A model generated the notes under the pieces. It saw only the letters and a program-made list of their open reading frames with translations, ran no database searches and had not been told where the DNA came from. Both the position numbers and the translations under genes were made by a program. Source: Maritimibacter sp. (GTDB lineage Bacteria; Pseudomonadota; Alphaproteobacteria; Rhodobacterales; Rhodobacteraceae). From it: a DNA stretch of 64,000 nucleotides. The stretch is taken from positions 4,252,001 through 4,316,000 of the forward strand of contig CP051232.1 of the NCBI GenBank assembly GCA_017792445.1. The letters are read 5' to 3'. Each line of letters begins with the position of its first letter. Position 1 is the first letter of the stretch. Of the stretch, positions 1 through 64,000 are shown piece after piece.

Positions 1-409
1 CGAAGACGCCCACGGCGGGGAAGCGGCTGGAGAAGATGAACGCGTTGTCCAGTTCGTGATAGCCGAGATGCGGGCGCACGCCGGCCTTCGAGTTGCCCAT
101 GAACAGCGCCGAGAACGCGGTCTCGCCGTCGCCAAGGCCGATGCCGCCGCCGCCTTCAAGCACCTGAAGCTCGATCCCGGTGGACCCCAGCGGGCCCTTG
201 TAGACGCCGGTCTCCATCGTGCCGCCCGAGCCGATCATCTGAAGTATCGGCCCATGCTCGGCCTGCATCAGCCAATCCTTCTGCAGGATCAGCGGGTTCG
301 GGCAGACGTCGGCAAGCGGCGTGGTGTAATGTGTTTCGGCGAACTCGCCCGCGTGGGCGGCTCCGGCGACAAGGCCTGCGGCAAGGGCAAGCGTCATGCT
401 GGTCTTCAT
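1..409 (-). CDS. ABC transporter substrate-binding protein, N-terminal part (cut by window edge)
   Basis: The reading frame starts with ATG at 409 and is open to the window edge, so only about 136 N-terminal residues are present. The first 20 residues (MKTSMTLALAAGLVAGAAHA) are a clear Sec signal peptide ending in an AHA cleavage site, so the mature protein is periplasmic. The mature part contains GSGGTMETGVYKGPLG and a GGGGIGLGDGE stretch. It lies directly upstream of a permease and ATPase of the nitrate/sulfonate/taurine (SsuABC/TauABC) type, which is the main reason for calling it a binding protein of that class. The ligand is unknown. The neighbouring oxidase and amidohydrolase suggest a nitrogen-containing organic compound (inference). 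Confidence 0.75.
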   Translation of the reverse strand, partial: MKTSMTLALAAGLVAGAAHAGEFAETHYTTPLADVCPNPLILQKDWLMQAEHGPILQMIGSGGTMETGVYKGPLGSTGIELQVLEGGGGIGLGDGETAFSALFMGNSKAGVRPHLGYHELDNAFIFSSRFPAVGVF

Positions 410-456
410 CTGGCTGGTCCTCTCTGTTGTATGCGTTTGTTGTGGGTGACGCGGTC

Positions 457-1296
457 TCAGACCCGCCCGTGCCAGTCGGCGAACAGGCGGTTTCCGAGAA
501 ACTGGAAAAACAGGTAAACCGAGATCGACAGAAGCGACGACACGATCAGGGCGGCGTACATTTCCTCGTATTTGAAGTCGATCTTGGAGTTGATAAGCAT
601 CTGCCCCAGCCCGCCGGGACCGGCGAGGAAGAACAGCTCGGACACGATGGCCCCGATCACCGCAAGGCCCGCAGAGATGCGAAGCCCCGCGAACAGAGCG
701 GGCGCGGCGGACGGGAAGCCCGCCTTCCACAGCGTGACCCACCAGCTGGCATTCGACAGCCGGAACAGGTCGATCACGCCCCGGTCAAGGCTTTTCAGCC
801 CCAAAAGCAACGTCGTGGGGATCGAGAAGAAGGTGAACATCGCGACGATCAGCATTTTCGGCAGAAAGCCGAAGCCAAGCGCGCTTTGGATCAGCGGGAT
901 GATGGCAAGGATCGGGATCGATTGCAGCGCCACGAGATAGGGAAAGATCGCCCGTTCCAGAAGGCGCATGCGGAACATGAACACACCCAGCAGGATGCCG
1001 ATGGGAATGGAGCAGGCCATGCCGGCGGCGGCGATCGAGATCGTCACCAGCGCGCGCTGGCCCAGTTCGGCCCATATCTCGGGCTTCGAGAACGCCATCT
1101 CCCACAGGCCCTGCCCGCTGGGCATCAGGAACTGGCGGTGCTCGGGCAGTCCGGCACGGGTCCAGGCGTACAGCGCCAGCAACGCACAGCCCAGCACAAC
1201 GGGGGGCAGGAAGGCTCCGATCACGCGGCCCGCCGGGGTCGGCGGCGCGGGGTTCGGGACGGGCGCGTGCGCCGGAGGAAGGGCGGTATCGGTCAT
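457..1296 (-). CDS. ABC transporter permease, SsuC/TauC-like
   Basis: 279 residues from ATG 1296, forming the membrane channel of a binding-protein-dependent importer. A signature resembling the EAA loop lies near the C-terminal third (the ISAGLAVIGAIVSELF region), with about six hydrophobic segments, as usual for BPD_transp_1 permeases of the taurine/sulfonate/nitrate group. The frame is open 14 codons further upstream, but the start at 1296 is preferred because it overlaps the stop of the ATPase gene in a TGATG junction, which indicates translational coupling. The substrate-binding gene follows 47 nt downstream, giving the order ATPase, permease, binding protein. Confidence 0.9.
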   Translation of the reverse strand: MTDTALPPAHAPVPNPAPPTPAGRVIGAFLPPVVLGCALLALYAWTRAGLPEHRQFLMPSGQGLWEMAFSKPEIWAELGQRALVTISIAAAGMACSIPIGILLGVFMFRMRLLERAIFPYLVALQSIPILAIIPLIQSALGFGFLPKMLIVAMFTFFSIPTTLLLGLKSLDRGVIDLFRLSNASWWVTLWKAGFPSAAPALFAGLRISAGLAVIGAIVSELFFLAGPGGLGQMLINSKIDFKYEEMYAALIVSSLLSISVYLFFQFLGNRLFADWHGRV

Positions 1297-2123
1297 CAGG
1301 ACGTCCTCTCGTCGGGCTGCATCAGCCCGCGCAGGCAATGCGAAATCTCGGCGCAGCCCTCGGTGAAGGCCGGGTCAAAGCGCAACTCGGCGTTGCGGGG
1401 TTGCGGCAGGTCGATGGCGTACTCGGCCTCGATCCGGCCCGGACGCGCGCCCATCACCACGACACGCGAGGACAGGTAGACCGCCTCGGGGATCGAGTGG
1501 GTGATGAAGAAGCCGGTGAAGCCCTTGGCCCGGTGCAACGCCGACAGTTCCTCGATCAGCCGTTCACGGTTGATTTCGTCCAGCGCGCCGAAGGGTTCGT
1601 CGAACAGGAACACCGTGGGGTCCAGCGCGAAGGACCGCGCCAGCGAGGCGCGCATCTTCATGCCGCCCGACAGCGCGCGGGGAAACCGGTCCTCGAACCC
1701 TTTCAGGCCCACGAGGTCCAACTGTTCCAGCGCCTTGCGCTTGCGTTCCGCCGCCGGGACGCCGCGCAGTTCCATCATCAGTTCCACATTGCCCAGCACC
1801 CGCCGCCACGGCAGCAGCGTCGCCTCCTGGAAGGTGAAGGCAAGGTGGTCGCGGTCGATCCGGACCGTGCCGCCGGTCTGCGGCAGCAGCCCCGAGGCGA
1901 TCCGCGCCAGCGTGGACTTGCCGCAGCCCGAGGGGCCGATGATCGACACGAACTCGCCCGCCGCGATGGACAGGTCGATGCCGGTCAGCGCCTCGGTCCC
2001 GTCGGGATAGGTCATCGACAGGTCCTCGAACCGCAGCGCGACGGGGCGCGGGTCGGGCGCGCGGTCGGGCGACAGGCGATAGACGCCCCTGTGCCCGGGT
2101 TCGGCCGGTCTGGTCTGGGTCAT
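1296..2123 (-). CDS. ABC transporter ATP-binding protein, SsuB/TauB-like
   Basis: 275 residues. Walker A is GPSGCGKST, the ABC signature is LSGGMKMRASLARSF, Walker B is VFLFDEPFGALDE and the H-loop is FFITHSIPEAVYLS. The variant signature LSGGMKMR and the length fit the nitrate/sulfonate/taurine importer ATPases. The ATG at 2123 is chosen over a GTG at 2135 because a GGAGG ribosome-binding site (2129-2133) lies at good distance from it. The gene is third in an operon that starts with the amidohydrolase at 5448, and it powers uptake through the permease next to it. Confidence 0.92.
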   Translation of the reverse strand: MTQTRPAEPGHRGVYRLSPDRAPDPRPVALRFEDLSMTYPDGTEALTGIDLSIAAGEFVSIIGPSGCGKSTLARIASGLLPQTGGTVRIDRDHLAFTFQEATLLPWRRVLGNVELMMELRGVPAAERKRKALEQLDLVGLKGFEDRFPRALSGGMKMRASLARSFALDPTVFLFDEPFGALDEINRERLIEELSALHRAKGFTGFFITHSIPEAVYLSSRVVVMGARPGRIEAEYAIDLPQPRNAELRFDPAFTEGCAEISHCLRGLMQPDERTS

Positions 2124-2138
2124 CGGGCCCTCCACGTC

Positions 2139-2720
2139 TCAGTACTCCCGCATCTTGCGGCCGACCTTGTCGATGAAGCCGTCGATCTCGGCCTGCCCCA
2201 CGCGGTCGATGTTGTAGAGCGCGTGGTAATCCACGCGCACCCTTGGATTGCACACGGCGCGCAGGAAGCGGGTGCCGTTCTTGCGGGGCGCATCCCCCAG
2301 CACCATGGCACGCCAGCGTTTCGAGCCATAGGTGGTGACGCTGGTCAACCGCTTGATGTTGGTCAGCCCCGGCCCCAGCCGGTTCTTCTGGAACACGAAG
2401 GACACCTCGGGCAGGAACACCCGGTCGAAATAGCCTTTCAGGATCGCGGGCCAGCCGAAATTCCAGACCGGGTGGCACAGCACCAGCGCCTCGCAGGATT
2501 GCAGCCGCGACACGTAGTCATCGACCGAGGCGCGGTTCTTCGGCACCTCGTGGTAATCGCTGCGCCCCTCGGGCGACAGCACCGGGTCGAAGCCGTCGGC
2601 GTAAAGGTCGAGGTCGTCGACCTCGTGCCCCGCAGCCGTCAGGTTGTCGACCACCGTCTCGTGCAGCCGCGCCGCAAGGCTGGTCTTCAGCGGGTGGGCA
2701 TAGACTACGTGTACTTTCAT
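2139..2720 (-). CDS. NAD(P)H dehydrogenase (quinone)/flavodoxin-fold reductase
   Basis: 193 residues. The start MKVHVVYAHP and the internal HPVWNFGWPAILKGYFDRVF motif are characteristic of the KefF/NQO1/MdaB flavodoxin-like family, which binds FMN or FAD and reduces quinones or other electrophiles with NAD(P)H. The ATG at 2720 overlaps the stop of the FAD oxidase gene as ATGA; the 25 extra upstream codons of the open frame lie inside that gene and are not used. Its place among importer, FAD oxidase and amidohydrolase genes suggests that it reduces an intermediate of the same pathway (inference). The cytoplasmic location is predicted from the lack of signal or membrane segments. Confidence 0.88.
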   Translation of the reverse strand: MKVHVVYAHPLKTSLAARLHETVVDNLTAAGHEVDDLDLYADGFDPVLSPEGRSDYHEVPKNRASVDDYVSRLQSCEALVLCHPVWNFGWPAILKGYFDRVFLPEVSFVFQKNRLGPGLTNIKRLTSVTTYGSKRWRAMVLGDAPRKNGTRFLRAVCNPRVRVDYHALYNIDRVGQAEIDGFIDKVGRKMREY

Positions 2721-4120
2721 TCCGCGCCCTCTCTGGCGGTTTCTCCGAACAGGTACGTGCGCCCTGCCACCGGCACCCAGTCCGGGTCCTCCCACGCGAT
2801 CATCTTGCCGGGGTTCAGCAGCCCCCGGGGGTCGGTTTCCCGCTTGAACGCCAGCTGATCCAGGTCGGGGGCCTTCATGCCGCCCTCCTCCAGCGTGACG
2901 CGGTGCGGGTTAAAGACGGTGAAGCCGTCGGCCTCCAGCAGCGTCACCAGTTCCTCCAGCCGCGCCTCGTCGGTGTATTTCACCAGCGGCATCGCGACGG
3001 CGCGGACCTTGCCCATGATCCGGGTCAGTTCGAAATGCAGCCGCATCTCGTCACCGAACCGGGCCTTCAGCCGGGCCGCCTCTGCCGCAGGATCGTCGCC
3101 GAACATCATCTGCAGGTAGGTCGTATCAGGATCGACCTTCATCGCCCGCAGCGTGGTGTGGTTCCAGCCAATCTCGTACAACGGCGGCACCCGCTGTTCG
3201 CTTTGCCCGTCGCGGAACCGGATCGCGGCGCCTTGGGCCGTGGCGAAGGTTTCCAGCGCGGGCAGCGTCTGGCGCGAGACATAGATACCCACCAGCCCCT
3301 CGCCCTCGGTCAGGAAGGCGCGGTGACGCAGGAAGTAGCGTTCGGCAATGCCCGGCTCGAAGACCGAGATCATGCGGCACAGGATGTCGTCCTGCCCGCC
3401 CACCGCCAGCCCGAACCGCAAAGCGGCGGACAGGTCCGGCAGGCCGACCAGCACGCCGATCCAGTCGGACGCCGGGTCGATCGGCAGCTCCAGCCGGGTG
3501 ATCACACCGTTCACGCCATAGGCATGGGCGGCCTTGTGGACGTCGTGCCCGTCCAGCTCGATCACGCGCGGCTCGGCCTCCATCGTCAGAAGGCGCAGTT
3601 TCAGGATGTTGGCGGGGTTCCGAAGGCCGCCCCACCGGATCGCGCCCACGCCGCTGGACCCGCCCGCGATGAAACCGCCGATGGTGGCGGTCGCGATGGT
3701 CGAGGGGAACAGGCGCAACTCCTGCCCCTTGGCGCGGCAGGCGGTTTCAAGGTCGGCCATCACGGCGCCGGGTTCGGTCACCAGACGGCCTTGGTGGATC
3801 TCGTGGCGGGTCAGTTCCGCCGTCGACAGGACGCAACCGCCCTTCAGCGGCATCGACTGGCCGTAGTTGCCGGTGCCGCCGCCCCGCACGGTGACCGGGA
3901 CCGAGTGGGCGTAGCAGGTGGCGAGCACGGTGCGCACCTCGTCCTCGGTCCGGGGCGAGACGATGAAGTCGCCCGTCACCTCGGCAAGCTGGCGCTTCAG
4001 GATCGGGCTGTACCAGTAGAAGTCGCGGCTTTTGCGTTGCACCGGACCGGCGGCGTCTTCCAGCGGGATGCCCGCCGCCCGCAGCGCGGTCTTGCAGCTT
4101 TCAATGTCCGGACGGGTCAT
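2717..4120 (-). CDS. FAD-binding oxidoreductase (GlcD/FAD_binding_4 family)
   Basis: 467 residues from ATG 4120. The N-terminal half has the PCMH-type FAD domain: SPRTEDEVRTVL near residue 48, VTVRGGGTGNYGQSMPLKGG, then FIAGGSSGVGAIRWG. The C-terminal part ends with LAFKRETDPRGLLNPGKM, the typical D-P-x-G-x-L-N-P-G-K signature of glycolate/lactate-oxidase-like flavoproteins. The histidine of the usual GGGT-H/N site is N here, so covalent FAD attachment is not expected. The gene overlaps its neighbours by ATGA on both sides. It probably oxidises a hydroxy or amine group of the imported compound, with the flavodoxin-fold protein as partner (inference). Confidence 0.9.
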   Translation of the reverse strand: MTRPDIESCKTALRAAGIPLEDAAGPVQRKSRDFYWYSPILKRQLAEVTGDFIVSPRTEDEVRTVLATCYAHSVPVTVRGGGTGNYGQSMPLKGGCVLSTAELTRHEIHQGRLVTEPGAVMADLETACRAKGQELRLFPSTIATATIGGFIAGGSSGVGAIRWGGLRNPANILKLRLLTMEAEPRVIELDGHDVHKAAHAYGVNGVITRLELPIDPASDWIGVLVGLPDLSAALRFGLAVGGQDDILCRMISVFEPGIAERYFLRHRAFLTEGEGLVGIYVSRQTLPALETFATAQGAAIRFRDGQSEQRVPPLYEIGWNHTTLRAMKVDPDTTYLQMMFGDDPAAEAARLKARFGDEMRLHFELTRIMGKVRAVAMPLVKYTDEARLEELVTLLEADGFTVFNPHRVTLEEGGMKAPDLDQLAFKRETDPRGLLNPGKMIAWEDPDWVPVAGRTYLFGETAREGAE

Positions 4121-5448
4121 GCCATGTCTCCTTGCGTCACGGCGATGCTGCCGAAATCCTCTTTCAGCGGCGCCCCGTCGCGCAAGACCAACCGTCCCGC
4201 GACCGGCGCGGTCAGCAGGCCCGGCCAGTCGGCCGCCTGCACCAGCACCCCATCGGCCACCGCCCCCGGCGCGATGCGCCCGCCGTCCAGCCCCATCGCC
4301 CGCGCCGGAACACCCGCGATGGCGTCGATCCAGCCGTCCGGGTCCTGATCCAGATGCGCGACCGTCATCGCCTCTCCGAAAAGGTGCAGCAGATCGTAGT
4401 CGCCCAACGGGTAATAGGCGTCGGCCACGTTGTCCGCACCGAACAGCACCGGGATGCCATGCGCGCGCATCTCGTGGACGATGGTGATGCCACGCCGGAC
4501 CGGCGTACCGTCCGGGCTGCGGTCCTGAAGGTAAAGGTTGGTGCGCGGCAACGAGGCGACGGCGATCCCGGCCTCTGCGATCCGGTCCAGCGCGCGGGCG
4601 CGCTCGGGCTCGGGTTGCAGCGACAGGGCGCAGCCATGCCCCGCCAATACGCGACCCTTGTAGCCGGTGGCCAGCACCGCCTCGGCCAGCACCGGCAGCG
4701 AGGCGGGTCCGGGGTGCAGCCCTTCGTCGATGTGGAGATCCACGTCGAGCCCATGCGCCTCTGCGCCTTTCAGGAAATCCTCGAACAGCGCACGGTCCGC
4801 CTGCCCCGGCGCGACGAAGGCGCCCAGTACGCCGCCCGCTGCCGCAACCTGACGGCAGCGGTCCGTGAAATCCGCGTCCTGCGCCCGGCTGAGCGCGCCA
4901 AGGGCGCAAAGCTGCACGGTCACGTCGCCCTCGGCCTGCACCGCACGCGCGGCTTGCCAGCCCGGCATCTGGTCGGGCGGGCGTGGGCAGTCGACATGGG
5001 TCCGCAAGTGGCGCGTTCCGGCGGCCGCGGCCTCGGTCACCGCGCGGCGCATGCGCTGAAGATGGTCGGCGCGGGTCCAATTGCCCGACACCTCGGAATG
5101 CAGCCGGATCGCGCCCATCAGCGTGCCATCGGCCATTCCGGTCTCGGACACGGTATAGGTCTTGTCGAGATGCACATGGGCGTCCGCCAGTCCCGGAAGC
5201 AGCGTCCAGCCCGCAGCCTGAACCCGGCGCGCACCGGCAAGATCGGCGGGCCTGCGAAAGCGACCGCCGGCGATCCCGATATCCGTGGTGCGCATGCCGG
5301 ACGCGGCCCTGCCGGACGCGGCGCGCCCGTCCAGCCCCGACAGCAGCGTTCCGGGCACCGTGACGCCCGACAGCACGACGGGCGCGCCCGAAACGAGGGC
5401 ATGCGCCACCGTCGCCCGTGTGCCGTCATCGTCTGTGCTGATCCGCAT
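4117..5448 (-). CDS. Amidohydrolase of the cytosine deaminase (CodA)-like group
   Basis: 443 residues. Metal-site motifs are HVHLDKTYT (HxH), LHIDEGLHP, LAGHGCALS and the LFGADNVADAYYPLGDYD block, which matches the FGHDDVxDPWYPLG region of cytosine deaminase. In that block the catalytic HDD of CodA reads ADN, so the substrate is probably not cytosine. It may hydrolyse a cyclic amide or deaminate an N-heterocycle (inference). Two starts are possible, 5463 and 5448; 5448 is chosen because a GGGGC element precedes it, while at 5463 the upstream sequence is a palindrome (5465-5481) with no ribosome-binding site. It is the first gene of the operon running to the ABC importer. Confidence 0.82.
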   Translation of the reverse strand: MRISTDDDGTRATVAHALVSGAPVVLSGVTVPGTLLSGLDGRAASGRAASGMRTTDIGIAGGRFRRPADLAGARRVQAAGWTLLPGLADAHVHLDKTYTVSETGMADGTLMGAIRLHSEVSGNWTRADHLQRMRRAVTEAAAAGTRHLRTHVDCPRPPDQMPGWQAARAVQAEGDVTVQLCALGALSRAQDADFTDRCRQVAAAGGVLGAFVAPGQADRALFEDFLKGAEAHGLDVDLHIDEGLHPGPASLPVLAEAVLATGYKGRVLAGHGCALSLQPEPERARALDRIAEAGIAVASLPRTNLYLQDRSPDGTPVRRGITIVHEMRAHGIPVLFGADNVADAYYPLGDYDLLHLFGEAMTVAHLDQDPDGWIDAIAGVPARAMGLDGGRIAPGAVADGVLVQAADWPGLLTAPVAGRLVLRDGAPLKEDFGSIAVTQGDMA

Positions 5449-5464
5449 CGTGCCCCGCTGCATG

Positions 5465-5481
5465 TGTTCGATAATGGAACA
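5465..5481. promoter_or_regulatory. Candidate IclR operator TGTTCGATAATGGAACA
   Basis: A 17-bp near-perfect palindrome (only one mismatched pair around a central A) between the divergent amidohydrolase and IclR genes. It sits immediately before the amidohydrolase start, where a bound regulator could block or activate transcription. A 14/17 match lies upstream of the related IclR gene near 40.2 kb. Binding by the adjacent IclR protein is inferred. Confidence 0.5.
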
Positions 5482-5562
5482 TTCGTTCGTTAGTAAGTAT
5501 TCTCCGTTAGGATTGCCAACTGTCAAGAGCCGCCTCCGGCGCTTGACAACTTCCCGCACGGG

Positions 5563-6402
5563 ATGCCTTTGTTTCAGCCCAATGCGGGAAGCACCCTGTC
5601 GCTTACCTGCCCGAACTTTTGCTGGGATGGCGTGTTGTTGAGCAGTTTCGAAACGACCACGGGTGCGGATGGCGACTCTGGCAAGGTGGACGAGACCGAG
5701 ATCTCGCTGACCTTCCGCAAGGGGTTGCAGGTGATGATGGCCTTCGACGGCGACGACCGGCAACTGACGCTGGCCGAGATCGCGCGGAAGACCGGCCTGA
5801 ACCGGTCCGTCGCGCGGCGGCTGGTGCGGACGCTGCTGCAGATGGGCATCCTGCGCGAGACGGGCCAGCGGTTCGAGATGACCGTGGGCGTGTTGCGGCT
5901 GGCGCGCGGCTTCACCGACGGGCACCGGATCGCGCAGATCATCCAGCCGATCCTGCGCCGCACGTCCGAGACGATTTCCGAGAATGTCTCCTTTGCCTTG
6001 CGCGACGGTGTTGACGCGACCTACGTGGCGCATGCGCAGGTGAAGGGCTCGTTCACCCTGAACCGCGTGGCGATCGGAACCCATGTGCCGCTGGCCAGCA
6101 CCGCCGCCGGCCACGCGATCCTGTCGCATGTAGGCGCCGGCGACTGGCCCGAAGGCGTCGAGCGCAGCCCCGAGCTTGAGGATGCCATCGCGCGGGTGCA
6201 TCAGCGCGGCTTCGCCTATCTGGCGGACGGGCTGATCGACGGCGTCAGTTCCGTGGCCTTTCCGGTATTCCGCGCGAATGGCGTGATCGAGGGCGCGGTG
6301 TCGATCCTGTTTCCCACCGACCGTTTTGATCCCGCCGAAATGCCCGGCTCCCTGATCGCTGAACTGCGCCAGTGCGCGGTCGATATCGGCACCAGCCTGT
6401 GA
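5563..6402 (+). CDS. IclR-family transcriptional regulator
   Basis: Up to 279 residues. A winged helix-turn-helix occupies roughly residues 48-110 (ISLTFRKGLQVMMAFDG, then LTLAEIARKTGLNRSVARRL), followed by the IclR effector domain (FALRDGVDATYVAHAQ, VPLASTAAGHAILS). The first 45 residues do not resemble IclR proteins, so the true start may be internal; no convincing ribosome-binding site decides it. The gene diverges from the amidohydrolase-ABC operon and overlaps the FolD-like gene by GTGA. It probably responds to the imported substrate and controls both flanking units. Its DNA-binding domain resembles that of the IclR protein near 40.3 kb closely. Confidence 0.9.
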   Translation: MPLFQPNAGSTLSLTCPNFCWDGVLLSSFETTTGADGDSGKVDETEISLTFRKGLQVMMAFDGDDRQLTLAEIARKTGLNRSVARRLVRTLLQMGILRETGQRFEMTVGVLRLARGFTDGHRIAQIIQPILRRTSETISENVSFALRDGVDATYVAHAQVKGSFTLNRVAIGTHVPLASTAAGHAILSHVGAGDWPEGVERSPELEDAIARVHQRGFAYLADGLIDGVSSVAFPVFRANGVIEGAVSILFPTDRFDPAEMPGSLIAELRQCAVDIGTSL

Positions 6403-7205
6403 CCGGGACTTTCCGGGGCGACGCCCTTGCGGACGGCATCCTTGACGCCCTGCGCGCCAACCCCGCTGCTGCGCGGGCCAGCCTTCTGGTGCTTCACGAT
6501 GCCTCGGCTCCGCCCGCTGCCGCCTATGCCGCGCGGATCGAAAGCTTCGCGCCCCGCGCCGGGTTTCCGGTCACGGTGCGCGACTATCCTGCCAGCCTGA
6601 CCGAGCTTCGCGCCCTGCTGGACGCGACACAGGGCGCCGTGCTGCCGATCCACCCGCTGCCGGGCTGGATCGACGCGCCGACACTGACCGAGATGCTTGG
6701 CCCGGACCGTGACCCCGAGGGGCTGCACCCGCTGCACGCCGGGGCGCTGGCGCTGGGACGTCCGGGCATCGTGCCGCCGACCGCCGACGCCGCGTTTCGC
6801 GTGGCCGAAGCCATTGCCGGGCCACTGTCGGGCAGGACCGCCGCCTTGGTCGGCGCCTCGCCCGTGGTGGGCCGCCCGCTGGCGCTGTTGCTGATCGCCG
6901 CCGGGGCCACGGTGCGCGTGGCGCAGGCCAGCACCCGCGACCTTGCCGCCGAGACACGAGATGCCGAAATCGTCTTCTCCGCCGTGGGCCGTCCCGGCCT
7001 GTTGGGGCGGGACCACCTTTGCAAGGGTGCTATCGGCATCGACATCGGGATCACCCGGCAGGGCGACCGGCTTGTGGGCGATCTGGACGCCGACAGCCTA
7101 AACGGACATGCATCGTGGCTGACCCATGTACCCGATGGCGTCGGCCCGGTGACGGTGGCCTGCCTGATGTGCAACGCCGCCCGGCTGGGCGGCGCTGAGG
7201 TCTGA
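6399..7205 (+). CDS. FolD-like protein lacking the canonical catalytic residues
   Basis: 268 residues from GTG 6399, which overlaps the IclR stop as GTGA. The architecture is FolD (methylene-tetrahydrofolate dehydrogenase/cyclohydrolase): an N-terminal catalytic lobe, a Rossmann segment LVGASPVVGRPLALLLIAAG and a C-terminal PDGVGPVTVACLM motif (PGGVGPMT in FolD). Aligned to FolD, Tyr43 is kept, but the catalytic lysine of Y-x3-K is Ile47. The Gln of VQLPLP is replaced (PIHPLP, residues 83-88), and the Asp of DVDGFH is Glu107 (DPEGLH). It is therefore unlikely to be the housekeeping FolD. It may be a specialised paralog for one-carbon transfer in the adjacent pathway, or a non-catalytic binding protein. 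Confidence 0.82.
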   Translation: MTGTFRGDALADGILDALRANPAAARASLLVLHDASAPPAAAYAARIESFAPRAGFPVTVRDYPASLTELRALLDATQGAVLPIHPLPGWIDAPTLTEMLGPDRDPEGLHPLHAGALALGRPGIVPPTADAAFRVAEAIAGPLSGRTAALVGASPVVGRPLALLLIAAGATVRVAQASTRDLAAETRDAEIVFSAVGRPGLLGRDHLCKGAIGIDIGITRQGDRLVGDLDADSLNGHASWLTHVPDGVGPVTVACLMCNAARLGGAEV

Positions 7206-7242
7206 CTTTCAATCGGTTACAGCGCGAGGCTGAGACGCCGGA

Positions 7243-8763
7243 TCAGGGATCAAGCCCGCTGTCCGCCGCTTCCTCGGCCTTGCCCTTGCGACCGCGCGGC
7301 CAGAAGGCCGAGGCCAGCAGCAACGCCGACACCGCAAGGAACGCCGCGCTGATCGGGCGCTCGAGGAACACCAGCGGATCGCCCCGCGCCAGCAGCATCG
7401 CGCGGCGGAAATGTTCCTCCAGCAGCGGGCCAAGGATGAAGCCCAGAAGCACCGGCGTCGCCGGAAAGCCAAAGCGCCGCATCCCATAGCCTACCACCCC
7501 GAAGGCCAGCACCACGAAGATGTCGAAAGTCGAGTTGTCCGCCGAATAGACCCCAAGGCAGATGAACACGAAGATGCAGGGGTACAACACGTGGTACGGG
7601 ATACTCAGCAGCTTCACCCACAGCCCGATCAGCGGGATGTTCAGCACCAGAAGGATCAGGTTGCCGACCCAGAAGCTCATGATCAGGCCCCAGAACATCG
7701 TCGGCTGATCGTTGATCAGGTTCGGCCCCGGCGAGATCCCGTGCAGCATCATCGCGCCCATCAGCACCGCCACCACCGCATCGCCCGGAATGCCAAGGCT
7801 CAGCGTCGGGATGAAGGCGGCCTGCACGCTGGCGTTGTTGGCGGCCTCTGGCGCGGACAGCCCTTCCAAAGCACCGTTGCCGAACTTCTCGGGATTGCGC
7901 GAGATCCGCTTTTCGGCGGCGTAGGACATCAGCGAGGCGATCCCCGGCCCCGTCCCCGGCAGCGCGCCGACGAAGGAGCCGATGGCCGAGCCGCGCAGCG
8001 TCGGCGGCCAGATCTCGCGCCATTGCTGGCGGTCGGGCAGCATGTCCTTGAACCGGACACGGCCCAGCTTGTGCAGCGTGCCCGGCGGCTGGCCGATGTT
8101 GGCGATGATCTCGGCCACGCCGAACAGGCCCATCGCCACCGCCACAAGGCTGAACCCGTCGGTCAGCGGCAGCAGACCGAAGTCATAGCGGAACTGGCCG
8201 GTGTTCACATCCGTCCCCACCAGCCCCAGCGCGATGCCGAAGGCCACCATCGCCAGCGCCTTGAACGGCGAGCCGACGGTCAGGGTCGAGGCCGCGACAA
8301 GGCCCAGCAGCATGACCGCGAAATACTCGGCGGATCCGAAATTCAACGCCACCCGCGCCACCAGCGGCGCGAAGAACATCAACAGCACGATGGCGATGGA
8401 CGAGCCGATGAAGCTGTTGATCGCCGTGACGAACAGCGCCAGCGGCGCCTTCCCCTGCTTGGCCAGCGGGTGCCCGTCCAGACAGGTGATCGCCGCCGTC
8501 GCCGTGCCCGGCAGGTTCAGCAGGATCGACGCGGTCGAGCCGCCGTATTGCGCGCCGTAGAAGATGCCCGCCAGCATGATCAGCGCGTCGGTGGGGTCGA
8601 TGTAATAGGTCAGCGGCAGCGCCAGCGAGATCGCGGCCAACGCGCCCACGCCCGGTAACACGCCGACGATGGTGCCGACCGTCACGCCGATGAAGCAGAA
8701 CAGCAGCGCAGACGGGCCAAGCGCCGTTTGCAGGCCAAGGCCCAGACCCTGAAGAATTTCCAT
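7243..8763 (-). CDS. tctA: Tripartite tricarboxylate transporter large permease TctA
   Basis: 506 residues, with about 11-12 hydrophobic segments and the TctA signatures GVLPGVGALAAISLALPLTY, FYGAQYGGSTASILLNLPG and SLGIPGDAVVAVLMGAMM. It forms the main inner-membrane channel of a TTT-family secondary importer driven by the ion gradient and served by the periplasmic protein TctC. ATG 8763 shares its A with the TGA of tctB (TGATG); a GTG one codon earlier is possible. It is the last gene of a dadA-like/tctC/tctB/tctA operon and is convergent with the FolD-like gene, 37 bp apart. Confidence 0.95.
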   Translation of the reverse strand: MEILQGLGLGLQTALGPSALLFCFIGVTVGTIVGVLPGVGALAAISLALPLTYYIDPTDALIMLAGIFYGAQYGGSTASILLNLPGTATAAITCLDGHPLAKQGKAPLALFVTAINSFIGSSIAIVLLMFFAPLVARVALNFGSAEYFAVMLLGLVAASTLTVGSPFKALAMVAFGIALGLVGTDVNTGQFRYDFGLLPLTDGFSLVAVAMGLFGVAEIIANIGQPPGTLHKLGRVRFKDMLPDRQQWREIWPPTLRGSAIGSFVGALPGTGPGIASLMSYAAEKRISRNPEKFGNGALEGLSAPEAANNASVQAAFIPTLSLGIPGDAVVAVLMGAMMLHGISPGPNLINDQPTMFWGLIMSFWVGNLILLVLNIPLIGLWVKLLSIPYHVLYPCIFVFICLGVYSADNSTFDIFVVLAFGVVGYGMRRFGFPATPVLLGFILGPLLEEHFRRAMLLARGDPLVFLERPISAAFLAVSALLLASAFWPRGRKGKAEEAADSGLDP

Positions 8764-9224
8764 CACAGTCCCACCATAGGTTCGATCGGCAGGCCCAGAC
8801 CCCAGATGAACACAAGGGTTCCGAACACCGCCATGAATGCCGCGATCCCAAGGTCGGTCAGCCAGTTGCGGCCCCGCTCGCCCCGCGCCACGATCAGCAC
8901 CAGAAGGATCGACGACGGGACATAGCCCACCCGGTCCAGCAGCAGCGCGAAGACAAGGATGCCTGCCACCGTGGCGACCATCGGACGCCAGACGGGGACG
9001 GCCTCGGGCGTCGGGGCGACGCCTGCGCGGACGTCCTCGACGGCCACAAGGATGCCGAGCCCAATCATGATCAGACCGATGCCCAGCGGAACGAAGCCGG
9101 GGCCCGGCCGAAAGGCGGACCCCAGCGGGTAGGTCAGTGCGATGGCGGCGACGAACGCTCCGAACGCCGCCACCACCCCACCGGCCATCAGGCTGCGAAG
9201 CATGGTGCCTGTTTCGCGCGCCAT
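8763..9224 (-). CDS. tctB: Tripartite tricarboxylate transporter small permease TctB
   Basis: 153 residues with four predicted membrane segments (near residues 12-30, 40-60, 84-105 and 123-145), the usual size and layout of TctB. ATG 9224 is supported by a GGAGA ribosome-binding site; the 41 upstream codons of the open frame lie in the tctC-tctB junction and are not used. It assembles with TctA in the inner membrane. A TGATG overlap links it to tctA, and tctC ends 16 bp upstream. Confidence 0.92.
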   Translation of the reverse strand: MARETGTMLRSLMAGGVVAAFGAFVAAIALTYPLGSAFRPGPGFVPLGIGLIMIGLGILVAVEDVRAGVAPTPEAVPVWRPMVATVAGILVFALLLDRVGYVPSSILLVLIVARGERGRNWLTDLGIAAFMAVFGTLVFIWGLGLPIEPMVGL

Positions 9225-9240
9225 TGGCGGTCTCCGGCGG

Positions 9241-10206
9241 TTACTGCTTGAGACCGGCAGCGTCGACGACGCGGCCCCACTTTTCAACCTCGGAGGCGAT
9301 GAAGGCCTTCGAGTCCGCCGGGGCCATGCCTTCGACAAGGAAGCCACGCTCGGCGAAGACCGCTTTCAGCTCGTCGGTGGCAAGCGCGGTCGAGACGGCG
9401 CCGTACAGCGTGTCCAGCACCTCGGGCGGGGTGCCAGCCGGGGCGAACAGACCCTGCCACGAGAAGGCGGCGTAGTTCTCAAGCCCGGCTTCGGCCATGG
9501 TGGGCACGCCTTCCAGCAGGAAGTGTTCCTGCGTGCCGGTCACCGCCAACGGGCGCAGAGTGCCCGCCTTCACGTGCTCGGACGTCACGAGGATGTCGCC
9601 GAACATCGAGTCGATCTGGCCGCCCAGCAGATCCTTCAGCGCGTCCGCACTGCCCGAATACGGGACGTGCAGCAGCGTGGTGCCGGATTCGAGACCGAAG
9701 AGCTCCGCCGCCATGTGCATCGAAGTGCCGACGCCGGGGGTTCCGTGAGTGAAGGTCTCGGGGTTTTCCGCCGCGAAATCGATCACGTCCTGGACGCTTT
9801 CGAAGTCGCTGTCCGACTGGACGACCAGAACGAGCGGCGATGAGATAACGATGCTGACCGGGTCGAAATCCTCGGTCGGGCTGTAGGGCAGATCGTCCCG
9901 CAGCACGGCGCTGATCGCGTTCGAGCCGGTGACGCCCATCAGCAGGGTGTAGCCGTCGGGATCGGCCTGCGTGACATAATGCGCGCCGACGGTGCCGCCC
10001 GCGCCGCCGCGGTTCTCGACGACGACGGGCTGGCCCAGCGTCTCGGCCATGGACTCGCCGATCTTGCGCGCCAGCAGGTCGGTCGAGCCGCCCGGCGGGA
10101 ACGGCACCACGATGGTGATCGGGCTTTCGGGGAAGCTTTGCGCCATCGCCATCGGCGCCGTAAGTGTCATCGCCGCGAGGGCGAAGCCTTTGATGATATT
10201 CTTCAT
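9241..10206 (-). CDS. tctC: Tripartite tricarboxylate transporter substrate-binding protein TctC (Bug family)
   Basis: 321 residues. It has an N-terminal Sec signal peptide (MKNIIKGFALAAMTLTAPMA, cut after AMA), then ITIVVPFPPGGSTDLLAR, VVVENRGGAGGTVG and DGYTLLMG, which are hallmark motifs of Bug/TctC periplasmic binding proteins. ATG 10206 has an AGGAGAG ribosome-binding site. Bug proteins bind carboxylates or amino acids. The upstream D-amino-acid-dehydrogenase-like gene suggests an amino or imino acid ligand (inference). The first-position spacing to the oxidoreductase is 28 bp, consistent with one operon controlled by the divergent LysR. Confidence 0.95.
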   Translation of the reverse strand: MKNIIKGFALAAMTLTAPMAMAQSFPESPITIVVPFPPGGSTDLLARKIGESMAETLGQPVVVENRGGAGGTVGAHYVTQADPDGYTLLMGVTGSNAISAVLRDDLPYSPTEDFDPVSIVISSPLVLVVQSDSDFESVQDVIDFAAENPETFTHGTPGVGTSMHMAAELFGLESGTTLLHVPYSGSADALKDLLGGQIDSMFGDILVTSEHVKAGTLRPLAVTGTQEHFLLEGVPTMAEAGLENYAAFSWQGLFAPAGTPPEVLDTLYGAVSTALATDELKAVFAERGFLVEGMAPADSKAFIASEVEKWGRVVDAAGLKQ

Positions 10207-10234
10207 TTTGTCTTCTCTCCTGTTGGTCTTGTTG

Positions 10235-11482
10235 TCATGCCGCGCGTTTGAAGCGAGAGGCGCGGAACGGGTGCAGGTCGACTTCGGGCGACCGGCCCGC
10301 CACGAGATGTGCGATCTCTCGGCCGGTGGTCGCGCCGCCGCACATGCCGACATGGCCATGGCCGAAGCCCAGCCAGGCGTTCTCGAACCGCGGCGCGCGG
10401 TCGATCACGGGCATCGAGTCCGGCATACAGGGCCGGTGCCCCATCCAGGGCGTGTAGGTGTCTGCCTTGAGACTGGGGAAGACCTTGCGCCCGACGCCCA
10501 GCAGCGCCTCGGCGCGGGCATAGTTCGGCGCGGCCTTCAGCCCGGCGAATTCCACCGTGCCGGCAAGGCGCAGGCCCATCGACATCGGGTTGACCATGAT
10601 GTTCTGTTCCACCGCCATCACGTTGCGGTTCAACTTGATGCCGGGGTCCGCGATGGTCACGTGATAGCCGCGCTGGCTTTCCAGCGGCACCTTCGCGCCA
10701 AGCTGCTTCGCCAGTTCGCCCGACCACGCGCCCGCCGCAACGACGACGCCGTCCACGGCGACCGTCTCGCCGCTATCCAGCGTCACGCCGTCGATCAGCC
10801 CGTCGGCGCTGCGGAAACCGGTGACGCGGTTCCTGAGATGCGCGGCCCCATCGGTGATCGCCTGTTCGTAGATCGCCTTCACCAGCGCTTCGGGGTCGGG
10901 GGTAGAGCCGTTCTCGGGCGCGAACTGACCGAACCCGAAGCTGCCGCGCAGGTCGGGCTCCAACTCGAAAAGCGCCTCGCCCTCAACGGGTTGCATCTCG
11001 ACGCCAAGGTCGCGTCGCAACTGGGTTCCGAAGTTCCAGCGCTTTGCGGACTCGCGCGAAGAATAGACGTAAAGGCAGCCGTTCCGCCGCACCAGCGAGG
11101 ACGCGCCCGCGCGTTGCAGCAGCGGCATGTAGCAGTCGAACACCGGGTTCAGCAGGCCGCGCATCGCGGTGGCGATCCGGGTGACCTCGGCCTCGGACAT
11201 ATGCCCCAGGAACCGCATCAGCCACGGCAGCACCGTCGGCAGGTAATGGGTGCGGATCACCAGCGGGCCATCGGGGTCCAGAAGCCACTTGGGCACCCGC
11301 TTCCACATGCCGGGCATCCCGACCGGCAGCACCGCGCTGGGAGACAGCGAACCGGCGTTGCCGAAAGAGGTCTGCGTCCCCGCTTCGGCCGGATCGAAGA
11401 ACGTCACCGTGTGCCCGTCGCGTTGCAGCCACCCGGCGGTGGCGACCCCGACGATCCCGGTCCCGACGATTCCTATATGCAT
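10235..11482 (-). CDS. FAD-dependent D-amino-acid dehydrogenase-like oxidoreductase (DadA/DAO family)
   Basis: 415 residues from ATG 11482. The N-terminal Rossmann motif IGIVGTGIVGVATAGWLQRDGH binds FAD; the DAO-family features GGNAGSLSPS-like segment (FGNAGSLSPSAVLP), VVVAAGAWSGELAKQLG and the C-terminal WLGFGHGHVGMCGGATTGREIA are present. It would oxidise a D-amino acid or related amine to the oxo acid, passing electrons to the respiratory chain. It is the first gene of the tctCBA operon and probably acts on the transported compound. An AGGGGCC element precedes the start. The exact substrate cannot be read from the sequence. Confidence 0.9.
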   Translation of the reverse strand: MHIGIVGTGIVGVATAGWLQRDGHTVTFFDPAEAGTQTSFGNAGSLSPSAVLPVGMPGMWKRVPKWLLDPDGPLVIRTHYLPTVLPWLMRFLGHMSEAEVTRIATAMRGLLNPVFDCYMPLLQRAGASSLVRRNGCLYVYSSRESAKRWNFGTQLRRDLGVEMQPVEGEALFELEPDLRGSFGFGQFAPENGSTPDPEALVKAIYEQAITDGAAHLRNRVTGFRSADGLIDGVTLDSGETVAVDGVVVAAGAWSGELAKQLGAKVPLESQRGYHVTIADPGIKLNRNVMAVEQNIMVNPMSMGLRLAGTVEFAGLKAAPNYARAEALLGVGRKVFPSLKADTYTPWMGHRPCMPDSMPVIDRAPRFENAWLGFGHGHVGMCGGATTGREIAHLVAGRSPEVDLHPFRASRFKRAA

Positions 11483-11567
11483 GAGGCCCCTTTTCTTTCG
11501 CTTGACTATCGGGGACCGCCAGCCACAAGACAAACGAATAGATTTTCTTGATCCATCAGGTTCTCTT

Positions 11568-12473
11568 ATGACGGTCACGCTCAAGCAGATCCGCGCCTTT
11601 CAGGCCGCGGCGGACACCGGAAGCTTCACCACCGCGGCCGAGCGGCTGAACCTGACCCAGTCGGCGGTCAGCATGCTGATCCGGCAAATGGAAGACGCCC
11701 TTGGGCTGCCGCTGTTCGTCCGCACCGGGCGCGGCGTGGCGCTGACCGAGTTCGGGGCCGAGGCGCGTCCGGGCCTGACCCGCGCGCTGACCGAACTGGC
11801 CGAGGTGGCCGACGCCGCGCGCGGGCTGAACGATCTCAGGCGCGGCAAGCTGCGTTGCGCCCTGCCCCAGATCCTTGCCGCCGCCTGGCTGCCACAGGCG
11901 CTGCGGACGTTCCGGGGCAGCTATCCGGACGTGCGGGTCGAGATCGTGGATACCGTGACCGACCGCGTCGCCCCCTCGGTCGGCCAGAACGACGCCGAGC
12001 TTGGGATCGGGCCGGAACGGACCGTGCCGCCAGAGATACTGGCGACGCCCATTTGGCAGGTGCCGATCCACATTGCGCTCCCCGCCGGGTCCGAGTTGGC
12101 GCATGCCAAGGACTTCCGGTCGCGCGATGTCGCACGGATGACGTGGATTCACTACTCGGACGAATTCGGCGGCCTGATGCAGCGGACGATCCTGCAAGAG
12201 CCCGACCGCGATCACGGCCGCGATATCCGGGTCCGCAGCCTGATCACCGCGCTGTCGATCCTGCGGGACGGCCATTATGCCACGGCAGCCCCGGCCTATG
12301 CCGTCGCCTTCGCGCCGTTGTTCGGCGTGGCGTTCCGCGAGTTGGCGGATTACCCGGCGCCGCGCCGGTTCATGCTTTACGAGCGGAAAGACCACGCTCT
12401 GTCACCGGCGGCTCAGGCCTTTCGCGACTTCGCCATCGCCAACCCGCCCGAAGGCGCGCAAACCATCGGGTGA
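11568..12473 (+). CDS. LysR-family transcriptional regulator
   Basis: 301 residues. A helix-turn-helix fills residues 5-63 (LKQIRAFQAAADTGSFTTAA, LTQSAVSMLIRQMEDALG), followed by the LysR effector-binding domain. ATG 11568 (MTVTLKQIRAF) is the natural LysR start; the long upstream open frame overlaps the divergent gene. The 85-bp divergent promoter region with the dadA-like/tct operon implies control of that operon and itself. The stop codon abuts the stop of the opposite-strand gene at 12474 with no base between them, so the two genes converge with zero spacing. Confidence 0.93.
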   Translation: MTVTLKQIRAFQAAADTGSFTTAAERLNLTQSAVSMLIRQMEDALGLPLFVRTGRGVALTEFGAEARPGLTRALTELAEVADAARGLNDLRRGKLRCALPQILAAAWLPQALRTFRGSYPDVRVEIVDTVTDRVAPSVGQNDAELGIGPERTVPPEILATPIWQVPIHIALPAGSELAHAKDFRSRDVARMTWIHYSDEFGGLMQRTILQEPDRDHGRDIRVRSLITALSILRDGHYATAAPAYAVAFAPLFGVAFRELADYPAPRRFMLYERKDHALSPAAQAFRDFAIANPPEGAQTIG

Positions 12474-13148
12474 TCAGCGGTCCAGCGCGATCCGCTCGGC
12501 CAGTGCGGCGCGCTTCGGGTCGGACAGGCTGACCGCAAGAGTTTCATCCGCTCCGCCGTCCCCGCCGGGAGGCGCACCGAAAAGGCCCGGACGCGGCAAC
12601 AGGTCTTCGCGGATGATCCCGTCCGGCGCATCGACGCCCCAAAGGCGGGTGTCCGACCCGGCCTGACCGCCATCGCGGCACAGAACGACGGGGCTTTGAT
12701 CGTTTCCCATCGCAATCCGGCCGAACCCCTTGGTTTCAAGCGCCGCCTCCCCGTCGGTCGCGGGCATCAGGCCGATGCCCCGCACGAAGACCGGCTCGGC
12801 CAGCCGCCAGTCGGGGCTGAACGCCCTGTCGGCACCGGTACGCGGCCCGAACCACGACCACCGCGCCGCGCCGCGCAGGTGCATGCCGCCATCGCGGGCG
12901 ATGGCGACCACGGACATGCTGCGAATGGTGCCCGCCGCCTCGGGACGCAGGCGCAACGGCACCGGCGCGTCGGGGGCGATGTCGGGCAGGTCCATCATCG
13001 GCGCATGGGCCAGCGAGATCCACGCCGCCGCGAAGCCGTTCCGCGCCAGCATCTGCCGCACGCTTTCGCGGAACGGGAAATAGCCGTCCATCGTGTCCTC
13101 GAACAGGTCGCCGGACACCGGAACCACTTTCTGAGCTTCGTTTTTCAT
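12474..13148 (-). CDS. Conserved-looking protein of unknown function in the Rieske/GS-like operon
   Basis: 224 residues, not recognised. The N-terminal part includes GDLFEDTMDGYFPFRESVRQML; no signal peptide, membrane segment or metal-site pattern is obvious. Reality is supported by its position: ATG 13148 lies 3 nt after the stop of the glutamine-synthetase-like gene on the same strand, with G/C-rich third codon positions like its neighbours. Aniline-type pathways have an amidotransferase-like gene (AtdA2) next to the ligase, but none of the class I glutamine-amidotransferase motifs are visible here, so that function is not assigned. It probably acts in the same pathway. Confidence 0.7.
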   Translation of the reverse strand: MKNEAQKVVPVSGDLFEDTMDGYFPFRESVRQMLARNGFAAAWISLAHAPMMDLPDIAPDAPVPLRLRPEAAGTIRSMSVVAIARDGGMHLRGAARWSWFGPRTGADRAFSPDWRLAEPVFVRGIGLMPATDGEAALETKGFGRIAMGNDQSPVVLCRDGGQAGSDTRLWGVDAPDGIIREDLLPRPGLFGAPPGGDGGADETLAVSLSDPKRAALAERIALDR

Positions 13149-13151
13149 GCG

Positions 13152-14609
13152 TCAGAAAAGGTTGAAGTATTCGGCCTGCTCCCATTCGGAAACAGTCATC
13201 AGATAGCGGTCCCACTCGGCCCGTTTCAGATGCGAGAGATAGGTGACGAACCCGTCCCCAAGCGTCTGCCGGAACAGCGGGCTGGCCTCGAAGGTCTCGA
13301 TGGCGGCGATCAGGCTGGGCGGCAGCTTGTCCGCCCCTTCATAGGGCTTGTCGGTCGCGGGCGGCGCCTTGGCCCCGCGCGTCAGACCGTCCAGCCCCGA
13401 CAGGATCTGCGCCGCCAACGCGTAATACGGGTTGGCGGTGGTGTCGGGCGCGCGGTTCTCGATCCGGCTGGCGTTGTCGCCCGCGAACAATAGCGCGCGG
13501 ATCATGGCGCCCCGGTTGTCGGTACCCCACTGGATGCGGTTCGGGGCCAGCTGGAACGGGGCATAGCGCTTGTACCCGTTCACCGTCGGCGTCGTCATCA
13601 GGCAGGCGGCGGCGGCGTGGTCCAAGAGACCCGCGATCCACGCGCTGGCCTCAGGCGTCGGAACGCCATCGGCGTCTGGGACGAATACATTGGCCCCCTC
13701 AAGCGTTTGCAGCGACTGGTGGATGTGCCACCCGTTCGCCGAAGCGTTCAGCAGCTTGGGCTTCGCCATGAAACTGCCGTGCAGCCCACGGCGCTGGCAG
13801 ACCTCTTTGACCAGCGTGCGGAACAGCACCATCCGGTCGGCCTGACCCATCGGGTCCGAAGCGTCGAAGGTGAACTCGAACTGGCTGGGCCCCATCTCGA
13901 TCTCCATCGAGCGGGGGGCCAGACCCATCACCTCGGCGGCGCGGCGCAACTCGTCCAGAAGATCCTCGGCCTCGCCATAGCGGGTCTCGGTCAGGTACTG
14001 GTAGCCCTGCGTCGTGTTGCGGGTCGTGACGGGCGCGCCGGGCATGGTGGCCTGCGTGTGGTCCAGGCCGTTGCCGGTCAATTCGTAGACCTGAAACTCG
14101 ACCTCCAGACCCATGGTCGCGGCGAAACCGGCCTCGGCCAGCTTCTCGGTCGCCGTCCGCAGCACGGTGCGCGAGGCGAAATGGACCGCCGCGCCGGTGC
14201 GCTGGACCACGTCACACAGGATGATCGCCGAGTGCGGCGACCAGCTGAGCAGGTGAAAGGCGTCCGGGTCCGGCACCAGCAGCACGTCGCTGGCACCCTG
14301 AAAGCCAAGCCCGTCGACCTCTGCCGCGCCCGACCAGACGTCGAAAACGGTGCGGTGCGAGGTGTCCTTCAACAACAGCGTCGACGGCACACCGATGCCC
14401 GACGCGAAAGCCGAGGTCAGCGTCCGCGCGGCGATGGTCTTGCCGCGCAGGATGCCATGCTGATCGGGGAACAGCAGGCGGATCGTCTCGATCCCCTCGG
14501 CCTCGACCCGTTTCACGATCTCGGCGGCGCGGGCGACGGCGTCGTCCGACAACAGCCCTGCCCCGGCCAGCTTGCCCTGACCGATGGCGTCCCTGATGTT
14601 CGCGCTCAT
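13152..14609 (-). CDS. Glutamine synthetase-like gamma-glutamyl amine ligase
   Basis: 485 residues from ATG 14609. Glutamine-synthetase core motifs are present: GLEVEFQVY (metal Glu pair), MEIEMGPSQFEFTF, NGWHIHQSL (the loop binding glutamate and ATP), QWGTDNRGAMIRA and RIENRAPDTTANPYYALAA. The length and divergence from GlnA, together with the operon position after two oxygenase genes, point to the GlnA-like ligases that join glutamate to an organic amine, such as PuuA, IpuC or gamma-glutamylanilide synthetase TdnQ/AtdA1 (established knowledge). The proposed role is amine activation before or after Rieske oxygenation (inference). The upstream oxygenase stop is 7 nt away. Confidence 0.87.
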   Translation of the reverse strand: MSANIRDAIGQGKLAGAGLLSDDAVARAAEIVKRVEAEGIETIRLLFPDQHGILRGKTIAARTLTSAFASGIGVPSTLLLKDTSHRTVFDVWSGAAEVDGLGFQGASDVLLVPDPDAFHLLSWSPHSAIILCDVVQRTGAAVHFASRTVLRTATEKLAEAGFAATMGLEVEFQVYELTGNGLDHTQATMPGAPVTTRNTTQGYQYLTETRYGEAEDLLDELRRAAEVMGLAPRSMEIEMGPSQFEFTFDASDPMGQADRMVLFRTLVKEVCQRRGLHGSFMAKPKLLNASANGWHIHQSLQTLEGANVFVPDADGVPTPEASAWIAGLLDHAAAACLMTTPTVNGYKRYAPFQLAPNRIQWGTDNRGAMIRALLFAGDNASRIENRAPDTTANPYYALAAQILSGLDGLTRGAKAPPATDKPYEGADKLPPSLIAAIETFEASPLFRQTLGDGFVTYLSHLKRAEWDRYLMTVSEWEQAEYFNLF

Positions 14610-14616
14610 GCCGGGA

Positions 14617-15843
14617 TCAGACCGTCGCGTCCCACGGGCAGGCCGCGCGCCGTTCCATGTCGGCGGCATGGCTTGCGGTTTCCCATTCGCTGGTGGTCGC
14701 GATGGCGTCGTTCGACAGCGGCCCCTTGATCGACGCGGCCGCGTCGTCACGCATCGGAAGCGCGCCGTCGCCGCCCTCTTCGCCAAGCGCGGCAATCATC
14801 TTCCGCAGCATCCGGCGATAGCGGATGATCGCCACGTCACTGCGGCCAAGATGTTCCTGCGTCCGGTCCTGGATCGCGCCCATGCCCTCGACCGCCCACT
14901 GGTCGTGAACGTTGATGTCCAGCCCCATGCCCGTATAGGTCAGGTTCGCCTGCTCTTCCGGGTTGTAGTGATAGTCGTTCGACATGTTCTTCAGCGGCGC
15001 ATAGTCGGGCAGCCGGTGTTCCTTCAGCCGCTGCTCGCGCATCAGGTCCTTGTTCACCGGGTTCTGGAAGCTGGTGAACATCGAGTACCAATAGCAGGTC
15101 TCATCGTCGATCGGCACGTGCCACTGGGTGATCGTCATCTCGCGCGACATCGGGATGCAGATGGCTTCGGGGAAGATCTGGTTGGTGACGCGCACGTGGG
15201 TCAGTTCGTTCTCCATGTGGCGCAGGGCGATGATCTTCAGGCCATAGTCGGTCTCTTCGACCCGGATCTCGGGGCGCGGGTATTCGCGCAGGACCTGCGT
15301 CATCGGCATGTTGGTATGCGCCGCGCGGTCGCGGAACTGCTTGCCATAGCTGTCGTCGGGATCTTCGTCTTCCAGGAAGCGGTGCAGGAACGAGGCATGC
15401 GCCGGGTCGATGCCGATCTCCAGCGCCTGAAGCCAGTTGCATTCCCACAGGCCCTTGAAGGCGAAGACGTGGCTGTCGGGCGCGCGGAAGCAGTCGAAGT
15501 CCGGGAAGGCGGGCGGTGTGCCCGGCCCCATGTAGGCGAAGACGATGCCGTTGCGTTCCACCGCCGGATAGGACGGCCCGCCCTCGGTCAGGACGATGTC
15601 CTCTGCGTCTGGGCTGAAGCTTGGCGCCTCGTCGGCAGAGGCGTCGCGGGTGGCCAGCACCAGCTCGCCATCGGCGCCCTTCACCAGCGCAAGGCGTTCG
15701 CCCATCAGGTTCACCGCAAGCGGCAGGCCCCGCTTGAGCTCGTCGGTAAGCGCCGCGGGCTGCCAATAGCGCCGCAGCACGGCCCCCGCATCGCTGCCCG
15801 GGCCAACGCGCGTGATCTGGTCGTTCAGTTCCTGGCTGATCAT
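14617..15843 (-). CDS. Rieske-type oxygenase catalytic protein with the Rieske cluster site missing
   Basis: 408 residues. The N-terminus (MISQELNDQITRVGPGSDAG, then RRYWQPAALTDEL) and later VERNGIVFAYMGPGTPPAF match phthalate-4,5-dioxygenase-like alpha subunits. The catalytic domain keeps the mononuclear iron site motif GIDPAHASFLH (Asp146, His149, His154) and a C-terminal QDRTQEHLGRSD block. Between residues 50 and 95, where family members carry CxH...CxxH, there is only a shorter linker (GADGELVLATRDASADEAP) without Cys or His. The cluster is apparently supplied by the separate Rieske protein coded 28 bp upstream. The start at 15843 avoids 17 codons that overlap the upstream gene's end. 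A conserved iron site with no Rieske ligands is unusual. Confidence 0.87.
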   Translation of the reverse strand: MISQELNDQITRVGPGSDAGAVLRRYWQPAALTDELKRGLPLAVNLMGERLALVKGADGELVLATRDASADEAPSFSPDAEDIVLTEGGPSYPAVERNGIVFAYMGPGTPPAFPDFDCFRAPDSHVFAFKGLWECNWLQALEIGIDPAHASFLHRFLEDEDPDDSYGKQFRDRAAHTNMPMTQVLREYPRPEIRVEETDYGLKIIALRHMENELTHVRVTNQIFPEAICIPMSREMTITQWHVPIDDETCYWYSMFTSFQNPVNKDLMREQRLKEHRLPDYAPLKNMSNDYHYNPEEQANLTYTGMGLDINVHDQWAVEGMGAIQDRTQEHLGRSDVAIIRYRRMLRKMIAALGEEGGDGALPMRDDAAASIKGPLSNDAIATTSEWETASHAADMERRAACPWDATV

Positions 15844-15871
15844 GTGACTGGTCCTTTGTCTGGGCTGCGGG

Positions 15872-16264
15872 TCAGGCGGTGCCGATGCGCGCAAGGATGC
15901 GCCCGTCGGTTTCGATTACGGGTACCATAGGCACCTTGATCGCCTTGTACATCTGAGAACCTTCCGGTTCCGCGGGTTGTTCCACGCACTGTCCGGTCCG
16001 GTCGAAGTGCCAGCCGTGGAACGGGCAGCGCAGGCCGTTGTCTTCAAGCCGGCCATAGCACAGGTCCGCCCCGCGATGCGGGCAGTTGCGGCCGATCAGG
16101 CCCAGCACGCCCTCGTCGTCGCGAAACAGCACCAGCCGGGTGCCGTTGATCGTCACCGGAATGACCGGGCGTGGAATGTCGAGGTCGGTGCTGCTGGCGA
16201 TCTGAACCCAGGCGTCCGGGTTGCCGTCATAGTCGGAAACGGCGGGCTGTGCAGTCTCGGTCAT
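15872..16264 (-). CDS. Stand-alone Rieske [2Fe-2S] protein, partner of the oxygenase
   Basis: 130 residues, a complete Rieske domain: NCPHRGADLCYG (Cys61, His63) and LRCPFHGWHF (Cys80, His83). The surrounding text GRLEDNGLRCPFHGWHFD and CVEQPAEPEGSQ resembles the N-terminal Rieske domain of phthalate-dioxygenase-type alpha subunits more than a soluble BphF-type ferredoxin. This fits a domain separated from the oxygenase that follows 28 bp downstream. It is the first gene of the four-gene operon, cytoplasmic, and should carry electrons to the mononuclear iron of its neighbour. No reductase gene is seen in this operon. Confidence 0.9.
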   Translation of the reverse strand: MTETAQPAVSDYDGNPDAWVQIASSTDLDIPRPVIPVTINGTRLVLFRDDEGVLGLIGRNCPHRGADLCYGRLEDNGLRCPFHGWHFDRTGQCVEQPAEPEGSQMYKAIKVPMVPVIETDGRILARIGTA

Positions 16265-16316
16265 TCGGGTTGATTTCCTGTTGGTCGTGCGTTATTTGAA
16301 CATATTGTCGTTTAAT

Positions 16317-16330
16317 GCACGATATCGTGC
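16317..16330. promoter_or_regulatory. Perfect 14-bp palindrome GCACGATATCGTGC, candidate IclR operator
   Basis: A perfect inverted repeat between the divergent Rieske operon (start 16264) and the IclR gene (start 16350). It lies 53 bp from the first and 19 bp from the second start, a typical place for autoregulation plus operon control. It shares the core CGATA with the other IclR-associated palindromes at 5465 and 40124. Function is inferred. Confidence 0.5.
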
Positions 16331-16349
16331 CAGCACCGGAGTTGTCAAC

Positions 16350-17120
16350 GTGAGCACCCGTGAAAACGCCTCGACTTTCGCCAAGGGACTAAAGGTTCTC
16401 AAGTGCTTCGAGACCGGCCAGCGCGGCATGACGATGGCCGACGTCGCGCGGCTGTGCGACTTCGACCGGGCCACGGCGCGGCGGCTGTGCCTGACGCTGA
16501 TCGACTGCGGGTATCTGGTGCAGAATGGCCGGGCGCTGGAGCTGACGGCGAAGGCGCTGGCGATCGGCGCGGGCTACCTGACCAGCCACGACTACGGCCG
16601 CGCGGTGCAGCCGATCCTCGACCGCTTCGCCGAGGAACTGGACGGCGAGATCGCGCTTGCGGTGCTGGACGGGCCGCGCGCGATCTACGTGGCGCGCTCG
16701 GCCACATCTTCGGCGCGGGTGTCCTTCGGCTTTTCGGCGGGCAGCACCCTGCCCCTTCTGCCCACCGCCATCGGGCGGATGCTGCTGGCCCAGCTTGCGC
16801 CCGACGCGCTGGATGCCCGGCTTGCCGGGATGGACATGCAGCGTTTCACCGAACGGACCGAGACCGACCCGGACGAAATCCGCGCCCGTATCCGCGAAGC
16901 GGCAGCCGCCGGTCACTGTCATGTCGAGAACGAGTTCGAGATGGGCGCCGGAGCGCTTGCGGTGCCGGTGGGCCAGATCGGCGGCGTGCCCTCGGCGCTG
17001 GGAACCACCGCCACGGTCAACGCGATGGAAGACCCGGCCACCCGGAACCGCGTGCTGGACATCCTGCGCCGCGCGGCACTGGGCCTCGGCTACCAGCGCG
17101 GCATGGGGCACGGCGGTTAG
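16350..17120 (+). CDS. IclR-family transcriptional regulator
   Basis: 256 residues from GTG 16350. A winged helix-turn-helix starts with STFAKGLKVLKCFETGQRGM and continues MADVARLCDFDRATARRLCL; the effector domain follows (ALAVLDGPRAIYVARSA, LPLLPTAIGRMLLAQ, NEFEMGAGALAVPVG). The GTG is preferred to the first possible start at 16281 because a GGAG element precedes it and because the longer form would read through the palindrome at 16317-16330. The PcaR/PobR-like pattern fits a regulator of aromatic or amine catabolism. It is divergent from the split Rieske oxygenase operon, its probable target. Confidence 0.92.
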   Translation: MSTRENASTFAKGLKVLKCFETGQRGMTMADVARLCDFDRATARRLCLTLIDCGYLVQNGRALELTAKALAIGAGYLTSHDYGRAVQPILDRFAEELDGEIALAVLDGPRAIYVARSATSSARVSFGFSAGSTLPLLPTAIGRMLLAQLAPDALDARLAGMDMQRFTERTETDPDEIRARIREAAAAGHCHVENEFEMGAGALAVPVGQIGGVPSALGTTATVNAMEDPATRNRVLDILRRAALGLGYQRGMGHGG

Positions 17121-17140
17121 AGGCTGGCGGTGCAACGAAA

Positions 17141-17202
17141 AAGGCAGGGAGCCTTGCGGTCCCCTGCCCTTGCTGTTTCCGGCCGCCCCCGAGGGGCCGG
17201 CC
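17141..17202. terminator. Two hairpins forming a bidirectional terminator
   Basis: The first hairpin (17142-17169) pairs GGCAGGG with CCCTGCC and is preceded by an A-run, so it can end transcription from the right (the giant gene). The second (17180-17202) pairs GGCCGCCCC with GGGGCCGGCC, with one mismatch. Both lie between the convergent IclR and giant genes. Confidence 0.6.
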
Positions 17203-17215
17203 ATGCGCCCCCGCG

Positions 17216-20200
17216 TCAGATCGAGAAGACGTCGAACGAGGACATATCGGCCAGAAGGTCGATCTGGTCGCTGTTGAGCGCCTCGTCGTAGATCTCGACA
17301 TCCGCGATCTGGCCGTCGAACGGGTTGGTGAAGCCGGGCGCGCCGGTGGCCGAGCCCCAGCCAAGACCGCCGACCTGCAGGTACTCCTGGTTGGCGGTCC
17401 AGTCCATGTCGAAGCCCGAGTTCGATCCGATCACCGCGCCGTCGACGTAAGCGACCACGCCGCCCGCGCCGAAGGTCACCGCGACCTCGTATTCCTGCCC
17501 GGCGACGATGTCGTCGAAGGACATGATGAACTCGCTGCCGCCATCCTGCACCCGCAGCTTCAGGTCTCCGTTCTGCAGGTACGAGGCAAAGTGGTTGCCG
17601 CCGCCCGCGTAGCCCGAGGCGTCTTTCACCACCAGACCGGCCGTCGCGCCGGGATTGTCTGCGATAAACGAGAAGGCGATGGTGCCTTCCGGGATCAGGA
17701 AGGACGACTGGTGGGCGTACTGGTCCACGTCGCCGTTCGTGCCGTTGTAGTTCGACACCCCTCCTTGCGCGAAGATCGGATCCGGAAGCACCGGGGCGTC
17801 CGTGACGTTGACCGACACGGTCGCCGTGTCCGAGCCTCCGTTGCCGTCGTCGACGGTGTAGATGAACTCGTCGACCCCGGTGAACCCGGCGTCCGGCGTG
17901 TAGGTGACCGTGTCGTCCGCGTTCAGGACGACGCTGCCGTTGGTGGCCGTGCCGACCGAGGACACGGTCAGCGTGTCGCCGTCGGGATCGCTGTCGTTGT
18001 CCAGGACATCGATGACGACCGCCTGATCCGTCTGGGTGGCCGCATCGTCATCCGTCGCGATCGGATCGTCGGGCGACGGGGTTACTGTGACCGTGACGAC
18101 CGTCTCGTCGGATCCGCCAAAGCTGTCCTCGATCCGCAGCGTGAAGCTGTCGGTTCCGAAGAAGTCGGCATCGGGCGTGTAGAACACCTCGCCACCGGCC
18201 CCGATGGTCGCGACGCCGTTGGACGGGCCGCTGACGACCGCGTCGACGAAGATCGCGTCACCTTCCGGATCGCTGTCGTTGTCCAGCGGGAACAGGCTGC
18301 CCGAGCCGTCCTCGGCGACTGTCAGCGTGTCGTCCACCGCGATCGGGTCGGCATTGACCGGCCCATCGGTGAACAGCTGCTCGATCTGGTCCTCGGTCAG
18401 CTCGACGTCGAAGATCCGCTTGTCCGAGATCGTACCCTCGAACGGAGCGTCGAACCCGGCCTGACCGCTTGCGCTGCCCCAGCCACGGCCGCCCCACTGG
18501 ATCCACTCGACGTTCTGTGTCCAGTCCATCACCATCGGGGTGAAGGCGACCTCGGTTCCGTTCAGGAACACGCTGCCACCGCCCGGCCCGAAGGTCACGG
18601 CGACGTCGTACTCCTGCCCGGCAGAGATACCGGGGATCGTCAGGACGCTTTCGCTGGACCCGTTCTGGAAGCGCGCGACAAGGTTCGAGCCGTTCAGGAA
18701 CAGCGCGAAGTGGTTGCCGCCGCCGGCGTAGCCCGAGGCGTCCTTCACGAACAGACCCTGAGCGCCGTTGGTGTCCGCCGCCTCGAAGCTGAAGGCGATG
18801 GTGCCCTGTTCGATCTCGTAGATCGCGTTGTGCGGCAGTTGCTGCACACCGCTGTTGGCGCCGTTGAAGGACATATCCCCCAGCGCCTCGTAGATCGGCG
18901 CGGGGAAGGACTGGATGTTGACCGTAACCGTGGCGGTGTCGGTGAACTCGCCGTCCGAGATGGTGTATTCGAACGTATCCTGTCCGGTCGCGCCGGGGTT
19001 CGGCGTGTAGGTAAGGGTGCCGTTGGCGTTGACCACGACCTGCCCCAGCGCGGGATCGGTCAGGTCGACGAGGTTCAGCAGATCGCCGTCGATGTCGGTG
19101 TCGTTGCCGAAGATGTTGATCAGCACCGGCTGGCCCGAGGTGGCCGACACGCCGTCGTCGTTGGCGACGGGCGGGTCGTTCTCGGGCGTCACGTCAACCG
19201 TGACGGTCGAGGTGTCGAAGCCACCCTGCCCGTCGGTCACCGTCACCTCGAAGCTGTCGCTTCCGGTGAAGTTGGCGTTCGGCGTGTAGGTCACCGTACC
19301 GTCGCCGTTCACCACCGCGACACCGTTGCTGGCGCCAGAGGCGATGCCGAAAGCGATCACCGTATCACCGTTGGCATCGGTGTCGTTGTCGCCCGGCTGG
19401 AAGGTGACCGAGCCATCTTCCGCGACCGTGATGCTGTCGTCCACGGCCACCGGCTCGGCATTGGGTTCGGCAGTTACGATGACCTCGACCGTTCCTTGCG
19501 CGGATTCGCCGGCACCGTCCTCTGTGATGTAGGTGAAGGTGTCGGTCCCGATGAAGCCCGCGTCCGGCGTGTAGACGACCTTGCCGTCCACGATCGCGGT
19601 AGTCCCGCTGGTGCCGTCCTCGACCGACAAGATGGTCAGCGTGTCGCCATCCGGATCGGTATCGTTGGCCAGCACGTCGATCTCGACCGGCGTATCGACG
19701 ATGGCGTTCGTCGTGTCGTCGTTCGCAGTCGGCGCGTCGTTGACCGGGTTGACGGTAACGCTGACCGTCGAGGTGTCGACCCCGCCCAGCCCGTCGATGA
19801 TGCTTACCGTGAAGCTGTCCGAGCCGTTGAAGTCCGGATCCGGCGTGTAGGTCACCGTTCCGTCCGCCTCGACCACAGCCGTGCCGTTCGTCGGCTGGCT
19901 CTGGATACCCGCGACCGTGACGGTGTCGCCATCGGCATCGGTGTCGTTCGCCAGCACGTCGATGTTGACCGCCTGATCCTCGTCGGTGGTCACCGCATCG
20001 TCATTGGCGACCGGATCGGTGTTGCTGGCCGAGGACGACCCGGCAAGCGCGGCGATCTTGGCAGAGTCGAGGACCCCGGCGTAGATCTGCTTGTCGGCGA
20101 TGACGCCCTCGAACGGAGCGTCGAACCCGGGCTGGCCGCTTGCGCTGCCCCAGCCACGGCCACCCCACTGGATGTATTCGACGTTCTGTGTCCAATCCAT

Positions 20201-23200
20201 CACCAGCGGGCTGTTGCCCACAAGGTTGCCGTCGACCCAAAGCTGCGAGCCATCCGGCCCGAAGGTCACCGCGATCTCGTACTCTTGCCCGGCCTGAATG
20301 CCCGGGAAGTTCATGATCGCCGAGGTCGAGCCATCCTGGAAGCGCGCCACCAGCGTATTGCCGTCGAGGTAGAGGGCAAAGTGATTGCCGCCGCCCACGA
20401 AGTAGCTTGCGTCCTTCACGAACAGACCCTGCGCCCCGTTGGTGTCGGCCGCGATGAACGAGAAGGCGATGGTGCCCGCCGGGATCTCGTAGATGTCGCT
20501 GTGCGGGATCTCCAGCACGCCGCCCGAGGTTCCGTTGAACTCCATCACGCCCGGTGCGTCGTAGACCAGTTCGGTTTCCAGCCGGACCATCAGCGGCGGC
20601 GAGGCCACGCTGATGTCGCCCGCGCCATTGACCGACACCGCGATGATCGAGTTGACGCCGCCATCCGGCGTGCCGTTGCCCGTGAGTGTTTTCAAGAGCG
20701 ACAGCGGCACCTCGGCCTGCCCCGAGCCGTCAAGCGTGACGGTGGTCAGGACCTTGCCGCTCATCGCCTCGTTCGAGTGGTAGGGCAGTTCCGCCTGCGT
20801 CACATCGAACGGCGCGTCGCCGCTGGCGATGTAAAGCCGCGTGTCGGCCTGCAGCAGTTCGACCGTGCCGTTCGGCTCGCCCGTCACCAGAACGGTGAAG
20901 TCGGACGAGGTCAGTTCGACCTGATCGCCGTACAGCGTCGGCACCGCGTCGCCGGCCGAACCGACGATGCTGAGCGTCGGCGGAGTGACCGCGTCCTCGG
21001 TGGTGACCCGCGCCGCCGATCCGCCCAGCGAACCGGGGCCGCCCGTGATTACGCTTTCGTCGAACAGGCTGGCCAGCGAGACCTCGGTGCTGAGACCGTC
21101 GGTGAAGGTCACGGTGACCGTCGAGCCGATGAGTTCATACCCCGAGACAGAGCCCGCGTTGCCAGCACCCTCGACGCCCTGAATGTTGTTCGGGTCGATG
21201 TCGGTGGTAAAGGTGAACTGCTCGCCCGGATCGAAATCGGTGAACTCGATCGTCAGCGTGTCGAAGCCGCCGTTATGCGGGTCCGAGAAGGGATCGGACG
21301 ACGGATCGCCCGGCACCACCAGCCCGGTAACGCCGCCGCCGGAGTTCGGCGTGAACGGCGAGGCCGTGGCATCGCCGCCCGCCCCGGTGGGATCGAAGAC
21401 GATCTCGGGCAGGATGGCGCCCTGAAGGTTGAAGGTGACCGAGGCGATCTGGACGCCCGGTGCGCTTTCGTTGGTCAGGATGAAGCTGCTGCCCGCGAAG
21501 GTCGAGGCATCCAGCCCTTCGCCCGGCGTGACCTGCACCAGCAGCGACCCGCCCTCGACCTGATCGGTCGGCACAACGTCGACGATGAAGCTGCCAAGCG
21601 TCTGGCCCGGCGTCACGTTGCCCAGCAGGTCCGCGACCTCTCCGTCGTTCAGGGTGACCACGTAAGAGCCGTTGTCGTCCGGATCCCACGCCCCGCCCGG
21701 AGGCGTGATCTCGTAGGTCGCGGTACGCGGCGTACCGTCGGCGTTGACGTCCACACCCACCAGCGTGGCCGTGGCAACAAAGCTGATCGCACCCCGCGTT
21801 ACGGTGACGTCGAAGTCGTCGAGGGTCGACACATCGATGCCGTTCTCGTCGTCGAACGTCACCTCGAACTGATAGGAGCTGTCCGGCGTCGTGACGTCCG
21901 GCGCGGTGAGGTTCGGCAGCGGCGGGGTCGTGTCCGGCTCGCCCGCAACGACCAGTTCGATCGCCTTGACGGCCGGGTTTTCAACGCCGTGCAGGAAGGA
22001 CACGTCGACCGTGCCGTCGCTGACGAAGGTGTAGGTCACCACCGAGCCGACGTTGAAGTCGCCACCAAGGGCGTAGGGGTCGATACCGGCCAATTCCGGC
22101 GGGACCACACCGTCGACGCTGACGTCGAACACGCGGTCGCCAGACGGGTCGCCGCTGTCGTCGGCTTCGGGCAGGCCGGTAAAAAGCTCGGCAACGTAGA
22201 TACGTAGCTCGACCAGCGTTCCGGCGGGTACGTCGAAGGCATAGGCCATCTCGCCGTTAGGATCGGCAGTGTCGGGAAGGTCGTAGCGCTCCACCTGCAT
22301 GACCGCGGCGGTGATGCCGTACTCGGACAGGCCCGAGATATCGACGGTGTTGCCCGGCTCGTATACGTTGTTCGAGCCCTGATTGACGAGGTACGGCGAG
22401 TTGTTGGCGGCCGTGTCGGCGGTCCAGGCCGGACCGCCATCCGAAGAGGCCTGTTCCGTACCACCGGTATTGACCCGGTACAGCACGTCGCCGGGCTGGG
22501 GCGGCACGTCCTCGTTCACGGTCAGAGGCACGACTTGGGTGCTGGAAGAAACGCCGTCGGTCGCGGTGACTTCGATCGAGTAGGTGCCGTCATCCGGCTC
22601 GCCCGTGGTCCACGAGAAGCTGCCGGTGCCGTCGCCGTTGTCGGTGAAGGTGTAGAGACCCGGATCGACGGTCGAGCCGTCCGAGTCGTCGGTCACCTCG
22701 ACAGACAGGGTGATCGCGTCGTCGTTGGCGTCGGTCGCGGAGATGCTAAACGCCGCATCCTCGCCCTCGGTGATCACGATCGGCGCGATGGCGTCGATGA
22801 CCGGGGCCGCGTTCTCGGCATAGGTCAGGTAGACCGGCGCCGTGACCGGGCCAAGCGGCAGGTCGTCGTTCGCGGTGTCGATGACCGCCGCCACGAAGCC
22901 CAGCGGAAGCTGCGCCTCGTTCCACGGCAGGTCGTAGCCCGGCACCTCGGTGAAGTTGAACAGGCCGCTGATGTCCTGAACCGTCCCGTCCAGCAGGATG
23001 TCGACGGTCTGGAACTCGGTCGCGTTGTTCGCCGGGAAGTCCGACGAGGCAAGCGCGGCAAGCTGCGCGTCCAGCTGGTCAGCATAGGCACCGTCCGGGA
23101 AATTGTTCTCGAACGGCTGGATGATGCCCTTGGTCAGAACGATCCGGGCGGTCTGGCCCGCCTCGCCCTGCACGGTGACGGTCGGACCACCATCGGCGTA

Positions 23201-26200
23201 GGTGCCGACCCCGCCGGCATCCAGTCCGTTGACTTGCAACGTGACGCCCAGATCCGGGCTGTCCTGCGAGGCAAGGCCCTTGCTGCCGCCCTGATTGCTG
23301 GCGCCCATCAACTGGCCGGTGGCGGTGGTGCCATCTTCAAAGGTGATGGTGAAGGTCGAACCGATCAGCTCGGCCCCCGAGATGCCGCCGATGTCCCATG
23401 CGGGCGACGCCCCCGAGTCCAGCGTGCCCTTGTCGGCGCCGGCAATCGAGTTCGGGTCCATGTCGACCGAGAAACCGACCGTGTCGCCCGGTTCGAAGCC
23501 GCCATTGGTGCCGGTATCGAAGGTCAGACGCAGGCCCTCGAAACCGTCGATGCCCCCTGCCCCGATGTAGGACGCGGAAGACGGTGCGTTGACGCCGGTG
23601 CCGCTGTCCGTGTTGATCACAAGCTCTTTGCCGATGGTGTCGCCGGCAACCCCGAACGGATCGAAGACGCTGTCGGGATACAGCGCGTCCGTGACGTCGA
23701 TATCCAGTTGGACGATCTTCTTGGTGCCGGTGTTGGTCAGCAAGAAGGCGTCGTCACCGAAGTTCGAGATCTGGACATCGTCGCTATCCACCGTGACGGC
23801 CAGCGTGGCCGCGCCTCCGGTCGGCTGCGGTGCTTCGCGGACCACGATGGCCGACAGCTTGGCGTTGTCGACGCTGGCCTGCAGCGTGATGTCCAGCTTG
23901 TCCAGTTCGTCGAACTGGTCCGGCGAGAATTCGTCGGGAAGCTGGATCACCACCGGCTGATTGATGTCACCCCCGGTCTCGGCAAGGATATCGAGGTCCG
24001 AGATAACGAGCTGGCCCTCGATGTAGACGTCGAACACCCGCTCACCGATGGCGGTGCCTTCCTGGTAGATCTCGGCGAAGTACAGCTCTACGGTGTAGCT
24101 GCCGGGATCGACCGGGATCGAGAAGGACAAGGGCTCGGTGGTCGGTGCGCCACCGAAGCGTTCGGTCTCGTACACGGTGTCGTTGAATGGCTCCTGGTCG
24201 GGCGTTCCGCCCTGCCCGTCCTCGAACACGGACCCGTTGTCGAAGTAGTTGTCGCCCTCGAAGTCGATGCCGTCCTGCGACAGCGCCGGGCCGCCGACGT
24301 TCACGGCAACGACGATCGCGGCCATGTCGTCTTCGGTCACGGTGGCCGAGGCAGTGGTGCCGTCGATGACGGCGGGCCCGCTGTTCACGCCGGTCAGGGT
24401 GACGGTCACGGCGTCATCGCCGTTGTCGATTGCGTCGTTCGGCACATTCACGGTGATCTCGCCGCCGCCGATGGCGATGGACTGCGTCAGGCCGGTCGTG
24501 ACGGCGCCGTTGATGTCGACCGAGTACTCCAGTTCGACATAGGTCGACGGGTCGGTGTCGAAGGTGACCGGGAAGACCAGCGTGGTGAAGCCGGTGTCGC
24601 CCGCTTCCTCGACGGTGGCCGAGGCCGGATCGCCGATGCTGACCAGCGAGATTGGCGTGCCGCCGACGGCGACAATCTCGATGCCCTTGATCGCCGGGTT
24701 CTCGACCCCGTGCACGAACTCAAGGTTGATGGTGCCGTCGCTGACCACCGTATGGGTCACGATGGCGGCCTTGTTGAAGGTGCCGGCCAGCGCGTACTGG
24801 TCGATGTCCTGGAACGCGGCCGGAACCGTGCCGTCGACGCTGACGCTGAACACGCGGTCGCCCGTCGCATCACCGCTGCCATCCTCGTCGAAGATCTCTT
24901 GGTAGTTCTCGGCAAGCAGCAGACGGATTTCGACCTGTGTGCCGACGGGAACGTCGAAGGCGTAGGCCATTTCGCCCGCGGGATCCCCCGCGGCGTCCCA
25001 GCGCTCGATGCCATAGACCGCTTCCGGCGCGCCGTAGTCGGACACCTCGCTCAGGTCGATGGGTCCCGTCGCGACGCCGGTGTCCGGGTAGTCGTTGTTG
25101 GAGCCCGGATTGACGAGGAACGGCGAGTTCTCAGAGTCGGTGTCGGCGCTCCAGTTCGGGCCGCCGTCCGTGGCCGCCACTTCCGGGCCGCCCGCGTTGA
25201 CGCGGTACAGGATGATACCGTCGACCGGGCCGTCATCGTTCAGGATGGTGATCGGCGTCACCGGCGTACCGATATAGGCATCCGCACCGCTGACCGAGAC
25301 CAGCGCGACCTCGATATTCTCGTTGAATTCGGCGTCGGTGTCGCCGATCACCTCGATCTCGAAGGTGAAGTCGGCGGAGTTGCCCGCGATAGAGCCCGCA
25401 AGCGTGTAGACCCCGGTACCGGCGTTGAAGGTCGCGCCCGGAACGGTGAAGTCCACCTCGGGCGTCGCGCCATTGTTGGCGCCGCGGATCTCGAGATCGA
25501 AGAACACCGTCTCTCCGGACGGCACGACCTCGGACGACTGAACGGTCACGAAGACCTCGGTGACGCCGGCATCGCCCTCGGCGACGGCCTCGGGAACCAC
25601 CGAGATGGCGGGCCCGCCCGGCGTGGTGTCAAGCGAGACGATCTCGACCGCGTTGATCAGCGGGTTCTCGACCACGTGGCCGAAGTCGATGTCGATGGTG
25701 CCATCGTCGACATAGCCGATCCACTCGAACATGCCGCCGACCTTGTGGCCGAACTCGGCAACCAGATCGATGTCATCAAGGAACAGCCCGTCCTCGATGG
25801 ACACGTCGAACACACGACTGCCGATGGCGCTGGTTCCGTCATAGCCGTTCGCCATGAACAGACGCACGGCATAGTAGCCATCCGCCAGCGCCCCGTTGCC
25901 GAACTCAAGCCCGAACGGACTGCCCGCGTCGTTGCCGTAATACTCGTTGGTGTACAGGCCCAGCGGCGTCGATGCCGAAGGAGCGGACGCGTCAAGCCCG
26001 TTGTCCGATCCGTTCTGGGTGCTGGGCGCAGAAGAGCCGGTGATGACCGCGCCTGTCTGAACCCAGTCCGGGCCGCCGTCGATGGCGGCGACGTTGGTGT
26101 CGCCCGCGTTCCAGCGGTACAGGATCTCGCCCTCGGTGTAGCTGAGCGGCGTGCCGGTGATCTCGACGAAATCCCAGTCCGCGCCGAAGCTGTCGTCACC

Positions 26201-28981
26201 GTCCTCGGTGGTGGCCAGAAGGCCGACGAACGCGCCAGTGGTCTGCGCGCCGTTCTGGTAGGTCCCCCGGACCGCGCTGATCACGTCGGACGGCACTGCG
26301 ATGGCGGCGGTCTCGACCCAGTCGGTGTAGGCGCCGTCCGTGACATAGCGCGCCCGCGCAACCGCGGTGGCCGCGCCCGGTGTCAGGTCAAGGTCGATGG
26401 CGACTTGCATGTTCGGATCGCCAAGGCCGACGATCGGCGCTTCGATTCCGGGAATTTCGACGAAGACGCTGGAGTTTACGTCGTTCTCTTCAACAAGAAG
26501 CTCGACACCGAACGTCGGCGTTCCACCGACGTCGCGCACGACCACGGCGGCCTGCACGAAGGTCGTCTGGTTGCCGGGGCCGACCACAAGCCCGTATTTC
26601 TCGCCGCCATCCCAGGTCTTTGTCTCGTTCAGCGAGTAGGCGAAGATGTTCTTGCCTTCCGACACGATGCTGATCGCGCCGACGTCGTTCTGAACGGCGA
26701 AGCCGATTCCCAGAACGTCACCCTGATCGTTGTCGATGCCTTCGGCCGAACCGCTGTTGGCCACGTCGATGCTGACCACGGTGGATGCGCCGCCAAGGTT
26801 CCAGACCCCGGCGTCGTAGAGCGCGAACTCGCCCGGAGGCGCGACCTGCACATCGGTCTCGTTGCGCCACACGGCGTTGATGCCGATGACCCCGAAAATG
26901 CTGTCGCCATCAGGAACCGCTCCGGGGGGCGTCGTTTCTGGGTTGTTTGGTTCGAAATGCCACAGCGCGGTGCCATCCGCGCCCACCCGCACGCCAAGGC
27001 CGTTGTCGGGGTCGCCCACGTGGCTGTCGAGCGTGTTGTTCACCCCGTCAAGGTCAAGGTCGGTGCTGGGATCGGCGGGCGTGCCGCCGGGCTGGAACAC
27101 GGTGATGTTGTTCGCGCCATAGGTGGCGGCGAAGATCAGGCCGGCGAAGTCGTCGATGCCGTCGCCGTCGTTGTCGATCAGCACGTCGGACGAAAAACCG
27201 TCATCGCCAAGCGCCGTCACGCCCAGCGGCTGCGAACCGAAGCCGCCGATGGTGCCAAGGCTTTCGACCGCGTCGGTGCGCCCGTCGCCGTTGGTGTCGA
27301 TGGGTTTTTCGAAATACAGGTTTCCATCGAAGGACGCGGCAATGATCGCGCCATCCAGCGCGCCGCCGAAGAAGGTCGCGGTGTATTCGGCCAGACCGTT
27401 GGTCGACGCGTTCACCGTCTTCAGCGAGCCGTCGTTGTTGTCGTTGAGCAGCTGGCTTTCCGGCGAATAGGCCGTGTTGTCCATGACGCTGGTGCCGTCA
27501 TAGTAGGACGTCGGATCCGAGAGTGAGCTGCCGGGGTGCTCCCACAAGTAGCCGTTGACCACGTCGAAGAAATCGGCGGGCAGACCGGTGTCGCCGGTGA
27601 CGTCCACCCAGTTCCCGTCACCCTGCTCTTCGTAGATGATCAGCAGGCTGGTGAGATAGGCGCGCGCTTCGGCCTCGTTCGCGAACAGCTCGACACCGTT
27701 GGCGATGACCGGATCGTCGCTGGTTGCGCCGGTGTAGGTGCCGTCGGGATTGAACGCCGCCTGGATCGCCTCGTGCGAGGCGCGGATCGGGTTGGCGTCG
27801 CCGCCATAGGGCCCGAAGGCGTCGGTCGTCTCGCCAAGATAATGCAGCTGGTCGCCGAAGCCGTCAGAGCCGCTTTCGTTGAACTGGTTCGTCGCGAATT
27901 CAGAGGTCCAGTCGTCCACGACCTGCCCGTCTTCCTGCGACAGCGGCTGGCCACCCCAGCCGCCGTTCGGGCCGTTGTCCCAGGTGAACACCTCGTTGTC
28001 CTCGGTCACCAGCACGTCGTACTGGTTGCGGAATCCGGGCGAGTGAACCGCCAACGGATTGTCGACGAAAGTCAGTTCGCCTCCGACGCTGACAAGCACC
28101 TTCTCGGTGATCTTCGCCATGTTCAGACCGTTGTGGCCGCCGGCGAAATCCGGATTGCCCTCTTGCCCGGCAGGACCTTCGTCGATGGTGTAATTGTCGG
28201 GAATCTCGGCGGGATCGAGGCCAAGATCGTTCACCAGATCCACGTTGTCCCGCGTCGGGTCGTCCAGCGTGGGCAGGTCCATCACGTACAGGTCGCCGTT
28301 GGCATCGGTGCGGATGTCAAAGCTTTCCAGCTCTGTCAGGTTGACCTTGAGGATGGTGCCGGACAGCGCATAGTCGACGGTTCCGGCAAAGTTGTTGCCG
28401 GGCGCGCCCTTGTTGGTGTTGCCGCCCTGCGCGATCCACAGGATCTCGTCGCCGGTGACCGGGTCGAACGAGATGTCGAGACCGTTTGTCGAGTGGTTTT
28501 CCTCGGACCGCGGCAGACCGCGAAGGATCGCCACGTTGGACAGGATGTTGCCGTCCGGATCGACGACGATCTTGTGGATCTGGCCCGAGTTGGTGTCGAG
28601 ACCCGAGTCATTGCCCACCGCGATGCGCCAGTCCGAGGACGAGACGTACAGCACGTCGTTGCCGTCGTCGTCTTTGCTGACGACGATGCCGGTCACCTGC
28701 CGCTGCTGCGTGGTATTGAGGCTTCCGTCGTCGTTGTAGTTCTGGATCGTCTGCGGAATGACGTTCATCTGGGTAGTGCCCGTCACCACGAACTCGTCTG
28801 TGCCGTCCCCGTTGTTGTCATCCTGCCGTTCGATTTCGTAGCGGTAGACGTTCCCGTCCTGCTGCGTGACGTAGACAATCGGAGCGCCAGTCTTGCTGGT
28901 GTCCAGCGCGGTCGGATTGTTCGAGGACTCACCTTGAAGACCGGTCGAGCCGAAGGTGATCGAAGGATTGGTAAAAGCCAT
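17216..28981 (-). CDS. Giant 3,921-residue secreted mosaic protein (malectin-like, Calx-beta, cadherin-like and LamG-like modules)
   Basis: ATG 28981 has a GGAG site 8 nt upstream. There is no signal peptide. Approximate modules: 1-330 PQQ/sugar-dehydrogenase-like beta-propeller region (YVTQQDGNVYRYE, AGGHNGLNMAK); 560-930 FG-GAP-like and LamG-like; malectin-like at 949-1115, 1256-1443, 1558-1720 and 2164-2340 (LYRVNAGG, GDRVFDVSV, HGVENPA); Calx-beta-like at 1125-1250 and 1447-1554; four cadherin-like repeats at 2987-3360 and two at 3543-3727 (DVLANDTDPDGDTLT, YTPDAGFTGVD); LamG-like at 2807-2980, 3363-3537 and 3733-3914. The end, DMSSFDVFSI, resembles a type I secretion signal. No RTX nonapeptides and no type I transporter genes are nearby. 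It is probably a cell-surface or released carbohydrate-binding adhesin. The protein is acidic and poor in Cys and Lys, as expected for export. Confidence 0.93.
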   Translation of the reverse strand: MAFTNPSITFGSTGLQGESSNNPTALDTSKTGAPIVYVTQQDGNVYRYEIERQDDNNGDGTDEFVVTGTTQMNVIPQTIQNYNDDGSLNTTQQRQVTGIVVSKDDDGNDVLYVSSSDWRIAVGNDSGLDTNSGQIHKIVVDPDGNILSNVAILRGLPRSEENHSTNGLDISFDPVTGDEILWIAQGGNTNKGAPGNNFAGTVDYALSGTILKVNLTELESFDIRTDANGDLYVMDLPTLDDPTRDNVDLVNDLGLDPAEIPDNYTIDEGPAGQEGNPDFAGGHNGLNMAKITEKVLVSVGGELTFVDNPLAVHSPGFRNQYDVLVTEDNEVFTWDNGPNGGWGGQPLSQEDGQVVDDWTSEFATNQFNESGSDGFGDQLHYLGETTDAFGPYGGDANPIRASHEAIQAAFNPDGTYTGATSDDPVIANGVELFANEAEARAYLTSLLIIYEEQGDGNWVDVTGDTGLPADFFDVVNGYLWEHPGSSLSDPTSYYDGTSVMDNTAYSPESQLLNDNNDGSLKTVNASTNGLAEYTATFFGGALDGAIIAASFDGNLYFEKPIDTNGDGRTDAVESLGTIGGFGSQPLGVTALGDDGFSSDVLIDNDGDGIDDFAGLIFAATYGANNITVFQPGGTPADPSTDLDLDGVNNTLDSHVGDPDNGLGVRVGADGTALWHFEPNNPETTPPGAVPDGDSIFGVIGINAVWRNETDVQVAPPGEFALYDAGVWNLGGASTVVSIDVANSGSAEGIDNDQGDVLGIGFAVQNDVGAISIVSEGKNIFAYSLNETKTWDGGEKYGLVVGPGNQTTFVQAAVVVRDVGGTPTFGVELLVEENDVNSSVFVEIPGIEAPIVGLGDPNMQVAIDLDLTPGAATAVARARYVTDGAYTDWVETAAIAVPSDVISAVRGTYQNGAQTTGAFVGLLATTEDGDDSFGADWDFVEITGTPLSYTEGEILYRWNAGDTNVAAIDGGPDWVQTGAVITGSSAPSTQNGSDNGLDASAPSASTPLGLYTNEYYGNDAGSPFGLEFGNGALADGYYAVRLFMANGYDGTSAIGSRVFDVSIEDGLFLDDIDLVAEFGHKVGGMFEWIGYVDDGTIDIDFGHVVENPLINAVEIVSLDTTPGGPAISVVPEAVAEGDAGVTEVFVTVQSSEVVPSGETVFFDLEIRGANNGATPEVDFTVPGATFNAGTGVYTLAGSIAGNSADFTFEIEVIGDTDAEFNENIEVALVSVSGADAYIGTPVTPITILNDDGPVDGIILYRVNAGGPEVAATDGGPNWSADTDSENSPFLVNPGSNNDYPDTGVATGPIDLSEVSDYGAPEAVYGIERWDAAGDPAGEMAYAFDVPVGTQVEIRLLLAENYQEIFDEDGSGDATGDRVFSVSVDGTVPAAFQDIDQYALAGTFNKAAIVTHTVVSDGTINLEFVHGVENPAIKGIEIVAVGGTPISLVSIGDPASATVEEAGDTGFTTLVFPVTFDTDPSTYVELEYSVDINGAVTTGLTQSIAIGGGEITVNVPNDAIDNGDDAVTVTLTGVNSGPAVIDGTTASATVTEDDMAAIVVAVNVGGPALSQDGIDFEGDNYFDNGSVFEDGQGGTPDQEPFNDTVYETERFGGAPTTEPLSFSIPVDPGSYTVELYFAEIYQEGTAIGERVFDVYIEGQLVISDLDILAETGGDINQPVVIQLPDEFSPDQFDELDKLDITLQASVDNAKLSAIVVREAPQPTGGAATLAVTVDSDDVQISNFGDDAFLLTNTGTKKIVQLDIDVTDALYPDSVFDPFGVAGDTIGKELVINTDSGTGVNAPSSASYIGAGGIDGFEGLRLTFDTGTNGGFEPGDTVGFSVDMDPNSIAGADKGTLDSGASPAWDIGGISGAELIGSTFTITFEDGTTATGQLMGASNQGGSKGLASQDSPDLGVTLQVNGLDAGGVGTYADGGPTVTVQGEAGQTARIVLTKGIIQPFENNFPDGAYADQLDAQLAALASSDFPANNATEFQTVDILLDGTVQDISGLFNFTEVPGYDLPWNEAQLPLGFVAAVIDTANDDLPLGPVTAPVYLTYAENAAPVIDAIAPIVITEGEDAAFSISATDANDDAITLSVEVTDDSDGSTVDPGLYTFTDNGDGTGSFSWTTGEPDDGTYSIEVTATDGVSSSTQVVPLTVNEDVPPQPGDVLYRVNTGGTEQASSDGGPAWTADTAANNSPYLVNQGSNNVYEPGNTVDISGLSEYGITAAVMQVERYDLPDTADPNGEMAYAFDVPAGTLVELRIYVAELFTGLPEADDSGDPSGDRVFDVSVDGVVPPELAGIDPYALGGDFNVGSVVTYTFVSDGTVDVSFLHGVENPAVKAIELVVAGEPDTTPPLPNLTAPDVTTPDSSYQFEVTFDDENGIDVSTLDDFDVTVTRGAISFVATATLVGVDVNADGTPRTATYEITPPGGAWDPDDNGSYVVTLNDGEVADLLGNVTPGQTLGSFIVDVVPTDQVEGGSLLVQVTPGEGLDASTFAGSSFILTNESAPGVQIASVTFNLQGAILPEIVFDPTGAGGDATASPFTPNSGGGVTGLVVPGDPSSDPFSDPHNGGFDTLTIEFTDFDPGEQFTFTTDIDPNNIQGVEGAGNAGSVSGYELIGSTVTVTFTDGLSTEVSLASLFDESVITGGPGSLGGSAARVTTEDAVTPPTLSIVGSAGDAVPTLYGDQVELTSSDFTVLVTGEPNGTVELLQADTRLYIASGDAPFDVTQAELPYHSNEAMSGKVLTTVTLDGSGQAEVPLSLLKTLTGNGTPDGGVNSIIAVSVNGAGDISVASPPLMVRLETELVYDAPGVMEFNGTSGGVLEIPHSDIYEIPAGTIAFSFIAADTNGAQGLFVKDASYFVGGGNHFALYLDGNTLVARFQDGSTSAIMNFPGIQAGQEYEIAVTFGPDGSQLWVDGNLVGNSPLVMDWTQNVEYIQWGGRGWGSASGQPGFDAPFEGVIADKQIYAGVLDSAKIAALAGSSSASNTDPVANDDAVTTDEDQAVNIDVLANDTDADGDTVTVAGIQSQPTNGTAVVEADGTVTYTPDPDFNGSDSFTVSIIDGLGGVDTSTVSVTVNPVNDAPTANDDTTNAIVDTPVEIDVLANDTDPDGDTLTILSVEDGTSGTTAIVDGKVVYTPDAGFIGTDTFTYITEDGAGESAQGTVEVIVTAEPNAEPVAVDDSITVAEDGSVTFQPGDNDTDANGDTVIAFGIASGASNGVAVVNGDGTVTYTPNANFTGSDSFEVTVTDGQGGFDTSTVTVDVTPENDPPVANDDGVSATSGQPVLINIFGNDTDIDGDLLNLVDLTDPALGQVVVNANGTLTYTPNPGATGQDTFEYTISDGEFTDTATVTVNIQSFPAPIYEALGDMSFNGANSGVQQLPHNAIYEIEQGTIAFSFEAADTNGAQGLFVKDASGYAGGGNHFALFLNGSNLVARFQNGSSESVLTIPGISAGQEYDVAVTFGPGGGSVFLNGTEVAFTPMVMDWTQNVEWIQWGGRGWGSASGQAGFDAPFEGTISDKRIFDVELTEDQIEQLFTDGPVNADPIAVDDTLTVAEDGSGSLFPLDNDSDPEGDAIFVDAVVSGPSNGVATIGAGGEVFYTPDADFFGTDSFTLRIEDSFGGSDETVVTVTVTPSPDDPIATDDDAATQTDQAVVIDVLDNDSDPDGDTLTVSSVGTATNGSVVLNADDTVTYTPDAGFTGVDEFIYTVDDGNGGSDTATVSVNVTDAPVLPDPIFAQGGVSNYNGTNGDVDQYAHQSSFLIPEGTIAFSFIADNPGATAGLVVKDASGYAGGGNHFASYLQNGDLKLRVQDGGSEFIMSFDDIVAGQEYEVAVTFGAGGVVAYVDGAVIGSNSGFDMDWTANQEYLQVGGLGWGSATGAPGFTNPFDGQIADVEIYDEALNSDQIDLLADMSSFDVFSI
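18435..18540 (-). repeat. Direct repeat copy 1 inside the giant gene (LamG module 2)
   Basis: About 104 bp that match 20106-20210 with only around seven differences by eye. It codes for the QWGGRGWGSASG...GFDAPFEG block. The copies are 1,671 bp (557 codons) apart, in frame, so recombination between them would remove exactly one LamG plus cadherin-like unit. Confidence 0.8.
20106..20210 (-). repeat. Direct repeat copy 2 inside the giant gene (LamG module 1)
   Basis: Partner of the repeat at 18435-18540. Similarity continues more weakly into the preceding LFVKDAS segment (18730-18800 versus 20400-20470). A third, more diverged copy (LamG module 3) lies at about 17300-17400. Confidence 0.8.
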
Positions 28982-29197
28982 TTTCTACTCCAGGCAAGCA
29001 GACGAAATACTTCGCCGAAGAGACATTCCTCGGCGTTACATCAAATCGTGAGACGCTAGACGCGGCACGAAGTCGTGCGCGGATCAGCTGTCCGGTATGC
29101 GGATGATTTTCATGTCTCTACCCCCCAAGAAGAGCCATTGACCAAGATGCAAGAGCGGCCCCCACCGCCTTTCAGACCAAAATCGTTACTCTGTTGT

Positions 29198-29210
29198 TTC
29201 CAAATTGGAA
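29198..29210. promoter_or_regulatory. 13-bp palindrome TTCCAAATTGGAA
   Basis: A perfect dyad with a central A, 217 bp upstream of the giant gene start in the A/T-rich region. Possible operator; the regulator is unknown. Confidence 0.3.
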
Positions 29211-29380
29211 CCAATGAAATCAATGTCATCGAGCTCTCTACACACTCGAGACTATCGCAATTTAGTTAAATTCTAGGCGTCGATTCTTCTGTCTGTCAAC
29301 GAAATCGCTAATGCCATTAATTTCGCATACTTAGGCCGGAAATTTGCCACAGTTCCATCGCGTTCCGCTGGCTGCGTCCT

Positions 29381-29406
29381 GCAGATGGCATGCATATTCC
29401 ATCTGC
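29381..29406. repeat. Inverted repeat GCAGATGG-N10-CCATCTGC
   Basis: Eight-base perfect arms around a 10-base spacer in the non-coding region between btaB and the giant gene. It could be an operator or an RNA hairpin; there is no U-run, so terminator function is not supported. A weaker pair, CAATCT-N11-AGATTG, lies at 29462-29484. Confidence 0.35.
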
Positions 29407-29584
29407 ACAGACCGCAACGGGAATCAGCAGATCGCCTATCTGGTGTTCGGACGCTGCCGACCAATCTCTACCGCTGATAGATTGTTGCCACTCGATAACA
29501 ACCCAGCGCGCGGAGGCCGATTAACCCGCGGACGCGTCCGGTCGTGCCTCAGGTCATTGAAATCGAAACGGGAACCGACCGGAG

Positions 29585-30223
29585 TCAGACGTCGCGGCGA
29601 AGGCAGCCGTAGGTCGCATAGCCCCGTCGCAGGCTGGTCACCCGCGCGGTTCGCCCGGCTCCGGCCAGCCCGTGCAGCGTATCGGGCAGCGTATCGCGCG
29701 GCGCGACGTGGAACCGTGCCAGCCATGCCCTCAGCATGCGCTTGAACCACATCGGCAGCCCGGCCTGATCGCCGAAATCGACGATGTGCAGCCGACCTCC
29801 GGGCGCGAGATGGCGCAGCGCCTCTGCCAGCGCAGCCTCCCAGTCGGGGATCATCGACAAGCTGTAGGAGAACACGATGTGGTCGAACCCGCTTTGTCCG
29901 AACATCGCAACCGGGTCGAAGGAACAGGCGTCGCCCTGCCCCAGCCGCGCCGTGGTGCCAAGCTTCCGGCGGGCCGAGATCAGCATCTGCTCCGAGATGT
30001 CGAAACCATACAGTTCGGCCCCCGGATAGCGCCGCCCGATCGCGGCAAGGTTCCGGCCAGTACCACATGCGACTTCCAGCACCCGCTCGCCCGGCCGAAC
30101 CTCCATTGCTGCGATCAGGTGATCGCGGCCCAGCAGGTAGTGCTTGCGGGTGATGTCGTAGAACAGGCGCTGGTAGCGATAGACGTCGTCCATCAACTGC
30201 CCGTGGGATGCGGCGTCGGTCAT
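29585..30223 (-). CDS. btaB: Betaine lipid synthase methyltransferase BtaB
   Basis: 212 residues. A class I SAM methyltransferase: VLEVACGTGRNLAAIGRRYPG (motif I), YGFDISEQML, FDHIVFSYSLSMIPDW and LAPGGRLHIVDFGD. Downstream of btaA in the order known from Rhodobacter sphaeroides, it is assigned to the three N-methylations that turn diacylglyceryl-homoserine into the betaine lipid DGTS (established knowledge of the BtaAB pathway). The start is 4 nt after the btaA stop. The protein is soluble but probably acts at the membrane surface. DGTS lets the cell replace phospholipids when phosphate is scarce. Confidence 0.92.
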   Translation of the reverse strand: MTDAASHGQLMDDVYRYQRLFYDITRKHYLLGRDHLIAAMEVRPGERVLEVACGTGRNLAAIGRRYPGAELYGFDISEQMLISARRKLGTTARLGQGDACSFDPVAMFGQSGFDHIVFSYSLSMIPDWEAALAEALRHLAPGGRLHIVDFGDQAGLPMWFKRMLRAWLARFHVAPRDTLPDTLHGLAGAGRTARVTSLRRGYATYGCLRRDV

Positions 30224-30227
30224 CGGT

Positions 30228-31448
30228 TCAGCCTCGCAGGCGGTACAGGTGGACGCCGCCGTAGATCGCCGAGCGGTCGGTGGCGAAAGCGCGCGACGAG
30301 GCTGCGGCGTCGTACTGCCAGCGGCTCAGGATCGCGGGCGGCACGCGGCCGGGCAGGATGTCGTCGGTGCCGCCGGTGCGGAACAGCACGCGCGCGCCGG
30401 GCATGGCGGTGCGGGTGATCTGGTCCCACAGCGCGGTCAGCTGGGCATCGGTCATCCAGTCCTGCGCATCCAGCAGGATGTAGACCGATTTCGATTGCGC
30501 CGGCGCTTCGGCGAGCACGTCGGTAATCGACCGGTTCAGCACCTCGCCCCGGTTCGCGCCTTCCCGCACGGCGTGGAAATGGCGCGGCTCCAGATAGGGC
30601 GGCACCGGGCCGGTGCCGTCCGGCCGGTAGGCGCGGGTCGCGGCCTGCCACGCGAAGTAGTTCTCCGAGATCGGAAAGTCGCAGAACAGCTTCCGCGCCC
30701 GCTCGGTCAGCACGGGGAGGATGTCGCCGCCCGCGTCGGCGGCCAGCTTGTCGTACTGCGCGGGCGGAATGCCCAGCCCGAACAGCGAGGCGCGGCGGCG
30801 GGCCATGGCGCGGACGAACCGCGACCGGAACAGCGGCGCGATCTGGGCATCGAAGAAGGCGCGCTGTTCGCCCAGTGTCCGGGCGGCCAGCAGCTTGCCG
30901 AAATCGACCCCGCCGACGCGGGTGACCACATGCACCGCGCCAAGGAAGCTTCCCAGCACCCCGAAGCGATAGAAACCGCGGGCGAACATCGACTTGCGCG
31001 ACCGGAAGCGGACGCTTTCGTTCCAGAAGGCCCGCGCCTCGATGTCCATGCGCGGCAGCACGTAGCGGTCCAGCAGGTCCACATTGCCGGGCCGGTCGGC
31101 GTGGCCAAACAGGCTGTAGAACGCGGCGTGATCCGGCAGCGTCTGCGCCGCGCGCAGTTTCAGCCGGTTCAGTTCGACATGCCACGGAGACAGATCGACC
31201 GCGGTGATGCTTTGCGGTCCCGCCGTGAGGTAAGACATCACGTTGCACCCGCCCGAGGCGATGCAGACCACATGGTCGGCCTCGCTCAGCCCCAGCGCCT
31301 GCATGTCGCAGACCGGGTCCTCCCAGATCTGCGGGTAGACAAGGCCGCGGAACAGCCGGGCGAAGGCCCGCTCGGACAGGGTGCCGATCGAGAACGACCG
31401 GTTCTGGTAGACGGCCTCGCCGATGATGTTGCCGGTCGTGTCGCTCAT
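30228..31448 (-). CDS. btaA: S-adenosylmethionine:diacylglycerol 3-amino-3-carboxypropyl transferase BtaA
   Basis: 406 residues. The DUF3419 pattern is visible: LVYPQIWEDPVCDMQALGL, HVVCIASGGCNVMSYLT, ITAVDLSPWHVELNRLKL and the C-terminal YILLDAQDWMTDAQLTALW with VLFRTGG. BtaA transfers the aminocarboxypropyl group of SAM to diacylglycerol, the first step of DGTS synthesis. ATG 31448 overlaps the TAA of plcP (TAATG), so the phospholipase that frees diacylglycerol and the enzyme that uses it are translationally coupled. btaB follows 4 nt downstream. Confidence 0.95.
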   Translation of the reverse strand: MSDTTGNIIGEAVYQNRSFSIGTLSERAFARLFRGLVYPQIWEDPVCDMQALGLSEADHVVCIASGGCNVMSYLTAGPQSITAVDLSPWHVELNRLKLRAAQTLPDHAAFYSLFGHADRPGNVDLLDRYVLPRMDIEARAFWNESVRFRSRKSMFARGFYRFGVLGSFLGAVHVVTRVGGVDFGKLLAARTLGEQRAFFDAQIAPLFRSRFVRAMARRRASLFGLGIPPAQYDKLAADAGGDILPVLTERARKLFCDFPISENYFAWQAATRAYRPDGTGPVPPYLEPRHFHAVREGANRGEVLNRSITDVLAEAPAQSKSVYILLDAQDWMTDAQLTALWDQITRTAMPGARVLFRTGGTDDILPGRVPPAILSRWQYDAAASSRAFATDRSAIYGGVHLYRLRG

Positions 31449-32272
31449 TATGCGTCCTGTTCGTGGTTGTGACGGGCCGCCGCGCGGCTGCGCTTGCGCG
31501 CGCGCCGTTTCAGCATGCGGTCACGGCTGATCCGGGCTTCCCAGTCGATCAGACGCATCTCGCCCGCGTGGTTCTCGATGATGGCGGTGCAGCTTTCGAC
31601 CCAGTCGCCGGTGTTCAGATAGTGGATGTCGCCGATGGTGCGGATGCAGGCGTGGTGGATGTGCCCGCAGATCACGCCGTCATGGCCCTTCTGGCGCGCG
31701 TCTTCCGCCAGCGCCTCTTCGAACTTGCAGATGAAGTTGACCGCCTGCTTGACCTGCTGCTTGCTCCACTTCGACAGCGACCAGTAGCGCGGCGACCAAA
31801 GCCGGCGGATCGCGTTGATCTTGGGGTTCAGCCAGATCAGCGTGGCATAGGCGCTGTCGCCCAGGTAGGCGAGCCAGCGGGCGTTCATCACCACCGCGTC
31901 GAACTGATCGCCGTGGGTGACGAAATAGCGTTTGCCGGTGGCGGTGACGTGGGTGTCGTGGGCCCTGACCTCGATGCCGCCGAAATGGATGCCGAAATAG
32001 TTGCGCAGCGCCTCGTCGTGGTTGCCCGGGATCAGCACCACGCGGGTGCCGCGATGGGCCTTTTGCAAGATCGCCTGCACCACCTCGTTGTGGGTTTCGG
32101 GCCAGTGCCAGCCCCGCCTCAGCCGCCAGCCGTCGACGATGTCACCGACGAGATAGATCGTCTCGGCGTCATGCGTGTTCAGGAACTCGACCAGAAGCTG
32201 CGCCCGGCACCCGCGGGTGCCCAGATGAAAATCCGACAGGAAGATTGCACGATCCGTCACCGCTCCGCTCAT
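31448..32272 (-). CDS. plcP: PlcP-type metallophosphoesterase (phospholipid remodelling phospholipase C)
   Basis: 274 residues from ATG 32272. A calcineurin-like phosphoesterase with all metal motifs: FLSDFHLGTRG, YLVGDIVDGW, LIPGNHDEALR, VTHGDQFD and ICGHIHHACIR. It resembles LpxH-like proteins, but its coupling to btaAB matches PlcP, which degrades membrane phospholipids to diacylglycerol in phosphate-starved marine alphaproteobacteria (established knowledge). The C-terminal tail is strongly basic (KRRARKRSRAAARHNH), perhaps binding membrane or nucleic acid. The chosen start removes 22 upstream codons that overlap the promoter repeats. It is the first gene of the plcP-btaA-btaB operon. Confidence 0.9.
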   Translation of the reverse strand: MSGAVTDRAIFLSDFHLGTRGCRAQLLVEFLNTHDAETIYLVGDIVDGWRLRRGWHWPETHNEVVQAILQKAHRGTRVVLIPGNHDEALRNYFGIHFGGIEVRAHDTHVTATGKRYFVTHGDQFDAVVMNARWLAYLGDSAYATLIWLNPKINAIRRLWSPRYWSLSKWSKQQVKQAVNFICKFEEALAEDARQKGHDGVICGHIHHACIRTIGDIHYLNTGDWVESCTAIIENHAGEMRLIDWEARISRDRMLKRRARKRSRAAARHNHEQDA

Positions 32273-32318
32273 TCGTTTTTCTCGTTGGCGGGGGTGGTAG
32301 ACCGGCAAGACTTCACCG

Positions 32319-32348
32319 ACGTGACGGTTTTGTACCAATCACGTGACG
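32319..32348 (-). promoter_or_regulatory. Candidate Pho box with 11-bp phased repeats
   Basis: Upstream of plcP, read on the minus strand, the 18-mer TTGGTACAAAACCGTCAC (32338-32321) matches the PhoB-box consensus CTGTCATAAATCTGTCAC at 12 of 18 positions by eye. A further copy of the ACGTGACG element lies exactly 22 bp (two 11-bp units) away at 32341-32348. Phosphate control of plcP-btaAB is known in related bacteria; binding here is inferred. Confidence 0.5.
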
Positions 32349-32364
32349 ATGCGGGTTGTGGTGA

Positions 32365-32520
32365 AAGGTGGCGGATGTAGTGAGGCGTGGGTGGGTGGTG
32401 GCGAGATGTGGTGTTGGGTTGGGGGTGGTGGGCTGTGATGGTTCGGTCGTGGGAATGCCTCAGTGTGGGCGTGTGGCGGTTCGGAGGAACAGTCGGAGCG
32501 GGGGCGCTTTCGGCCCTGAG
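32365..32520. other. Strongly G/T-skewed, gene-free stretch
   Basis: The plus strand is almost free of C for over 100 bp and has several G-runs (GGGTGGGTGGTGG, GGGTTGGGGGTGGTGGG), a potential G-quadruplex former. The 406-bp interval 32273-32678 holds only this, the Pho-box region and the promoter of the next gene. A complementary C/A-rich stretch lies on the other side of that gene at about 33950-34002. Confidence 0.6.
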
Positions 32521-32678
32521 CTGCCATTCGTCGCACATGCGAATTCAGCAACGTGGTGAACGGCAGTTTTGAAAGGCCAGATATCTTTGACCTTTTCGCG
32601 AGAAACTGACCTTATTCCTGAAATCATGATCGACGGGCACTGAAGTCGTCACCGGGAACAACGGAAAGCTCTTAGGAA

Positions 32679-33851
32679 TTGGCACGTAGAACCGCAAAAG
32701 CTCTGGAAAAATGGGAAGTCGCAATTGTGAAAGCGATGCTGCAGAAGGACTACGTCCCGCAAGATGTTCATGCATATTTTTCTAGACCAACTCGCTCTGT
32801 GAACCAGGCTCGGATATCTCAAATCAAAGATGGGAAGCTGCACGCTGCTATCAAACCGGCAAGCGACGACGAACTGAACGCTTTTCTGAATGCATGGCCG
32901 GACATAGATCCAGCAACGGGGCTTCACTTGAAGGGCGACGAGTTACTGATCAAGGCTCGGGAAGCGATGATTGCGGCTGTTCATACTTTTAACAGTGCTG
33001 GACTGCATTTCCGTGCAGAACTGTTCATCGTCACAAGCGTCATTGCATGGACGTACCTGATGCACGCCTATTACAAAAGGGAGGGCGTCGATTATCGGAG
33101 CAAACAGGCTGGGGTTGTTAAGACAACAAGACATGGTGCGGAAATGTATTGGGAGCTAGGCCAATGCCTTTCTTACGGCGGGTGTCCGATCGAAAAAGGT
33201 GTCATAGATAACCTCAATTTTTTAACTGAGATCCGGCATGAGATTGAGCACAAGTCCACAGACCGCATTGACGATGCTCTAAGTGCGAAGCTGCAAGCAT
33301 GTTGCATTAACTTCAATGACGCGATCAAAACCCTGTTTGGAAACGAATTTGCGTTGGAAAAACGACTGCCTATAGCGCTTCAATTCGTTACATTCGATGG
33401 AGCGCAGCGGGCCAGTTTAATCGGTCAGGACTTGCCGCCAAATCTAGCGGCTGCGATGGATGACTTCCACAGTAGGTTGACCGATGCAGAGCAAGCAGAC
33501 CCGAAGTTCCGCTATCGCGTTGCCTTTGTACCCAAAGTGGCAGGAAAGGCTTCAAAATCTGATTTAGCTGTTGAGTTTGTCAAACCTGGCACACCCGAGG
33601 CAGAAAATGTAGAGAGAGTGCTACTGAAGGAAACAGAGCGACCCAAATATCGTCCCACAGAAATAGTTGCCAAGGCACAGGCGGCTGGGTTTCCACGGTT
33701 TGCCATCTTCGATCATACGCAGCTCGTTAATCAGCTTGATGCTCGCAATCGAGGAAAAGGCTATGGCGTAGAGATAGCGGGTCAGTGGTATTGGTACGAT
33801 GCTTGGTTTGAGAAGGTTATGGAGAAACTCAATGAGGGATGGCGCCGTTGA
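32679..33851 (+). CDS. DUF3644-like protein with HEPN-type motif, putative defence gene
   Basis: 390 residues from TTG 32679. The N-terminal 60 residues look DNA-binding (KWEVAIVKAMLQKDYVPQDV, then SVNQARISQIKDGK). The middle domain, LLIKAREAMIAAVHTFNSAG followed by HFRAELFIVTSVIAWTYLMH, fits DUF3644. It contains RHEIEH (Arg186-x4-His191), the R-x4-6-H motif of HEPN ribonucleases. The C-terminal region (residues 320-390) has a small domain ending WYWYDAWFEKVMEKL. GC content and codon use are clearly lower than those of all neighbours, so horizontal acquisition is likely. It is a lone gene between lipid-remodelling and acnB genes. HEPN proteins often act in abortive infection or toxin systems; this role is inferred. 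Confidence 0.75.
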   Translation: MARRTAKALEKWEVAIVKAMLQKDYVPQDVHAYFSRPTRSVNQARISQIKDGKLHAAIKPASDDELNAFLNAWPDIDPATGLHLKGDELLIKAREAMIAAVHTFNSAGLHFRAELFIVTSVIAWTYLMHAYYKREGVDYRSKQAGVVKTTRHGAEMYWELGQCLSYGGCPIEKGVIDNLNFLTEIRHEIEHKSTDRIDDALSAKLQACCINFNDAIKTLFGNEFALEKRLPIALQFVTFDGAQRASLIGQDLPPNLAAAMDDFHSRLTDAEQADPKFRYRVAFVPKVAGKASKSDLAVEFVKPGTPEAENVERVLLKETERPKYRPTEIVAKAQAAGFPRFAIFDHTQLVNQLDARNRGKGYGVEIAGQWYWYDAWFEKVMEKLNEGWRR

Positions 33852-33995
33852 CTTACTGCAGCACAGGCGAGCGGATCAGCGGCGAACTTCCGCTCCCCGC
33901 CCTTTTGCACAAACCGCCTCGTCCTCGCCGCAAGAAAAAACCGTTTACCACGCAGGACAACTTCCCCCCAACACCACCACGCACCCCCCCACACC

Positions 33996-34026
33996 AAAAA
34001 AAGCCGCGCCGAGATCCGGCGCGGCC
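33996..34026 (-). terminator. Rho-independent terminator of acnB
   Basis: On the minus strand a GCCGCGCCG / CGGCGCGGC stem with a four-base loop is followed by seven T, 33 bp after the acnB stop. Confidence 0.85.
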
Positions 34027-34058
34027 CTTCCGCTTAACAGCCCTCTAAAGTCACCCCG

Positions 34059-36848
34059 TCAGAAATGCACCGAACGCGCGGTGCCCGGCGCTGTGGTGGG
34101 CGGGGCGAACTTGGTCAGGTCGATGCCCTCGACGGCGGTCTTGTACTCATCCGCGCTCGGCGTGCGGCCAAGGATCGCGGACAGCACCACGACGGGGGTC
34201 GAGGCCAGCAGGGACTCGCCCTTCTTCTCGGCGCTGTCTTCCACCACGCGGCCCTGGAACAGGCGGGTCGAGGTCGCCAAGACGGTGTCGCCCTTCGCGG
34301 CCTTTTCCTGGTTGCCCATGCACAGGTTACAGCCGGGCCGTTCGAGATAGAGAATGTTCTCGTACTCGGTCCGCGCCTGCGCCTTCGGGAAAAGGTCGTC
34401 GAACTCGAAGCCCGAGTACTTCTGAAGGATCTCCCAGTCGCCTTCCTCTTTCAGCTCGTCGATGATGTTGTAGGTCGGCGCGGCCACCACGAGCGGGGCC
34501 TTGAACTCAACCTTGCCGCTGGCTTTCTCAAGGTTCTTGAGCATCTGCGCGACGATCTTCATGTCGCCCTTGTGAACCATGCACGAGCCGACGAAGCCCA
34601 GGTCCACCTTCTTCTCGCCGCCGTAATAGGACACGGGGCGGATGGTGTCGTGGGTATAACGGCGCGACGGGTCGGCGTTGTTCACGTCCGGGTCCGCGAT
34701 CATCGGCTCGTCGATCTTGTCGAGGTCGACAACCACTTCGGCCACGTACTTGGCCGTCGCGTCGGGCGTCAGCGCGGGCTTCTCGCCGGACTTGATCTCG
34801 GCGATGCGCTTGTCGGCCTTGGCGACCAGACCGGCCAGCGTGCCGGCCGCGTTGTCCATGCCCTTGTCGATCATCACCTGGATGCGGTCCTTGGCCAGCT
34901 CCAGCGAGCCGATCAGCGTCTCGTCGTTCGAGATGCAGATCGAGGCCTTGGCTTTCATCTCGGCCGTCCAGTCGGTGAAGGTAAAGGCCTGGTCCGCCAG
35001 CAGCGTGCCGATGTGAACCTCGATCACGCGGCCCTGAAACACGTTGTCTCCGTGCTGTTCCAGCATCTGCTTCTGCGTCGCGTGAACCACGTCGCGGAAG
35101 TCCATGTGCGGCGCCATCTCGCCCTTGAAGGTGACCTTAACGGATTCCGGGATCGGCATGGTCGCCTCGCCCGTGGCCAAAGCCAGCGCCACGGTGCCAG
35201 AGTCGGCGCCGAAGGCCACGCCCTTGGACATGCGGGTGTGGCTGTCGCCGCCCACGATGATGTCCCAGTCGCTGACGGTGATGTCGTTCAGCACCTTGTG
35301 GATCACGTCGGTCATCGCGTGGTAATCCCCCTTGGGGTCCCGCGCGGTGATCAGGCCGAAGGTGTTCATGAAGGACATCAGCTTGGGGATGTTGGCCTGC
35401 GCTTTCTTGTCCCAGACCGACGCGGTGTGGCAGCCCGACTGATACGCGCCGTCGACGCTGGGCGAGATGACCGTGGCGGCCATCGCTTCCAGTTCCTGCG
35501 AGGTCATCAGGCCGGTGGTGTCCTGCGAGCCGACGATGTTCACCTTCACGCGCACGTCGGACCCGGCGTGCAGCACCTTGCCCGGCGTCGCGCCACGGGC
35601 GTTGGCGTTGAAGATCTTCTCGACCGCGGTCAGGCCCTGCCCTTCGTGGCTGACTTCCTTCGACGGCGCGAAGACGGCGGGCGGGGTCACGCCCAGCGTT
35701 TCGGCGGCAAAGGTCTGCAGCATCTTGCCGAAGACCACGGCGTAGGACCCGCCGGCCTTCATGAACTCGACCTTCTGGGGGGTGAAAGCCGACGACACGT
35801 CGGCCAGTTCCTCGCCATCCTCGCTGGTCAGCTTCTTGTTCTTGGTGTCGATCTTCAGCACGGTGCCGGTCTCGACCGAGTATTTCTGGTCGAGGATCGG
35901 GTTGCCCTCGTTGTTCAGGATCGGCTTGCCGTCGGCGTCCAGCTTCTTGACCCAGTTCTTCAGGTCCAGCCCGATGCCGCCGGTCACGCCCACGGTGGTC
36001 AGGAAGATCGGCGAGATGCCGTTGGTGCCCGCGACGACCGGAGCGATGTTGACGAAAGGCACGTAGGGGCTGGCCTTCTTGCCGGTCCACAGCGCCACGT
36101 TGTTAACGCCGGACATCCGCGACGAGCCCACGCCCATCGTGCCCTTCTCGGCGATCAGCATCACGCGCTTGCCGGGGTGCTGCAGCTTCAGCGCCTCGAT
36201 TTCCTTCTGCGCGGCCTCGCTGATCATGCACTTGCCGTGCAGTTCGCGGTCCGAACGCGAGTGCGCCTGGTTGCCCGGCGACAGAAGGTCGGTCGAGATA
36301 TCGCCCTCGGCGGCGATGTAGGTCACGACCTCGACCTCTTCCTCGACCTCGGGCAGCTTGGTGAAGAACTCGGCCTGCACGTAGCTTTCAAGGATTTCTT
36401 TCGCCACCGGGTTGCCCGCCTTGTAGGCGTCGGCCAGCCGGCCGGTGTCGGCCTCGTACAGGAACACTTGCGTCTTCAGAACCTCGGCCGCCTGCGCGGC
36501 GATGCCGGCATCGTCCCCAAGCGCGAGATCCAGCAGAACCTCGACCGAGGGGCCGCCCTTCATGTGCGACAGCAACTCGAACGCGAACGCCTGCGGGATT
36601 TCCGGGACCACGGCCTCGCCGAGGATGATCTTCTTCAGGAAGGCCGCCTTCACGCCCGCGGCGCTCGTGGTGCCGGGCAGCGTGTTGTAGATGAAGAAGT
36701 CCAGCGAGTCCTTGCGGTGCGGGTTGTCCGCATCCTCGATCTGCGTGATCAGTTCGGCGACCAGCGCGCCGTCGTCGATCGGCTTGGGATGCAGCCCCTC
36801 GCCTTTGCGCGTTTCGATTTCCTTCAGGTACTCGGCGTACAAGCTCAT
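34059..36848 (-). CDS. acnB: Bifunctional aconitate hydratase 2 / 2-methylisocitrate dehydratase AcnB
   Basis: 929 residues, the usual AcnB length. Domain order is AcnB: the N-terminal helical HEAT-like domain (SLYAEYLKEIETRKGEGLHP), a swivel domain (residues 170-380, HGKCMISEAAQKEIEALK, KGTMGVGSSRM), then the catalytic [4Fe-4S] domain (DWDIIVGGDSHTRMSKGVAF, VDLGFVGSCMVHKGDMKI, RPGCNLCMGNQE with the cluster cysteines). It isomerises citrate and isocitrate in the TCA cycle and can hydrate 2-methylaconitate. It is monocistronic, with its own promoter, leader hairpin and a strong terminator. Nothing about it is unusual except that the foreign DUF3644 gene sits downstream. Confidence 0.97.
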   Translation of the reverse strand: MSLYAEYLKEIETRKGEGLHPKPIDDGALVAELITQIEDADNPHRKDSLDFFIYNTLPGTTSAAGVKAAFLKKIILGEAVVPEIPQAFAFELLSHMKGGPSVEVLLDLALGDDAGIAAQAAEVLKTQVFLYEADTGRLADAYKAGNPVAKEILESYVQAEFFTKLPEVEEEVEVVTYIAAEGDISTDLLSPGNQAHSRSDRELHGKCMISEAAQKEIEALKLQHPGKRVMLIAEKGTMGVGSSRMSGVNNVALWTGKKASPYVPFVNIAPVVAGTNGISPIFLTTVGVTGGIGLDLKNWVKKLDADGKPILNNEGNPILDQKYSVETGTVLKIDTKNKKLTSEDGEELADVSSAFTPQKVEFMKAGGSYAVVFGKMLQTFAAETLGVTPPAVFAPSKEVSHEGQGLTAVEKIFNANARGATPGKVLHAGSDVRVKVNIVGSQDTTGLMTSQELEAMAATVISPSVDGAYQSGCHTASVWDKKAQANIPKLMSFMNTFGLITARDPKGDYHAMTDVIHKVLNDITVSDWDIIVGGDSHTRMSKGVAFGADSGTVALALATGEATMPIPESVKVTFKGEMAPHMDFRDVVHATQKQMLEQHGDNVFQGRVIEVHIGTLLADQAFTFTDWTAEMKAKASICISNDETLIGSLELAKDRIQVMIDKGMDNAAGTLAGLVAKADKRIAEIKSGEKPALTPDATAKYVAEVVVDLDKIDEPMIADPDVNNADPSRRYTHDTIRPVSYYGGEKKVDLGFVGSCMVHKGDMKIVAQMLKNLEKASGKVEFKAPLVVAAPTYNIIDELKEEGDWEILQKYSGFEFDDLFPKAQARTEYENILYLERPGCNLCMGNQEKAAKGDTVLATSTRLFQGRVVEDSAEKKGESLLASTPVVVLSAILGRTPSADEYKTAVEGIDLTKFAPPTTAPGTARSVHF

Positions 36849-36886
36849 GGCGATCCCTACGATTCAGAGTTGGACTGGGCTGGAGC

Positions 36887-36909
36887 ACCGGACGGCGAAG
36901 GCGTCCGGT
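36887..36909 (-). promoter_or_regulatory. Perfect-arm hairpin in the acnB leader
   Basis: ACCGGACG-N7-CGTCCGGT, 39-61 nt upstream of the acnB start and downstream of the proposed promoter, hence in the mRNA leader. Function unknown. Confidence 0.45.
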
Positions 36910-36936
36910 CTACGGCGGCAAAATTCTGTATGCGGC

Positions 36937-36964
36937 AGTATACCAAACCCGAATCCAAGGCAAG
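36937..36964 (-). promoter_or_regulatory. Possible sigma-70 promoter of acnB
   Basis: On the minus strand CTTGCC, a 16-bp spacer and TATACT (36942-36937), about 90 bp upstream of the start. The -10 match is good, the -35 moderate. Confidence 0.35.
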
Positions 36965-37112
36965 AGACAAGGAAGGCGGTGCCCCTGCGGGATACTGCCG
37001 CAAGTGCCTGCGTGTCGAGGGAAGGCTTCCGAAAAGTCGCGCTTTCGCGCCCTGCCCCGCGCCAGCGCCGCCGCTTTGGCCGTCGGCACGGGGGTTCTGG
37101 CGCGAAACTGAC

Positions 37113-37137
37113 CGCGGGGCGCACCGGACGCCCCGCG
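37113..37137 (-). terminator. Hairpin after dctM
   Basis: CGCGGGGCG-N7-CGCCCCGCG, a nine-base perfect stem six bases after the dctM stop. There is only a short T stretch, so termination may be weak or the hairpin may protect the 3' end. Confidence 0.55.
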
Positions 37138-37142
37138 TGCCG

Positions 37143-38453
37143 CTACATGCGCCCGGTGAACAGAAGAGAAATCGCCGGGAACGCCAGCAGGATGCCCAAC
37201 CGGATCACGTCGGTGATCACGAAGGGCACCACGCCGGTCATGATCTGGCCGATCGACACCCCGCGCGAGGCGCTTTTCACCATGAACAGGTTCATCCCCA
37301 CCGGCGGCGTGATCAGGCCCAGCTCCACTGTCACCACCGCGATGACGCCGAACCAGATCGGGTCGAACCCGTTGGCAAGGATCACCGGGAAGAACACCGG
37401 CACCGTCAGCAGGATCATGGCGAGGCTTTCCATGAAGCAGCCCAGCACGATGTAGAACAGCAGGATCGCGAACAGCACCTGCCACGGGCCGAACCCGCTG
37501 TTGTTCAGGAAATCCACCAGCGCCATCGACAGCTGCGAGGTCGACAGGACGAAGCCGAACACCTCTGCCCCGATCAGGATCAGGAAGATCGAGCCGGTGG
37601 TGCCCACGGTCTCGATACAGGCGGCCAGCAACTCCTTGCGCGGCACCCGCCGCCACAGGGCGAAGACAAGCGCCAGCGCGGCGCCGACGCCGCCCGCCTC
37701 GGTCGGGGTGAAGAAGTTGCCGTAAAGCCCGCCCATCACCAGCCCGAACAGCACGAGCGACGGCGCGAACAGGCGCAGGATGTCCAGCCGGGAGTGGCTT
37801 TCGCCCTCCTCGGCGGCGGCGACCGCCGGGCTGCCCGGCGCGGGCTTCCAGATGCGGGCCATGATCAGGATCGTCACGATGTACAGGACGAAGGCCAGGA
37901 TGCCCGGCAGGATGCCCGCAAGGAACATGGTGCCCACCGACTGTTCGGTGATCAGCGCGTACAGCAGCAAGGCGATGGACGGCGGGATCAGGATGCCCAG
38001 CGTGCCCCCCGCCGCCAGCGAACCGGTCGACAGGCGCGGGTCGTAGCCGTGCGCCTGCATCTCGGGATAGGCCACCCGCGTCATCGTCGAGGCGGTGGCC
38101 AGCGACGATCCCGACACGGTCGAGAAGATGGCGCTTGCCGTCACGCCCGCCGCCGCCAGCCCGCCGGACCAGCCCCGCGTCAGCAGCAGCGCGCCCTTGA
38201 ACAGGTCCGCCGCGACGCCCGACCGCGAGATCAGGTTGCCCATCAGCAAGAACAGCGGCACCAGCGTGTAGGAATAGTTCGTCACCGTCTCGAAGGCGGC
38301 GGTCTTCAGCACGCTCAATGCGGGCGCGACACCGATGATCAGCGAGAAGCCCGCAAAGCCGACGCCGATCATGGCAAGCCCGATGGGCGCGCCAAGGATG
38401 ACCGCCGCGAACATGACCACGATGGACAGGTATCCGATTTCCAAAGGCGCCAT
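37143..38453 (-). CDS. dctM: TRAP transporter large permease DctM
   Basis: 436 residues with about 12 membrane segments; typical TRAP-M motifs are FLLMGNLISRSGVAADLF, GSLAAGGTLGILIPPSIALL and FFTPTEAGGVGAALAL. It forms the channel of a sodium-driven organic-acid importer together with DctQ and the periplasmic DctP. ATG 38453 shares one base with the dctQ TGA (TGATG), so the long upstream open frame inside dctQ is not used. Last gene of dctP-dctQ-dctM. Confidence 0.96.
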   Translation of the reverse strand: MAPLEIGYLSIVVMFAAVILGAPIGLAMIGVGFAGFSLIIGVAPALSVLKTAAFETVTNYSYTLVPLFLLMGNLISRSGVAADLFKGALLLTRGWSGGLAAAGVTASAIFSTVSGSSLATASTMTRVAYPEMQAHGYDPRLSTGSLAAGGTLGILIPPSIALLLYALITEQSVGTMFLAGILPGILAFVLYIVTILIMARIWKPAPGSPAVAAAEEGESHSRLDILRLFAPSLVLFGLVMGGLYGNFFTPTEAGGVGAALALVFALWRRVPRKELLAACIETVGTTGSIFLILIGAEVFGFVLSTSQLSMALVDFLNNSGFGPWQVLFAILLFYIVLGCFMESLAMILLTVPVFFPVILANGFDPIWFGVIAVVTVELGLITPPVGMNLFMVKSASRGVSIGQIMTGVVPFVITDVIRLGILLAFPAISLLFTGRM

Positions 38454-38968
38454 CACAGAAGCTCCACGTGTTCGCCGGTGTTCGTCAGAGCCTCGCGCAG
38501 CGCGACGATGGCAAGGGCGAAGCATTCGATGGAATACAGGCCGTAGATCAGGAACATCGGGATGCGCAGGTCCTGCGTTTCCTCGCCGCGCGAGAAGGTG
38601 GCGTGCGCCTCTTCCCAGAACTGCCAGCCGACAACGACCGCCAGCGCCACGACCCCGAAGAACCAGAACCGCGCGACATAGTTGCGCGCGCGTGTGGGCA
38701 GCCGTCCGACAAGGATGTCGACCGAGATCATGCCCACCTTCATCGACACCGCGATCGCGGCCAGAACGATGATACCCAGCAGGTAGGACACCTGCTCGAT
38801 GGCGCCGGGGATCATGAAGTTCACCGCGGTGCCGGTCATGTCGAACACGGTCCGCGCGACGACGTTGAAGGCGACGATGCCCAGCATGTAGAGCAGCGCG
38901 ATCACCGCGAGGGCGAGGCAGAAGATCTCGACCCACCTGACGATGCGCCCGAGCGCGGAGACAAGCAT
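38453..38968 (-). CDS. dctQ: TRAP transporter small permease DctQ
   Basis: 171 residues with four hydrophobic segments (about 18-40, 63-80, 99-117 and 137-158), matching the DctQ family. It binds DctM in the inner membrane. It is separated from dctP by 74 bp that contain a hairpin, and overlaps dctM by one base. ATG 38968 (MLVSALGRIVRWVE) gives the normal family length. Confidence 0.93.
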   Translation of the reverse strand: MLVSALGRIVRWVEIFCLALAVIALLYMLGIVAFNVVARTVFDMTGTAVNFMIPGAIEQVSYLLGIIVLAAIAVSMKVGMISVDILVGRLPTRARNYVARFWFFGVVALAVVVGWQFWEEAHATFSRGEETQDLRIPMFLIYGLYSIECFALAIVALREALTNTGEHVELL

Positions 38969-38996
38969 GGCTATTCCCGGAAGTTGGCTATGGAAA

Positions 38997-39024
38997 GGAC
39001 CGGAAAGGCGCGCCCTCCCGGTCC
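38997..39024 (-). promoter_or_regulatory. Intercistronic hairpin between dctP and dctQ
   Basis: GGACCGG-N14-CCGGTCC. Hairpins at this place often stabilise the 5' segment or lower expression of the permease genes relative to the abundant binding protein; no U-run follows. Confidence 0.5.
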
Positions 39025-39042
39025 GGGTTGTTCAAAGCGGGA

Positions 39043-40056
39043 TCAGTTCAGTTCCGCTTCGCATTCGCTGACGTAGCCGACGACGGCTTCGTAGGTTTCG
39101 GTGCCCGGCAGGCCCTGCTCGTTGAGGAAGCTGATGTAGCTTTCGGTCGCCGTTTCGGCGGCGGCCTCGAACTTGGCGCGCTCTTCGTCGCTCAGCTCGA
39201 TCACGGTGGATTCCTCGCGCAGGCGGGCCAGAGTGGCGGCGCCGGCCTCGTCATAGCCACGGCCCGCGGTCACGGCCCAGTCCATGCCGCTGTTGGCATC
39301 GACGGCGGCCTTGGCCTCGGGCGACAGCGCTTCGTACTTCGCCTTGTTCATCGTCGAGATGAACGCCAGCGCGTAGAAGCCGAAGATCGTGTGATACTCG
39401 GTCAGTTCATCCAGACGGAAGCTGTCGACGCTTTCCCACGGCAGCATGTAACCGTCGATGGCCCCGCGCTGCAGCGACTCGTAGGTGTTGGGCGCGGGCA
39501 TGCCGACGGGCTCGGCGCCAAGCTCGGTCAGCAGCTCGCCCACCACCTGCGTCGGGCGGCGCAGCTTCAGACCGGCAAGGTCTTCCAGCGTCTCGACCGG
39601 CTTGTCGGCGGTGTGCAGGTGCCCCGGATCGTGGGTGTGGACGAACAGGATGTGGGTGTCGGCGTATTCCTCGTCCAGCGCGCCGGAATCGTACAGCATC
39701 TGGAACGCGCAGGATCCGACCGCGCCGGTGTCGAACAGGCCCGGCAGTTCCATGATCTGGCTCAGCGGGAAGCGGCCAGCCGTATAGCCCGGCACGGTCC
39801 ACGCGATGTCGGCCACGCCGGTCACCGCGTTGTCATAGCCCGCGGCGGCCTTTCCCAGCGTCTGTGCCGGGAACACCTGCACGTCGACAGAGTCCCCACC
39901 GGCCTCTTCCACGGCGGCGGCCCAGTTCTCGAAGATCACTTCGTTCTGCCAGCTGGTCGCCGACATGAAGTGGGCGTAACGCAGCGTGTCCTGCGCGTGC
40001 AGCGGCGCGGTGGACGCAAGCGCGACGGCTCCGGCGAGTGAAAGTTTCTGCCACAT
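39043..40056 (-). CDS. dctP: TRAP transporter substrate-binding protein DctP
   Basis: 337 residues with a Sec signal peptide (MWQKLSLAGAVALASTAPLH, cut after HA). Family motifs include GVADIAWTVPGYTAGRFPLS, LAGLKLRRPTQVVGELLTEL with the carboxylate-binding Arg, and GAIDGYMLPWESVDSFRL. The periplasmic protein captures an organic acid and delivers it to DctQM. It is first in the operon and divergent from an IclR gene, so the IclR protein is the probable regulator. The ligand cannot be named from sequence alone. Confidence 0.95.
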   Translation of the reverse strand: MWQKLSLAGAVALASTAPLHAQDTLRYAHFMSATSWQNEVIFENWAAAVEEAGGDSVDVQVFPAQTLGKAAAGYDNAVTGVADIAWTVPGYTAGRFPLSQIMELPGLFDTGAVGSCAFQMLYDSGALDEEYADTHILFVHTHDPGHLHTADKPVETLEDLAGLKLRRPTQVVGELLTELGAEPVGMPAPNTYESLQRGAIDGYMLPWESVDSFRLDELTEYHTIFGFYALAFISTMNKAKYEALSPEAKAAVDANSGMDWAVTAGRGYDEAGAATLARLREESTVIELSDEERAKFEAAAETATESYISFLNEQGLPGTETYEAVVGYVSECEAELN

Positions 40057-40123
40057 GGGTGCGGGTGTCTCCTTGTCAGATCCGCGGCGCAGACTGGCTG
40101 GACGCGGTGCTTTGTTTTTCAGG

Positions 40124-40140
40124 TGTGCGATAATAGATCA
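40124..40140. promoter_or_regulatory. Candidate IclR operator TGTGCGATAATAGATCA
   Basis: Matches the palindrome at 5465-5481 at 14 of 17 positions. It lies in the divergent dctP/IclR region, 68 bp upstream of dctP. It overlaps a longer imperfect inverted repeat, GCGATAATAG to CTATTGCGC (40127-40157). Confidence 0.5.
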
Positions 40141-40270
40141 AACGGTCGCTATTGCGCCCAAATGTCAACACGTCCCGCATCTTTAGGCCCGGCTTTTCTG
40201 AAAGAACCCTACGGCCCCGGCAAAACATGTGCAGAATGCAGACTGTCCAAGCGGGGGAGTGACGAAAAAA

Positions 40271-41035
40271 GTGGACGTTGAAATATCCAGCCGGGACATC
40301 TCGCTGACCTTCGCGAAGGGCATGACCGTTCTTCAGGCCTTCGGCGAATCCCGCGCGCGCCTCACGCTGGCCGAGATCGCGCGGCTGACCGGTATCGAAC
40401 GCGCCGTAACCCGGCGACTGGTGCTGACCCTTGTGCATCTGGGCTATGTGCGGAAGATCGAGAACCGCTTTTCGCTGACGCCCCGCGTTCTAGTGCTGGG
40501 AAGCGGGTTCCTGCGCGGCAATGAATTCGGCCGCGTGATCCAGCCGCTGATCGAGATGTGCGCCCGCGAGCTTGGCTTCAGCGTGAGCCTCGCCATGCGC
40601 GACGGACAGGAAGCAGTCTATGTCGCCCAGTCTTCGCAGCAGAACGCGCGCTATACCTTCGGGTTCACGCTGGGAAGCCGCCTGCCGATCCTGTCCACCG
40701 CCATCGGCCGGATGCTGATCGCTTGGGGCGATCCGTGCTGGGCGGACGAGATGCTGGAGACGGCGCCGCTTCAGAAGTTCACCCCCGAGACGCTGATGGA
40801 CCGCGACGCCATCGCCCGCTCGGTCGCCGAGATCCGCGCGCAAAGCGTCGCCATCGTCAGCAGCGAGTTCGAGGCGGGCGCGGTCGGCATCGCCGTTCCG
40901 GTCGGTGCGCCCGGCACCGCCGAGGCCGCGCTTGGCATTTCGGAGCCGCTCGCCGCCCTGCCCACGGACCGCCATCGCGCGCTGGCCGAGGTGATGCACG
41001 GCTACGCCCGCCAGATCGCCGAGGCGCTGGACTGA
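40271..41035 (+). CDS. IclR-family transcriptional regulator
   Basis: 254 residues if started at GTG 40271, which has a GGGGGAG site 11 nt upstream; GTG starts at 40229 and 40259 are also in frame. The helix-turn-helix region reads ISLTFAKGMTVLQAFGESRA and LTLAEIARLTGIERAVTRRL; the effector domain has SLAMRDGQEAVYVAQSSQ and LPILSTAIGRMLIAWG. It is very similar in its DNA-binding part to the IclR at 5563, and both genes have the same operator-like sequence upstream. It is divergent from the TRAP operon, its probable target. Confidence 0.92.
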   Translation: MDVEISSRDISLTFAKGMTVLQAFGESRARLTLAEIARLTGIERAVTRRLVLTLVHLGYVRKIENRFSLTPRVLVLGSGFLRGNEFGRVIQPLIEMCARELGFSVSLAMRDGQEAVYVAQSSQQNARYTFGFTLGSRLPILSTAIGRMLIAWGDPCWADEMLETAPLQKFTPETLMDRDAIARSVAEIRAQSVAIVSSEFEAGAVGIAVPVGAPGTAEAALGISEPLAALPTDRHRALAEVMHGYARQIAEALD

Positions 41036-41075
41036 CACCCGCGACCCGACGCCGCGCTGGCAGCGGTCCGGATTG

Positions 41076-41107
41076 AACGACTTAAACAGATGTTTTATAC
41101 AGTCGTT
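41076..41107. promoter_or_regulatory. Nested inverted repeats, candidate TetR operator
   Basis: An outer pair AACGACT (41076-41082) / AGTCGTT (41101-41107) encloses a near-palindrome TTAAACAGATGTTTTA (41082-41097). The array ends 4 bp before the TetR start, the expected place for autorepression of the TetR-exporter operon. Confidence 0.55.
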
Positions 41108-41111
41108 TAAG

Positions 41112-41750
41112 ATGAAACCACCGGCACCCACGTCCAAGGACCTTGTGATCGCCGCCGCCATCCGGCTTTTCGGCCGGCTTGGCTATGACGCCACATCGGT
41201 TCGCCAGATCACCGCCGAGGCCGGCGGACAGAACGCGGCGATGGTGAACTACTATTTCGGCTCGAAGGCCGGGCTGCGGCGGGCCTGCGGCGAGGCCATC
41301 CTTGCACGGGTCCAGACCGCGCTTCCGCCGGTCGTCGAGGACGTGGATGCGGCGCAGGCCGCGCGGCAGCTTGAGATTTTGCTGTCCGCCCTTCTCGATT
41401 TCATGACGCAGGTGCCCGAGGCCGAGGATATGGCGGCCTTCATCCTGCGCGAACTGAACGACCCCGACGGGGTTCTCGACCTGCTGTACCAAGGCATGAT
41501 CGAGGACCGCCACCGCGAGTTGTGCCTGCTGTGGGGCCGTGCCACCGGCACCGATCCCGAAAGCGAACGCACCCGGATCGCCGCCTTCGCGATGCTGGGG
41601 CAGATCCTTTACTTCCGGATCGGCCGCCCCGTCGTGGTGCGCAGGCTCGGCTGGTCCGGCATCGGACCCGACGAGGCCCGCAAGATCCGCGGCGTCCTTA
41701 CGGCGAACCTGCGGGCCTCTCTTGCCGCGCATGAAGGAGCGGACACATGA
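41112..41750 (+). CDS. TetR-family regulator, CecR (YbiH)-like
   Basis: 212 residues from ATG 41112. N-terminal helix-turn-helix: LVIAAAIRLFGRLGYDATSV, then GGQNAAMVNYYFGSKAGLRR. The C-terminal domain (residues 80-205, ILRELNDPDG, AFAMLGQILYFRIGRPVVVRRLGW) resembles DUF1956, typical of CecR. In E. coli CecR controls the ybhGFSR HlyD/ABC exporter genes, and here an HlyD-ATPase-permease set follows directly, overlapping by ATGA, so control of this exporter is well supported. A 13-codon longer start exists but would read through the operator. Confidence 0.9.
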   Translation: MKPPAPTSKDLVIAAAIRLFGRLGYDATSVRQITAEAGGQNAAMVNYYFGSKAGLRRACGEAILARVQTALPPVVEDVDAAQAARQLEILLSALLDFMTQVPEAEDMAAFILRELNDPDGVLDLLYQGMIEDRHRELCLLWGRATGTDPESERTRIAAFAMLGQILYFRIGRPVVVRRLGWSGIGPDEARKIRGVLTANLRASLAAHEGADT

Positions 41751-42703
41751 CCTCGCTGATCTGTAGCCTCCCCCTGTTCTCGGCCCTGTTCACCGCCTGT
41801 ATGCCCGCGCCGCCCCTGGCGACCGGCTATGTCGAGGGCGAGTTCGTGCTGGTGGCCCCGGTCGCCACCGCGCGGATCGAAGAGATGGGCCTTCGGCGCG
41901 GCGACCCTGTCTCGGCGGGCGACGTGCTGGTGCGGCTGGAACAGCAGGACGCGGCCATTGCACTGGCCGAGGCCGAGGCGGCGTTGGAGGCCGCGAAAGC
42001 GCGGCTTGCGAACCTTGGCGAAGGCAAGCGGACCGAGGAGTTGGAGGTCATCGAGGCGACCCTCGCCTCTGCCCGCGCGCAGGCCGCCGAGATCGCGAAA
42101 GAGGCGGCGCGCGTGAAAAGCCTTGTCGACCGCGGCGTATCGCCCATCGCGCAGTATGACGAGGTGCAGACGCGGCTGGACGTGGCGAACGCGCATGTGG
42201 TCGAGGTCGAGGCGAACCTCGCCGTGGCCCGCCTGCCCGCCCGTGACTACGAGATTGCCGCCGCCGAAGCAGAGGTCGCGCAGACGCGCGCGAGCGTCGA
42301 GGCCGCCCGGTGGCAGCTTGACCGCCGTACCGTCTATGCGGCGTCCGACGGCCGGATCCACGAAGTCCTGCGCCGTGTCGGAGAGATTGCCGGACCGCAG
42401 GCGCCGGTGCTGACGATGCTGCCCGAGGGGGCCGTGTTCTTGCGGCTCTACATGCCCGAGACGGCGATTTCCGGCATCGACATCGGCACCGCGCTGCGCG
42501 TGAACTGCGACGGCTGTTCCGACGACGCCCGCGCCACCGTCAGCTATATCGCGGACGAACCCGAGTTCACGCCGCCGGTGATCTATTCACTCGAGAACCG
42601 GCAAAAGCTTGTCTACATGGTCGAGGCGCAGCCCTCGGGCGACACCACGCGGCTGAAGCCGGGACAGATCGTCGACGTGGTGCTTGCGGACATTCCGGAA
42701 TGA
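41747..42703 (+). CDS. HlyD-family periplasmic adaptor of an ABC exporter (YbhG-like)
   Basis: 318 residues. The N-terminal hydrophobic stretch ends in LFTAC, a possible lipobox, so it may be a lipoprotein anchored at Cys18. A lipoyl-type domain (VLVAPVATARIEEMGLRRGD) is split by a long helical hairpin (about residues 65-190, rich in Ala/Glu) and followed by a beta-barrel region (VFLRLYMPETAISGIDIGTA). Such adaptors join an inner-membrane ABC exporter to an outer-membrane channel; no channel gene is present here. It is coupled by ATGA on both sides. Confidence 0.92.
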   Translation: MTSLICSLPLFSALFTACMPAPPLATGYVEGEFVLVAPVATARIEEMGLRRGDPVSAGDVLVRLEQQDAAIALAEAEAALEAAKARLANLGEGKRTEELEVIEATLASARAQAAEIAKEAARVKSLVDRGVSPIAQYDEVQTRLDVANAHVVEVEANLAVARLPARDYEIAAAEAEVAQTRASVEAARWQLDRRTVYAASDGRIHEVLRRVGEIAGPQAPVLTMLPEGAVFLRLYMPETAISGIDIGTALRVNCDGCSDDARATVSYIADEPEFTPPVIYSLENRQKLVYMVEAQPSGDTTRLKPGQIVDVVLADIPE

Positions 42704-43620
42704 GCACGCCCGCCATCGAGGTCGAAGGTCTCGTCAAGCGGTTCGGGGAACGGACCGTGGTCGACCACGTCTCGATGCGGGTGGAAACGGGCGAGATCGC
42801 GGGCTTCCTGGGGCCCAACGGATCGGGCAAGACCACGACGATCCGGGTGATGTGCGGGCTGCTGACGCCTGACGCGGGGCGCGGTACGGTTCTGGGGCAT
42901 GACCTGTCGAAGCGCGCCGAGATCAAGCGTCAGATCGGATACATGACCCAGAAGTTCTCGTTGTACGAGGACCTGACCATCGCCGAGAACCTCGCTTTCG
43001 TGGCGGGTCTCTACGGGCTGCGGCCGGTGCGCCGGTACGTGCGGGACACGCTGGCCGACCTCGGACTGACCGCACGGGCCGGGCAGCTTGCCGGTACTCT
43101 CTCGGGCGGCTGGAAGCAGCGGCTGGCGCTTGCGGCCTGCGTGATGCACCGCCCGAAGCTTCTTCTGCTCGACGAGCCCACGGCAGGCGTCGACCCCAAG
43201 GCGCGGCGCGAGTTCTGGGACGAAATCCACGAACGCGCCGAAGCCGGGCTGACGGTGCTGGTATCGACGCATTACATGGACGAGGCCGAGCGCTGCCACA
43301 GGATCAACTACATCTCGTACGGCAAGCTGATGGCCAGCGGCACGGTCGGCGAGGTGGTCGCGGGCGCGGGTCTGACCACCTACCTTGTCGAAGGCCCCGC
43401 GTCGGCGCAGGCCGCCCATGCGCTGGCGGGCCGCCCTGGCGTCGACGAAGTCACCCATTTCGGGGCGGCGCTGCACGTGGTGGGCCGCGACGCGGCGGCG
43501 CTTGGGCAGACCATCAAGGCCGCTTCCGCCGAGTTCGACATCCGCGCCGAGGTGGTCGAGACCAGCCTTGAGGACGCGTTCATCCGCTTCATGGCCGACG
43601 CGCAGGACAACATGGCATGA
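42700..43620 (+). CDS. ABC exporter ATP-binding protein (YbhF/CcmA-like)
   Basis: 306 residues. Walker A GPNGSGKTTTIRV, Q-loop YMTQKFSLYEDLTIAENL, signature LSGGWKQRLALAA, Walker B LLLLDEPTAGVDPKARRE and H-loop VLVSTHYMDEAERC. The C-terminal extension of about 80 residues is typical of drug/ABC-2 exporter ATPases. E. coli YbhF has two ATPase domains; this protein has one. Overlaps its neighbours by 4 nt on both sides. Confidence 0.94.
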   Translation: MSTPAIEVEGLVKRFGERTVVDHVSMRVETGEIAGFLGPNGSGKTTTIRVMCGLLTPDAGRGTVLGHDLSKRAEIKRQIGYMTQKFSLYEDLTIAENLAFVAGLYGLRPVRRYVRDTLADLGLTARAGQLAGTLSGGWKQRLALAACVMHRPKLLLLDEPTAGVDPKARREFWDEIHERAEAGLTVLVSTHYMDEAERCHRINYISYGKLMASGTVGEVVAGAGLTTYLVEGPASAQAAHALAGRPGVDEVTHFGAALHVVGRDAAALGQTIKAASAEFDIRAEVVETSLEDAFIRFMADAQDNMA

Positions 43621-44753
43621 GCCGGTTCTTCTCTCTCGGCCGCCTCGCGGCGATGTGGCGGAAGGAATTGGTTCAGATGCGCCGCGACCGGATCACCTTC
43701 GCCATGATGCTTGGCGTGCCGCTGATGCAGCTTGTGCTGTTCGGCTTCGCGATCAACGGCGATCCAAAGGGCCTGCCCGCCGCGCTGGTGGCCCCCACGC
43801 AGGACCGCTACACCCGCGCCATCGTCACCGCGCTGGAACTGACGGGCTATTACCGCTTCGACCACGTGACCGCCTCTGCCGCCGAGGCCGAGGCGCTGAT
43901 CGAGCGCGGCACGGTATCCTTCGTCGTCACCATTCCAAGCGATTTCGGGCGGCGCGTGGACCGGGGCGACAGCCCGGTGATCCTGATCGAGGCCGACGCG
44001 ACCGACCCCGCCGTTGCCTCGGGCGCGGTCTCGACCCTTGGAACGGTGGCACAGCAGGCGCTGTTGCATGAACGCGGACTGGACGCACTTGCCGAGGAAG
44101 AGGCGCGCGGCCAGCTCGAAGTGATCGTACACCGGCGCTATAACCCCGAGGGTATCACCCAGTACAATATCGTCCCCGGCCTGTTGGGCGTCATCCTTCA
44201 GATGACGATGGTGATGATGACCTCGATGGCGCTGACCCGCGAGACCGAGCGCGGCACGATGGAGAACCTGCTGGCGATGCCCGCCACCGCGCTCGAGATC
44301 ATGCTGGGCAAGGTATTGCCCTATCTCGGCGTCGGCGCGGTTCAGGTGACGGTGGTGCTGGTGGCGGCGCGGCTGCTGTTCGGCGTTCCGTTCGTGGGTG
44401 ACCTGTCGCTCCTGCTGCTGGGAGTGCTGATCTTCGTGCTGGCGCTTGTGCTGTTGGGCTACACGATCTCGACCGTGGCGCGGACCCAGATGCAGGCGAT
44501 GCAGCTCACGTTCTTCTACTTCCTGCCCTCGCTGCTGCTGTCGGGCTTCATGTTTCCGTTCCGGGGGATGCCCGGCTGGGCGCAGGTGCTTGGGGAACTG
44601 CTGCCGCTGACCCATTTCTTGCGGATGATCCGGGCGGTGATGCTGAAGGGCGCGGGCTATGCCAACGTGCAGCCCCAGCTTGCGGCGCTGATGCTGTTCG
44701 TCCTTGCCTTCGCGCTTCTCGCGCTCGCGCGGTTCCGCCGCACCCTCGACTAG
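43617..44753 (+). CDS. ABC-2 type exporter permease (YbhS/YbhR-like)
   Basis: 378 residues. One N-terminal membrane segment (ITFAMMLGVPLMQLVLFGFA), a large periplasmic loop (residues 45-175), then five C-terminal segments with the ABC-2 signature RETERGTMENLLAMPATALE. YbhGFSR uses two permeases; only one is coded here, so a homodimer is expected. The operon ends with this gene. Substrates of such systems include drugs and cationic compounds in other species; none can be assigned here. Confidence 0.93.
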   Translation: MSRFFSLGRLAAMWRKELVQMRRDRITFAMMLGVPLMQLVLFGFAINGDPKGLPAALVAPTQDRYTRAIVTALELTGYYRFDHVTASAAEAEALIERGTVSFVVTIPSDFGRRVDRGDSPVILIEADATDPAVASGAVSTLGTVAQQALLHERGLDALAEEEARGQLEVIVHRRYNPEGITQYNIVPGLLGVILQMTMVMMTSMALTRETERGTMENLLAMPATALEIMLGKVLPYLGVGAVQVTVVLVAARLLFGVPFVGDLSLLLLGVLIFVLALVLLGYTISTVARTQMQAMQLTFFYFLPSLLLSGFMFPFRGMPGWAQVLGELLPLTHFLRMIRAVMLKGAGYANVQPQLAALMLFVLAFALLALARFRRTLD

Positions 44754-44932
44754 TGCGCTGGCGATCCGGGCGGCCTAGGCTGCTTGCGACGGCGGTGCAT
44801 CGTGGGAGGACGGTGAACTTGCCGGTCGAGACGCAGGCCCAAGCCCGGCACAAATAGGATCCGGCGCTGTTCCGCCCGGACCGGGCACGGGATGGCCGAT
44901 GCGTCAATGGCTGACTGTTCGGGAGGGGAGCA

Positions 44933-46312
44933 ATGAAGATCTCGTTTCACGGCGCGGCGCGGCAGGTTACCGGATCGTGCCACCTTGTCGAAGCGGCGGG
45001 CCGGAAGATCCTTGTCGACTGCGGCATGTTTCAAGGCTCGCGCGAATTGCATGACGAGAACGCCGCCGGCTTCGGGTTCGATCCTACGGACATCGACATC
45101 CTGCTGCTGACCCACGCGCATCTCGATCATTGCGGGCGCATTCCGCTGCTGGTCAAGCGCGGCTTCTCAGGCGAGATCGTGTCGACCTCGGCGACACGCG
45201 ACCTTGCGAAACTGGTGATGATGGATTCTGCCTATCTTCATGAGGAAGAAGCGCGCCGCCATCACCGGCATGGCAAACGCGGCGGGCACAACGAGCCGTT
45301 GTACGACACGATGGATGCGCTGGACGCGGTCGAACGCTTCGGGCGGGTGGCGGTGTACGGCAAGACGCTGGACCTGTTCGACGGCGTCCGCGCGACCTTT
45401 CACGACGCCGGGCACATCCTTGGCTCTGCCTCGATCCTGCTGGACCTGACCGAGAGCGGGCGGCACCGGCGGGTGCTGTTCTCCGGCGACATCGGGCCGG
45501 ACGACAGGCCGCTTCTGAACAACCCGTCACCGCCCGCGAATGCCGATATCGTGGTGATGGAAACGACCTATGGCGACCGGGACCACCGTTCGCTGGACGC
45601 CTCGGTCGCCGAATTCCACGATGCCATCGACGAGGCCGACCGGCGCGGCGGCAACGTGATCATTCCGACCTTCGCGCTGGAGCGTGCGCAAGAACTGATC
45701 TGGTTCCTGCGGCAAGGCATGGAGTCCGGCGCCTTCCGGCGGTCGCTTCAGGTGTTTCTGGACTCGCCCATGGCCATCTCGGCCACCCGCATCTTCGCCC
45801 GGCATCCCGAAGCCATGCGCCCCGAACTCAGCGAGATGATCCGCGCGGGGCGCGACCCGTTCCGGCTGCCCGGCCTGCACTTCACGCAAGAGACGCAAGA
45901 GTCGATGGCGCTGAACCGGATACGGGCGGGCGCGGTGATCATGGCAGGGTCCGGCATGTGTACCGGCGGGCGGGTCCGGCACCACCTTCGCCACAACCTG
46001 CCGAAGCCGGACAGCAGCGTGATCTTCGTGGGCTTCGCGGCCGAAGGAACGCTGGCCCGGATCATCATCGACGGCGCCCGCAAGGTGAAACTGTTCGGCC
46101 GCGAGATTCCGGTGAACGCCCATATCCACACGATCAACGGCTTCTCGGCCCATGCCGGGCGGGGAGACCTGAAGAAATGGCACGCGCGGTCGGGACGGCC
46201 AGAGCGGACCTTTTTGGTCCATGGCGAGCCAAAGGCGATGGACGCTTTCGCGCGGGAACTGGCCCCTGCGAAGGTCGAGCGTCCGGCAATCGGCGCAAGC
46301 TACGACATTTGA
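44933..46312 (+). CDS. Metallo-beta-lactamase/beta-CASP hydrolase (RNA exonuclease-like)
   Basis: 459 residues from ATG 44933 with a GGAGGGGAG ribosome-binding site. MBL motifs are THAHLDHCGRIP (HxHxDH), FHDAGHILGSAS and FSGDIGPDDRPLL. The beta-CASP part has METTYGDRDH, IPTFALERAQELIWFL, GSGMCTGGRVRHHLRH and NGFSAHAGRGDL, as in archaeal/bacterial CPSF-like nucleases and the RNA-degrading YSH1 group. It is probably a zinc-dependent ribonuclease, but other substrates are possible. It stands alone after a 179-bp gap and converges with the kinase/ATPase gene 20 bp downstream. Confidence 0.9.
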   Translation: MKISFHGAARQVTGSCHLVEAAGRKILVDCGMFQGSRELHDENAAGFGFDPTDIDILLLTHAHLDHCGRIPLLVKRGFSGEIVSTSATRDLAKLVMMDSAYLHEEEARRHHRHGKRGGHNEPLYDTMDALDAVERFGRVAVYGKTLDLFDGVRATFHDAGHILGSASILLDLTESGRHRRVLFSGDIGPDDRPLLNNPSPPANADIVVMETTYGDRDHRSLDASVAEFHDAIDEADRRGGNVIIPTFALERAQELIWFLRQGMESGAFRRSLQVFLDSPMAISATRIFARHPEAMRPELSEMIRAGRDPFRLPGLHFTQETQESMALNRIRAGAVIMAGSGMCTGGRVRHHLRHNLPKPDSSVIFVGFAAEGTLARIIIDGARKVKLFGREIPVNAHIHTINGFSAHAGRGDLKKWHARSGRPERTFLVHGEPKAMDAFARELAPAKVERPAIGASYDI

Positions 46313-46332
46313 CCGGCGGGGCGCGCCGAGGA

Positions 46333-47853
46333 TCAGACGCCGACCGCCAGCCTCGCGGCGGCCAGGGTCTGTTCAAGTGTCGTCGCGGCGTCGATCCACG
46401 TCCAGTCAAGGGGGCCCGTCCCCCGTTCCGTCTGCCGGGCCAGCACTGACACGTCGGCATCGGACCAGTCGCCCGTCCGCTGCGCGATCCGCGCCTCCAG
46501 CTCTGCCACCGGCGCGTCAAGCCACAGGCCCTGCCCCGGCACGCCCAGCCCCGCCGCCAGATCCATCGCCGCCGCCCGCTGTGCCGGGTCTAGGAACGTG
46601 CCGTCGAGGATCACGCTGTGCCCCGCTTTCAGGATCGCCTCTGCCCGCGCGAAAAGACCGTCGTAGACCGCGCCCCGCGCGCCCTTGCTGTACCCCGCTT
46701 CGGGCAGGTGCGCGCCCTGCGCCACGCCGCTTGCGATCTTCCGCGCCTCGTCGGTGGACAGAAGGACCGCCCCCGGCGCGGCCCCAAGGCCGGGCGCAAG
46801 CGCGCCGGCAAGCACGGATTTGCCGCTGCCGGAAAAACCTCCGACCGCCACCAGCCGAGGGGGCTGCGGGTCAAGCGCCGCCAGCGCCGCGTCGATATGG
46901 CTGCCGATTCCTGCGCCCGAGGCACCCGGACGGTCCGTCGCCTTGTCGGTCTGCAACAACACCATCGCCCGGATCGCGGCGCGCACCGAGATGAAAAGCG
47001 GCAGGGCGGCCAGTCCCTCGTCCTCGGTCCCCTGCGCACAGGCGAGGTAGGTCGACAGCACGCGAGTCGAGGCCTGTTCAAGGCGACGCTGGTCGAGATC
47101 CATGATCAGGAAGGCGAGGTCGTATAGCACGTCGCAGGTACCCAGTTCCTCGCTGAATTCCAGCGCGTCGAACGGGACGGGTTTGCCCTCCACCACCACG
47201 AGGTTGCGCAAGTGCAGGTCGCCGTGCCCGCGGCGCACGTGCCCCGCCTCGGCGCGGCGGTCCAGAAGGTCGCCGCAGCCGTCCAGCGCAACACGCGCCG
47301 CGGCTAGGTAGTCGTCCACGCGGTCCGTTCCCACCGCCCCCGGAAACTCGGCGAAGACGCGGCCCAGTTCGTCAAGGATCTCGGCAATCAGAACGCGGCC
47401 CCTGCCCCGGCGCACCGGGGCCGAATGATGATAGCGCTGGATCATCTGCCCAACAGCAGCGGCCAGACGATTGTCGAACGCGCCCCGCGCGGCGATGGCC
47501 TCTAGCTCGTTTTCGGACGGGAAGCGGTTCATCCGCAGCACCCAGTCCACGACCGCCCCCTCGCCGCCAAGGCCCAGCCCGTCCGCGCCGCGCGTCACCG
47601 GCACCACGTCGCGATAGATCGTCGGCGCGTGGGGGGCGTTCAGCGACAGTTCGCGGTCCAGCATCTTGTGGCGCAGGTCGACAGTGGAGAGGTCCATATA
47701 GTCGTAATGCACCGCGCGCTTCAGTTTCAGCGCGGTGCCGCCGCACAGGAAGACCAGCGCGCCGTGGGTGTCGATGCGTTGGACCGGCCCTGCGTCGCCG
47801 CCGAACGCGTCCGGTGAAGAAAGAAAGGCGATGACGTCGCTTTGGTCGCTCAT
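46333..47853 (-). CDS. Bifunctional aminoglycoside phosphotransferase-like/AAA kinase-like protein
   Basis: 506 residues with two halves. Residues 1-320 resemble APH-type kinases (HGDLHLRNLVVVEGKPVPFD with the catalytic loop and CDVLYDLAFLIMDLD with the metal Asp). Residues 335-500 are a P-loop kinase domain (VAVGGFSGSGKSVLAGALA, then VILDGTFLDPAQRAAA). This fused architecture is common in proteobacteria, often near universal-stress and MBL proteins, as here, but its substrate is unknown. The nearest gene on its strand ends 75 bp upstream. Confidence 0.85.
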   Translation of the reverse strand: MSDQSDVIAFLSSPDAFGGDAGPVQRIDTHGALVFLCGGTALKLKRAVHYDYMDLSTVDLRHKMLDRELSLNAPHAPTIYRDVVPVTRGADGLGLGGEGAVVDWVLRMNRFPSENELEAIAARGAFDNRLAAAVGQMIQRYHHSAPVRRGRGRVLIAEILDELGRVFAEFPGAVGTDRVDDYLAAARVALDGCGDLLDRRAEAGHVRRGHGDLHLRNLVVVEGKPVPFDALEFSEELGTCDVLYDLAFLIMDLDQRRLEQASTRVLSTYLACAQGTEDEGLAALPLFISVRAAIRAMVLLQTDKATDRPGASGAGIGSHIDAALAALDPQPPRLVAVGGFSGSGKSVLAGALAPGLGAAPGAVLLSTDEARKIASGVAQGAHLPEAGYSKGARGAVYDGLFARAEAILKAGHSVILDGTFLDPAQRAAAMDLAAGLGVPGQGLWLDAPVAELEARIAQRTGDWSDADVSVLARQTERGTGPLDWTWIDAATTLEQTLAAARLAVGV

Positions 47854-47928
47854 GCTTGCCCGCAGTCAGTTGTTCCGGCCCGTCCTCCTGTCTCCATCAT
47901 GCAGGGTCCGGCGGGGATTTGGAAAAGG

Positions 47929-49206
47929 TTAAGCTGCGATCTGGCGCCGCAGCCTCCCCTCGCGCCGGTGGGCCCGGAGCGCTTGCGCGGCGGCGCTCCC
48001 CGCCAGCCGCCCGGGCCGCCGGCTGGTTGTCACCCAAAACAGGCCACCGACGATGGCGAGGTTCACCAGCCCGAACAGCACAGCCACGCCGAACGTCGTC
48101 TCGTAGGCTCCGGTTGCGTCGTAGAACACACCGCCCACCAGTCCGCCGATCCCGTGGCCGAACCACGCGAAGGCCAGGATGATGCCGGTGCAGCTTGCCC
48201 GGCAATAGGCCGGAGTCTGGCTGCGGATCGTGGTCAGGACGCCGGTCATCACGCCCGCGTAGCCGAAGCCGTAGATCGGGGCGAAGGTCAGCATCTGCTC
48301 CAACGTCACCAGTTGCGTAAAGACGAAGACCAGCGCCGTCTGCCATGCCGATGCCAGCAGGTAGGCGGGCAGCGCGCCGATCATGTCGGCCAGCTGGCCA
48401 AAGGCGACGCGGCCCAGGATGGCGGCGATCATCATGACGAACAGAATGCTGCCCGCCCCGGTGGCGCCGATGCCGCATCCCTGCGCCAGCGGGATCAGGT
48501 GCATCAGCGGCACCGACATCAGGCTGCAGCAGCACAGGACCGCAGCGCCCAGCACGATGACGGTGGTCGCTGGGCCCAGCGGCGGCGTGACCTCGACCGC
48601 CGCTGGGCCGGCGGAGGGCGCGACCGGCGGACGGCGCACCAGCAGCGCCAGCGGCACAAGCGTCGCCAGCGTTCCGATCCCCAACGCCGACATCGCGCCG
48701 CGCCAGCCCATTGCCTCGATCAGCATGGCCGAGATCACGGGCATGCCGCCCTGCCCCAGCGCCTGCCCGGCCGCGACCAGCCCGATAGCCAGACCGGCGC
48801 GCGTGCGGAACCAGCCGCCGACCAGCGCCATCAGCGGGGCGAACAATGCGCCACCGCCCAAGGCGCCCGCGACGAAGAACAGCGCATACAGCTGCCACAG
48901 TGCGTTGGCGCGCGACGCCAGCAGGATCGCCCCGCCGGTGACGATGGCCCCGGTCAGGGCCACCTTGCGGATATCCAGCCGGTCGGCGGCGAAGCCCATC
49001 ACGATGCCGCCCAGCCCCAGCCCGATCAGGCCCGCGGTGTTGATCAGGGCGATCTCGCCCCGAGCCCAGCCGAACTGTGCTTCGAGCGGCAGGAAGAAGG
49101 CCGACAGGCCATTGACGAGCTGTCCCATGGAAATCGCCAGCATGGTCGATGCGATGATGACGATGATCCAGCGGTACATCGGTTCTTTTGCAGGTCTGTC
49201 GGTCAT
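47929..49206 (-). CDS. Major facilitator superfamily transporter
   Basis: 425 residues with 12 predicted membrane segments, starting WIIVIIASTMLAISMGQLVN; the MFS loop motif appears as GFAADRLDIRKV, and FGQLADMIGALPAYL in the second half. The monocarboxylate/oxalate-formate-like MFS subgroup is the best visible fit. ATG 49206 (MTDRPAKEPMYRW) is preferred; 26 upstream codons overlap the intergenic region. It lies 26 bp after the cysteine synthase-glutaredoxin gene and is likely the last gene of the globin operon. Confidence 0.9.
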   Translation of the reverse strand: MTDRPAKEPMYRWIIVIIASTMLAISMGQLVNGLSAFFLPLEAQFGWARGEIALINTAGLIGLGLGGIVMGFAADRLDIRKVALTGAIVTGGAILLASRANALWQLYALFFVAGALGGGALFAPLMALVGGWFRTRAGLAIGLVAAGQALGQGGMPVISAMLIEAMGWRGAMSALGIGTLATLVPLALLVRRPPVAPSAGPAAVEVTPPLGPATTVIVLGAAVLCCCSLMSVPLMHLIPLAQGCGIGATGAGSILFVMMIAAILGRVAFGQLADMIGALPAYLLASAWQTALVFVFTQLVTLEQMLTFAPIYGFGYAGVMTGVLTTIRSQTPAYCRASCTGIILAFAWFGHGIGGLVGGVFYDATGAYETTFGVAVLFGLVNLAIVGGLFWVTTSRRPGRLAGSAAAQALRAHRREGRLRRQIAA

Positions 49207-49232
49207 TGTTTCAGGTCCTCGTTCGCAGCCGG

Positions 49233-50747
49233 TCAGGCCGCGTCTTTGCGGGGAGCGGCAGCCTTGCCGCGCGGATGCAGCCACGCCGGCAGGAAGCCGT
49301 AGGCGTTGCCGATGCCTTCGGCGTCGACCGGTCGACCCAGATCGGCCAGCAGACGAGACAGACTGCCATTGTTGAACGCATCGAAGGTCTCGGTCGCGCC
49401 GCCGATGTGCTTACCGCCGACAAAGATCTGCGGGATCGTCACCGCACCGGTCCGCTGCGCCAGATCGCGGCGGATATCACCGCCCCAGCCGTTCTCGCGA
49501 TATGCGGGCCCGTCGAGTTCGACGGAGCGATAGGCGATGCCCGCCGCCGCGAAGAGCTTGCGCACCGACCAGCAGAACTCGCACCATTCCAGCGCGAACA
49601 GCACGACGGGCTCGTCGGCGTTGCCGATGATTTCCTCGACATGCGCGGTGGCGGCTTCGGACGGCGCTTCGGGGGTCTGCCCGACCGGGGCCGGAGCCGT
49701 GGCGTCGAAGCGATAGCGCGGCGTCGACGCGGCGATTTCCTTCTCGTCCTCGGTCATCGTCTCTTCGATCTCGGCGAACAGCGGCGTCGACAGGTAGCGC
49801 TCGCCGGTGTCCGGCAGCATCGCGAGGATGCGCGACCCCTTCGGCGCGGTGCGCGCGATTTCCAGCGCGGCGGCAAAGGTCGCCCCGGCGGAGGTGCCGC
49901 ACAGGATGCCTTCCTGCTGCGCCAGATCCTTTGCGCATTGCATCGCGTCGGCGCCGGGTACCGGCTGAAGGATGTCGATCCAGCCCGCCTTGATGACGTC
50001 GCCCGCCAGCTTCGGGATGAAGTCCGGCGTCCAGCCCTGCATCAGATGCGGGCGGAAGGCCGGGTGACTGGCGGCGGGGCTGCCGTCGGACAGGTATTCC
50101 TGCCCGATGCCGGACCCGATCAGCGGCGAGTTGTCGGGTTCGCAGGCGACGATCTTCGTCTGCGGGCTGCGCTTTTTCAGGACGCGGGCGACACCTTTCA
50201 TGGTGCCGCCGGTGCCGAAACCGGAGACCCAGTAATCCAATGGCGCGTCCGCGAAATCGGCCAAAATCTCCTCGGCCGTGGTGGCAGAGTGAATGTCGGG
50301 ACCGGCTTCGTTCTCGAACTGGCGGGCCAGAAACCAGCCATGCTTTCCGGCAAGCTCTTGCGCCTTGGCCAGCATGCCGGACCCCTTTTCAGAGGCCGGG
50401 GTCAGGATGACCCTGGCGCCCAGCATCCGCATCAGTTTGCGGCGTTCGACCGAGAAGCTTTCGGCCATGGTGACGACCAGCGGATAGCCCTTGGCCGCGC
50501 AGATCATGGCCAGCCCGATGCCGGTGTTGCCAGAGGTCGCCTCGATCACGGTCTGGCCGGGCTTCAAAGAGCCGTCGCGCTCGGCGGCCTCGATGATGCC
50601 CATCGCCAGCCGGTCCTTGACGGACCCGCCCGGATTGGCGCTTTCGAGTTTCACGTAAAGCTCCACGCCCTCGGGCGCGATGTTGTTGATGCGGACGACC
50701 GGCGTGTTGCCGATGGCGCCGAGGATGGAAGAATGGCGGTTGGTCAT
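49233..50747 (-). CDS. Cysteine synthase fused to a C-terminal glutaredoxin
   Basis: 504 residues. Residues 1-320 are a PLP-dependent O-acetylserine sulfhydrylase: NPGGSVKDR with the PLP lysine, EATSGNTGIGLAM and SGFGTGGTMKGVARVL. Residues about 375-465 are a glutaredoxin with the CxxC site WCEFCW (near residue 389), TIPQIFVGGKHIGG and FDAFNNGSLSRLL. It joins cysteine formation with a thiol-disulfide domain in one polypeptide, which could protect or steer the product thiol, for example toward persulfide or glutathione chemistry (inference). It follows a globin gene and two tiny genes in one operon. Confidence 0.93.
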   Translation of the reverse strand: MTNRHSSILGAIGNTPVVRINNIAPEGVELYVKLESANPGGSVKDRLAMGIIEAAERDGSLKPGQTVIEATSGNTGIGLAMICAAKGYPLVVTMAESFSVERRKLMRMLGARVILTPASEKGSGMLAKAQELAGKHGWFLARQFENEAGPDIHSATTAEEILADFADAPLDYWVSGFGTGGTMKGVARVLKKRSPQTKIVACEPDNSPLIGSGIGQEYLSDGSPAASHPAFRPHLMQGWTPDFIPKLAGDVIKAGWIDILQPVPGADAMQCAKDLAQQEGILCGTSAGATFAAALEIARTAPKGSRILAMLPDTGERYLSTPLFAEIEETMTEDEKEIAASTPRYRFDATAPAPVGQTPEAPSEAATAHVEEIIGNADEPVVLFALEWCEFCWSVRKLFAAAGIAYRSVELDGPAYRENGWGGDIRRDLAQRTGAVTIPQIFVGGKHIGGATETFDAFNNGSLSRLLADLGRPVDAEGIGNAYGFLPAWLHPRGKAAAPRKDAA

Positions 50748-50758
50748 GTCGAAGGCTC

Positions 50759-50935
50759 CTAGATCAAAGGCAGAATGCAGTGTGCGATAACGGTCGCCGC
50801 ACCGATGGCAGAGGCGGCGGCAAGGGCGGCTCGCGGCCCCGGCCGGCGGTCGCCGCGCGTCAGGGTGCGCCAGGGGCCAAGAACGCCCGGGCCGCCGCGC
50901 GGCGTGATGTCCGAGATGTCGTCGGGCACGAACAT
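50759..50935 (-). CDS. Small single-pass membrane protein, 58 residues
   Basis: ATG 50935 lies 1 nt after the stop of the 45-residue gene upstream (TGAGATG) and the TAG stop is 11 nt before the cysteine synthase start, so the frame fills the gap exactly. It codes for a basic N-terminal half (MFVPDDISDITPRGG, then TLTRGDRRPGPR) followed by a hydrophobic helix AALAAASAIGAATVIAHCIL near the C-terminus. No family recognised. It is likely a tail-anchored inner-membrane protein produced with the globin and CysK-glutaredoxin proteins. Confidence 0.6.
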   Translation of the reverse strand: MFVPDDISDITPRGGPGVLGPWRTLTRGDRRPGPRAALAAASAIGAATVIAHCILPLI

Positions 50936-50936
50936 C

Positions 50937-51074
50937 TCAGTGCCCCCAGGTCATCCCCAGCCGCGACGCGGGGCTGGAGGGCTGCGGTTTCTTGGTCGCT
51001 CGGGGATACCAGGGGTTCCACGGCCCGATGCAATCGGCCGGGTCCGGGCGGGTGTTTGTGTTCGAAGAGTTCAT
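50937..51074 (-). CDS. Small protein, 45 residues, Pro/Trp-rich
   Basis: ATG 51074 begins MNSSNTNTRPDPADCIGPWN, continues PWYPRATKKPQPSS and ends GMTWGH. It is hydrophilic, has one cysteine and contains a D-C-x-G-P-W-N-P-W-Y patch that could bind metal, haem or a partner. A GGAATTCC sequence precedes the start. It lies between the globin stop (51095) and the 58-residue gene, on the same strand without gaps. No family recognised; reality is supported only by position and spacing. Confidence 0.5.
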   Translation of the reverse strand: MNSSNTNTRPDPADCIGPWNPWYPRATKKPQPSSPASRLGMTWGH

Positions 51075-51094
51075 GTCGGAATTCCTTTCCGTGT

Positions 51095-51529
51095 TCAGGC
51101 GGTTTTCTTGAGAGAGCTGCGCGCGCCGCCCTTCATGGTGTCGGCGACGGCGGTATAGGCGGCGACCCAGGCCTCCTGGACGGAGGGCCGGAACCGGTCG
51201 CCCAGCGTTTCGGAAAGCGCGTGGACCAGCGCGCCGCCCACGACGTCGTAATCGGCGTCCACGACACCCCAGCCGGTATGACGGCGGCCGAGATCCTCGA
51301 GCGGGGCGATGACGGGACGCAGGTCGGCGGCGTGCTTGACGACAAGGCCAAGTGCGGCGGCAAGCTTGCGCTGCTGTTCCTTGAGGTCCGAGCCCGCGAA
51401 AAGGCGGCGATAACCCGGCTCACGCCGGAACAGCTCGGTATAAAAGCGCCCGGTCAGCGCCTCGGGGTCCTGCGCGGCAACCGCCCAGGTTTCGCGAAGG
51501 AGGCGTACGTGTTCTGCTGTGAGGCTCAT
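51095..51529 (-). CDS. Single-domain globin
   Basis: 144 residues with the Vgb/flavohaemoglobin-type globin fold: LTAEHVRLLRETWAVAA (A helix), FYTELFRREPGYRRLFAG (B-C) and the proximal histidine His84 in LGRRHTGWGVVDADYDVVGG. There is no reductase domain, so an external reductase is needed if it detoxifies NO. It is the first gene of a probable operon with two small genes, the cysteine synthase-glutaredoxin fusion and an MFS transporter. The shared two-part promoter element lies 42-90 bp upstream. Confidence 0.93.
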   Translation of the reverse strand: MSLTAEHVRLLRETWAVAAQDPEALTGRFYTELFRREPGYRRLFAGSDLKEQQRKLAAALGLVVKHAADLRPVIAPLEDLGRRHTGWGVVDADYDVVGGALVHALSETLGDRFRPSVQEAWVAAYTAVADTMKGGARSSLKKTA

Positions 51530-51570
51530 GGTGACATCCTTTTCTTGATGCCACCAACCTGAAGGGTCCC

Positions 51571-51618
51571 TGTTTCAGACGAACGTCCGCAAGGGGCCCT
51601 TCATGTTTCTTATGTTTC
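51571..51618 (-). promoter_or_regulatory. Shared two-part element, copy a (globin operon)
   Basis: Plus-strand reading: TGTTTCAGACG at 51571-51581 and GTTTCTTATGTTTC at 51605-51618, with the first GTTTC words 33 bp apart. It fits YGTTTCAGWCS plus GTTTC-N4-GTWWC, found before five operons here. It lies just upstream of the globin start (51529); the distal half overlaps the stop codon of the response regulator gene. Confidence 0.6.
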
Positions 51619-52318
51619 AGCCGGGGTCATAGATGTATCCCACGCCGCGCACGGTGCGGATCACTTCGGGGAACTGGGGGTTCACCTCGATCTTCTTGCG
51701 GATGCGGCTGATGCGGATGTCGATCGAGCGATCGAACGGGTCCCACGACCGGTCATGCGCGCCTTCAAGGATCTGGTCGCGGTTCAGCACCCGCCCTCGG
51801 TTGCGTGCGAACAGTTTCAGCAGGTTGAACTCCATCGAGGTCAGCGGGATCTCGGTGCCGTCCTCGTCGGTCAGCTTCGCGGCGTCTATGTCGAGCCATG
51901 TCCGGCCAAAGCGGTGGCGGCTGCGCTCTTGCGGCGGCGCCTCGGGCGCGGCGCTGCCGCGGCGGCGCAACACGGCCTTGATCCGCGAATGCAGCTCGCG
52001 CAGGTCCACCGGCTTGCCAAGATAGTCGTCGGCGCCCATCTCAAGGCCCACCACACGGTCCACCACCTCTCCGGCGGCGGTCAGCATGATCACGAAAGGG
52101 CCTTCATCGGCCTGCATCGAGCGCAGCACCGACAGCCCGTCCTCGCCCGGCATGTTGATGTCCAGCACCACGAGGTCGGGCGGATCTTCCGCCATCACCG
52201 CGCGCAACTGTTCGGCATTTCCGGCGGCGCTGACGCGAAGGCCGCGGCCGCCCAGGTATTCCACCAGCATCTCGCGGACATCGGTTTCGTCGTCGCAAAC
52301 GATCACGTGGTCGCTCAT
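51617..52318 (-). CDS. OmpR-family response regulator
   Basis: 233 residues. Receiver domain 1-120 with VIVCDDETDVREML (acidic pair), phosphoacceptor Asp53 in LVVLDINMPGEDG and the conserved Lys in DDYLGKPVDLRELHSR. The winged-helix DNA-binding domain at 135-230 includes LTSMEFNLLKLFARNRG and IRTVRGVGYIYDPG. ATG 52318 overlaps the kinase stop (ATGA). It is the output of the globin-cyclase-kinase operon and the best candidate for binding the GTTTC direct repeats (inference). Confidence 0.95.
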   Translation of the reverse strand: MSDHVIVCDDETDVREMLVEYLGGRGLRVSAAGNAEQLRAVMAEDPPDLVVLDINMPGEDGLSVLRSMQADEGPFVIMLTAAGEVVDRVVGLEMGADDYLGKPVDLRELHSRIKAVLRRRGSAAPEAPPQERSRHRFGRTWLDIDAAKLTDEDGTEIPLTSMEFNLLKLFARNRGRVLNRDQILEGAHDRSWDPFDRSIDIRISRIRKKIEVNPQFPEVIRTVRGVGYIYDPG

Positions 52319-54240
52319 TTGCGGCCTCCCTTCAGTCCCGAAAGCATCGAATGCGCCAGCTTGCGCAGTTCCGCCGGGGCGATCGGCTTTTCAAGATACG
52401 GGCGCCCCGCGCCGTTCAGGAACCCGCTGGCCTGCGGACTCATGGTGTCGCCGGTGACGAAGCCGATGCGCTGCGCCATGTGGGGCCGGGTCCGCAACAC
52501 GGTCTCGTACAATCCGCGCCCGCCCATGCCCGGCATGTTCAGGTCGGTCAGTACCAGCGTGTAGACCTGCCCCGACAGCTTCTCGAGCCCCGCTTCCGCC
52601 GTGCCCGCGATGTCGACCGCGAAGCCTTCCTTCTCCAGAACTTCGCGGATCAGGTCGCAGACGTCCTGCTCGTCGTCGATCACGAGGATGCGGGCGTTGG
52701 TGGCAGAGGTCTCGGCGTCCTCGACCTCGGCCACCTGCCCATCTCCGCCGACCGTCACCGGCAGGTGGATCACGAACCCCGCGCCGCCCCCCGGTTCCGG
52801 TTCGAACCGGATCTGACCGTCATGGGCCGCGATGACACGGTGCGCCAGCGCAAGGCCCAGCCCCGTGCCGGTGCCGAGCGGCTTGGTGGTGAAAAGCGGG
52901 TCGAAGATGCGGCGGCGAATGGAGTCAGGGATGCCGGGGCCGTTGTCGGAAATGACCAGTTCCACCGCGTCGCTTCGTGCATCATGCCGCAGCGCGACGC
53001 GGATCAGGTCGCCGGTCCCGCTGTCGCGGATCGCCTGTTCAGCGTTGGTGATAAGATTGATGACCACCTGCGCCAGCTGGTGCGCATCGCCCCGGACCTG
53101 CGGCAGGTCCGGCCCAAGATCCGTCTGCACCTCGGTCGAAAGCCCGTCGGTCCCGTTCAGCAGCGCGTCGATCGCCATCTCGACGGTCTCGCCAACGTCG
53201 ATCGGCACCAGCCGAACCGGCTGCTGCCGCGCCATGGCAAGGAAGGACTTCACGATCCGCGCACAGCGCTCGGCGGCGTCCGAAATCTTCTCGACCCGGC
53301 GCAGCGTCTCGGGATCGGTATTCTCTTCCCGCAGCATCAGCGCCTGCCCGACGACGACGGACAAGGGGTTGTTCAACTCGTGCGCGACGCCCGCCAGCAA
53401 TTCGCCAAGCGCCGACATCTTCTCGGCCTGAAAAATCTGCTCGCGCTGTTCGGCAAGCTTGCGGCGCATCTCGACCTCGCGCGAGATGTCGACGGTCGAG
53501 GACACCATGACTTCTTCGCCGCGATAGTCGATCAGCCGCGCGGAGACGAGGCTGGGAAACCGGGCGCCATCCGGACGCAGCGAGGTGACATTCATATCAT
53601 CCAGCCGTCCGTCCGGCAGCAGCGCGGTGATGAAATCCGCCCGCTCCTCGCGCGAGGCGAAATGCTCGGTGGTCTGCTTGGTGGTTCCCAGAAGCTCGGT
53701 CGCGGCGGGCGAGCGGTACAGGATCTGCCCGTCACCCACCCGCGACATGACGACGTTGGCCGGACAGGCTTCCAGCACCTTTTCCAGCAGTTCGTCCGCC
53801 TCGCGCGCGCTTTCGGCCAGCTTGCGGCGGGCGGTGATGTCGCGGATCGACAGCAGGAAGCCGCCGGTCGAGGTCTGCTGCATCTTCGCCTGAAACGCCG
53901 CACCGTTCGGCATGTCCATCTCGAAGGGCGGAACGTCCACCTCTCCCGCGTCGAGCTGTTCCTCCATCGCAGCAAAGCGCTGCGCCGCCGACGACAGCAG
54001 CACGCCCCGCGCCACGAACTCGCGCAGAAGCATGTCCCAGCTCAGCCCCGGCTCGAGGATATCGGCCAGCGCGTTGTTGATCATGCCCCGGAAACTCGCG
54101 TTGCACCGCAGAAGCGTCGCGTCCTCGTCGAAGATCGCAAGCCCCTGCCCCTGCGCGTCCATCACGTCGCTGAGAAGAACGGAATAGTCCAGGTCGCTTC
54201 CGTCGTCGCCCTGCGACATCGGAGAGGGACGCAGCGCCAT
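52315..54240 (-). CDS. PAS-containing hybrid histidine kinase
   Basis: 641 residues from ATG 54240. Layout: PAS-like 20-140 (GQGLAIFDEDATLLRCNASF), PAS 145-265 (VLEACPANVVMSRVGDGQIL), HisKA with His287 in AGVAHELNNPLSVV, HATPase_c 385-495 (NLITNAEQA, DNGPGIPD, GTGTGLGLALA), and a C-terminal receiver 517-640 with Asp566 in LVLTDLNMPGMGG. No membrane segment, so it senses a cytoplasmic signal. It starts 1 nt after the cyclase stop and overlaps the response regulator gene. The internal receiver suggests a phosphorelay or feedback step. Confidence 0.95.
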   Translation of the reverse strand: MALRPSPMSQGDDGSDLDYSVLLSDVMDAQGQGLAIFDEDATLLRCNASFRGMINNALADILEPGLSWDMLLREFVARGVLLSSAAQRFAAMEEQLDAGEVDVPPFEMDMPNGAAFQAKMQQTSTGGFLLSIRDITARRKLAESAREADELLEKVLEACPANVVMSRVGDGQILYRSPAATELLGTTKQTTEHFASREERADFITALLPDGRLDDMNVTSLRPDGARFPSLVSARLIDYRGEEVMVSSTVDISREVEMRRKLAEQREQIFQAEKMSALGELLAGVAHELNNPLSVVVGQALMLREENTDPETLRRVEKISDAAERCARIVKSFLAMARQQPVRLVPIDVGETVEMAIDALLNGTDGLSTEVQTDLGPDLPQVRGDAHQLAQVVINLITNAEQAIRDSGTGDLIRVALRHDARSDAVELVISDNGPGIPDSIRRRIFDPLFTTKPLGTGTGLGLALAHRVIAAHDGQIRFEPEPGGGAGFVIHLPVTVGGDGQVAEVEDAETSATNARILVIDDEQDVCDLIREVLEKEGFAVDIAGTAEAGLEKLSGQVYTLVLTDLNMPGMGGRGLYETVLRTRPHMAQRIGFVTGDTMSPQASGFLNGAGRPYLEKPIAPAELRKLAHSMLSGLKGGRK

Positions 54241-54241
54241 G

Positions 54242-55294
54242 TCAGCGCACTTCCTGCGGCGCGGGCATGTCGGCCTCGAGGGCATAGACCTCTTCGACCG
54301 CGTTGCCGGACATTTCCACCTCGCCGACCGGTTCCAGCCGGAAGCCCTCGGGCAAGGTGTTGGCGGTGCGGCTGTCGATCACGATCCGCATCGGACGCGC
54401 CCAGTGGCGCAGCGTGCTGGCGTGGGTCACGGCGGGACCGAAGACATCGTAGATGTATTTCTGGACGCCAACGACCGATCCGACCACCGGGCCGGACGAG
54501 ATCCCGACGCGGCAGGTCCACTTGATCGGGTGCGTCTCGTTGCGCTGGTTCAGGTAGCGCAGGAACCGCACCGAGGCGTTAGCGGCAGCGGCGCCGTGAT
54601 CCTCGGCCGGGTCCGGCATCCCCGCCATCGCAATATAGAAGTCGCCCACGGCGCGGATGCGGACGCAGCCGAACTGCTCTCCGATCCGGTCGAAGGCGGT
54701 GTAGATGTCGTTCAGCTCGGATACGATGACCCCCGGATCGTGCTCGATGACCATGTCGGAAAAGCCCACGAAATCCAGGTAGATCGCCGATACCGGGTCA
54801 TACAGCCGGGGCGTGACCACGCCGAAGGTCGTGTATTCCTCGTAGACCGAGCGCGGCATCATGTTCAGCAGCAGCTTCTCGACCTGCTCCTTCTCGCGCT
54901 TGATCTCGCGCGTGTTGCGCTCGACCATCATGGAATAAGAGTCGATCATCGACTCCAGTTCCTTGATCCGGCTGATGTTCTGACAGACGAGAACCGCGAT
55001 GGGGTCCTCGCCGTCCAGCGCCTTGTTGAAAGCCAGCGCGACCGTCATCGTACGGCGGCGCACGCGAAAGGTCGTTTCGGTCGCATAGCGGCCGTCCTCG
55101 TTCAGCGCCGCCTTCAGCGGTTCGGGGTCGAGGCTCGCGAACAGCTCGGACAGGTGCTGACCGATTTCGATGTCGCCGAACCATTCCCGGAACGTATCGT
55201 TGTGGAACTTGATCCGGAACGTCTCGAGATCCAAAAGCGCGACGCCCACGCCGATGGCGCGAAGAAGCTGTTCGTTGATCGCCTCGATGGACAT
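54242..55294 (-). CDS. PAS-class III nucleotide cyclase-like protein with altered active site
   Basis: 350 residues: PAS-like domain 10-110 (AIGVGVALLDLETFRIKFHN), coiled linker 110-145 (a signalling helix), then a class III cyclase domain 160-330. The two metal aspartates are present (Asp174 in YLDFVGFSD, Asp218 in RAVGDFYIAMAG), and Asp283 in YDVFGPAV aligns with the base-recognition Asp. The base-recognition Lys is Arg214, and the transition-state Asn and Arg align with Thr290 and Thr294 (AVTHASTLR). Catalysis may therefore be weak, altered or absent. TGATG-coupled to the truncated haemoglobin upstream, which may be its sensor or partner. Confidence 0.9.
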   Translation of the reverse strand: MSIEAINEQLLRAIGVGVALLDLETFRIKFHNDTFREWFGDIEIGQHLSELFASLDPEPLKAALNEDGRYATETTFRVRRRTMTVALAFNKALDGEDPIAVLVCQNISRIKELESMIDSYSMMVERNTREIKREKEQVEKLLLNMMPRSVYEEYTTFGVVTPRLYDPVSAIYLDFVGFSDMVIEHDPGVIVSELNDIYTAFDRIGEQFGCVRIRAVGDFYIAMAGMPDPAEDHGAAAANASVRFLRYLNQRNETHPIKWTCRVGISSGPVVGSVVGVQKYIYDVFGPAVTHASTLRHWARPMRIVIDSRTANTLPEGFRLEPVGEVEMSGNAVEEVYALEADMPAPQEVR

Positions 55295-55650
55295 CAGTCG
55301 ACCACCAGCCCGCGGCGGGACTCGAACGCGCCGACGATCGTCTGGATATCGTCCTCCGCCACGCCGTGATCGCTTAGGGTCTGGCGCAGGATCTGCTCCA
55401 GCTTGTCGAAATGCGCGTCGCCAATCGGCAGGCGGGCGTGCATTTTCTCGATCTGGTCGTCGGTATAGCTTGCCGGACCGCCCATCAGCGACGAAACGAA
55501 CTTGGTCTGGTGATCCACGATGCGGCTCATCTCGACGTCGTCGAAGAAAGGCCCCACGTCGTCGTCATCCAGCAGCCGGTCGTACAGATCGAGGACGATC
55601 TTGCTGACGACCGAGAAGCCTCCGTACTTTTCGAACAGTGTCTTTTCCAT
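55294..55650 (-). CDS. Group I truncated haemoglobin
   Basis: 118 residues from ATG 55650. TrHbN features: start LFEKYGGFSVVSKIVLDLYDR with Tyr23 at B10, VGPFFDDVEMSRIVDHQTKF with His47-Gln48 at E6/E7, a Gly-Gly corner (MGGPASYTD) and the proximal His71 in MHARLPIG. It would bind O2 or NO in the cytoplasm. It is the first gene of a four-gene operon with cyclase, hybrid kinase and response regulator, and overlaps the cyclase gene by one base. A sensor role rather than simple detoxification is suggested by this coupling (inference). Confidence 0.93.
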   Translation of the reverse strand: MEKTLFEKYGGFSVVSKIVLDLYDRLLDDDDVGPFFDDVEMSRIVDHQTKFVSSLMGGPASYTDDQIEKMHARLPIGDAHFDKLEQILRQTLSDHGVAEDDIQTIVGAFESRRGLVVD

Positions 55651-55771
55651 ACCAGTTCCCCATCCCTTCTTGGCGTTCGCCGGACCCGTTTTGCTTAGAA
55701 GACAGTGAATCATGGGCCGATGGTTTACGTAGGATCAAGCAATTTGCGTTCTCCCCAGCCGACACCGCCGG

Positions 55772-55821
55772 CGTTTCAGTCGTGTGTCGGGCAACACCCG
55801 CTTCTGTTTCAATTGTAACAG
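55772..55821 (-). promoter_or_regulatory. Shared two-part element, copy b (truncated-haemoglobin operon)
   Basis: CGTTTCAGTCG at 55772-55782 and GTTTCAATTGTAAC at 55806-55819, 33 bp apart. The second half is also an 18-bp dyad, CTGTTTCAATTGTAACAG (55804-55821). It lies between the truncated-haemoglobin start (121 bp away) and the divergent DUF1127 gene. Confidence 0.6.
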
Positions 55822-55934
55822 CTGGGCGGTTTGGGTCGAAAAACTGAAGCAAACCCGTGGCTTCAAAGACATCGGACCGAAACGCGGATCGGGGAAAACT
55901 GCTTCATCGAAACTGCAAACGATGGAGAGACATC

Positions 55935-56087
55935 ATGAAAGCCAAGATCAACGACTTCCGCCGCACGATGGCCGAACGCCGCGAAGCCCGGCAGATTTAC
56001 CGGGCCACCCGCCATCTGGACGCGCATATAATGCGCGACATCGGTCTGAACCGCGACGACTACCACGACCGGGTTCACCGGATCTGA
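55935..56087 (+). CDS. DUF1127-family small protein
   Basis: 50 residues from ATG 55935 with a GGAGAGA ribosome-binding site. The pattern RREARQIYRATRHLDAHIMR followed by DIGLNRDDYH matches the DUF1127 (YjiS-like) domain, whose L-D-x-R-x-L-x-D-I-G-L motif is seen here as LDAHIMRDIGL. These short, arginine-rich proteins are common in alphaproteobacteria and have been linked to phosphate uptake, RNA binding and stress. It is monocistronic with a strong terminator. It is divergent from the truncated-haemoglobin operon and shares its promoter region. Confidence 0.9.
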   Translation: MKAKINDFRRTMAERREARQIYRATRHLDAHIMRDIGLNRDDYHDRVHRI

Positions 56088-56137
56088 CGGTGCCGGGCCT
56101 TCCGGCGCGACCCCGCAAACAGCCTCCTCCCTGACTG

Positions 56138-56170
56138 CGCCTTCCGGTTCCCCCCCGGAAGGCGTTTTTC
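56138..56170 (+). terminator. Rho-independent terminator of the DUF1127 gene
   Basis: CGCCTTCCGG / CCGGAAGGCG stem with a seven-base loop, followed by TTTTTC, 51 bp after the stop. Confidence 0.9.
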
Positions 56171-56219
56171 GTTTGGGTTGGCGGTGCGGCCAGAGCCGCC
56201 GGCCCAGACCCGCCGAACG

Positions 56220-56252
56220 GAAAAACGCCCCCGCAGGGTTCTGCGAGGGCGT
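56220..56252 (-). terminator. Rho-independent terminator of the FAD oxidoreductase gene
   Basis: On the minus strand an ACGCCC-TCGCAG / CTGCGGGGGCGT stem ends in TTTTT, 27 bp after the stop at 56279. Confidence 0.85.
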
Positions 56253-56278
56253 GTCTCTGTGTTCCCCAACGTGTCGCG

Positions 56279-57418
56279 TCAGGCCGCCACCGGCATCTCT
56301 GAGGTCATGCCCGCGATCCACTTCTGGTTCGCCTTCATGTCCTCGTTCAGCTGCCGGTGCAGGTCCATCAGCTCGGGCAGCGTCCATTGCAGCGACGCGA
56401 CCCGGTCGGTCAGGTCGAAGAACCGCCCCGAAAGCTTCATCCGAAGCGCCGGGAACTGTGCGACAGCGCCGCCGATGATGGCATTCGCAAGGATCTCTGC
56501 ATCGCGCAGGGCGTCCGTGATGCCATGCGCGGTCGCCGGGTCGCGGAAATAGCCCGCGTCACCGACCAGCGCCCAGCCCGGCCCGGCGGATTGCCGGAAA
56601 TAGCCGGGCTCTCCGCGAAACACGACCGGCGACGTGACCCGGCGCGCGCCTGCGATCTCGTCGGCGAGGACCGGCACGTTTCCGGCAATGAGGCCCTCCG
56701 GCGTGACGGACCCGAAGGCCTTCATCCTATCGGGCGTCACGCCGACGAAAACGCAGGAAAGCCCGTCGTTCGTCGGGATGATGCCGCCGATCGCGCCGGG
56801 CGCGTGGTGCCAGCGGAAACCCCGGTCGGGCAGCCCGTCGAAGTAAGCATAGGTGCAGGCGGTGGTGAACCGTGCCGTGCGGACCGTCCGCGCCTTCACC
56901 TGTCGCGCGACAGCCGAGCGGCGGCCGTCCGCGCCGATGACGATCCCAGAGAAGACATCTTCCGTTTGCCCGTTCGCACGGCGTAACCGGACGCCGATCA
57001 CCCTGCCCGACTCGTCGTGCAGCAGCCCGGCGCAGCCGGTGCCAAAGCGGAACTCTGCACCCGCCGCCGCTGCCTCGCGCACCAACGCAAGGTCGAGACA
57101 ACTGCGGCGTGGCGCATACAGGGCGTCGACGCCGCCCGAGGCGCGGATGTCGATGTCGATCTCTTCCGAGCCGTACAGGAACGTGGTGCGCCGGACGGCG
57201 GGCGTGCCCTCGGCGCGGATCGCGTCGAGAACGCCCCACTTGTGCAACTGGAACACCGCGCCCCGCATCAGCGCATGGGTCGACATGGTGTCGGTTCCCG
57301 GCTGGCCGTGATCGGCCACGAGAACCCGCGCCCCGCTTCGGGCCAGAAGCATGGCGGTCGAGGCTCCGGCGCAGCGGGCGCCGATGATGATTGCGTCGTA
57401 CTGGGTGCGCTGGGTCAT
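56279..57418 (-). CDS. FAD-dependent oxidoreductase (FAD_binding_3/geranylgeranyl reductase-like)
   Basis: 379 residues from ATG 57418. FAD motifs: YDAIIIGARCAGASTAMLLA (GxGxxG-like, here GARCAG), GIVIGADGRRSAVARQV (the GD/DG motif) and WALVGDAGYFRDPATAHG. It resembles flavoprotein monooxygenases and reductases acting on lipid or aromatic substrates; the substrate is unknown. It follows the flavin monooxygenase gene by 14 bp on the same strand, ends with a strong terminator and thus belongs to a two-gene operon behind shared element copy d. Confidence 0.88.
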   Translation of the reverse strand: MTQRTQYDAIIIGARCAGASTAMLLARSGARVLVADHGQPGTDTMSTHALMRGAVFQLHKWGVLDAIRAEGTPAVRRTTFLYGSEEIDIDIRASGGVDALYAPRRSCLDLALVREAAAAGAEFRFGTGCAGLLHDESGRVIGVRLRRANGQTEDVFSGIVIGADGRRSAVARQVKARTVRTARFTTACTYAYFDGLPDRGFRWHHAPGAIGGIIPTNDGLSCVFVGVTPDRMKAFGSVTPEGLIAGNVPVLADEIAGARRVTSPVVFRGEPGYFRQSAGPGWALVGDAGYFRDPATAHGITDALRDAEILANAIIGGAVAQFPALRMKLSGRFFDLTDRVASLQWTLPELMDLHRQLNEDMKANQKWIAGMTSEMPVAA

Positions 57419-57432
57419 GGCTGGGACTCCTG

Positions 57433-58683
57433 TCAGGCTGCGCGAAGGTGGCGGTGAGTGAGATGGGTGGAAACGGCGGGTGCGAGGTCCTCGGCATCGC
57501 GGCCAACGCCGTCGATGAAGGCGGAACTGCGCCGTCGCATGTAGGGGAGCCCAAGGACGAAGAGACCGGGCACGGCGGTATGGCCGCCGAAGGTCGCGAT
57601 CTCGCCGTGCCGGTCGAGGACCGGGATCTTCAGCCACGGATAGCAGCGGCGGAACCCGGTGGCCCAGATCACCGTCGAGATGCCGTTGGCGGCAAGGTCG
57701 ATCCGGTCCGGACCGGCCGGCAGATCGGCAGGCACCGTCCAGGCGTCAGGCTCGGCTGGCGCGTCGATCCCCATGGCGTCCGCGAATGCGTCGATCCGCG
57801 TCAGCAGGGTTTGGCGACGGCGCTCGGCGGCCGCGCGCTCGTGGCTGAGGTCTGCGGAGAACTGCACGGCTCCCCGGTCGGCGTGCAACGCACGCCCGAC
57901 GATCCGGACCCCGGACGCGGCCAGTTGGTCGAGGTCGATATTTCCCCCGGCCTGATCGCCGATCAATTGCAGTGACGGCTGAACCCGCAGGCGTGCCGGG
58001 TCCGCGCCTGCGGGCTGGCCCTCGTCCAGAAAGCCGCAGGCGTCGAGCCATTCGAACAGGTCGCGTCCACGATAACGGCGCGGCGTGCGGACGTGGCGAC
58101 CAGCGGCCAGCGTCACCTCGCGGCCAGAGGCGCGGATCTCGGCAGCCAGTTGCACGCCTGTCGCAGAGGCGCCGACGATCAGCACGTTGCCCTTCGGCAG
58201 GCTGGACACGCCGCGATAGCCAGAGGGTGCGAGCTGGTGGACAGTGTCCGGCAGGCTTCCGGCCCACGACGGGACCGAGGGTTTGTCGCAGGCCCCGGTC
58301 GCAACGACGACGCTGCGGGCGATCCAGTCGCCGGTCGAGGTCTCGACCCGGAACCGTCCGCCCGTCTGACGGACCGCCAGCACGTCGCACCCGGTTTCGA
58401 CCGGCGCGCCTATGTGGTCCGAATAGCCGGAGAGCACTTCCGGGAAGGCGCGTGCCTTGAGGAAATCGCGGGGCGCGTCCAGGCTGGGCGCCGGTCCCGG
58501 CAAGCGCATCATCCAGTTCGGCGTCAGCAGGCGCAGACCCGGCCAGCGTTCCGACAGCCAGCGTTCGCCGATCCGCCCACGCTCCAGCACGACATGATCG
58601 ACGGCCCTGCGGCTCAGACAGTGGCTCATCGCCAGGCCGGCCTGGCCGGCTCCGATGATCAGGGCGTCGATTGTGCGGGGCAT
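57433..58683 (-). CDS. Flavin-containing monooxygenase-like protein (CzcO/TrkA-type)
   Basis: 416 residues. FAD-binding IIGAGQAGLAMSHCLSRRAV at the N-terminus, an NADPH site NVLIVGASATGVQLAAEI near residue 170, and VIWATGFRRCYPWLKIPVLD, the ATGF motif of class B flavoproteins. It may oxygenate S- or N-containing compounds or reactive carbonyls. ATG 58683 is fixed by the shared element 45 bp upstream. First gene of an operon with the FAD oxidoreductase. Confidence 0.9.
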   Translation of the reverse strand: MPRTIDALIIGAGQAGLAMSHCLSRRAVDHVVLERGRIGERWLSERWPGLRLLTPNWMMRLPGPAPSLDAPRDFLKARAFPEVLSGYSDHIGAPVETGCDVLAVRQTGGRFRVETSTGDWIARSVVVATGACDKPSVPSWAGSLPDTVHQLAPSGYRGVSSLPKGNVLIVGASATGVQLAAEIRASGREVTLAAGRHVRTPRRYRGRDLFEWLDACGFLDEGQPAGADPARLRVQPSLQLIGDQAGGNIDLDQLAASGVRIVGRALHADRGAVQFSADLSHERAAAERRRQTLLTRIDAFADAMGIDAPAEPDAWTVPADLPAGPDRIDLAANGISTVIWATGFRRCYPWLKIPVLDRHGEIATFGGHTAVPGLFVLGLPYMRRRSSAFIDGVGRDAEDLAPAVSTHLTHRHLRAA

Positions 58684-58727
58684 CTGAATGTCTCCGGGTT
58701 GCTTCGACCACCATCGTCGCGCCCGCG

Positions 58728-58776
58728 CGTTTCAGTCGGATGGCCCGGAGTTCCGTCAAAGGTTTCATATGTTTCC
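58728..58776 (-). promoter_or_regulatory. Shared two-part element, copy d (flavin monooxygenase operon)
   Basis: CGTTTCAGTCG at 58728-58738 and GTTTCATATGTTTC at 58762-58775, 33 bp apart, 45 bp upstream of the monooxygenase start. Confidence 0.6.
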
Positions 58777-58796
58777 GCGCCAAGGCTCACCCATGA

Positions 58797-58826
58797 GAAA
58801 AGGCCCGCAACGGATGCGGGCCTTTC
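58797..58826 (-). terminator. Rho-independent terminator of the OsmC/small-protein operon
   Basis: AAAGGCCCGCA / TGCGGGCCTTT stem with a short loop and flanking A/T runs, 27 bp after the small gene's stop. Confidence 0.85.
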
Positions 58827-58852
58827 AGGGGCGTGCGAGGTTGGGAAGCGGC

Positions 58853-59011
58853 TCAGGCCGCAATCGGGAAGTCCCGTTCGACGTCGAACTCTTCCTCGTC
58901 GACTGGGAACCAGCTTTCGGAATTCCACCAGGACAGGAAGCTTTTGTAGTCGGCCATGAAGGGCAGATCGTTGAAGCCTTCGCCGTACGGGGTTTTCTTG
59001 TTCGTTTGCAT
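58853..59011 (-). CDS. Small acidic, aromatic-rich protein, 52 residues
   Basis: ATG 59011 is preceded by a GGAGAAAGAC ribosome-binding site. The protein begins MQTNKKTPYGEGFNDLPFMA and has a Trp pair (SFLSWWNSESWFP) and an acidic tail (VDEEEFDVERDFP). No family, signal or membrane helix is recognised. It lies 62 bp after the OsmC-like gene, before a strong terminator, so it is almost certainly expressed with that gene and controlled by shared element copy c. It could be a partner or inhibitor of an enzyme (speculation). Confidence 0.75.
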   Translation of the reverse strand: MQTNKKTPYGEGFNDLPFMADYKSFLSWWNSESWFPVDEEEFDVERDFPIAA

Positions 59012-59073
59012 GTCTTTCTCCAGTTCATGTGTGTTTGGTGTGGGGGTGCGCGATGGCACCCCCGGTTGCGGGT

Positions 59074-59652
59074 TCAGTTCGCGATGGCGGCCACAGAGAC
59101 CGGGACACCGTTGGTGATGACGTCGAAGACCGCCGAGCGGGCCACCGACTGCTGCACGATCTTCTCGAGATCTTCCGCCGGGGCGTCGCCCTTGATGCGG
59201 AAGGTGGCGCGGATGCCCGAGAAGCCGTTGCGCACCGACTTGTCGAGGCCCAGCAGGCCCACGAGGTCGATGTCGCCTTCGACGGTGGTTTCCACCGACT
59301 GAAGCTTCACCTGACGGATCGACGCGATGTTGCCGATCCCGGCGGTGATGCAGGCGGACAGCGCGGCCAGCAGCATTTCCGGCGGCGTCATCCCGTTGCC
59401 CGTGGCACCAAGGACCTGCGGGTGATCGGACTCGACCGAGAAGGTTTCCTTGTGCTGCTGCTCGGCCATGACGCCGAAGAAGTTGCTGACGGAGGTGCGC
59501 GAGTGGTTGCCCGACAGCCATTCGCCATTCGCACGGAAGGTGAACTTGGCGATTTCGGGCTGTTCCTTCACGACGCCGAGGGTGGCGACGAAGGTCGGAA
59601 CGTCGACGCCGTTCATGGCGACCTTGGCGGGCTTTTCGAGGGTAGTGGTCAT
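59074..59652 (-). CDS. OsmC/Ohr-family protein
   Basis: 192 residues. OsmC-fold signs: SVESDHPQVLGATGNGMTPP, EMLLAALSACITAGIGNIAS with the conserved Cys, and the C-terminal EKIVQQSVARSAVFDVITNG, where the second peroxidatic Cys of classical OsmC/Ohr (usually in a SPV or CPV motif) is absent. This pattern is typical of YhfA/one-Cys OsmC-like proteins rather than peroxide reductases. Peroxide or thiol stress is the likely theme. ATG 59652 lies 70 bp after shared element copy c. Confidence 0.9.
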   Translation of the reverse strand: MTTTLEKPAKVAMNGVDVPTFVATLGVVKEQPEIAKFTFRANGEWLSGNHSRTSVSNFFGVMAEQQHKETFSVESDHPQVLGATGNGMTPPEMLLAALSACITAGIGNIASIRQVKLQSVETTVEGDIDLVGLLGLDKSVRNGFSGIRATFRIKGDAPAEDLEKIVQQSVARSAVFDVITNGVPVSVAAIAN

Positions 59653-59721
59653 TCAAATTCTCCTATCGGGGTATGTGGTCAACGGCTGCTCAGTGCCGAT
59701 GAAGCTGTTCTAGGGGGCTCG

Positions 59722-59760
59722 TGTTTCAGTCCGCGGTCGCCGAATGTTTCACTGGTAACA
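59722..59760 (-). promoter_or_regulatory. Shared two-part element, copy c (OsmC operon)
   Basis: TGTTTCAGTCC at 59722-59732 and GTTTCACTGGTAAC at 59746-59759, 23 bp apart. The second half is part of the dyad TGTTTCACTGGTAACA (59745-59760). 70 bp upstream of the OsmC-like start. Confidence 0.6.
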
Positions 59761-59813
59761 GCCGCCGGTTTTCGGGATCGGAGGCGAATTGCGCGTGCCG
59801 GGAACGGTCGGGG

Positions 59814-60359
59814 TCAGGCCGCCTGCGCGGCCACGCCCCGGAGGATCAGTTCGCGGCGATAGGCGCTTGCGGCGATGCCGAACGACAGCAGCGCGGCGGC
59901 CAGACAGGGCCACGCCCCGATCAGCGTGTCGTGGGCCATCCCGAAGGGCGCGGCGGTCAGCTGCACCCGGCGCATCCGCAGCGTGTCGGCCTGCAGGCGC
60001 GCGACCATCACCAGACAACAGGCGGTGACGGCGAACAGCGTGGGCAGGCCCGACCATGTCAGGGCGCCGATCGCCAGCACCGCCGGCAGGAACACGTACC
60101 CCATGCGGCTCAGCCACGGACGGTCTCCGGCCAGCAAAGCCACGGTGGTCTGCATCGCGCCCGTCAGGCAGACGGCGGCACCGGTCTGCTGGCCCATCAG
60201 GGCATAGCTTGTGCCGAAGCAGCAGGCGGCGGCCAGCTGGGTGATCAGGATGGACCCGCGCCTGCGAAAAAGCGGCCAGACCAGCTGGCCGGCAAGCCCG
60301 GCAATCCCGAACACGGGGGCCATTTGCGAAGCGGTCATATGTGCTGTCAGGTCGATCAT
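59814..60359 (-). CDS. YgjV-like inner-membrane protein
   Basis: 181 residues with five or six hydrophobic segments, starting MIDLTAHMTASQMAPVFGIA, then GQLVWPLFRRRGSILITQLA and YALMGQQTGAAVCLTGAMQT. This matches the Imp-YgjV family of small membrane proteins, whose function is unknown. ATG 60359 (or the inner Met8) starts it; shared element copy e lies 55 bp upstream. The TetR gene is divergent. Confidence 0.82.
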   Translation of the reverse strand: MIDLTAHMTASQMAPVFGIAGLAGQLVWPLFRRRGSILITQLAAACCFGTSYALMGQQTGAAVCLTGAMQTTVALLAGDRPWLSRMGYVFLPAVLAIGALTWSGLPTLFAVTACCLVMVARLQADTLRMRRVQLTAAPFGMAHDTLIGAWPCLAAALLSFGIAASAYRRELILRGVAAQAA

Positions 60360-60377
60360 TTTCGATACTCCGGTTGC

Positions 60378-60414
60378 AGACCATTTGGTCTAGTCCGTTC
60401 ATACCGTTTGGTCT
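60378..60414. promoter_or_regulatory. Tandem TetR-type operators AGACCA-TT-TGGTCT
   Basis: A 14-bp dyad (60378-60391) and a 12/14 copy ATACCGTTTGGTCT at 60401-60414, 23 bp apart. A third, weaker copy AGACTGTTTGGACT lies at 60531-60544, 11 bp before the TetR start. The sequence resembles NemR-type operators (TAGACC...GGTCTA), known for electrophile-sensing TetR proteins. Confidence 0.6.
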
Positions 60415-60451
60415 GTTTCAGACGTAGAGCAGCTGGAGTTTCGTTTGTTTC
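60414..60451 (-). promoter_or_regulatory. Shared two-part element, copy e (ygjV-like gene)
   Basis: TGTTTCAGACG at 60414-60424 and GTTTCGTTTGTTTC at 60438-60451, 23 bp apart. It directly abuts the second TetR-type operator, so two regulators may compete here. Confidence 0.6.
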
Positions 60452-60555
60452 GGACCGTGAACACGTCGAAACATGATTGAAACACGCGGTTTTCCGGTGG
60501 AAATCAAAGGACGGCCACGCTATACCGATCAGACTGTTTGGACTGGAAAGCAGCG

Positions 60556-61182
60556 ATGAGCGCCAAGGGCGAACAATCGAGAGAGAAGATCCTGACGGCG
60601 ACCAAGGGCCTTGTCATGCGCAAGGGCTTCGCCGGAACCTCGGTCGACGACATACTCAAGGCGACCGGTCTGTCGAAGGGATCGTTCTTCCATCACTTCA
60701 AGTCGAAGGGCGATCTTGCGAACCAATTGATACGCTGGCACTCCGCGCAAGACCTGAAGATGTTCCGGACCTTCATGGCGCAGGCCGAGGCCGCCCACGA
60801 TGATCCGATGGACCAGCTTTTGCAGTTTCTGACAGCGTTCGAGACATATCTCAGCGACCCGGACAGCCCGCCGCGCGGCTGCCTGTACGCGCTTTACACC
60901 TACGAAGACGACCACTTCGAGCACGACGTGAAAGGTCATGTCGCCGAGGTGCTTCAGACATGGACGGCGATGTACATCCGCAAGTTCCAAGAGGTGATCG
61001 ACCGCCGCCAGCCGGTCCGTCCGGTGACGGCGAAGCAATTGTCGGAGATGTTCGTCTCGGTGATCGAGGGCGGGCTGATCCTGCAGCGGGCCTATGGATC
61101 GCCCGGTCTGACCGCCCGACAGTCGGAACAGTTCAGAGAGTACCTGAACCTACTGTTCCCGGACGGGCGCGCCGTCACCTGA
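60556..61182 (+). CDS. TetR-family regulator
   Basis: 208 residues from ATG 60556. Helix-turn-helix GLVMRKGFAGTSVDDILKAT followed by GLSKGSFFHHFKSKGDLANQ, the classic TetR recognition helix; the ligand domain has a RGCLYALYTYEDD segment with a single Cys (near residue 111). Members of this subgroup with NemR-like operators sense reactive electrophiles by cysteine modification. The operator copies upstream support autoregulation and control of the divergent YgjV-like gene. It converges with the phosphotransferase gene, 25 bp apart. Confidence 0.92.
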   Translation: MSAKGEQSREKILTATKGLVMRKGFAGTSVDDILKATGLSKGSFFHHFKSKGDLANQLIRWHSAQDLKMFRTFMAQAEAAHDDPMDQLLQFLTAFETYLSDPDSPPRGCLYALYTYEDDHFEHDVKGHVAEVLQTWTAMYIRKFQEVIDRRQPVRPVTAKQLSEMFVSVIEGGLILQRAYGSPGLTARQSEQFREYLNLLFPDGRAVT

Positions 61183-61207
61183 TCCGCACCGGCGGAGCCC
61201 GTTGTCG

Positions 61208-62239
61208 TCAGACCCGGTGCCCGCCGCCCTCGACGATTTCCATCGCCCGCACCGCGAAGCGTTTCGCCAGCGGCCCAAGCCGCCCGGCATCGGCCCCGGC
61301 GGCGCTGCCTGCGCGGGCGCGGTCGGCGATGCCGACGAAGATCACCGCGAAGCGAAACAGCGCGAATACCTTGTGAAACGGCAGCAGCGGCGCGACATCG
61401 GGCGCACCCGCGTGATAGCGCGCGACGAATTCGGCCTCTGACGGGATACCTTCCGCCGCCAGGTCCAGCCCGAGGATGCCGCCATATTCATCCGGTGCGG
61501 AATGCCACGGCATCGCGCAAAACCCCACATCGGCCAGCGGATGACCCAGCGTCGAGAGTTCCCAGTCGAGGATCGCGACAACGCGCGGCTCGGTCGGGTG
61601 GAACAGCATATTTCCCATCCGGAAGTCCCCATGTGCCAGCCTGACCATGCCATCATCCTCCGGCATGTTGGCGGGCAGCCAGTCGGCCAACCGGTCGATC
61701 TCGGGGATCGGGTCGCTGTCGGACTCGCGCCACTGGCGGGTCCAGCGGGCAAGCTGGCGTCCGAAATAGTTGCCGGGCTTGCCGTAATCCTCCAGCCCCA
61801 CGTCGGCGGGCCGGACCGAGTGCATCCGCGCCAGCGCATCGGCGAGGCCCATCCAGATGCCGCGCCGTTCGGCGGCGGGAAGCTCCGGCAGCGCACAGTC
61901 CGAAAACACCCGTCCCTCCACCCGCTCCATCAGGTAGAACGGCGTGCCCAGCACCTCTGCGTCCTCTTCGATCAGGATCGGGCGCGCGACCGGCACGCCA
62001 GCGGGGTGCAACGCACCAAGTACGCGGTATTCGCGCTCGATCGCGTGGGCGCCGGGCAGGATCGGACCCGCGGGTTTCTTGCGCAGGACCATCCGCGCGT
62101 CGGCATGTGTCACGAAATAGGTCGGGTTGGACTGGCCGCCCGAAATCCGCTCTACCTCCAGCCGCCCTGCCCCGAACCGTCCGTCGAGATAGCGGTGAAG
62201 CGCTGCGGGATCGAAATCAAGATCGCCGGACGCGGTCAC
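61208..62239 (-). CDS. Phosphotransferase-family protein (APH/ACAD10-like)
   Basis: 343 residues from GTG 62239, whose GTGA overlaps the stop of the acyl-CoA dehydrogenase gene. APH-type kinase motifs: LEVERISGGQSNPTYFVTHA, MVLRKKPAGP with the ATP lysine, LAHGDFRMGNMLFHPTEP (catalytic loop) and AILDWELSTLGHPLADVG (metal Asp). This family is usually paired or fused with acyl-CoA dehydrogenases (as in ACAD10/11), where it phosphorylates 4-hydroxyacyl-CoA substrates. The translational overlap with such a gene fits that role. Confidence 0.9.
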   Translation of the reverse strand: MTASGDLDFDPAALHRYLDGRFGAGRLEVERISGGQSNPTYFVTHADARMVLRKKPAGPILPGAHAIEREYRVLGALHPAGVPVARPILIEEDAEVLGTPFYLMERVEGRVFSDCALPELPAAERRGIWMGLADALARMHSVRPADVGLEDYGKPGNYFGRQLARWTRQWRESDSDPIPEIDRLADWLPANMPEDDGMVRLAHGDFRMGNMLFHPTEPRVVAILDWELSTLGHPLADVGFCAMPWHSAPDEYGGILGLDLAAEGIPSEAEFVARYHAGAPDVAPLLPFHKVFALFRFAVIFVGIADRARAGSAAGADAGRLGPLAKRFAVRAMEIVEGGGHRV

Positions 62240-63453
62240 GCCGCGCCCCCATCCGCCACGTCCCAAGACCAGAAGTCGCGGCCTTCGGCGGTCAGCGCGC
62301 GTTCCAGCACCATCTTGTGAACCTCATCCGCGCCGTCGACCAGCCGGGCCTGCCGCGCGTAGCGGTAGATCCATTCCAGCGGCGTATCGCCGGAATAGCC
62401 GCGCGCCCCGTTGATCTGGATCGCGGTGTCGGCGGCGCGGTGAAGCAGGTTGGCGACGTGGATCTTGGCCATCGACACCTCTTTGCGGGCGAACGAGCCC
62501 TGATCCAGCGCCCACGCGGCCTTCATCACCAGAAGCCGACCCAGTTCAATCTGCATGGCGAGGTCGCCGAACATCATGCGGATGCTCTCGCGTTCTATCA
62601 GCTTCTGGCCGAACCCTTCGCGCCGCTGGGCGTATTCGGTGGCGATCTCGACGCATTTCTTGGACAGGCCCAGCCAGCGCATGCAGTGGGTCAGCCGCGC
62701 CACGCCCAGCCGCATCTGGGTCACCTTCAACCCGTCCCCCTCGTTCAGCAGCACATTCCCGGCGGACACTTCCAGCCCGTCGAACGCCAACTCGCAATGG
62801 CCGCCGTGCTCTTCCGGTCCCATGATCGGGATCCGGCGCTTGATGGTCCAGCCGGGTTGGTCCGCGTCGAACAGGAAGGCGGTCAGCCCCTTGCGGGCGT
62901 CGTCCGAGGTTTTGGCCACAAGGATGAAATGCTGCGCCTCTGCCGCGCCGGTGATGAACCACTTCTGCCCGTCGATGACATAGCGGTCCCCGTCCCGCCG
63001 CGCGGTGGTGCCGATCATCGACGGGTCAGAGCCGCCACCGGGATGCGGTTCGGTCATCGCGAAGGCCGACCGTACCTTGCCCTCGACGATGGGCGCCAGC
63101 CAGCGCGCCTTTTGTTCGGGCGTGCCCGCCGCTTCCAGCACCATCATGTTGCCGTCGTCGGGCGCTGCCGCGTTGAACACCACCGGCCCGAAGATCGAGC
63201 GCTGCATTTCCTCGTAGCAGACCGCCATGCCGACGCGGCCAAGGTCCTGCCCGCCGCTCTCTTTCTTCAGTTGCAGACACCACAAACCTTCGGCCCGTGC
63301 CTTCTCGCGCAGGCGCTCCAGCGGCCCGACGGCGATGTTCTCGTGAGCGTCATAGTTGGCGCGGTCGGCCTCGACCGGCAGGATCTCGTCCTCGACGAAA
63401 CGGGCGATGCGCGCGCGGAAATCCTCGACGCGCGGTGAAATCGTGAAATCCAA
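62236..63453 (-). CDS. Acyl-CoA dehydrogenase family protein (ACAD10/11-like)
   Basis: 405 residues from TTG 63453, chosen because a GGAGGAG site lies 7 nt upstream and the protein then has normal family length; the open frame continues 37 codons further. Motifs: FAMTEPHPGGGSDPSMIGTT (FAD/substrate site), YVIDGQKWFITGA, QRREGFGQKLIERESIR and INGARGYSGDTPLEWIYRYAR. It oxidises an acyl-CoA at C2-C3 with transfer of electrons to ETF. The linked phosphotransferase suggests 4-hydroxy fatty acids as substrates (established for ACAD10/11, inferred here). Confidence 0.93.
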   Translation of the reverse strand: MDFTISPRVEDFRARIARFVEDEILPVEADRANYDAHENIAVGPLERLREKARAEGLWCLQLKKESGGQDLGRVGMAVCYEEMQRSIFGPVVFNAAAPDDGNMMVLEAAGTPEQKARWLAPIVEGKVRSAFAMTEPHPGGGSDPSMIGTTARRDGDRYVIDGQKWFITGAAEAQHFILVAKTSDDARKGLTAFLFDADQPGWTIKRRIPIMGPEEHGGHCELAFDGLEVSAGNVLLNEGDGLKVTQMRLGVARLTHCMRWLGLSKKCVEIATEYAQRREGFGQKLIERESIRMMFGDLAMQIELGRLLVMKAAWALDQGSFARKEVSMAKIHVANLLHRAADTAIQINGARGYSGDTPLEWIYRYARQARLVDGADEVHKMVLERALTAEGRDFWSWDVADGGAA

Positions 63454-63610
63454 GAACAGGCTCCTCCCTCTGCCGGCCCCGGCGGTGCTGGGCCGCCGTG
63501 TTCGTGGAAGCCTAGCAGAAAGAAACCCGCCGGGTCTTGCCCCTGTTGCCTGCCGCAAGGGCAAGCGTCAGAGGTCGGCCGAAGTCGCCAAAGTCAAAGC
63601 CCGTTCCGCG

Positions 63611-63913
63611 TCAGCCTCGCTTCGCGGGCATCCGGCCAAGACGGCGGGCATTCGCGCGGGTACGGCGGCGATAGGGCTTCACGGCGGCTTCCACGGTGTC
63701 GAAGGGCGGGCGGAAGGCGGTCACGGCCCCGGCGCGCAGCAGGTCGTGCCACGCCTCGACCTTTTCCAGCACCATGCGGTTGCCCTCGGTGGGCGATACC
63801 GGCCAAAGACCGGCCATCCCCATCATGCGCATGGCAATAACGCTTTGCGCCTCGGCCGTCATCGCGAGAACGCTGATCCAAAGGCCAAGGACCCGGCCGG
63901 GATGTGGGAACAT
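63611..63913 (-). CDS. Phasin-like small Rhodobacterales protein
   Basis: 100 residues from ATG 63913. The pattern VIAMRMMGMAGLWPVSPTEG, then NRMVLEKVEAWHDLLRAGAV and a strongly basic tail (KPYRRRTRANARRLGRMPAK), is the one seen in short conserved Roseobacter proteins often labelled antifreeze or phasin-like. No enzyme motif. It may bind polymer granules or nucleic acid through the helical core and basic tail. A 16-codon mini-ORF overlaps its start. Confidence 0.75.
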   Translation of the reverse strand: MFPHPGRVLGLWISVLAMTAEAQSVIAMRMMGMAGLWPVSPTEGNRMVLEKVEAWHDLLRAGAVTAFRPPFDTVEAAVKPYRRRTRANARRLGRMPAKRG

Positions 63914-63963
63914 CAGGCGGCGCCCCCGCAAAGGCGGAACGTGGTTTCTTTACGGCTCGACAT
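63913..63963 (-). CDS. Possible 16-residue leader peptide
   Basis: ATG 63963 (after GGGCGACACC) codes for MSSRKETTFRLCGGAA and its TGA shares one base with the start of the phasin-like gene (TGATG). This geometry permits translational coupling. It may equally be chance; no known family. Confidence 0.3.
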   Translation of the reverse strand: MSSRKETTFRLCGGAA

Positions 63964-64000
63964 GGTGTCGCCCTTTCGTAGACGCCTCCCCGAGCCGGAA

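Follow-up and report, generated by a model that had tools for sequence, protein, structure and literature searches.

Response regulators of the TorR/OmpR/ArcA type include members with hybrid kinases as partners, and the pho box has a period of 11 bp. In Agrobacterium, the vir box follows the pattern RTTDCAWWTGHAAY (PMC11351099), and for VirG the form TGWAAY is also given (PMC10432156). In PhoB promoters, direct repeats near the -10 stand for the -35 (PMC4971064), and a study on Mycobacterium PhoP describes a direct-repeat pair (DR1/DR2) with a further DR3 at variable distance (PMC3413638).

The window analyzed here is the whole stretch of 64,000 nucleotides from Maritimibacter sp. (contig CP051232.1). 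Read in gene sense, the element under study consists of box A, GWWAC-N4-GAAAC, followed by box B, SGWCTGAAACR. An earlier note on this DNA had described five identically oriented copies at fixed spacing, and the window scan and the gene map bore this out. YGTTTCAGWCS was found without mismatch at 51571, 55772, 58728, 59722, and 60414, all on the plus strand, and the only mismatch-free occurrences of GTTTCN4GTWWC in the window are at 51605, 55806, 58762, 59746, and 60438; the GTTTC-to-GTTTC distance is 33 bp at the first three copies and 23 bp at the last two, and each copy lies upstream of a minus-strand unit. All boxes and genes given with double dots below are on the minus strand. At site 1, the promoter-proximal box B (51571..51587, GACGTTCGTCTGAAACA in gene sense) lies upstream of a globin gene (PF00042, 51095..51529), and box A (51605..51618, GAAACATAAGAAAC, offset 42) shares 2 bp with the 3' end of the response regulator (RR) gene. 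At site 2, box B (55772..55788, GACACACGACTGAAACG) and box A (55806..55819, GTTACAATTGAAAC, offset 42), the latter an exact match to the vir box pattern, precede a minus-strand operon (51617-55650) that encodes a truncated hemoglobin (trHb, PF01152, 55294..55650), a protein with PAS and adenylate/guanylate cyclase domains (PF00211, 54242..55294), a PAS-PAS-HisKA-HATPase-receiver hybrid histidine kinase (52315..54240), and the OmpR-type RR (51617..52318) with the recognition helix DIRISR. The kinase is the proposed partner of the RR, which is itself the proposed binder of both boxes. The RR contains a receiver domain (PF00072, 94.7 bits) and a Trans_reg_C winged helix (PF00486, 80.1 bits), both above cut-off, and belongs to the OmpR/PhoB family by this domain test.

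Site 3 (box B 58728..58744, GCCATCCGACTGAAACG; box A 58762..58775, GAAACATATGAAAC, offset 42) lies upstream of a flavoprotein pair (56279-58683, minus strand), with a Pyr_redox_3 flavoprotein (57433..58683) that resembles the MSMEG_0569 family (302 bits; cut-off 498) and a FAD_binding_3 flavoprotein (56279..57418) as the second gene. Site 4 (box B 59722..59738, GACCGCGGACTGAAACA; box A 59746..59759, GTTACCAGTGAAAC, offset 32) precedes a minus-strand unit (58853-59652) of an OsmC-family gene (PF02566, 59074..59652) and a 52-aa ORF (58853-59011), with the -10-like hexamer TAGAAC 9 bp on from box B. Site 5 (box B 60414..60430, GCTCTACGTCTGAAACA; box A 60438..60451, GAAACAAACGAAAC, offset 32) lies upstream of a gene for an Imp-YgjV membrane protein (PF10688, 59814..60359) and is adjoined by a TetR protein gene (60556-61182).

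The arrangement recurs in many related bacteria, and Novosphingobium pentaromativorans US6-1 carries the cluster on pLA3. We compared 84 related loci, leaving out L045, which shares its contig with L052, and L047-L049, where the cluster is absent, and added the window for some counts (180 box A copies). An exact TGAAAC located 15-139 bp downstream of box A stands at offset 31, 32, 41, or 42 in 129 of 138 cases, and upstream of box A no comparable offset peak was seen in the 84 loci and the window. The spacings of 31/32 and 41/42 bp are thus two classes one helical turn apart. Conservation upstream of the relatives' genes, on which the reading as a promoter element had been made to depend, was evident: box A precedes the kinase gene 51 times, OsmC 16, the first flavoprotein 14, and trHb 11 times, and further targets include globin (9), YgjV (9), alpha/beta hydrolase (7), CysK (4), and others. 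At least eight target families carry the element, and the bases between boxes A and B diverge while the boxes and their spacing stay. From the 51 box A sites before the kinase gene, the kinase/RR operon is likely to be autoregulated in the relatives.

Taken as sequence evidence, these features make it very probable that the element is a binding platform of the cluster's OmpR-type RR. In the proposed mechanism, the PAS hybrid kinase, once activated by a signal, would phosphorylate the RR. The phosphorylated RR would bind box B, which would stand for a -35 at about 10 bp before the -10. It would also bind box A, which lies upstream of box B by 31/32 or 41/42 bp and so faces the same side of the helix. 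The RR molecules on the two boxes would contact each other and recruit RNA polymerase, so that the five operons, including that of the RR itself, would be switched on together. We infer the binding by the RR, activation rather than repression, the contact between the A- and B-bound proteins, and the signal. Among nitric oxide, oxygen, reactive sulfur, and cyanide, the Pfam and NCBIfam names of the neighboring genes favor none as that signal.

The direct repeat of box B has a period of 11 bp and ends in CTGAAAC, with 10 bp from GAAAC to the -10-like position. Its other half is weaker (GAMAT-N6-GAAAC in gene sense); the five window copies all keep the G of this half, and the remainder is looser. 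Over 135 copies, box B has G at -11 in 96%, A at -10 in 79%, and A at -8 in 81%, and a -10-like A stands at +16 in 90%. The T and A of the -10 are present in all 46 kinase promoters of the relatives (100%), and in 74 non-kinase promoters only the A at +16 (88%) is prominent; in the window, a good -10 hexamer is found only at OsmC, the -10 being weak at four of the five promoters. The same RR might bind and mainly repress the promoter that it overlaps, a reading that we regard as unlikely, although box B takes up the place expected for a -35 and its spacer. No -35 consensus lies beneath box B, and a -10-like position is conserved at 10 bp beyond it, which would fit the pattern of PhoB-type activation (PMC4971064, PMC3413638). 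Cooperative activation would agree with the helical phase of the distant box A, and repression by looping might do so as well. The repeat period is 9 bp in box A and 11 bp in box B, and therefore one protein must bind the two boxes differently, or a second protein is involved.

The identity of the binder was addressed by co-occurrence in a family survey of 394 genomes, with an RR match at E<=1e-72 and the correctly spaced pattern without mismatch as thresholds. The pattern occurs in 10 of 16 genomes with an RR match vs 9 of 378 without (p=3e-11, hand-counted). The motif is present in 74 of 76 loci with the helix IRIS vs 2 of the 8 whose readable helix is a different one (p=2e-6). Both p-values overstate independence because the sequences have common ancestry and no fewer than two genomes enter the counts twice (L044/L114 and L118/L178). 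The exceptions are the non-IRIS loci L043 and L177, which have a site, and the IRIS loci L110 and L172, which do not. One of the 10 matches, that of G210, lies on a different contig from its LRIS-type RR and looks like a chance match. Among the nine pattern-positive genomes without an RR match, G244 holds a split RR together with the cluster. G423 has motif matches and no RR match, and its contig ends in the kinase. Six RR genomes have no exact, correctly spaced copy of the pattern: G020, G231, G327, G343, and G355 have a different recognition helix (with a 1-mismatch site in G020 and G355), and in G240 a contig end cuts in at the kinase. In a tree of 122 RR homologs, a clade of 90 leaves (support 0.66) holds the IRIS sequences and, among them, six LRIS/LRVS sequences, with two more misread by the script's pattern; helix type is therefore not strictly monophyletic. 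The strict GWCTGAAAC was rejected as a family-wide marker, being present in only 7 of the 394 genomes, and in three of these (G115, G113, and G353) the stretch examined contains no gene of the cluster.

In these comparisons, the motif goes with the RR and the type of its recognition helix, and not with the target genes. They lend weight to two claims of the earlier note, that one regulator would bind at two phased sites, as the two spacing classes in the relatives also suggest, and that the cluster's OmpR-type regulator is the candidate. The boxes might instead bind another regulator, either a cAMP-responsive Crp/FNR protein, in view of the cyclase gene within the operon, or the TetR protein, whose gene lies beside site 5, with the RR merely traveling with the cluster. 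Judged from co-occurrence, both binders are quite improbable. Four Sneathiella genomes with trHb-cyclase and no RR match at E<=1e-60 gave no motif match, and on an Aminobacter plasmid (519 kb) with an RR of 58%, where a cyclase search at E<=1e-60 gave no match, the two two-part matches of the plasmid are both found less than 6 kb from the RR. The motif follows the RR recognition helix, a TetR match is present in only 8 of the 84 loci, and the consensus of the Crp box is unlike the two-box element.

The near-invariant, promoter-proximal CTGAAAC resembles a heat-shock -35, and box B could then be a -35 read by an alternative sigma factor and not an activator site. This is very improbable, since the distance from CTGAAA to the conserved -10-like position is only about 11 bp vs the 16-18 bp or so that a sigma-factor spacer needs, and box A and the two phased spacings would be left unexplained.

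A scan of the complete genome, a single contig of 4,675,334 bp, for the two-part pattern at any gap of 14-24 returned exactly five copies, all in the cluster, with none on the other strand and none in the backwards control. Allowing up to two mismatches at the 33- and 23-bp spacings added no 1-mismatch match; two-mismatch matches numbered 8 (33 bp) and 3 (23 bp) vs 3 and 3 in the backwards controls. One of the 8 falls in the window, at site 5. In the 84 related loci, GTTTC-N4-GTWWC occurs 175 times vs 6-22 times for the same halves at each other gap (0-3, 5-13), 23 times for the backwards pattern, and 6-38 times for eight permuted patterns. The earlier note had named equal frequency in coding or shuffled sequence as the finding that would speak against it, and the counts came out the other way: 171 of 180 box A copies are not wholly within a called gene, in sequence of which 78% is called coding by our own caller. 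Chance or an inherited duplication without function has a negligible probability even though the five window sites all lie within one 9-kb cluster, being contradicted by the 208 two-part matches (up to one mismatch) vs 1 backwards in the same 97 loci, by the diverging spacer between kept boxes, and by the range of target families.

With the RR as the probable binder, a box code and a probable regulon of a conserved two-component system are defined from sequence alone, and the family names found assign no pathway to the hemoglobins, cyclase, flavoproteins, and OsmC that make up the system. The phased spacing makes the cooperation of distant OmpR-type sites directly testable. More tentatively, the system may be an undescribed, widespread alphaproteobacterial two-component system in which a VirG-like code outside virulence couples trHb/PAS-cyclase to a defence set, in which hemoglobin and cyclase feed back and connect a cyclic nucleotide with a signal from a gas or the redox state, and in which the promoter tolerates whole, not half, turns. 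The defence set in this broad reading comprises globins, OsmC, flavoproteins, and CysK-glutaredoxin.

Comparison with known systems placed the RR near several families and inside none of their cut-offs. A search of solved structures with the RR returned general OmpR-family RRs and receiver-domain proteins only, and the OmpR model scored best (223 bits), followed by TorR (172) and ArcA (150), all under cut-off. The kinase is hybrid, as are some partners of TorR/OmpR/ArcA-type regulators, and the tor box differs from the boxes here. As with Mycobacterium PhoP, a direct-repeat pair is joined by a further element at more than one distance; here, though, the further element consists of two halves of its own, and nearly all cases fall into two phase classes of spacing. 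As in the pho box, the direct repeat of box B stands close to the -10-like position; however, its sequence is unlike, an extra box A lies upstream, and the RR scores 153.6 bits vs the cut-off of 296.2 for TIGR02154. The opinion that no motif of such form has been described thus holds only in part, box A having the vir box register and box B resembling pho-box placement; a search of the open-licence literature for the literal box sequences and the gene combination found no matching publication.

The likeness to VirG includes an OmpR-type RR with a hybrid kinase and a box A in the same 14-bp register as the vir box. The vir box core CAWWTGHAAY is exact in 77 of 142 box A sites, and TGAAAC of box B fits TGWAAY. 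The whole vir box pattern is exact in 17 of the 142 sites (in the window at one of five, that of site 2), and 11 sites have one mismatch, 51 two, 47 three, and 16 four. In contrast, the RR scores 176 bits vs the VirG cut-off of 344 (NCBIfam NF010430), and the kinase 164 bits on a VirA-like model vs 647. VirG equivalogs at E<=1e-90 were found in none of 142 class genomes and in none of 14 controls either, hence this search is uninformative. At most box A sites, RTT of the vir box is replaced by GAA, giving a direct repeat; an extra box B stands at fixed spacing, and the targets are hemoglobins, flavoproteins, OsmC, and cyclase. By its resemblance to the vir box, the element would offer a relative outside virulence, useful for studying how the vir box is read.

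Analysis of the window placed the two-part element exactly where the earlier note had located it, with five copies of YGTTTCAGWCS (51571, 55772, 58728, 59722 and 60414) and five of GTTTC-N4-GTWWC at spacings of 33, 33, 33, 23 and 23 bp. In the sense of the genes it precedes, the element opens with box A, GWWAC-N4-GAAAC; box B comes next and ends in CTGAAACR. The whole-genome scan that the earlier note had proposed found five exact copies of the pattern, every one of them within the window cluster and in a single orientation. The box B core YGTTTCAGWC by itself has 31 copies in the genome, so specificity lies in the combination of both boxes. When up to two mismatches were tolerated, the genome gave 8 further matches at the 33-bp spacing and 3 at the 23-bp spacing, every one with two mismatches, and the backwards controls gave 3 and 3; we read the additional matches as background, and a few weak sites may exist elsewhere.

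Relatives were gathered with the PAS-cyclase alignment A1, and the best 80 of 192 confirmed loci were kept; going by their titles, these are mostly from Rhodobacterales, plus Rhizobiaceae and kin, Sphingomonadales, Kiloniellaceae and Sneathiella. Together with L042, L043, L044 and L046 they form a set of 84 loci (1.67 Mb). All counts take in related sequences, with at least two genomes duplicated (L044/L114 and L118/L178). In the stretches examined, a truncated hemoglobin (trHb) match adjoins the cyclase at all 84 loci, accompanied by matches to the hybrid histidine kinase (78), the OmpR-type response regulator (RR, 73), OsmC (36), flavoprotein 1 and CysK (34 each), flavoprotein 2 (27), globin (11) and YgjV (8). 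The four other genomes of the window's genus in the sample have only RR paralogs of at most 46% identity as best matches, and the cluster is therefore probably accessory.

The 84 loci contain 175 copies of the GTTTC-N4-GTWWC tandem with its gap of 4, compared with 6–22 for other gaps, 23 for the backwards pattern and 6–38 for permuted patterns. Of the 180 box A sites in these loci and the window, 171 are not wholly inside a gene, as called by a simple in-house caller. Scanning TGAAAC at every offset of 15–139 downstream of box A gave 138 copies, 129 of them at 31, 32, 41 or 42. Similarly, the best YTGAAAC (at most one mismatch, offsets 20–69) was found for 126 of 142 sites near gene starts, 120 at these four offsets and six at 30. 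The offset varies with the operon, being 41 in 46 of 51 kinase promoters, 42 in most others, and 32 or 42 for OsmC. The box sequences are kept across relatives, and the spacer between them is not. At 80 of 85 loci there is a two-part match with at most two mismatches; it is missing from L090 (6.5 kb) and from four Sneathiella loci, L120, L124, L126 and L127.

Box B can be written as GAMAT-N6-GAAAC, an 11-bp direct repeat, with a -10-like position 10 bp downstream that carries A in 90% of cases. In the kinase promoters TA is invariant (46/46), and A alone is strong in the 74 non-kinase promoters; among the window promoters, a convincing -10 hexamer (TAGAAC) was seen for OsmC only. Counted arithmetically from the presumed -10, box B would span about -38 to -22, and box A would lie at about -69 to -56 or be shifted 10 bp nearer.

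The RR consists of a receiver and a winged helix, and its recognition helix reads DIRISR. At 71 of 84 loci the stretch contains an RR with 55% identity or more; 70 of these have a two-part match with at most one mismatch, as do 8 of the 13 loci lacking such an RR. Whole-genome searches for these 13 found an RR (E<=1e-60) in eight and none in five, namely four Sneathiella genomes with 0 motif matches, and one (G423) with three motif matches and a contig ending in the kinase. Across 26 genomes, motif matches occurred in 22 (57 in total, versus 7 for the backwards control). Among 394 family genomes, the exact pattern with the right spacing (match lengths 36, 37, 46 and 47, counted by hand) was present in 10 of 16 RR-positive versus 9 of 378 RR-negative genomes, and G244, one of these nine, does have the cluster, together with an RR that is split. 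The spacing filter matters, since matches at any spacing reach 44 of 394 genomes.

A 519-kb Aminobacter plasmid, searched by itself, carries an RR that is 58% identical and shares the helix, plus two two-part matches; both lie no more than 6 kb from the RR, some 100–110 bp upstream of genes of the DUF1127 and DUF1344 families; a cyclase search of all plasmids (E<=1e-60) matched Novosphingobium only, and not this plasmid. The Ruegeria TM1040 megaplasmid RR (62%, helix LRIS) has no motif in the stretch examined, where the kinase is the sole annotated cluster gene besides the RR. Among the 85 loci whose RR reaches 50% identity, the motif is present in 74 of 76 with helix IRIS, the exceptions being L172 at a contig end and L110 on a 9.4 kb contig, and in 1/5 with LRIS, 1/1 with IQVS, 0/1 with LRVS, 0/1 with NRIS and 1/1 with an unread helix. 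Judged from these sequence tallies of RR presence, plasmids and helices, the motif tracks the regulator and its helix, not the target genes.

The trHb/PAS-cyclase pair is retained in the four Sneathiella genomes, where neither an RR match nor the motif occurs, so this pair may work on its own. Sister RRs with helices LRIS, LRVS or NRIS have related kinases or PAS proteins nearby at L173–L177, L179 and L182, where the motif is absent except for one 1-mismatch site in L177; they are likely a related system reading another box.

Most likely, the phosphorylated RR binds boxes A and B on one DNA face and, once bound, would activate all five operons, including its own. The target genes suggest a protective role against some reactive small molecule.

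In the interval from site 5 to the YgjV-like gene are the palindromic AGACCATTTGGTCT (60378–60391) and the copy-like second ATACCGTTTGGTCT (60401–60414), adjoining a divergent TetR gene; the pair (60378–60414) is possibly a TetR operator overlapping the YgjV promoter. A DUF1127 gene of 50 aa (55935–56087) points away from the trHb operon, and the Aminobacter DUF1127 gene (L183, 3895–4134) has a two-part site of its own; DUF1127 proteins are linked to a sensor kinase in a 2025 paper (PMC12501420). A cysteine synthase-glutaredoxin domain fusion (49233–50747) follows the globin gene, and among relatives CysK is preceded by a separate two-part site (four box A sites). On the Novosphingobium pentaromativorans US6-1 plasmid pLA3 (L181), the cluster sits immediately next to an operon for arsenic resistance, and genes for a PLP-dependent enzyme and a PLP decarboxylase follow the cluster.

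Among known systems, PhoB binds two direct repeats, which make up a 22-bp box that in E. coli usually takes the place of the -35 (PMC4971064), and mycobacterial PhoP uses a pair of repeats together with a third at a distance (PMC3413638). The vir box is given in PMC11351099 as the 14-bp pattern RTTDCAWWTGHAAY and in PMC10432156 as TGWAAY. Box A of site 2, upstream of the trHb operon, matches the 14-mer RTTDCAWWTGHAAY exactly, and the 142 box A sites show none (17), one (11), two (51), three (47) or four (16) mismatches to it. Because the RR falls short of the VirG cut-off, we do not call it VirG and describe it, from sequence likeness, as a regulator predicted to read a vir-like box.
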